Virus record (IMG/VR): IMGVR_UViG_3300020463_003134
Location: 1 to 23,728 of that record
Reading direction: 5' to 3' (one strand)
DNA length: 23,728 bases
Origin: a virus
Positions 1 through 23,728 of the stretch are shown here, one piece after another. The translations under genes and the position numbers were made by a program. Numbering within the stretch: the stretch's first letter is position 1; each line of letters starts with the position of its first letter. The notes beneath the pieces are model-generated. The model did no database searches, was not told the DNA's origin, and worked only from the letters and a program-made list of their open reading frames with translations.

Positions 1-36
1 AAGACTGGTTCCTAAATTTACTGTTTGCTTAGCCAT
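1..36 (-). CDS. N-terminus of a second phage structural (tail/fibre) protein, cut by the window edge
   Basis: Only the first 12 codons lie in the window; translation begins MAKQTVNLGTSL. This opening closely resembles that of the giant protein just upstream (MAKQEVNIGTEG) and the N-terminal signature I know from structural proteins of T4-like marine phages, so I infer a paralogous tail or fibre protein. The ATG overlaps the TAA stop of the giant gene (TAATG), and a GGGAGAG ribosome-binding site lies about 4 bases before the start, inside the end of the giant gene. Both point to translational coupling. The rest of the protein is outside the window. Confidence 0.75.
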   Translation of the reverse strand, partial: MAKQTVNLGTSL

Positions 37-3000
37 TATACTCTCCCTACCACTACTTCAATTACACCTTTATCATCGGTATCCTTATCCTGGAGTGCTT
101 TTCCTATTACAGTACCAGTATTAGCAAGTGGGTTTACAATAGCATATCCTTCGACTGCACTGGTCACTAACATGTCACCTTTCTTTACTCTGCCAAGTAC
201 TTTTGTTGGTACTCTACCAGTTAAAGCTACAGCTAACACATGATCGCCTTCTAAATTACTATTCATTAGATGCGCCGGATGTTCTGAAACTACACCAGCC
301 ACTCTAGTATCACCTTTTGTATTTGTAGTAGTGACTTCTTGTTCTCCACCAAACACAAGTATAGTTCCTGGTTCATAATCCTTATCACTTAGATAGTTTT
401 CTGCTAAGTCAGCATATTGTGCAGAAGTTGCTTTACCATATAGTACATTCCACTTTAAAGTGCTTGATCCTAAATCATATGTAGTATTTGAATCTGGCAC
501 AATGTGACTGTCAACTCTAGCAGTGATAGTAAGGTTATCACTAGACGCAACATTACCTAATTGTATATTTCCATTTGCTATAAAAGTATTAGACACTACA
601 AAATTACTATTGTTTATATATGCACGTTCCGTACCTCCGGTTGCGAATGTTATAACATTTGTACCACTGTTGGTAAATCCTGGGTCGGCACCTAATCCAA
701 TGGCTGCTCCACCGCCTGGTTTGCCAGTGCTTATAGTACCGTGCGATTCGATCATGTTTGAATAAACATATTCTGTTGCAATAAACGGTCTATCATTTAA
801 ATTTGTAGCGCCATTTTGTAGATCTGATTCAACTGTTATACCAGTTGTTCCGTTATCAATACTTGTAGGTAGCTTTGTGCTTATTGTATTGTCAGCTGAT
901 CCGCTTGCTCCACCTGATTGTAAAACAATTTTACCTCCTGGAGTTTTGACTCTTACATCTGTACTTGATACATCCATTACTATGTTAGTTTCAGTACCAC
1001 CTAATATTAAGGCGTTCGCCATTATGTTTCCAGAATCGTTACGTTTTGCTAAGGTGTTTCCTGTACTTGTGTAACTAATAACACTATGTTTATAAGTTCC
1101 AGATGTTCCTGGGGTGCCTGTTGCAACAACTACTGCACCAGGGTCATTTCTTGGACTTCCATATGCAAGTTCTGAAGATATATCATTGTCTGTAATACCA
1201 CCGCCGTTGGCTACTACATCTGACATAGTAATTGCACTTATATTTCCAGTGCCGGCATTAGTTCTAGCAAATACTTCATTTTGTGTTAATTGTGGTAAGT
1301 CAGCAAAATCAACATTGTTTGTTGCTAGTGTGACCCAACCATTAGTAACGCTAAAATCATCACTATCAAAACGTGCAAGTCCTAGTACACTTTGATCTGC
1401 ACTACCCGGAGCACTTGCTGATGTATCTGCTATTCTCATTGCCAACTTACTTTGTACAATACCCGCCGCAGAGTTGACATCTGCATTTACAATCGTATCT
1501 GGATTAATTTGTATATCGTAACTTGCTTTACCTGCAGGTCTTGTAACATTTACAGTAGCATCACTACCAGCTGCTTCACTAGCATTTGCTATTTCATCTG
1601 TAGTAGCAGGAGAAGCTGTTAATATTGTAGCTACTGCTGTTCCATTTGAAATTGTATCTGTGCCTGTATTAATTGTTCCCACTGTTGGTGTATAAACAAT
1701 TTTACGTTGTGCACCTAGTATTTCATCTGTAACTGAACTTATATCTACTACTGTACCTTGAGCACCACTTGCAGTACCTGAAATTGTATCTCCATTAGCA
1801 ATAGTGCCTCCTGTTTCAGGATTTGTGTAAATTATTTTCTTGCCTGTGAATACTAGCAGATCTTTCTCTGCTGGAGTGTTTATTTCTAAATCACGTAAAA
1901 GTTCTAGTTCCGCAAAAGCCGCTGTATTATCATCCACATAATTTTTTGTAGTTGCATCATTACCAGCTGTAGGATTGGCTAGATTTTCTATTTTATTACC
2001 ACCAACATCTAAATTACCTTCCATGTTAGTAGTGCCGTTTAGAGCAAGGAAGCCTGGTCCTATTCTATTACCAGAAGCATCAATTTGTGAACCAGCTGTA
2101 CTGTATCCTAAACGCCTGCTAATATAACTTGCTACAGCTTTTTCTGTTGGAACAGCTTGTCCAGATTCATCAGCAAAAGAATCGTCTGCTGAGAATTCAT
2201 TAATAGTTACACCACGTTTAAATCCTAAACTGTTTGCATTAGAAAGACCAATTTCACCTGCAAAAGTAATATCACCAGTTGCTTGATCCACACTAAAAAA
2301 CTTACCAACTCTAAAGAAACCATTTTGGTCAGTACTTACAAAGAATACTCTACCTTTCTTTCTTTCCCAAACTTGAGATGATGTTGCTGTTTCAGCATCG
2401 GTATAAAATCCTGCTAGACTGTTTTCTGGATCACCTAAGATAACATTTGGATAGTTTGAATCATTAAATGATCCTGTACCTATCTGTGTAAAGTCGTGTC
2501 CTGTTGCCCTTAACAATGAAATAGCAATAGTAATTTCACCTTTACCACCTGCGGCTAATCCACACTCAAGATTTTTTTCAAAGTTTAATGGTGCCTCTAA
2601 ACCTGTTTGAGTACCAGTTCTAATCCTTGATCCTGGAACATCTTCAAATCTAATAAAACTTACACTACTATCATTTTGTAGATCAATAATTCTATGCAGT
2701 TTACCTTCATGTGCAAACACCATACCATGTGTGTAACCGGCATTGCCTGGCTGTCTGCCTTCGCTATCTCTTGTTAATCTTTGTGCATCTCTAGTAGATG
2801 TTATTTCTTGTATAGCTAGATATTCGTCTCCAATAGCGTTTCCTAATGTTCCTGAACCAGTTGGCGCTGCACCTGTTACTCTTGTTAAATCAACAGCTAC
2901 TTGTACAAAATCAAATCCAACTTCAAAGGTTGACATAATTTCATCTGATGCTATTGCATTGCTAAATGCATCTGTGGCTGTAAATGCAACACTTCTATAT

Positions 3001-6000
3001 GTGGCATAATCGCTTTCGTCGAAGTTAATAGCTGTACTAGGACGAGTAACAAGTGCTGTTGGGTTTTGTACAAGGTCTAATATGTGGTTGAATTCATTTC
3101 TATACTCAAGAAAATCACCATCTGGTATAGCTTCTTGAACTGCACTGTAAAAATCTGTTTTTGAAACATCATCTGCAACAATATCTAATTTATAAATATC
3201 ATGTCTTATATCTGAAAATCCACTTGCTCCAAAAACATCACCTGGATAAATTGTACCAATATCAAGAGTGACACTACCTGTACCGCCACCTAACAGGCTT
3301 GCCGCTATGCTTAAAGCTCCGCCTGTAGTAGTGTTATATCCTACTCCACAGTTTGTAATATTTGCGGTAAGACTTGCAACACTTACTGTACCGTTCGCAA
3401 GCCTCTGAATTGTTATTTTAAGTCCTTCGCCTATGCCTCCTGTTACAGCAACATCTGTGTATGTTGCGGCCGCAGCTGCATCAGCATTAAGAGTGCTTTG
3501 TACATTGGTCAGTGCTTTCACACCTCTAACTCTTATGTCTCCGTTAGCTCTTACACCTTTTGTACCATCATTATCTGAATCTGACAGATTAACGACGCTA
3601 CTTATTTTATAGTTTAAGTTTACAAGAGAACTACCCACAGTTTGTCTGATCGTAATTAAACTACTTGCTGTTGGTGGTTTATCTAAGTTGTATACATGTA
3701 TGCTTGTGTCATCTACTTGGTTTAGACTGGTGCCATCTGAAAACGCTTTGGCAGGTTGAACCATATCATCTCGTAGAACAATTCTATCTGGAATCTCGTT
3801 TGGGTCAGCACCTTCTGCCACCAATCCAAAATTACCATAACCATTAGAACAGTTTAGTCCTCTGATTTCAGAACCATTGTTTGCATACATAGCAGTATGG
3901 CAATAGTAAGTAAACGTTGATACTTGTTCTGAGAATGCCGCATTATTTACAACAAGTCCATAACCTAAGTCGTTAATTTGTGTAAAGTCGTTTGCAAGCA
4001 TAGATCTGTTACCACCAGATTGAATAAAGATATCCCTTGCTACCACACCTGGATTTGTATCAAACTGTGATTCATCATAGCCTGTACCATTATTTGATGT
4101 AGGGTCTAAATAAATTATAGCTGTTCCTAATGCACTGTCATAGTCTGACACAGCATTAATTTGAAAACGTCTGCCATCTACATAGAAAGGAGCAGGAAGA
4201 TCAGGTAATCTTAATTTTAATCCTTGTTTCTGTCCATCTACGTCTTGACTCTGTACTGTGACTTTGTAGGCATTTTGTTTGCTGATAATACGGGTTGGTA
4301 AGTTCCCAACATAAGCGTCAACATACATTCCTCCAGAGAATGTCTTTTCATCTAAACTTCTTGAAAAACTAGAAGCTGTTTGAATATAAGGTGACTTTGT
4401 TAAAATTTGTCCTTCTGGATCAAGCACACACATAAATCCACCATGTCCTTGAACAGTGATATTTCTAACAATAGTTGCATCACTCATTAAGAATACATCC
4501 ATTTCCTCGTTACGCTGGGGAGGATTAAAGTTTACATTGAATGCAAACTCTATTAGGTCAATCATTGCACCTACAATAGCCACTGTGCCTGATTCGCCGT
4601 TTCCTAAACTTATATCAGGTTTTTCAATTGCTAATACAGCATCACTTCCTGCTGTGTATTCATTTATAGTAACAGCACTACTGAGAGCACTAACAAATGA
4701 ATGACTATATTGTTGTCCCGCAGGCGAAGCACCTACATTCACTGTGATTGATGTTGGTGTTGTTGATTGAATTTGAAGTTTCTTTTCATATGCTGGATCT
4801 GAATTTGGAGAACTAGTTACAGATACCTTTCTTGGATATGCATGCTGACTTGAACCGCCGTCTTGCGAACAAGTAAATGTTATTCCGTTTTCAATTATTT
4901 CTACACTGTTAGAGGTAGTTAAGTTATGACTACCTATAGTTATTTCCATATCGCCTGTTGATGAATTGTATGTAGCACCTGTTGGTGTAAATGCCGCCGT
5001 CTGCACTGTGTATGTAGGAGCTTGTCCTGCTAATAATTGTGCAGATAATGATGCAATATTACCTATGGCTGCTTCTGTCGGTGTAATCTGTGAGCTGTCA
5101 TCACCTAGTGCAGAATATGGATCAAAGTACTCACCCTGTGATTCCAGAACATTTTCCATTCCACCTGCTCGCAAATCTTTTATAATTGCATCTACAATTA
5201 ATCCAGTATCTCTACGACATTTTGTTTCTTTTAATGCTAACTGAGGGAATCTGTCTTTAACAAATTTTATTGTTTCTTCAATAATGTAATCTTTATTTTG
5301 CACCATAATAGATGCGGCTGTGGTAAAATTTCCTGCATTTGTTTGGCTAATGGCACCTGCGTTATCTATATCAATTGGAAACTTAGGATTCTTCAAATAA
5401 TGATAACCGAAAAATCCTTGTAACTTATTTGATTGGTTAAAGAAAGGAACACCGTCTGTTGCAAGTGTCAATCCGTCAAATTCTTTATCACGGAAAAAAT
5501 ATGTTTTTGCATACTTAGATTGTGATATACGATCTTTAGGACGTATAATTACTCTTCTAAATTCATCACCTTTCAGTGAAACGTTGTTAGAAAGTCTAAT
5601 TGGATAATCTTCTTCATACTGTCCTGATTCTACACGTATGGTTATTTGTTTACGTTTTACAAAGTTACCATATTCTAGAGGTTCGCCAACTTCAAAATCT
5701 TTTGGAAACTGTAAATTACCAAAGAAAGTTGTTGTTCCTGTAGCATTTGTAAATTCTGTGATTTGCATCAAAGCACCTGAACGTTTACCTCTAATAATTT
5801 TACCCGGAAGGGTATCAGTGTTAGTAGGATCACTTTGATCTAGAGAAGTGTTTGTTCCATTATTAACCTGTATCTGATATCTGCTACCAAATGCTACGTC
5901 TGCACCTGCATCTATTCCATTACTAATAATATTAACTACTAAATTAAATAAAGTTGTTACACTGGTTCTACCTACTGCATCTGCATCTCCGCCTAAAGCA

Positions 6001-7928
6001 CTATCTTCACTTGCAGGAGCAAAATATTGATCTTCACCTATCTGCCAACGTAATCCTAATTGGTTCTTCAAAGGATCCGCACTGGTTGCAAAATTAGTAA
6101 ATGTAGAGTTATCATATGGTGTAGTAAGTGCTGAGTCTGAAAAAATTTCAAAAGTTTGATCAGTTATAACTTTAACATATGCCTTTACATTTTCTATTTG
6201 CGTCATGCCAACTATTTTGTCAAATACAACAATGTTTTTATTTGCTAGTCCGTGATTAGTAGTAGTTGTTACAAGTGCTGGTGTGTCACCTGATTTTTTA
6301 GTGATTGCACCAATTGTTTTTGCTTGAAAGTTTTCATTCAATAATACAGAGGCAACAAGGTCTCTGGCTTTATTAATACTTGCTATAGTTTCAGTTGCTT
6401 GTGCTGTAATTGCAATACGACCACTAATGCTAGAATAATAATTTTGTGCGGCCAGTTTTGTCAAATAGTTAGCAGTTGCGCCTCGGTTGATATCTAGAGC
6501 AATACTATCTAAAATTAAACCTAAGTCTAACTCACATCTTGCTATATCATATACAAACGTAGGATATGTGTAAGCTAAAAATCCTGTGATTTCTTTTTGT
6601 AAAAACAATTTATTTTGATTTAAAAGGAATCTTGTCTGTTCATATAAAGGATTCTCTACATCTGCTTGTGTGACATCGGCTTCAACTGTTTCGTCATATG
6701 TCATTGTTTGCATGTATGGCCCAGGCTCAGGGCGAGCAGTCCTAATCATATCTTCTGCACGTTGCGCCGCAGCATTTATTGACTTGAATGCATATGTAAA
6801 TGATGAACCTTCTTTTCCTGAAGGAACACCGGCCATGCTATCATCTCCTTTGGTGCTTACAAAAAGTACTTCAGGAGAACTGTATGCAGTATTATCTACA
6901 TAAAATTTAGAAGCCGCCTGTAGATCTTCTGCACCGTTTGGTGTTCCACTACCTGATAAATCCCCTGGATGATCATGTAAAATCAAAGCACCTGTCATTG
7001 TGTCGCCTTGACGTCTAGTTACGCCAGATCTAGGCACAGCAACATCTGATAAAAAGTTGCCTGTTAGTGTTGAATCAAAACCTGCATCAGTGATTGTGTG
7101 TACATCATCGGAAGCAATAGTTCCGCTTACATTTATCTTTTGTGATTCTGCTGTTGTATCACTTTCCTGCGATGCATCATTTTGGTTAGCAAATAATGAT
7201 AATTTTACGTTAGATTTAAATCTAATGTAGTAAGTAGTACCGCTTACAAGATTGGTTGGAGCTGTATCTTCTGCATTAAATTTATAGGCAGTACCGTTAA
7301 TACCACTATCAAAACCATGTGCAGTTGCAAACTCTAAATCACCTAAATCATATCGTAAAATTGTTAGGACAAACGCATCTCTGTTGGCTGGTTCGCCTGC
7401 AACACGAATAGGTAATCCTGCACCAATATATCGTCTATCAGCATATCCTCTAGTGATTACAAGGTCATCAATTGTATAGCTTGTATCACCATCATGGTCA
7501 TTATTTAAATTTTCTGCTGCTTGATCACTTACTGTTACGCCAGCAATGGCTTTACCTGCCGCATTAAGTCCGCCTCCTAAGCTAGGAGATAAATCATCTG
7601 ATAATTGGGTAAAAGCTGTAGATATAACAAGTTTGCCTGCAACGCTGTAATCGAAAGAAATAGTATCTGCTTTTGTGTTATCTAATGCACTGTTACTTAC
7701 AAGAACGTTTTGCACTACAGCCGTTCCAGCAGTGTTAGTCATTATAATTCTATTTTGTTCTAGTGTATCGGGTGTATCAGATAACGTTGTAAAATTAATT
7801 TGTCCACCAACACCAAAAACAGCGTATAGTTCTGTGAAGTTTTCATTTACTTTACGAAAGGACTCGCGTATACTATCACCGGTAGCGTCATTACCTTCGG
7901 TACCGATATTTACTTCTTGTTTTGCCAT
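36..7928 (-). CDS. Giant T4-like phage tail/fibre structural protein (2630 aa)
   Basis: This virion protein is probably a tail-associated fibre or adhesin exposed for receptor contact. Residues 1-40 carry an NxGTxGNDxTGDxxRExFxKVNxNFTELY-type signature typical of marine T4-like phage structural proteins. A helical module with a C-x-x-D-x-G-L-I-x-D-A/S core occurs twice, near residues 463-483 and 903-923. A Gly/Asn-rich, probably beta-helical stretch covers roughly 1160-1380. A conserved block near 1860-1950 reads FFRVGKFFSVDQATG and later VPTEKAVASYISRRLG. Many short Ser/Thr/Gly beta repeats fill 1950-2480. The C-terminus (about 2500-2630) opens with YADLAENY...PGTILVFGG, a block seen at the ends of many phage fibres. 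It starts at ATG 7928 with a GGAG site close upstream, behind a late-type promoter box. The exact virion position cannot be told from sequence. Confidence 0.9.
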   Translation of the reverse strand: MAKQEVNIGTEGNDATGDSIRESFRKVNENFTELYAVFGVGGQINFTTLSDTPDTLEQNRIIMTNTAGTAVVQNVLVSNSALDNTKADTISFDYSVAGKLVISTAFTQLSDDLSPSLGGGLNAAGKAIAGVTVSDQAAENLNNDHDGDTSYTIDDLVITRGYADRRYIGAGLPIRVAGEPANRDAFVLTILRYDLGDLEFATAHGFDSGINGTAYKFNAEDTAPTNLVSGTTYYIRFKSNVKLSLFANQNDASQESDTTAESQKINVSGTIASDDVHTITDAGFDSTLTGNFLSDVAVPRSGVTRRQGDTMTGALILHDHPGDLSGSGTPNGAEDLQAASKFYVDNTAYSSPEVLFVSTKGDDSMAGVPSGKEGSSFTYAFKSINAAAQRAEDMIRTARPEPGPYMQTMTYDETVEADVTQADVENPLYEQTRFLLNQNKLFLQKEITGFLAYTYPTFVYDIARCELDLGLILDSIALDINRGATANYLTKLAAQNYYSSISGRIAITAQATETIASINKARDLVASVLLNENFQAKTIGAITKKSGDTPALVTTTTNHGLANKNIVVFDKIVGMTQIENVKAYVKVITDQTFEIFSDSALTTPYDNSTFTNFATSADPLKNQLGLRWQIGEDQYFAPASEDSALGGDADAVGRTSVTTLFNLVVNIISNGIDAGADVAFGSRYQIQVNNGTNTSLDQSDPTNTDTLPGKIIRGKRSGALMQITEFTNATGTTTFFGNLQFPKDFEVGEPLEYGNFVKRKQITIRVESGQYEEDYPIRLSNNVSLKGDEFRRVIIRPKDRISQSKYAKTYFFRDKEFDGLTLATDGVPFFNQSNKLQGFFGYHYLKNPKFPIDIDNAGAISQTNAGNFTTAASIMVQNKDYIIEETIKFVKDRFPQLALKETKCRRDTGLIVDAIIKDLRAGGMENVLESQGEYFDPYSALGDDSSQITPTEAAIGNIASLSAQLLAGQAPTYTVQTAAFTPTGATYNSSTGDMEITIGSHNLTTSNSVEIIENGITFTCSQDGGSSQHAYPRKVSVTSSPNSDPAYEKKLQIQSTTPTSITVNVGASPAGQQYSHSFVSALSSAVTINEYTAGSDAVLAIEKPDISLGNGESGTVAIVGAMIDLIEFAFNVNFNPPQRNEEMDVFLMSDATIVRNITVQGHGGFMCVLDPEGQILTKSPYIQTASSFSRSLDEKTFSGGMYVDAYVGNLPTRIISKQNAYKVTVQSQDVDGQKQGLKLRLPDLPAPFYVDGRRFQINAVSDYDSALGTAIIYLDPTSNNGTGYDESQFDTNPGVVARDIFIQSGGNRSMLANDFTQINDLGYGLVVNNAAFSEQVSTFTYYCHTAMYANNGSEIRGLNCSNGYGNFGLVAEGADPNEIPDRIVLRDDMVQPAKAFSDGTSLNQVDDTSIHVYNLDKPPTASSLITIRQTVGSSLVNLNYKISSVVNLSDSDNDGTKGVRANGDIRVRGVKALTNVQSTLNADAAAAATYTDVAVTGGIGEGLKITIQRLANGTVSVASLTANITNCGVGYNTTTGGALSIAASLLGGGTGSVTLDIGTIYPGDVFGASGFSDIRHDIYKLDIVADDVSKTDFYSAVQEAIPDGDFLEYRNEFNHILDLVQNPTALVTRPSTAINFDESDYATYRSVAFTATDAFSNAIASDEIMSTFEVGFDFVQVAVDLTRVTGAAPTGSGTLGNAIGDEYLAIQEITSTRDAQRLTRDSEGRQPGNAGYTHGMVFAHEGKLHRIIDLQNDSSVSFIRFEDVPGSRIRTGTQTGLEAPLNFEKNLECGLAAGGKGEITIAISLLRATGHDFTQIGTGSFNDSNYPNVILGDPENSLAGFYTDAETATSSQVWERKKGRVFFVSTDQNGFFRVGKFFSVDQATGDITFAGEIGLSNANSLGFKRGVTINEFSADDSFADESGQAVPTEKAVASYISRRLGYSTAGSQIDASGNRIGPGFLALNGTTNMEGNLDVGGNKIENLANPTAGNDATTKNYVDDNTAAFAELELLRDLEINTPAEKDLLVFTGKKIIYTNPETGGTIANGDTISGTASGAQGTVVDISSVTDEILGAQRKIVYTPTVGTINTGTDTISNGTAVATILTASPATTDEIANASEAAGSDATVNVTRPAGKASYDIQINPDTIVNADVNSAAGIVQSKLAMRIADTSASAPGSADQSVLGLARFDSDDFSVTNGWVTLATNNVDFADLPQLTQNEVFARTNAGTGNISAITMSDVVANGGGITDNDISSELAYGSPRNDPGAVVVATGTPGTSGTYKHSVISYTSTGNTLAKRNDSGNIMANALILGGTETNIVMDVSSTDVRVKTPGGKIVLQSGGASGSADNTISTKLPTSIDNGTTGITVESDLQNGATNLNDRPFIATEYVYSNMIESHGTISTGKPGGGAAIGLGADPGFTNSGTNVITFATGGTERAYINNSNFVVSNTFIANGNIQLGNVASSDNLTITARVDSHIVPDSNTTYDLGSSTLKWNVLYGKATSAQYADLAENYLSDKDYEPGTILVFGGEQEVTTTNTKGDTRVAGVVSEHPAHLMNSNLEGDHVLAVALTGRVPTKVLGRVKKGDMLVTSAVEGYAIVNPLANTGTVIGKALQDKDTDDKGVIEVVVGRV

Positions 7929-7961
7929 ATTTTACTCCAAATAGGTAAGGAAAACCTTTGT

Positions 7962-7990
7962 TAAACATATTTATCCTTTCATTTTATAAT
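7962..7990 (+). promoter_or_regulatory. Candidate sigma70 promoter for the lone plus-strand gene
   Basis: A perfect -10 TATAAT (7985-7990) is preceded, after 17 bases, by TAAACA (7962-7967), a 4-of-6 match to the -35 consensus. Transcription would begin about 10 bases before the ATG at 8008, giving a very short leader. No Shine-Dalgarno sequence is visible there, which fits an almost leaderless mRNA. The region also holds the minus-strand late box, so the two promoters would overlap. Confidence 0.4.
7968..7975 (-). promoter_or_regulatory. T4-late-like promoter box for the giant structural gene
   Basis: On the minus strand the box reads GATAAATA, 7 of 8 matches to the T4 late consensus TATAAATA. 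It lies about 40 bases before the ATG at 7928, in the 79-base divergent intergenic region. The same octamer stands before the other internal structural gene (14427-14434). The T4 consensus is known; its use here is inferred. Confidence 0.5.
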
Positions 7991-8007
7991 CCGAATGTAA
8001 ATACAGT

Positions 8008-8295
8008 ATGTATTTGAATGAATATAAAAATAAAAGATTATTTTCTCGTACGAGTAAAAAAGGTATAACACACAATTACTTTAGATATGTCACTATAGTA
8101 AAGTTAAAATGTGATAGTTGTGATATAGAATTTGAGCGTGAAAGGGGAACAATGGACTATAAACGTTTAAATAATAACTTCTTTCATGTATGTAACAAGT
8201 GTGATAGTAAAAGATTTGCTCAGAAAAAAGGTGTTGAACGAAAACAGATTTGGAATATGAGTGCTAGTAGTGATATACCAATTGGAAAACTTTAA
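8008..8295 (+). CDS. Small zinc-ribbon protein, the only plus-strand gene
   Basis: A 95-aa basic protein with two CxxC pairs (C35/C38 and C62/C65) separated by 23 residues, the spacing of a treble-clef or zinc-ribbon fold. The segment around the second pair reads FFHVCNKCDSKRFAQKKG. Such folds occur in phage HNH-like nucleases and in small nucleic-acid-binding regulators, but I see no clear HNH catalytic His-Asn set, so I do not assign a function. It is transcribed opposite to everything else and its stop codon overlaps the stop of the convergent ErpA-like gene at a shared TTTAAA. No ribosome-binding site is seen before the ATG; a later start is unlikely because internal Met codons lie after the first Cys pair. 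Confidence 0.75.
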   Translation: MYLNEYKNKRLFSRTSKKGITHNYFRYVTIVKLKCDSCDIEFERERGTMDYKRLNNNFFHVCNKCDSKRFAQKKGVERKQIWNMSASSDIPIGKL

Positions 8296-8585
8296 ACAGC
8301 AAAACTTTCGCCGCATCCGCAAGAAGCAGTTGCGTTAGGATTTTTTACTGCGAGATAGCTACCACCTAATTCTGTAACATAGTCTATAGTGCAACCAAAT
8401 ACAAACATTTCTGCCATTGGGTCTAAATATAGGTTAGCTACAATGGCTTCTTTATCAGTGGTTCCCCATTCATATTGAAACCCTGAACAACCGCCACCTT
8501 TTACTGATAAAGATACATTGGGATTACCTACCTTTGCAAGATAGTCCCTAGCACTTTCTGTAAGCTGAATTATCCCTTTTGCCAT
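8292..8585 (-). CDS. A-type iron-sulfur cluster carrier (ErpA/IscA/SufA-like)
   Basis: This 97-aa protein would carry and insert Fe-S clusters into apo-proteins in the cytoplasm. The family's three cysteines are present: C33 in GGGCSGFQY and C89/C91 in the C-terminal CGCGESF motif. The length matches the family (about 105-115 aa) closely. I chose ATG 8585, which aligns with the family start; a second ATG at 8594 adds three residues but has its GGAG site only one base away. The start overlaps the preceding small membrane protein gene by 16 bases. It is the last gene of the operon beginning at 12440. It fits the other redox enzymes in the window: Fe-S proteins of the host respiratory chain are possible clients, though that is inference. 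Confidence 0.9.
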   Translation of the reverse strand: MAKGIIQLTESARDYLAKVGNPNVSLSVKGGGCSGFQYEWGTTDKEAIVANLYLDPMAEMFVFGCTIDYVTELGGSYLAVKNPNATASCGCGESFAV

Positions 8586-8734
8586 ATAGTCCATACTCCG
8601 TACGCAATAGCAATTCCTGCCGCAATTTTAGCAAGAGGTGCTAAAAATAAAACCATAAGTCCTAATATAATCAAAGCCGCACCGTCCCATGTTGTACGTT
8701 CTTTCATTCTAGAGTCAAGCCACTTTTTCAACAT
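8570..8734 (-). CDS. Small membrane protein (54 aa)
   Basis: The start at 8734 is supported by an AAAGGAGA ribosome-binding site about 6 bases upstream. The longer reading from 8776 has no such site and runs inside uvsE. After a charged N-terminus (about residues 1-15) there are two hydrophobic segments, roughly 17-31 and 33-49, probably a membrane hairpin. It overlaps the end of uvsE by 20 bases and the start of the ErpA-like gene by 16, so the three are probably translationally coupled. Small hairpin membrane proteins of this look occur in marine T4-like phages; function unknown. Confidence 0.75.
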   Translation of the reverse strand: MLKKWLDSRMKERTTWDGAALIILGLMVLFLAPLAKIAAGIAIAYGVWTIWQKG

Positions 8735-9758
8735 TAAATTCTCCTTTATAATATTTATGCAGGTTAATACTTGCAAGGTTCTTAGCCTTACTTTCTACCA
8801 TAATATCAGCTGTGTCTCCAAAAGACAAAGCCCAATCGTTAACAGCCCAATTCCACATATAGTCGCTATGAGCACGTAGTTTTTGTTTTTTAAATCCTTG
8901 TTCAAGTAAATTCTCCATGTTTGGCAAAGTAAAAGGATTATGATCTATCAGTATATCTTCACGTGATATACTATAATGAATCACAGGTCGCACTCCTCTC
9001 CAACTATCCATTAAGCGTAAATATCTATCGTCGGATGGAAGAATGTATTCAGCTTCACGGACCCAGTGGTGGTGTATGTCAAGTACGAGGGCACATGTGT
9101 CGACCAACTCGAGACTTGCGTCAATGCCCCATTTGTTTTCGTCGTTTTCGATCGTAATGGTATTTCTCGCTTCCGGAGATAGTCTTGTGTCAACTGCGTG
9201 TTTGATACCGGCTGGACCTTTCCTGCCGGATATATGGACGTTACATTTGAAGTCTTGGAACGATTGGCCATAGCCCATCCATCTGATGCAATCAACATGA
9301 TATTCAAACTCCTCTATAGATCTTTCGACGATGTCATCATTGTCACTGGCCAGTACTGTAAATTGGCCGGGATGCATCGATAAACGCACACCGAGTGCTC
9401 TTGCTCTGTCGCCGACTTTTGCAAATTCTTTTTCGCAGTAGGCACGTACATCAGTCTTGTGCCAATAATAACCCCAAGTAGGCTCGGTATAAACAGGAAG
9501 CACATCACTACCCAATCGGACCATTCTAAGTTCTGGAGGTAGGCTTCCAACATATTCAATTAACCTTTTGTATGACGCTATGTTATGAACCATTAAGTCC
9601 CATAAGCGTTCTTCAGCAACATCACGTGTTTGATTATTTAACCAACGTACTGTTGTGCATCTTGTATTTAGCGGTCGCTGGACCTCTTCTAATAATTTTT
9701 TCTTTTGTGTTTGATCTTCATGCATAAATTTGCATGCAAATCCTATACGTCTAGTCAT
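8715..9758 (-). CDS. uvsE: UV damage endonuclease (UvsE/UVDE family)
   Basis: This 347-aa TIM-barrel metalloenzyme nicks DNA 5' of pyrimidine dimers and other lesions, starting alternative excision repair. The metal and active-site segments of the family are visible in order: SMHPGQF (H129), IENDE (E204), DIHHH (H229-H231), a His at 261, AHSDYMW (H297) and MVESKAKN (E322). Length fits the family. The start overlaps the dihydroorotate-dehydrogenase-like gene by 8 bases. A repair enzyme of this kind suits a phage of sunlit surface water. It sits in the middle of the 12440-8292 operon and is presumably expressed with the redox genes. Confidence 0.93.
   Translation of the reverse strand: MTRRIGFACKFMHEDQTQKKKLLEEVQRPLNTRCTTVRWLNNQTRDVAEERLWDLMVHNIASYKRLIEYVGSLPPELRMVRLGSDVLPVYTEPTWGYYWHKTDVRAYCEKEFAKVGDRARALGVRLSMHPGQFTVLASDNDDIVERSIEEFEYHVDCIRWMGYGQSFQDFKCNVHISGRKGPAGIKHAVDTRLSPEARNTITIENDENKWGIDASLELVDTCALVLDIHHHWVREAEYILPSDDRYLRLMDSWRGVRPVIHYSISREDILIDHNPFTLPNMENLLEQGFKKQKLRAHSDYMWNWAVNDWALSFGDTADIMVESKAKNLASINLHKYYKGEFNVEKVA
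8752..8759 (-). promoter_or_regulatory. Possible late-type promoter box inside the end of uvsE
   Basis: The minus strand reads CATAAATA here, a 7-of-8 match to the T4 late consensus, 18 bases before the ATG at 8734 and just before its strong ribosome-binding site. It could give separate expression of the small membrane protein and the ErpA-like gene. Because it lies in coding sequence of an AT-rich genome, chance occurrence is quite possible. Confidence 0.25.
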
Positions 9759-10443
9759 TTATAATACCTTTTATCCGCCAAGGTGTAAAGTTTACAGATC
9801 CTAAGCTGATGTGATCTGCACCAGCATCAATATATGCTTTTGCATCTTGCTTGCACGTAACACCGCCTCCTGCAATTACTTGCACATGCGGGTGTGTATC
9901 TTTTATGTATGTAATTAGTTTCATTGTATATGGTACCAATATTTTACCACTGAGTCCACCTTTGTCTGATTGTAACGTATTACTTGCATGTATTGTATTG
10001 TAACCTAATTCTACTAATTTGTCAACCAGTTTTTCGTCTGATGTAGGAGGAATTTTAACTATACACCATTTGCCTTTAATATAATTAGGAAACTTAGCAA
10101 ATCCATCAAATGTAGTTGTATCTTCGTGCGAGTCTAAGTTAGGACAACTTATGTTCAATTCTACGTTACGTTGAGGGCTAATTGCTAATCGTATCTTTTC
10201 CCAGTCTAAAGGTTCTAATGCCGCAATACTCAAAACTTGATTATACCCAGTCCGCATCATACCAGCGTGTATTCCTGCATTGCGAAGGCCAATCTTATTA
10301 CGCCAACCAGTCTTTGTGTATCGTAAAGTTTTTGCAATCTGTTTTAAAAGTCCTGGTCTGGGTTTGAAAGTCCATGTTCCGGTTACACTAATAGCGTTCT
10401 TTCTTTTGATATAATTTCCAAATGGTGCTGATATAAAATACAT
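9751..10443 (-). CDS. Dihydroorotate dehydrogenase-like FMN protein (PyrD family), short form
   Basis: A 230-aa TIM-barrel flavoprotein candidate. DHODH hallmarks appear in order: VTGTWTFKPRPG (20-31) and NKIGLRNAGIHAG (49-61) matching the N-terminal FMN region, NISCPN (97-102), a Lys at 130 in VKIPP, SNT (154-156), GGLSG (162-166) and the phosphate-binding IAGGGV (190-195). DHODH oxidises dihydroorotate to orotate in pyrimidine synthesis. The protein is some 70-100 residues shorter than usual, with little sequence before the first barrel strand and a shortened active-site loop after NISCPN, so its substrate could differ. Its ATG overlaps the stop of the ferredoxin-NADP reductase (TAATG), tying the two together. 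Related FMN enzymes such as dihydropyrimidine dehydrogenase are an alternative. Confidence 0.8.
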   Translation of the reverse strand: MYFISAPFGNYIKRKNAISVTGTWTFKPRPGLLKQIAKTLRYTKTGWRNKIGLRNAGIHAGMMRTGYNQVLSIAALEPLDWEKIRLAISPQRNVELNISCPNLDSHEDTTTFDGFAKFPNYIKGKWCIVKIPPTSDEKLVDKLVELGYNTIHASNTLQSDKGGLSGKILVPYTMKLITYIKDTHPHVQVIAGGGVTCKQDAKAYIDAGADHISLGSVNFTPWRIKGIIND

Positions 10444-11141
10444 TATCCTACAAACGCCTTTTCTTGAACTAAAGTACCTGCTTGTCTTTTATTGCCTTCA
10501 GAGAATCCCCAACCATCGAACATAGTTGCTACTTCTTTATTAAAGTCTAAATTACCACAAATCATAATCTTATGTTCACTTGGTTCTAAATTAGGTACAA
10601 TCTGACCTGCTCTAATAAAATGAGTTATACGTTTGTTAAAGCCAGTCCAATCCGGGTCTTGTGTTACAGTAGCAGTATACTTTATATCTTGATCCTGTAA
10701 GAAACTATCCCATGCTGTAAGTTCTAATGCTTTACGCACACTCCAGTATACATGTATTTGATCAAAGCAATCATACGTTGTAGGGTCTCTTAGTAGCGAT
10801 ATAAAGGGGGCTATGCCAGTACCAGTAGCTAATAGCCATAAGTTACCGCCTAATTCTAAATTACTAAGTGTTAGAGTTCCTGTAGGCTTTTCTCCTACAA
10901 TTAATTCATCTCCTACTTTAATATGCTGTAGTTTGCTAGTCAACGGACCGTTAGGTACTTTGATACTGTAAAATTCTAGGAATTCATCGTATGGTCCGCT
11001 TGTAAAACTATATGCTCTTTTAGGCGTTCCTTCTAATCCTATCATTACAAATTCACCTGCTGTAAATCTAAATGTGTTAGGCCTTTCTGTTTTTATCCTA
11101 AACAAGCTATCTGTATAATGTTCTACTTCTATAACTTTCAT
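10443..11141 (-). CDS. Ferredoxin/flavodoxin-NADP+ reductase
   Basis: A 232-aa FAD enzyme that moves electrons between NADPH and ferredoxin or flavodoxin. The FAD-binding RAYSFTS (42-48) and the NADP-binding GTGIAPFISLLRDP (107-120) are intact, with VYWSVR and MICGN later, and the chain ends QEKAFVG, very like the C-terminus of bacterial Fpr enzymes. It lacks the Cys-rich 2Fe-2S domain of the related PyrK. I chose ATG 11141, which overlaps the glycosyltransferase stop as ATGA and begins with the conserved MKVIEVEHYTDSLF; the longer reading from 11183 runs inside that gene. It is translationally coupled to the downstream PyrD-like gene, so it may supply or accept its electrons (inference). Confidence 0.9.
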   Translation of the reverse strand: MKVIEVEHYTDSLFRIKTERPNTFRFTAGEFVMIGLEGTPKRAYSFTSGPYDEFLEFYSIKVPNGPLTSKLQHIKVGDELIVGEKPTGTLTLSNLELGGNLWLLATGTGIAPFISLLRDPTTYDCFDQIHVYWSVRKALELTAWDSFLQDQDIKYTATVTQDPDWTGFNKRITHFIRAGQIVPNLEPSEHKIMICGNLDFNKEVATMFDGWGFSEGNKRQAGTLVQEKAFVG

Positions 11142-11968
11142 ATTATTTCGTGCCAATTTTTTACCACCCAAGGATCTTGACATCTATGCGGATTTGGATC
11201 TCCATGGAATACGCAAATACAACATTCTGGTGGAGGTGTGACTGATTCTACTTGTTCTAATATTCTATTGCCTCTTGTGCCGCCAGGCTTAAAATTCTTT
11301 GTTCTTCTTATTTCCCACTTCCAACTTCTAATCCATTCGTCCGGAAAGTAGGTTGCAATATCTTTTCCTTGGTCCCAAATCCAATCTTGATCACCATGGA
11401 ATCTACGCATGTTAGACATGGCATTATTAATAAAATTAGTATAGATAAATTCATGTTCTCCGGCTTCCCACCTCATTACACTACTATTAAACTTTTCCCA
11501 TTGTGGTCGCATTGCTCTGGTAAAGTCTCTACAAATTAACCACTGCCCGGGTTTGTAACTAAAAATTCTATCAAAGTTATCTGCTATAACTACATCCAGA
11601 TCCAAATACAATATTGTACCTTGTAGTTCTAATTCATTACTAAACAACCAGGGCTTATACCACCACCCTGACATTGCACTTTTTGGTAACTTAATAACGT
11701 TTATTCCTGTAAGTAGATTTTGAGGATCTTCTGTTGCACAGTAAAATTTAAATTCTAAAGAACAATGTTTCTTACAAGCTGAAAATAGTTTGTTAACATA
11801 ACTGCTATCATATTTGGCGCCGTGTTTTAGACATAAAATATTAATTTGATGTGCATTAGGATCTAATTTAAGTTTACGTGCATGAGCCTTAGCAATTTTA
11901 CGTTGTTGTTTTTCTCTCTTTAGCTTTTTATATTCTTCTTTAGTGTATAGACTTTTATCAATTTTCAT
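11138..11968 (-). CDS. Glycosyltransferase with DxD motif
   Basis: A 276-aa protein. After a lysine-rich N-terminal stretch (1-35) comes a GT-A-like fold beginning INILCLKHG (42-50), with the metal/nucleotide-sugar motif YLDLDVV (DLD at 123-125) and later a conserved FHGDPNPH near the C-terminus, where His commonly completes the site. This suits a retaining sugar transferase similar to GT8 or to the family widely found in marine T4-like phages. Acceptor unknown: host surface glycan, virion protein or modified DNA base are all possible. The start at 11968 is favoured because it overlaps the QueD-like gene by only 11 bases; a longer reading from 12031 would lie in that gene. Confidence 0.82.
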   Translation of the reverse strand: MKIDKSLYTKEEYKKLKREKQQRKIAKAHARKLKLDPNAHQINILCLKHGAKYDSSYVNKLFSACKKHCSLEFKFYCATEDPQNLLTGINVIKLPKSAMSGWWYKPWLFSNELELQGTILYLDLDVVIADNFDRIFSYKPGQWLICRDFTRAMRPQWEKFNSSVMRWEAGEHEFIYTNFINNAMSNMRRFHGDQDWIWDQGKDIATYFPDEWIRSWKWEIRRTKNFKPGGTRGNRILEQVESVTPPPECCICVFHGDPNPHRCQDPWVVKNWHEII

Positions 11969-12440
11969 CTGGAAATTTTGTCTTTTGCCATGTATAAGGT
12001 GTATAGATAGCACTGTTAGCACCATGCTCACTACACTCTACACTTTCACACCAGCAACGATCATTAGTTGCTTCACGTATGAGTTTGTCTGCAAAGCGCC
12101 ATGCATGTTCTGCAAACTTTTCTGCACCTACACCGTCTAGTACTGTAATCTGGCATAGTTCTTTCGTTTCAAGTATCCTAAAATCATTTAGATGAGGATC
12201 ATTATCATCAATAACTGTTTTATGATCAAATGTATCTTCAAGCCATTGTTTCAACGGTTTCAGTCCTCCAAAGTCCACTGCCCAATTTTTATTATCAAGA
12301 TCACTACAACCAAACGTAAATTTAAATGCTAGACTATAACCATGCAAATATTTACAATGAGAATGATCTGCATGTGGTTGTCTGAACACTGCTGATAGAC
12401 CTATATTATGTCCATAAGTTTTTGTACTGTAATATGCCAT
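11958..12440 (-). CDS. 6-pyruvoyl-tetrahydropterin synthase / QueD-like protein with altered zinc site
   Basis: A 160-aa T-fold protein of the PTPS/QueD family, whose members act on dihydroneopterin triphosphate in pterin or 7-deazaguanine (queuosine) synthesis. Family features are C29...LHG (C29, H33), VDFGGLK and FDHKTVID, and a late SEHGANSAIY. However, the usual HGH zinc motif is HGY here (Y35), and by my hand alignment the first ligand His of the N-terminal strand (FxAAH) is not at its place, though His residues at 23, 26 and 28 are near. I recall a QueD-like subfamily with this LSAVFRQ...LHGY pattern, so this may be normal for it. First gene after a perfect sigma70 promoter, with AGGAG before its ATG. 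Confidence 0.85.
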   Translation of the reverse strand: MAYYSTKTYGHNIGLSAVFRQPHADHSHCKYLHGYSLAFKFTFGCSDLDNKNWAVDFGGLKPLKQWLEDTFDHKTVIDDNDPHLNDFRILETKELCQITVLDGVGAEKFAEHAWRFADKLIREATNDRCWCESVECSEHGANSAIYTPYTWQKTKFPDEN

Positions 12441-12463
12441 ATTTTCTCCTAATATTAATAATT

Positions 12464-12492
12464 ATTATACTATAAACTGTGTATGTTGTCAA
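12464..12492 (-). promoter_or_regulatory. Perfect-consensus sigma70 promoter for the QueD-to-ErpA operon
   Basis: On the minus strand TTGACA (12487-12492) and TATAAT (12464-12469) are separated by exactly 17 bases: a 12-of-12 match at optimal spacing. It ends 24 bases before the ATG at 12440, and AGGAG lies in between. The -35 lies inside the last codons of the preceding gene, whose stop sits directly beside the -10. It would use unmodified host RNA polymerase, which implies early expression. Confidence 0.8.
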
Positions 12493-13042
12493 CTGAAACA
12501 TTTACAAATTGCCATGCTTTTGGTAACTTCCAATCTTGTGTTTGATAAATTTTATATTTCTTTTTTGGAAAACACTCAAAAACTTTACCTATTTGATGAA
12601 CCCAATATCTTGGATCAATCGCATCTTTATCGCTGTTGTCATAATTATCTGTATTTTTATATACATTATTAATCTTTCTAGTATTACTATATAGGTCAAA
12701 ACCTATAAGGTTTATTTTTTTACTTTGTAATGATGCTTGTAGAACTGCATATGGTCCACTTCCCCATTGGAAGGGATCGTCTACTCTTTCTGTGCCTTGA
12801 TATGGTAAATCTGGAACCGCAAAAACATTTGGGCTTTTGAATCTTTCTATCCAATCATTGCGTGTTAGAATCTTATTTGGAAAATTATTTTTTAATGCTT
12901 CGGTTACCATGCGCCTATCTACGCATACTACACAATCAACTATAAAGTCTCGTACGATAGCATTACAACCAACCTTAATACCGTTTAGGTTGTTTATATC
13001 TACTAGAGTCCTACTCTCTCCGTTCCCGATTGCCCATGTCAT
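12470..13042 (-). CDS. Conserved phage protein of unknown function (MTWAIGNGESR type)
   Basis: A 190-aa protein beginning MTWAIGNGESR, followed by GIKVGCNAIVRDF and VVCVDRRMV. This pattern suggests a Rossmann-like nucleotide-binding start (G-N-G-E/P-S-R), and a later INLIGFDLY segment is similar in character. I recall similar proteins in marine T4-like phages and a loose likeness to the DUF115/MAF family, which is tied to glycan transfer, but the link is weak and I assign no function. The start overlaps the end of the upstream membrane protein gene by 32 bases. Its 3' end carries the -35 region of the QueD promoter. Confidence 0.7.
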   Translation of the reverse strand: MTWAIGNGESRTLVDINNLNGIKVGCNAIVRDFIVDCVVCVDRRMVTEALKNNFPNKILTRNDWIERFKSPNVFAVPDLPYQGTERVDDPFQWGSGPYAVLQASLQSKKINLIGFDLYSNTRKINNVYKNTDNYDNSDKDAIDPRYWVHQIGKVFECFPKKKYKIYQTQDWKLPKAWQFVNVSVDNIHSL

Positions 13043-13328
13043 TTTTTATGGATTTCAGTTCTTCTTTTACTTCTTCGAATTTTACTTTTGTACTTAGCAT
13101 CATTCTAACTACCTTAAGTATTTTTGTTAATGCCCACCACCACCAGGCTACACTGACAAGTACCCAAATTACAATAACTGTGAAAGCATATACTGTTAAC
13201 CATGTATCAGCAAAGATTGCTGTAGCTAACATTCCTGCCATGGCAACAAAAGGAGCAGTGCGTCCTAGCAACCCCCAGGCTGAAACTTCTTTTTCTGTTT
13301 TATTTACAAACTTTTTTTCGTCGGACAT
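13011..13328 (-). CDS. Small membrane protein with C-terminal coiled coil
   Basis: A 105-aa protein with two predicted membrane segments (about 25-40 and 44-66, the second ending in a run of Trp at 62-65). A charged Lys/Glu-rich helix (about 78-105) follows that could form a coiled coil. The N-terminal 20 residues are charged and probably cytoplasmic. It follows the tail fibre gene by only 3 bases, so it is probably co-transcribed with it late in infection. A holin-like or virion-assembly role could be imagined from its size and topology, but nothing in the sequence shows it; function unknown. Confidence 0.65.
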   Translation of the reverse strand: MSDEKKFVNKTEKEVSAWGLLGRTAPFVAMAGMLATAIFADTWLTVYAFTVIVIWVLVSVAWWWWALTKILKVVRMMLSTKVKFEEVKEELKSIKNDMGNRERRE

Positions 13329-13331
13329 CGA

Positions 13332-14402
13332 TCACCGGGAAATTAGTCCGAAGGGATTCCACTCACCTGGTGAGCCGCTTCGTACACATATCCAACCTAC
13401 ATAGCCACTTGGTTGTGGACTTGCGTTGTATATTATATCACCCTTAATATAATTTCCTGATGTTGGTACACTGTCTAACCATTGTACCGTATGCCCTTGT
13501 ACTTTTATAGGTCCTGCAACTGCAAGATCTACATTACCAAAATTCTTTACACCTATACCTAGTTTGCCGTTAATAATAACTTTATCTTCTAAAGTAATAC
13601 CACCTGTTTGTCCAACTTTTATTCTAATAGTATCATCTGTTATTATGTCTAGTCCGGTTGTACTCCAAGTACCTATTTTAAATTCACCATCTTCAGTTGG
13701 ATCAATTACAAATTCGTGATCCAAACTTTTAATTGCCAACTGTCCATTAGGTTCTGATGTACCTACTCCAAGCCTTTCTGTGTTAGCATCATAATGTACA
13801 TATTCATCTACACTAAGACTACCTTCTGTGTGTAAATTTTGTAGTGTGCCTACACTGGTAAGCCTACTAGCTGTAACACTATCACCTAATTTTGTAAATT
13901 GAATGACAGGTATACCTTCTATCATATAGGACTTATCTTTATTAAGATCTATATTTTCGCTTGAGAATAGTTTATCTGGATTAGGTTGAAAAGTGAATTG
14001 ACGTGTATGTCCTTCACCTGTCCAAATTAATCCTTTACCATGCCCTCCTTGAAATTCTAAAGGGCTTGTTCTTTCATTTCTAACATCAGCTGTTATTTCA
14101 TCTACATGAAGTTTTGTAGCTGTAATGCCTCCGGTAATAGTTAAGTCACCTTGTACTGTGATATTGTTATCTAAAACCTTAGTTTTTATTACATCTACAT
14201 TAATACCATTGTCAGAAATATTTAAAACAAAATCTTTAGCTTCATCCTTTATTCCTACACTTGAAAAATTAGTAATACGCCCGCCGTTAATTTTATTACC
14301 TGACAACTCTCTATCTAAAATATCAGGCTTTGCACTAGTAGGGCGAGCCTCTAATGATTCTATAGCAGTGGCTAATGCGTCTAAATTTTCTCTGATGGTC
14401 AT
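13332..14402 (-). CDS. Phage tail fibre / structural protein
   Basis: A 356-aa protein. A short N-terminal helix (1-22) leads into repeated short beta stretches rich in Gly, Thr, Asn and Ile (for example ITVQGDLTITGGITATKLHVDEITADV near 82-108 in overlapping short repeats). The C-terminal half resembles trimeric fibre shafts with phrases such as RLGVGTSEPNGQLAI, and the end (from about 325) reads GDIIYNASPQPSGYVGWICVRSGSPGEWNPFG, a tip motif common in phage fibres. I infer a trimeric tail fibre. A GATAAATA late box lies 25 bases before the ATG and GAAGGA serves as ribosome-binding site, which supports late expression. Confidence 0.8.
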   Translation of the reverse strand: MTIRENLDALATAIESLEARPTSAKPDILDRELSGNKINGGRITNFSSVGIKDEAKDFVLNISDNGINVDVIKTKVLDNNITVQGDLTITGGITATKLHVDEITADVRNERTSPLEFQGGHGKGLIWTGEGHTRQFTFQPNPDKLFSSENIDLNKDKSYMIEGIPVIQFTKLGDSVTASRLTSVGTLQNLHTEGSLSVDEYVHYDANTERLGVGTSEPNGQLAIKSLDHEFVIDPTEDGEFKIGTWSTTGLDIITDDTIRIKVGQTGGITLEDKVIINGKLGIGVKNFGNVDLAVAGPIKVQGHTVQWLDSVPTSGNYIKGDIIYNASPQPSGYVGWICVRSGSPGEWNPFGLISR

Positions 14403-14426
14403 ACCTATTCCTTCACTGTACTACTA

Positions 14427-14434
14427 TATTTATC
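14427..14434 (-). promoter_or_regulatory. T4-late-like promoter box for the tail fibre gene
   Basis: The minus strand reads GATAAATA, the same octamer as before the giant structural gene, here 25 bases before the ATG at 14402. It overlaps the TGA stop of the preceding 430-aa gene. The repetition before both internal structural genes is the main support for a real late promoter. Confidence 0.5.
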
Positions 14435-15725
14435 AAACAACCTTTAGCAATACCGTATCTGGATTACATCGTCCATTAAGTTTTGTATCTGTGGTTTTTA
14501 TATCTTCCATATACTTGCGTAGCTTTACTTTACCGGCATCCTTAAATTCTTTTAATTGTTCAGCTGGTTTACGTAATGTTTTTTGTATGCTTTCTGTTTC
14601 GTTGTAACCTATAATTGTTGTCCCTTTTACACTCAAACCACTTCCTTGTCTTTGCATGCCTTTTGGATCAATATTACTTGCAACATACTTACCTATCTTT
14701 CTTGTTTTCGTGTTAAACACCCAAAGCTCATTTGCACCAACGATCTGATCCGGCGATATACTTGCAAGTTTATATTTTTCGTCAGTGGTACAATATTTTA
14801 ATTTTGTTACTAGTTTATCTGCACTGTACACTTTAGGCTTACGTGGTTTCCGTGTTGCTTTTGCACTATCTATCACAAAATCAAGAGCAGAAATAAGTTC
14901 ACCAATAGCAATTTTATAATTTTTTATATCTGCTTTTTTAAAATGTGCATACCCTTCTTTTAGTTGTTCCCATTGATCAGCTTCAAATTCACTCATCTTT
15001 TTCAACTGACCTGCTGTTGGCATACGTTCAAGTTGGTCATAATCAACAAGTGCATCAACATAAAATGTTTTTAGCCTACGAGCATGTGCTTGTGTAACAT
15101 TCATATCTGAGAAATGCTTTTTGAAGTCAAAGCCTTTTGGATCAAACGTCTTTGGATCAATTAACCATCCTTCTAACCATTCTTCAATAGCTTCACTCTG
15201 TTTATATGCTTGATCTCTTATGCGTTCTTGAATACTAGGAATATGTAAATTTGCTTTTTCCTTTTCTATTTCTTTTTTGTCTTCTACTACTTTAGCACCT
15301 TCAGTTATTGCTTTTTCTATTCTCTCTTTAAGAAACTTAGTAGCAGGTTGTGTGGTTCCCATTGTGCCTGGTAAAGTTTGCCAGTACTCATCTTCTTTAG
15401 GATTGTAATCAGGCATTCCACACAACAACATTTTTGCAGTAATAGAAGCAGTAACACTCAATACATACCCCGGAGCGGCTTTAGCTTGTTTTAACTGTTC
15501 TTTTGTGTATCCATTTTTTTCCATCCATTGCCATGCGAAAGGATATAAATCAGCTGGTTTAAAATTTTGATAATAAAATTCTCTTGTAGCTGAAGCAAAT
15601 CTGTGATATTTTTGCCCATCCCATTCTTCCCAGCCTTCCCAACTTGGATCTGCTAACTTACCACCTCTTTTAATTCTAGGTGCCGCTCGTACTGTTTTCT
15701 TTTTTGTTCTTTTCGGCAATGGCAT
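14433..15725 (-). CDS. 430-aa conserved phage protein of unknown function
   Basis: I do not recognise a named family. The N-terminus (3-23) is strongly basic with KRTKKK and RIKRGGK. Residues about 24-60 are rich in Trp and Tyr (WEGWEEW, YQNF), residues about 140-180 form a charged helix likely to coil, and a second basic linker at about 289-297 (ATRKPRKPK) precedes a C-terminal domain with TKLKY, VGANELWVFN and SVKGTTIIGY. The basic regions suggest binding to nucleic acid or to the virion interior. I believe similar C-terminal domains occur in marine T4-like phages, where they are also uncharacterised. It has its own sigma70-like promoter and a GGAG site, and it precedes the late fibre gene. 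Confidence 0.7.
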   Translation of the reverse strand: MPLPKRTKKKTVRAAPRIKRGGKLADPSWEGWEEWDGQKYHRFASATREFYYQNFKPADLYPFAWQWMEKNGYTKEQLKQAKAAPGYVLSVTASITAKMLLCGMPDYNPKEDEYWQTLPGTMGTTQPATKFLKERIEKAITEGAKVVEDKKEIEKEKANLHIPSIQERIRDQAYKQSEAIEEWLEGWLIDPKTFDPKGFDFKKHFSDMNVTQAHARRLKTFYVDALVDYDQLERMPTAGQLKKMSEFEADQWEQLKEGYAHFKKADIKNYKIAIGELISALDFVIDSAKATRKPRKPKVYSADKLVTKLKYCTTDEKYKLASISPDQIVGANELWVFNTKTRKIGKYVASNIDPKGMQRQGSGLSVKGTTIIGYNETESIQKTLRKPAEQLKEFKDAGKVKLRKYMEDIKTTDTKLNGRCNPDTVLLKVV

Positions 15726-15752
15726 GGGAATCTCCTATGTTGTTTTTATAGC

Positions 15753-15781
15753 AGTATATAGCAAAGGTGGTGATATGTCAA
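15753..15781 (-). promoter_or_regulatory. Strong sigma70-like promoter for the 430-aa gene
   Basis: The minus strand has TTGACA (15776-15781), a 17-base spacer and TATACT (15753-15758): 11 of 12 consensus matches. It ends 27 bases before the ATG at 15725, with GGAG between. It lies in the 66-base gap after hemE. No clear hairpin terminator for hemE is seen in the gap, so read-through is possible. Confidence 0.7.
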
Positions 15782-15791
15782 GTAAAAATGG

Positions 15792-16769
15792 TTATCTAAA
15801 ATGATTACGTATTGTTTCTACAAAAATTCTGACGTTTGCAGGTGGTGTATCTTTTAGGATTCCATGACCTAATCCGCATACCCAACCAGTTGTATCTTTA
15901 ATAGTATCTAACCATTTTTTAATTTCGTATCTTAAAATTGTTTCAGAGTTCTGTAATAACAGTGTTTCATCAAAGTTACCTTGTACAAATCCTTTGTTAA
16001 CTTTTTGTAATGTTTTAGCTAGGTCAATAGTGCTATCAATACCTATTCCACTAAATTCTAGTTCTATAAGTTTATTCATACTATTATAAGGTAAATTTTT
16101 TGAATAATATACTGTATTTTCTGAAGAAGCTAAATCTTTTAATATTTTAATATATTCTTTATCAAACAAACTTTTTGGTATATTGTGCAATCCGCTATCG
16201 AATATCATTACACAATCTGCGCCTGCATGGGTTTGTTGTCTAATACTAGCTTGTAATAATGGTACTAGATTATCTTTTATAAATTTTATTTTAAAATCGT
16301 TTTTTACTTTGCTTTGTCCACATGCATAATTCATAAGAGTCCATGGACCTCCTATAAAACCTACTATATTTTTTTTGTAGGGTAATTTTTCTCTAGTGGT
16401 TTTAATTGCCCTAGCTTGAAATTCTAGATGTTCAATAGATTTTTGATTGTACAAATGATCTTTGTAGTTTTCTTCTGTGAGGTCGAATTCGAATTTAGGA
16501 CCCGGGTTAAATTTTAAAGGAATATTTAATGCTTCGATATGATACAAAATATCGCTGAATAGAATTGCTATGTCGAAGTCATATTCTTCAATAGGCAACA
16601 TTGCTACATCAGATGCTACTTGTGGCAATTTACACATTTGTTCAAAAGAAAATTTTTCTTTAAAAGATCTATATGATGCTTGATAACGGCCTGCTTGTCT
16701 CATCATCCATATTGGAGGACAAGGTTGGCCTACCCTATTACGAGCATTGTCAAATAATGTTTCGGTCAT
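15792..16769 (-). CDS. hemE: Uroporphyrinogen decarboxylase (haem biosynthesis)
   Basis: HemE converts uroporphyrinogen III to coproporphyrinogen III by four decarboxylations in the cytoplasm. At 325 aa it is slightly shorter than bacterial HemE (about 340-355). The catalytic and binding residues are all in place: PPIWMMRQAGRY with R24 and R28, ILFSDIL with D73, GGPWTLMNY with Y148, FDS with S192, and LGHGILKDTPPANV with H302. These match the human Arg37, Asp86, Tyr164, Ser219 and His339. The Arg-to-Asp spacing of 49 is also the human one. The middle (about 150-240) is Lys/Asn-rich and shortened. It follows the DNA ligase after 47 bases. A phage copy could lift tetrapyrrole flux during infection, for example to supply haem for the cytochrome b encoded upstream (inference). 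Confidence 0.95.
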   Translation of the reverse strand: MTETLFDNARNRVGQPCPPIWMMRQAGRYQASYRSFKEKFSFEQMCKLPQVASDVAMLPIEEYDFDIAILFSDILYHIEALNIPLKFNPGPKFEFDLTEENYKDHLYNQKSIEHLEFQARAIKTTREKLPYKKNIVGFIGGPWTLMNYACGQSKVKNDFKIKFIKDNLVPLLQASIRQQTHAGADCVMIFDSGLHNIPKSLFDKEYIKILKDLASSENTVYYSKNLPYNSMNKLIELEFSGIGIDSTIDLAKTLQKVNKGFVQGNFDETLLLQNSETILRYEIKKWLDTIKDTTGWVCGLGHGILKDTPPANVRIFVETIRNHFR

Positions 16770-16816
16770 CTAACTATTTAATTATATGTCCTAAATCATT
16801 AAAATTAGCTTTAATA

Positions 16817-18154
16817 TTATATTTTTTCACCAGGCTCAAATCCACGAAAAGTTTTAAAACGTGGAAAACGTAGACTATATGTGTCCGAATCTTGTGACTT
16901 TGTTCTTGCGTCTGCTCTAATTTCAATTAGAGAACCAATGAGGTTATCACGCTCAGTCCAGAACTGATCACGTTGACTGTCAGTGAAACCACTTCCACAG
17001 TTAAGGTGATAAGTGTATCCATCGTCTACTCCTTCTACTATTACGGCACCTAGTCTTCCTTCGTTGCGTCCTGTGCCTTCTTCGACAGCAACAACATTCA
17101 ATGTTACTTCTATAAACGGCTTTGCTTTAAGCCAACTGTGTGTTCTTTTACATTCATAAGGTGCATTAGGATCTTTGATCATAACACCTTCATAACCACC
17201 GTCTACAGCCGCTTTATTAAGCTCTACAAAGCGTTCTTGACCTTCTTGGGTATCTAAGTCCACATCTTCCCAATCAAGTGTTTGTACGTGCTTTAAGACG
17301 TCTTTGTTTTGATCTACCCAAGCCTTGACTGCTTGACTTCTAAATGATTGTGTTTTGTCCCAAATCCCTTTTTGGAATTCAGATAACGGACACATATCAA
17401 AAAGATGCAATACTGCATCTTCTGATTGCTTACCATCTTTTCTATGCACTTGCTTCATTAGGTCTTGAAAGTTTGCACTCATCACTTCCCCATCTAACAC
17501 TAGGTCATATGGTGGTTGTTTATCTTTCACTACTGCTTCTATTTCAGAAATAATATGTCCAAAGTTATGAAACTGTTTTCCATTACGACTAAACATTTCA
17601 ACTTTACAAAACTGCTTATGACTAGTATCACCTCTGATAATTGTTATTACCCTGACTCCATCTAATTTAACTTCAACCTGCTTTTTGCCAACCATTTTCT
17701 TTTCGTGGTTTGCAGAATCATGTGCAAGAGGGCAAGTAAATACAGGAATAGCATACTGTGGGAAGTTTTTTGCAATCTTGTTTACAGTCTTTTCAGACAC
17801 ACCACAACGTAGATCCTTTATTAATATTCTACGATAAAACATATTCCATTGTTCAATTGTTGCAGTGTCCTTACACAATATTATTGAATCACGTGCCGCA
17901 TGTCCAGTAAGACTTCTATTAATTAGTTTACGTGCTAATTCTTTAAATGTAGCCCAAGCAAGACCTTGTCCGTCCACTGTTGCTTCTGGAACTTGCTTGA
18001 CCCCAAACGTTACTAAGGGATCAAGCGCCATTTTAACACCTTCAAAGAATTCGTCGAGACCTTCTTGCATTGCCTGCTCTATAATTGCTTCTTTTGCTAG
18101 CCTTGAATTATTATCTTCTAATTGATTAATAATTTCTTGCGGTTGGGTTCTCAT
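16817..18154 (-). CDS. ATP-dependent DNA ligase, T4 gp30 type
   Basis: This 445-aa enzyme seals nicks in replication and repair. The nucleotidyltransferase motif I is VEVKLDGVR with the AMP-accepting Lys at 163 (T4 uses Lys159). Motif III-like LVLDGEV, motif IV YEGVMIK and motif V WLKAKPF follow, then an OB-fold C-terminal part with LGAVIVEG and LIEIRADART. The N-terminal domain has RRILIKDLRCGVSEKTVNKI, very like T4-type ligases. It is slightly shorter than T4 ligase (487 aa). The start overlaps the phosphoesterase stop as ATGA, so the two are translationally coupled and share the promoter at 18691-18718. Confidence 0.95.
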   Translation of the reverse strand: MRTQPQEIINQLEDNNSRLAKEAIIEQAMQEGLDEFFEGVKMALDPLVTFGVKQVPEATVDGQGLAWATFKELARKLINRSLTGHAARDSIILCKDTATIEQWNMFYRRILIKDLRCGVSEKTVNKIAKNFPQYAIPVFTCPLAHDSANHEKKMVGKKQVEVKLDGVRVITIIRGDTSHKQFCKVEMFSRNGKQFHNFGHIISEIEAVVKDKQPPYDLVLDGEVMSANFQDLMKQVHRKDGKQSEDAVLHLFDMCPLSEFQKGIWDKTQSFRSQAVKAWVDQNKDVLKHVQTLDWEDVDLDTQEGQERFVELNKAAVDGGYEGVMIKDPNAPYECKRTHSWLKAKPFIEVTLNVVAVEEGTGRNEGRLGAVIVEGVDDGYTYHLNCGSGFTDSQRDQFWTERDNLIGSLIEIRADARTKSQDSDTYSLRFPRFKTFRGFEPGEKI

Positions 18155-18660
18155 ATTAACTCCTCTATGTTAATTGGTGTGTAATTAATTTGCTCTACAC
18201 TTACACACTTGTACGGGCCTTCTGGTGAAGGATTAGTGTGAATGTGTCCGTGTATATTAAGTATGTTATTGCTAAACCTATGTGACTCAGCAAGAGTAGA
18301 CTCATGCATTGGAGCATGACTAGCTACCAAATTATCAAACTCAGCCCATAAACTTATACTCTTAAAAAACGGAGCAAGAAATTTAGGATTATCATGATTA
18401 CCTATGATAAGATGTTTAGTTCCATTTAACTTAGTAAAGTTCTCTTCCAACCAATCTACTTTGTCATGACCAAATAAAACATCACCAAGGTGATACACAA
18501 TATCTTCAGGCTTAACAACACTCTGCCAATTATCAATCATGTGCTGATCCATTTCATCAGCAGACGAAAACGGCCTTACAGTTTTACCTGCATAGTCTTT
18601 GAAGCCTAAAATAGCTTCATGCCTAAAATGTGTGTCTGAAATAAACCAAATGTTTTTCAT
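18151..18660 (-). CDS. Calcineurin-like metallophosphoesterase
   Basis: A 169-aa two-metal phosphoesterase. All core motifs are visible: SDTHF (D9, H11), HLGDV (D60), IGNHD (N88, H89), SHAPMH (H115) and HGHIH (H139, H141 region). The small size and motif set resemble phage- and bacteria-encoded single-domain phosphoesterases that act on nucleotides or phosphodiesters; the substrate cannot be told. It is preceded by GAGGG as ribosome-binding site and a sigma70-like promoter, and its stop overlaps the DNA ligase start. The pairing with the ligase hints at a role in nucleic-acid end processing, but this is inference only. Confidence 0.88.
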   Translation of the reverse strand: MKNIWFISDTHFRHEAILGFKDYAGKTVRPFSSADEMDQHMIDNWQSVVKPEDIVYHLGDVLFGHDKVDWLEENFTKLNGTKHLIIGNHDNPKFLAPFFKSISLWAEFDNLVASHAPMHESTLAESHRFSNNILNIHGHIHTNPSPEGPYKCVSVEQINYTPINIEELI

Positions 18661-18690
18661 AACGCCCTCGTTTTCTAACTTTATATATAC

Positions 18691-18718
18691 AGTATAGCAT
18701 CAAATAAAATAAAGTCAA
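18691..18718 (-). promoter_or_regulatory. Sigma70-like promoter for phosphoesterase-ligase
   Basis: The minus strand has TTGACT (18713-18718), a 16-base spacer and TATACT (18691-18696): 10 of 12 consensus matches. The -10 ends 30 bases before the ATG at 18660. It lies directly after the tRNA-Cys gene, so this operon has its own start site. A shared TTGACT form is also used before the tRNA cluster. Confidence 0.6.
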
Positions 18719-18725
18719 CCGATTT

Positions 18726-18801
18726 TGGAGTGGAAGACAGGACTCGAACCTGCATAATACGGATTTGCAATCCGGTGCGTAACCAATTCCGCCACTTCCA
18801 C
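18726..18801 (-). tRNA. tRNA-Cys (GCA)
   Basis: Folds as a 76-base tRNA including an encoded CCA end. Acceptor GTGGAAG pairs with CTTCCAC, the discriminator is U (typical for Cys), and the anticodon loop TTGCAAA gives anticodon GCA. Third and last in the tRNA cluster, 4 bases after tRNA-Arg. Confidence 0.9.
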
Positions 18802-18805
18802 ATTT

Positions 18806-18882
18806 TGGCCTGCCCGGAGAGATTCGAACTCCCGACCTTCTGATTCGTAGTCAGATACTCTATCCAGCTGAGCTACGGGCAG
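18806..18882 (-). tRNA. tRNA-Arg (ACG)
   Basis: Folds as a 77-base tRNA with encoded CCA. Acceptor CTGCCCG pairs with CGGGCAG, the discriminator is G, and the anticodon loop CTACGAA gives ACG. The D and anticodon arms closely follow bacterial tRNA-Arg(ACG). Reading CGC and CGA would need host TadA to change A34 to inosine. It lies 1 base after the Trp-like tRNA. Confidence 0.92.
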
Positions 18883-18883
18883 T

Positions 18884-18968
18884 TGGCACCGGTTGTAGGA
18901 TTCGAACCTACTGAGCTTACGCACTGGTTTTGGAGACCAGCATACCTCTCCAACTGTATCGAACCGGC
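18884..18968 (-). tRNA. tRNA with Trp anticodon (CCA) and an enlarged variable region
   Basis: Folds as an 85-base tRNA with encoded CCA. Acceptor GCCGGTT pairs with AACCGGT (G1-U72 wobble), the discriminator is G, the D stem is ATAC/GTAT, and the anticodon stem CTGGT/ACCAG has loop CTCCAAA, the same loop as bacterial tRNA-Trp. The T arm is GTAGG/CCTAC with TTCGAAT. Between anticodon and T stems lie 12 bases instead of the 4-5 of a normal tRNA-Trp, which makes it class II-like. The anticodon says Trp; G73 fits Trp or Ser. First in the cluster, just after a promoter. Confidence 0.8.
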
Positions 18969-18979
18969 ATTATCTATAT

Positions 18980-19008
18980 ACTATAGTATATTAATTATAA
19001 AAAGTCAA
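18980..19008 (-). promoter_or_regulatory. Sigma70-like promoter for the tRNA cluster
   Basis: The minus strand has TTGACT (19003-19008), a 17-base spacer and TATAGT (18980-18985): 10 of 12 consensus matches. The -10 lies 11 bases before the 5' end of the Trp-like tRNA, so the transcript would start almost at the mature tRNA end. The -35 overlaps the last codons of the sulfotransferase gene. Confidence 0.6.
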
Positions 19009-19733
19009 GTATTTTGGACAATTTTTTTTACATCGTTCCAATTAGTAATTTGTTGCTTAACATCTCTATTTTGATTTTGTTTAACAAAATAATTTCTATT
19101 TTTATTTTCGTAATCAGTTTTAGTAAAACGTTTTAAATTTAATAATAATTGATCGTCTATGCCATTTATCAAGTCATCTTCATAGTATAAGTTTAATGTA
19201 TTTTTATTTTTACAATATGTTTCTATTGTGTTGTAAAATTTTTTCTTTGTCTTTACAAATTCTTTATATAGATTTACATCTAAAATAATTTTATCGCTTG
19301 TAGTGTCTCGGGCAGTCCAAACTTGTGTGCTATCAGCTATTGCCCAGCTTACGTATTGAGCTAATGTATCTTTTCTGTGGACCACTATAATATTGTTACT
19401 GTGTTTTATCAAATTAATTAATTGTGGATATTTTTTAATCTGATGATCTAATAATTTTATTATTTTATTATTAGGATATAGATGATCAAAAAAATCCATA
19501 CTTTGTATAGGATCTTTATTAATCTTGTGTAGTAATTTCCTCCAATTTTTTGTTTTATAAAAATTGTAAAGTTTTTTTATTTCTTTATCAGACCAAAATA
19601 TTTTGTATATAAAATTGTTTTCATCTACTGAAAACAATTCGCCACAGTTCCTATAATCCTTAAAAAAACTCAATGCATATTGTAGGTTGGTAGTGCCAGT
19701 TCTTTGCTGACCTATGATTAAAATATTATTCAT
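19005..19733 (-). CDS. Sulfotransferase family protein
   Basis: A 242-aa protein with the PAPS-binding signature of sulfotransferases: the 5'-phosphosulfate loop IIGQQRTGTTNLQ near the N-terminus (7-18) and the 3'-phosphate element VVHRKDTLAQYVSW (117-130, with R120 and S129). It would move sulfate from PAPS to an unknown acceptor such as a glycan. It is clearly more AT-rich than its neighbours, with very high Lys, Asn and Ile content, which suggests later acquisition. It follows the DUF551-like gene after 18 bases. Phage sulfotransferases are thought to decorate surface or virion glycans; the FkbM and glycosyltransferase genes in the window fit such a role. Confidence 0.85.
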   Translation of the reverse strand: MNNILIIGQQRTGTTNLQYALSFFKDYRNCGELFSVDENNFIYKIFWSDKEIKKLYNFYKTKNWRKLLHKINKDPIQSMDFFDHLYPNNKIIKLLDHQIKKYPQLINLIKHSNNIIVVHRKDTLAQYVSWAIADSTQVWTARDTTSDKIILDVNLYKEFVKTKKKFYNTIETYCKNKNTLNLYYEDDLINGIDDQLLLNLKRFTKTDYENKNRNYFVKQNQNRDVKQQITNWNDVKKIVQNT

Positions 19734-19751
19734 TCACTACCAACCTATAAT

Positions 19752-19985
19752 TTAGTTTATAATAGGATCTCCAGGGCGTTCCTCCTGATCAGGATGCCAA
19801 TGAGTAACATCACCAGTTAGAAATCCATAATCATTATAGAAAATAGACATACCCTTCCATACTTTACCTTCATCATCTTCGTATAGTCCTCCATAGAATC
19901 CTCTATGAGTGCCTACGATATCAAAATGATACCAACAAGGTTCGCCTTCTTTAGGCAGTCTTTCGTCAACATGAATCCATTCCAT
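19752..19985 (-). CDS. DUF551-like small protein
   Basis: A 77-aa protein starting MEWIHVDERLPKEGEPC and containing VTHWHP near residues 60-65. The W-I-x-V-x-x-R-L-P-x-x-G start and V-T-H-W ending are the hallmarks of the DUF551 family, common in phages and of unknown function. A clear AAAGGAG site lies before the ATG. It is soluble, acidic and rich in aromatic residues. Confidence 0.75.
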   Translation of the reverse strand: MEWIHVDERLPKEGEPCWYHFDIVGTHRGFYGGLYEDDEGKVWKGMSIFYNDYGFLTGDVTHWHPDQEERPGDPIIN

Positions 19986-20042
19986 AATAAACTCCTTTCA
20001 AATAGATTATATTGTGTCTGTTGTTTACTATGGAATCATATA

Positions 20043-20402
20043 TTATTCGTGTTCGCCGCCTCTGTCTTCTGCTGGTAATTTTACTCTTTTTCCATCAATC
20101 CACATGTACCCTCTGTTACGGCTTGGTGTACTTGTAGGGAAATCTGTAAAAAAATTAGGTTTACGTTTTGCAACTTCAAAAGTACCTACTGTAACTGCGA
20201 TAGCCGCTAACAAAAATACATGAGCTATTGCACTGACACCAAACGCCCAGAAACTACCTACATAAAAACTGAAAACTATACACCACATCCAAGCAAGCAC
20301 TTGTAATACCATATGACGCACTTGTAAATCTGGAATGTGTCTTAGTGGATTTCTTTCTGCATTCATTACTGAATTCCAACTATCATATACAAATTCTCTC
20401 AT
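20043..20402 (-). CDS. Two-TM membrane protein in the cytochrome b cassette
   Basis: A 119-aa protein with a cytoplasmic-looking N-terminus (NPLRHIPDLQVRH at 18-30) and two membrane helices at about 32-54 and 56-76. The first is rich in aromatic residues (WMWCIVFSFYVGSFW). A charged C-terminal tail follows, ending RGGEHE. It starts 3 bases after the coiled-coil gene, with GGGAG spanning that gene's end as ribosome-binding site. I do not recognise the family. The tight linkage to cytochrome b makes a role in assembling or modulating the membrane complex conceivable, but this rests on position only. Confidence 0.75.
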   Translation of the reverse strand: MREFVYDSWNSVMNAERNPLRHIPDLQVRHMVLQVLAWMWCIVFSFYVGSFWAFGVSAIAHVFLLAAIAVTVGTFEVAKRKPNFFTDFPTSTPSRNRGYMWIDGKRVKLPAEDRGGEHE

Positions 20403-20405
20403 TTT

Positions 20406-20579
20406 TTATCTCCCAAAAAATTTCCTGGCTGCATTGATAGGATTTTTCAATCCTTCGTATGTTTGATCAATAAAGCCTATATGTTTATTTAATTTAGCAT
20501 CAAGTCGCTCTAAAGTCAACTGAATTTTGTCAACTTTTTTGTCCAATTCCTTTAAAGTATTTACTATATCTTTATTCAT
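20406..20579 (-). CDS. Small coiled-coil protein in the cytochrome b cassette
   Basis: A 57-aa protein starting [15 protein letters not shown] at 20579. A heptad-like pattern of Leu, Ile and Val runs from about 5 to 40 ([18 protein letters not shown]), followed by a short basic end (ARKFFGR). It overlaps the end of cytochrome b by 8 bases, which indicates translational coupling; the longer reading from 20633 would lie inside cytochrome b. Probably an oligomeric helix or a scaffold. No family recognised. Confidence 0.65.
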
Positions 20580-21825
20580 TTTTCTTCTCCATACTTGCAT
20601 GAATACTGGTCGGTAAAGTTTTAGGTGTTTCAACTAATCCTACAACCGGTGCTAGTATAAAAATAAAGCCAAACCAATATGCAGTACCTAATCTACCTAA
20701 TATAACATAAAGTCCTTCTGCAGGCATAGCACCAACCCACATAAGCATAAAAAAGTCTGCTACAAATACTAGTACTAACCATTTCCATACTGGTCTATAA
20801 CGACAACTCCGGACATAAGATCTATCCAACCAAGGTAGTAATCCAAGTGCCGCTATCGCACCACCCATTGCAATGACACCCATTAGTTTATCAGGAATAG
20901 CTCTGAGAATAGCATAGAACGGAAGGAAGTACCATTCCGGAACAATGTGTGCTGGAGTAACCAAAGGGTTTGCAGGTATATAATTATCAGGATGTCCTAA
21001 ATAGTTTGGCATAAACATACAAAACACTGCAAAAATAGTTATGAACACAGCCATAGCAGTTAGATCTTTAGCAGTCACAAACGGGTGAAAACTCACGGTA
21101 TCTCTTGTGTCTTTCGGCTCTACTCCAGTTGGATTATTTGATCCTGTGATATGTAATGCAATTACATGAAACAATACTACACCTACGATTAGAAATGCAA
21201 TTAACCAATGTAGCACAAATGCTCTGTTTAAAAATGCATCATCAACACTGTAACCTCCCCATAGCCATACAACTATAGTTTCGCCTACAAACGGAATAGC
21301 AGAAAATAAGTTAGTAATAACTGTAGCACCCCAGAAGCTCATTTGTCCCCAAGGTAAAACATAACCAAGAAAGGCTGTTGCCATCATTAAGAAAAATATT
21401 ATTAATCCTATAATCCACATAAGTTCCCTAGGATGTTTGTAACTTCCGTACCAAAGTCCTCTAAAAATATGTATGTAGACTGCAATAAAAAAGAAACTAG
21501 CCATATTCATATGTATGTAACGGATTAACCAACCACCGTTGACATCTCTCATAATATGTTCAACACTTTCAAATGCAAGGTTTACATCAGGTTTATAATG
21601 CATACCAAGAGCCAATCCTGTAATTATAAGAGTAATAAGACATATCATTAAAATGCCTCCAAAACTGTAAAAATAATTAAGGTTTCGTGGCACCTGGAAG
21701 TCAAGGTACTCATATTTTAACATTCTAAATATTGGAAGTCTATTGTCAATCCAACCTAATACACCTGTAAAAGGTGAACCACCAACTTTATTAGTTTTAA
21801 CTGGTTTGTAATTTTTTTCTGTCAT
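20572..21825 (-). CDS. petB: Cytochrome b of the respiratory bc1 complex, complete
   Basis: The central membrane subunit of complex III, which carries haems bL and bH and the quinol-oxidising (Qo) and quinone-reducing (Qi) sites. All 417 residues are present, about the normal bacterial length, with roughly eight membrane helices. The four haem-ligating His are intact with canonical 14-residue spacing in both pairs (H105/H119 and H206/H220). GGW (97-99), the cd-helix [19 protein letters not shown] region (154-172) and the Qo motif PEWY (296-299), followed by [13 protein letters not shown], are typical of alphaproteobacterial cytochrome b. I chose ATG 21825: the longer reading would begin inside tRNA-Leu. 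The leader after that tRNA is only 16 bases. Next genes are coupled to it. No Rieske or cytochrome c1 gene is in the window. Confidence 0.97.
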
Positions 21826-21841
21826 CTGTGTCTTTCTGTGT

Positions 21842-21925
21842 TGGTGCCCATGGAGGGACTCGAACCCCCACGCCATAAGCACAGGTACCTAAAACCTGCG
21901 TGTCTACCAATTCCACCACATGGGC
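21842..21925 (-). tRNA. tRNA-Leu (TAG)
   Basis: Folds as an 84-base class II tRNA with encoded CCA. Acceptor GCCCATG pairs with CATGGGC, the discriminator is A, the anticodon stem CAGGT/ACCTG has loop TTTAGGT giving anticodon TAG, and a normal long variable arm is present. Its first base is the last base of the TAG stop of the small gene upstream. Its 3' end lies 16 bases before the cytochrome b start. Confidence 0.92.
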
Positions 21926-22113
21926 TATGTTGCTTTAGAGCCGACTGGCTTGCATATATATTCTATTGTATCCCACTTGCCGTCGGCAGGCAAAGAGGAA
22001 TACACACTAAGCATATGATCACATTCTGCTTTGGACTCAAACCATTGTACATCTTGGTCGATGCAAGTTGATCCTAAACAGACCGTAAGTAAAATGTGCC
22101 AAATTATTTCCAT
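21925..22113 (-). CDS. Small Cys-containing protein, possibly exported
   Basis: A 62-aa protein with a short hydrophobic start (MEIIWHILLTVCLG) resembling a signal or anchor segment, then a small domain with Cys at 12, 17, 31 and 54 (CLGSTC, AECDHM, YICKP), probably disulfide-linked if exported. AAGGA lies 8-9 bases before the ATG. The stop TAG shares its final G with the first base of tRNA-Leu. It overlaps the zinc-ribbon gene before it by 77 bases in another frame. Function unknown; small proteins of this look are frequent in marine phages. Confidence 0.6.
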   Translation of the reverse strand: MEIIWHILLTVCLGSTCIDQDVQWFESKAECDHMLSVYSSLPADGKWDTIEYICKPVGSKAT

Positions 22114-22195
22114 AAGATTTCCTTCTTACTCTACAAATAGGACAAAAATTTCCTTCGGGTAATTCGAACCCACACTCGGGGCATTTTTCTATCAT
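22037..22195 (-). CDS. Short zinc-ribbon protein (52 aa)
   Basis: Starts at ATG 22195 directly after a strong AAAGGAG site. The first 21 residues hold two CxxC pairs in MIEKCPECGFELPEGN followed by FCPIC (C5, C8, C18, C21), a compact zinc ribbon, then a basic stretch RVRRK. The reading frame ends at TGA 22037. Its C-terminal 25 residues overlap the next small gene out of frame, and they look less constrained than the Cys part. A nucleic-acid or protein-binding adaptor is likely; no further function is visible. Confidence 0.6.
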   Translation of the reverse strand: MIEKCPECGFELPEGNFCPICRVRRKSYGNNLAHFTYGLFRINLHRPRCTMV

Positions 22196-22210
22196 TGTGT
22201 CTCCTTTAAA

Positions 22211-22286
<76 letters not shown>

Positions 22287-22294
22287 TCCATATA

Positions 22295-22489
22295 TTACCT
22301 ACTTAGTTTAAAGTAAATAGACTCATTTTCTAAATGATCTACTACAGTAAGTGCAGGTACCCCTGAAGGTTCTGTCTTTCCTATATATTCCCATTTATAT
22401 CCTTCTGCTACTTGCTTTTCAGCAGTACCAAAAAAAGTTTGATTGTCCCACATAAACAATCCAAACATCATTGAAAGTGCTATTCCCAT
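22295..22489 (-). CDS. Small membrane-anchored protein of unknown function
   Basis: A 64-aa protein. The first 14 residues (MGIALSMMFGLFMW) are hydrophobic and could act as signal or anchor. The rest is a short soluble segment with GYKWEYIGKTEPSG and DHLENESIYFKLSR. A GGGGG-containing purine tract before the ATG can serve as ribosome-binding site. It ends 8 bases before the tRNA-Thr gene. No family recognised. Confidence 0.55.
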   Translation of the reverse strand: MGIALSMMFGLFMWDNQTFFGTAEKQVAEGYKWEYIGKTEPSGVPALTVVDHLENESIYFKLSR

Positions 22490-22515
22490 TTTATTTCCCC
22501 CATTTTTTTATTACC

Positions 22516-22926
22516 TTACTTATTAAAACGTAAGGTGTAGTGTCTACCATTTGTGTTAAAGGTTATAGTAGAATGACTATACACTTCACGTGAAGACTCG
22601 TTATATCTGGTTTCTAGTCGACATTGACGTTGTGTTCCACCAGTTGCTTTGCTGTTATTATGTCCAAGCATACCACCAAGAAGAGCACCTACGGCGCCGC
22701 CGTTTTCCACATTCTTGGTTATATTATTACCAATGATGCCTCCTATAATTGCGCCTTTTAGAGTATCACCAGTTTTATCACCAGGTACTTTAACATCATA
22801 GCAAACTTCAACGGAGTAAGGATCACGATCAATAACAGTTTTGTAATGATCTGTAATATTTCCTGTTGACGTTTCTGCTAATGCTGGAGTCGCAAAAAGC
22901 ATCATTGCAAATAGTATTTTTTTCAT
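22516..22926 (-). CDS. Secreted glycine-zipper protein
   Basis: A 136-aa protein with a clear Sec signal peptide (MKKILFAMMLFATPALA, cleavage likely before ETS). A glycine-zipper segment at about 58-89 contains GAIIGGIIG and GGAVGALLGGMLG, the pattern of the 2TM glycine-zipper family of envelope proteins. Two Cys (42 and 102) could form a disulfide in the periplasm. Such domains insert in or oligomerise at the outer envelope, so it could affect host envelope properties or lysis (inference). Its ATG overlaps the FkbM stop as ATGA. Confidence 0.8.
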   Translation of the reverse strand: MKKILFAMMLFATPALAETSTGNITDHYKTVIDRDPYSVEVCYDVKVPGDKTGDTLKGAIIGGIIGNNITKNVENGGAVGALLGGMLGHNNSKATGGTQRQCRLETRYNESSREVYSHSTITFNTNGRHYTLRFNK

Positions 22927-23642
22927 TGTGTCACCTCTATTTTGTGTTCGTCAAGAACAAGTTGGGTAGATGGCCTAATGCCAAAGGCTTGTTGCCTTGG
23001 ACAGTTAGGACCGCTAGTTGGAGCAAAAATAAACGTCCTTTTGCTCTTTACTTCAACAAATTTATAACCTTTGTTGAAGAAAAACTCTACCATTTGGGTA
23101 ATATCTTTATTAGGTTCTACTGTTACCCAAGGTAGTTGTGTTTCAATTAAATTTTCTGCACCTTGAATGACTTGCCATTCAAAACCTTGCACATCTATTT
23201 TAATCAAACTACAATCTGTAATATTTTGATCATCAAGTTTAACCATTTCAACTTCGTATGCTGACCCTTCTATAGAAAGATCTAAACGCACTTTTCCATT
23301 GCCGCAGTTTTTTGCACTATCTTTAAATACTACAGTGCTATTTACGTCTCCGACAGCAAATTCTCTAATTTCACCATCCCAATTTAAACGTAAACATTCT
23401 AAATTTTTAGTACTAGGTTCAAATGCAATTACATTATCAAATTGTTTTTCCATAGCAAGACTCCATACACCGATGTTTGCACCAACATCTAAAAAAGTTT
23501 TTTTATTAGGATGTTCTTGCTCAATTACGAGACGTTGTCTTTTCTCATAATTAGGAGAATTTTTTGTTCTATCTCCTTTAACATGGTTAAACATTTTTTC
23601 ATCTTGATCAGGTACATGCCAACCGTTGCTTAAAATTTGCAT
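22923..23642 (-). CDS. FkbM-family SAM-dependent methyltransferase
   Basis: A 239-aa Rossmann-fold methyltransferase. The SAM-binding motif I is FLDVGANIGVWS (50-61), the acidic ribose-binding residue is in AFEPS (73-77), and the family motif LIKIDVQGFEWQVIQGA (146-162) is complete. FkbM enzymes O-methylate small molecules and sugars; many marine T4-like phages carry copies next to glycosyltransferases. The start overlaps the stop of the preceding gene (TAATG). The C-terminal 30 residues contain NCPRQQAFGIRPS and look phage-specific. The acceptor is unknown. Confidence 0.88.
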   Translation of the reverse strand: MQILSNGWHVPDQDEKMFNHVKGDRTKNSPNYEKRQRLVIEQEHPNKKTFLDVGANIGVWSLAMEKQFDNVIAFEPSTKNLECLRLNWDGEIREFAVGDVNSTVVFKDSAKNCGNGKVRLDLSIEGSAYEVEMVKLDDQNITDCSLIKIDVQGFEWQVIQGAENLIETQLPWVTVEPNKDITQMVEFFFNKGYKFVEVKSKRTFIFAPTSGPNCPRQQAFGIRPSTQLVLDEHKIEVTQ

Positions 23643-23728
23643 TAGTAGTTCGCTCCGTTCTCAGTACCATTGCCATATTCTAACACCTTGATAGTTTTAA
23701 CTCTGTCATATCTAAAACTTCTAAAACC
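23642..23728 (-). CDS. C-terminal end of an unidentified protein, cut by the window edge
   Basis: The last 28 residues of a minus-strand gene are in the window, containing GFRSFRYDRV and ending ENGANY before a TAA that overlaps the FkbM start codon (TAATG). The G-x-R-S-F-R-Y-D-R-V phrase resembles the end of WYL-like domains in bacterial and phage proteins, but 28 residues are too few to be sure. The coupling to the FkbM gene indicates one operon that begins outside the window. Confidence 0.5.
   Translation of the reverse strand, partial: GFRSFRYDRVKTIKVLEYGNGTENGANY

Follow-up and report, generated by a model that had tools for sequence, protein, structure and literature searches.

Why would a phage carry a gene for a middle step of haem synthesis, and does the gene at this locus encode a working enzyme? 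The window, i.e., the whole stretch of DNA analysed, is a metagenome contig of 23,728 bases (23.7 kb) from an IMG/VR virus record. ALA is converted to protoporphyrinogen IX via HemB, HemC, HemD, HemE and HemF: HemB turns ALA into PBG, HemC turns PBG into hydroxymethylbilane, and HemF turns coproporphyrinogen III into protoporphyrinogen IX. Uroporphyrinogen III is the branch point between protohaem and sirohaem/cobalamin. We consider the window gene to be, with a probability of roughly 0.75, a functional uroporphyrinogen III decarboxylase belonging to a phage-specific lineage, which would supplement the mid-pathway protoporphyrin supply of the host in infection. The argument draws on the following genes of the window:

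13332..14402, minus strand: phage structural/fibre-like protein (phrog_21471; phrog_6002, virion structural; phrog_2617)
14433..15725, minus strand: phage protein of unknown function, orf430 (phrog_11903, PHROG 6.4e-46), conserved downstream neighbour of hemE
15792..16769, minus strand: hemE, a URO-D family protein of 325 aa, viral-clade HemE (PF01208, UROD matches in PDB, AlphaFold2, Foldseek, dN/dS)
16817..18154, minus strand: ATP-dependent DNA ligase (PF01068, PF14743), upstream neighbour of hemE, conserved in the window's clade
20572..21882, minus strand: complete cytochrome b of the bc1 complex (PF00033, PF13631, PF00032)

The hemE gene is an uninterrupted open reading frame that exactly fills its coordinates. 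Its product matched the Pfam URO-D family PF01208 over the whole length (residues 7–322, 211.9 bits, E 1.7e-62, cut-off 23.9), and every match among PDB sequences was a uroporphyrinogen decarboxylase (UROD). The AlphaFold2 model, based on an alignment of 43 viral sequences, had a mean pLDDT of 93.7 and a pTM of 0.92; its top 24 Foldseek matches were all UROD, with TM-scores of 0.82–0.90 to solved structures. The dN/dS values (NG86) were about 0.05–0.10 for the hemE pairs of the window, L002 and L005, and up to 0.15 (0.09–0.15) for the other pairs tried. Such low values across pairs indicate that the protein is maintained by strong purifying selection. The gene is thus real, and its first-pass annotation as a phage-encoded HemE held. 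Against the NCBIfam equivalog TIGR01464 the protein scored 205.6 bits, under the cut-off of 302.95, so that automatic annotation would not name the gene hemE. For orientation, a further viral HemE (L252) reached 211.3 bits and a bacterial-type phage HemE (L231) 404.5. In PHROGs there was no match for the window HemE. The window protein is a diverged member of the URO-D family that probably works like HemE.

The first-pass annotation had also described all catalytic and binding residues as present. The six residues it named, R24, R28, D73, Y148, S192 and H302, align with human R37, R41, D86, Y164, S219 and H339, and were invariant in an alignment of 46 viral-clade proteins (one incomplete row is without the H column). 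The description does not extend to human R50, which we take to be a substrate-contacting arginine of UROD: its position is occupied by K37 in the window. A lysine was found here in 46/46 proteins of the main viral clade, and an arginine in 38/38 of the bacterial HemE compared; this arginine, conserved in those bacteria, is not known to define the URO-D family. Just before the LGHG motif, the window has C298/G299 where bacterial HemE has F/N. With these replacements and the equivalog score below the cut-off, an altered substrate preference is possible. A change of function of the whole viral clade within the URO-D superfamily, to another porphyrinogen or a methyltransferase-like activity, would fit the same score, R50K and the other clade-wide changes, as well as the great length of the branch (2.28 changes per site in a quick tree) between the viral and the bacterial HemE. 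We regard such a change as improbable, because the catalytic D/Y/S/H and two arginines are invariant, the structural match to UROD is far ahead of that to methyltransferases (Foldseek E 1e-23 versus 1e-14), and the gene occurs in runs with hemC, hemF and hemB.

As expected of a phage auxiliary metabolic gene, hemE is flanked by phage genes, recognized by PHROG matches and synteny. Remote homologues of the phrog_11903 protein occur in phages of Pseudomonas and Sinorhizobium. The order ligase-hemE-orf430 was kept in L002–L005, L007–L009, L011–L015 and others. In L002–L005 the ligase, hemE, orf430, the fibre gene and further genes followed the window order, with HemE being 84–88% identical; in other contigs with this order, HemE was 64–68% identical. 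The closest long relative, the L005 record (83.7 kb, hemE 84% identical, gene order as in the window), encodes two phage proteins, a protease and one of baseplate type. This gene order is conserved in separately named records, and therefore the locus is not a chimera. The window being a 23.7 kb metagenome contig, one could think of host DNA or an assembly artefact in a viral bin. We give this almost no credence, since many contigs keep an identical phage gene order around hemE, phage structural and PHROG genes are found in both the window and L005, and the bacterial HemE compared, all from Pseudomonadota, are at most about 36% identical.

Several other genes were recognized in the window. At 8292–8594 it encodes an ErpA/IscA-like iron-sulphur protein and at 8715–9758 a UV damage endonuclease (UvdE), both kept in most syntenic relatives. 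At 9751–11183 a dihydroorotate-dehydrogenase-like gene (230 aa) abuts a ferredoxin-NADP-reductase-like gene; by tblastn, L002–L005 showed the former gene only, and L007, L008, L011 and L012 the latter only. Five tRNA genes (Cys, Arg, Trp, Leu, Thr) are located at 18726–18968, 21842–21925 and 22211–22286.

Phylogenetically, the viral HemE formed one clade far from the bacterial HemE compared, which were from Pseudomonadota only: a more careful tree grouped 45/45 main-clade viral proteins behind a single branch supported at 100/100. With this single clade, and a best identity of about 36% to the bacterial HemE compared, we rejected the idea that hemE was recently captured from a SAR11-like bacterium as host. 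Two further types of HemE were found in phages. L231 (3347–4378) and L233 had a different, bacterial-type HemE, and a third type, present in some hemC-bearing records, was represented by L477 (39.5% identical to SAR11 HemE and 31.6% to the window). The R50 site was K in L477 and R in L231. The three types indicate that hemE was taken up by phages several times, independently. INPHARED yielded no isolate phage with these hemE, hemC or hemF genes: its matches, with 23–40% identity, came from contigs annotated as bacterial or from short pieces lacking annotation, and we judged that these phage-labelled records contain bacterial sequence.

What would the haem be for? It had been proposed that the phage boosts haem for its own cytochrome b, encoded beside hemE. 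The window does have a complete cytochrome b, on the same strand as the likewise complete hemE, and it retains the haem-ligand His pairs, each 14 apart (124/138 and 225/239), and the PEWY motif (at 315). The two genes are nevertheless 3.8 kb apart; the intervening DNA contains the DNA ligase gene, three tRNA genes, small ORFs and genes for a phosphoesterase and a putative sulfotransferase. URO-D was found in 0/45 viral records with cytochrome b, and Cytochrome_B in 0/100 viral records with haem genes (0/50 + 0/50), the records being mostly fragments; the window was the single record tested with both. Cytochrome b is missing from the 83.7 kb L005 record, whose hemE has the same position as in the window, and L066, the nearest cytochrome b relative, has no hemE within the 6.9 kb available. 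These counts are evidence against a general link of cytochrome b with hemE, although a rare co-occurrence is possible, the records often being fragments. On the co-occurrence counts, the test put forward with the proposal itself, we rejected the proposed link, and consider it decidedly improbable that HemE serves specifically to provide haem for the cytochrome b of the phage.

Phage-borne complex III cytochrome b was found in at least 45 viral contigs, with neighbours that were not bacterial-like in the flanks examined. The closest viral relatives of the window copy (L066–L072 and L105, 74–89% identical) constitute a separate group, whose identity to the bacterial cytochrome b compared does not exceed about 67%. 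Most of the other viral copies (in L073–L110) were 83–90% identical to SAR116 cytochrome b and stood alone in non-bacterial contexts. The window's group is older than, and distinct from, these SAR116-like copies. Among isolate phages no cytochrome b match was convincing: a Helicobacter phage record gave one, 38% identical and at its edge. The first part of the longest cytochrome b ORF in the window (20572–21882) is shared with the Leu tRNA gene, and thus the true start is probably further in. In many alphaproteobacterial genomes (L141, L142, L116 and other loci) hemF was located within ~1–3 kb of the cytochrome b gene, which connects haem synthesis with complex III on the host side.

The more telling neighbours of hemE were found in its relatives. 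At least 64 other viral contigs carried viral-clade HemE in a scan with the window protein, and a wider scan with the viral HemE alignment gave 135 stretches. In most relatives hemE was part of tight runs with hemC and hemF, with hemB added in one group; the neighbours that recurred were HemC, at 38 loci in the cluster, and HemF. The gene orders were hemE-hemF-hemC, hemF-hemC-hemE, hemC-hemE, hemE-hemC and hemF-hemC-hemE-hemB. Viral HemC matched PF01379 with about 190–227 bits and viral HemF matched PF01218, both exceeding the equivalog cut-offs (TIGR00212 and PRK05330, respectively) in the members tested; viral HemB matched PF00490 with 180 bits. Among the hemE records, 31/50 had hemC. Dedicated scans gave 244 stretches for hemC, 41 loci for hemF (nearly all also with hemC and hemE) and 13 loci for hemB. 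Once loci sharing identical genes had been merged into groups, the flanks examined contained hemE only (34 groups), hemC and hemE (20), hemC, hemE and hemF (16), all four genes (5), hemC and hemF (2) or hemC only (31). At L252:5989-9518 the order was hemF-hemC-hemE-hemB, with four-base overlaps of hemC with hemE and of hemE with hemB. HemB of this run type was shortened (282–284 aa). Viral HemC had 245–328 aa and a reduced C-terminal domain; in the eight sequences aligned, the cysteine for the cofactor and the D and R residues of the active site were conserved.

Runs of hemF-hemC-hemE-hemB with overlapping genes were also present in L239–L251 and L279–L291. A different arrangement was seen at L040:9175-11640 (also in L039, L044 and L065), where hemE, without hemC, is flanked by surface-sugar (KDO-synthesis-like) genes, one of them KdsA-like (DAHP_synth_1) and the other KdsB-like (CTP_transf_3). 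Bacterial contamination was considered for L028–L034 and for L039/L040/L065; for the former it was rejected, as a recombination-nuclease-like ORF beside hemE in L030 (AAA_23/SMC_N) points to a phage.

Neither the window nor the 83.7 kb L005 record had hemC, hemF or hemB adjoining hemE. The window's clade kept hemE alone, and thus the argument from gene runs applies to the window by homology. With this reading, the position of hemE next to hemC, hemF and hemB in relatives strengthens the earlier suggestion that an apparently intact HemE would push tetrapyrrole flux to protohaem. If expressed in infection, the phage HemE would supplement or stand in for the HemE of the host, channelling uroporphyrinogen III into coproporphyrinogen III. 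The supply of protoporphyrin and haem, mainly for host respiration, would be sustained while host gene expression falls, a benefit that would parallel the one proposed for phage alaS (PMC11480375). Because genes for hemD (PF02602) and ferrochelatase (PF00762) were found in 0/50 records each, the host would have to supply HemD and ferrochelatase, and presumably also ALA and protoporphyrinogen oxidase. Phages with hemB, hemC, hemE and hemF would supply all steps from ALA to protoporphyrinogen IX except HemD, and those with hemE alone would strengthen the commitment to protohaem over sirohaem/B12.

The same enzyme could bring a different benefit, as a variant of this explanation. HemE might act mainly as a valve, diverting uroporphyrinogen III from sirohaem/cobalamin or preventing a build-up of phototoxic uroporphyrin, more than raising haem output. 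Uroporphyrinogen III is the branch point of the pathway, and the clades with hemE alone (the window's and L039/L040/L044/L065) would do just that; hemF, where present, carries the flux on to protoporphyrinogen IX, and we hold this variant to be rather unlikely. We keep to a phage HemE that would supplement the protoporphyrin supply of the host. For the relatives, we somewhat favour the view that hemB-hemC-hemE-hemF is an old, phage-evolved segment with short HemB and HemC and a re-tuned HemE, leading from ALA to protoporphyrinogen IX with HemD from the host. Different kinds of phages would then keep different subsets, the window only HemE.

A phage role in haem supply has so far been proposed from scattered single genes. 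If our reading is true, a dedicated, phage-evolved haem set in many contigs would be one of the larger metabolic modules of ocean viruses. The interest is therefore in the phage haem gene family more than in the window gene alone. This family's HemE is missed by both the curated HemE cut-off and PHROGs. The viral haem enzymes are of small size and lend themselves to tests in E. coli hem mutants. Specific questions for biochemistry arise from the clade-wide R50K and from the lack of hemD in the records.

Compared with known HemE/UROD (PF01208; PDB 1URO, 1R3Y, 3CYV), the window protein is alike in fold, length class, catalytic residues and two substrate arginines. It differs in its ~25–36% identity, the lysine at human R50, a shortened loop after Y148, its score under the TIGR01464 cut-off and its membership in a separate phage-borne clade. 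In the open-access articles searched we found no report of phage hemE, hemB or a hemB-C-E-F run; hemC/hemF in one pelagimyophage, phage ferrochelatase and phage alaS are published. Ferrochelatase in a pelagiphage (PMC9599517) and viral ahbD (PMC9301287) are likewise virus-encoded haem steps, but late ones and different from those found here, without hemE; ferrochelatase was found in 0/50 of our contigs. Phage alaS, occurring with hemO/pcyA or pcyX, was shown to be active and proposed to maintain respiratory haem (PMC11480375). It likewise feeds tetrapyrrole synthesis, but represents the first committed step plus the bilin branch, in other phages, and the main text of that paper is without hemB, hemC, hemD and hemF. 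A further precedent is a putative deep ecotype of pelagimyophages, with coproporphyrinogen oxidase and porphobilinogen deaminase genes (Zaragoza-Solas et al. 2020, PMC7029224). Its text is limited to hemC and hemF, in this one ecotype, with no mention of hemE, hemB or a gene run; both cases concern marine phages, and the HemC and HemF found there are the very enzymes adjoining hemE in the relatives of the window.
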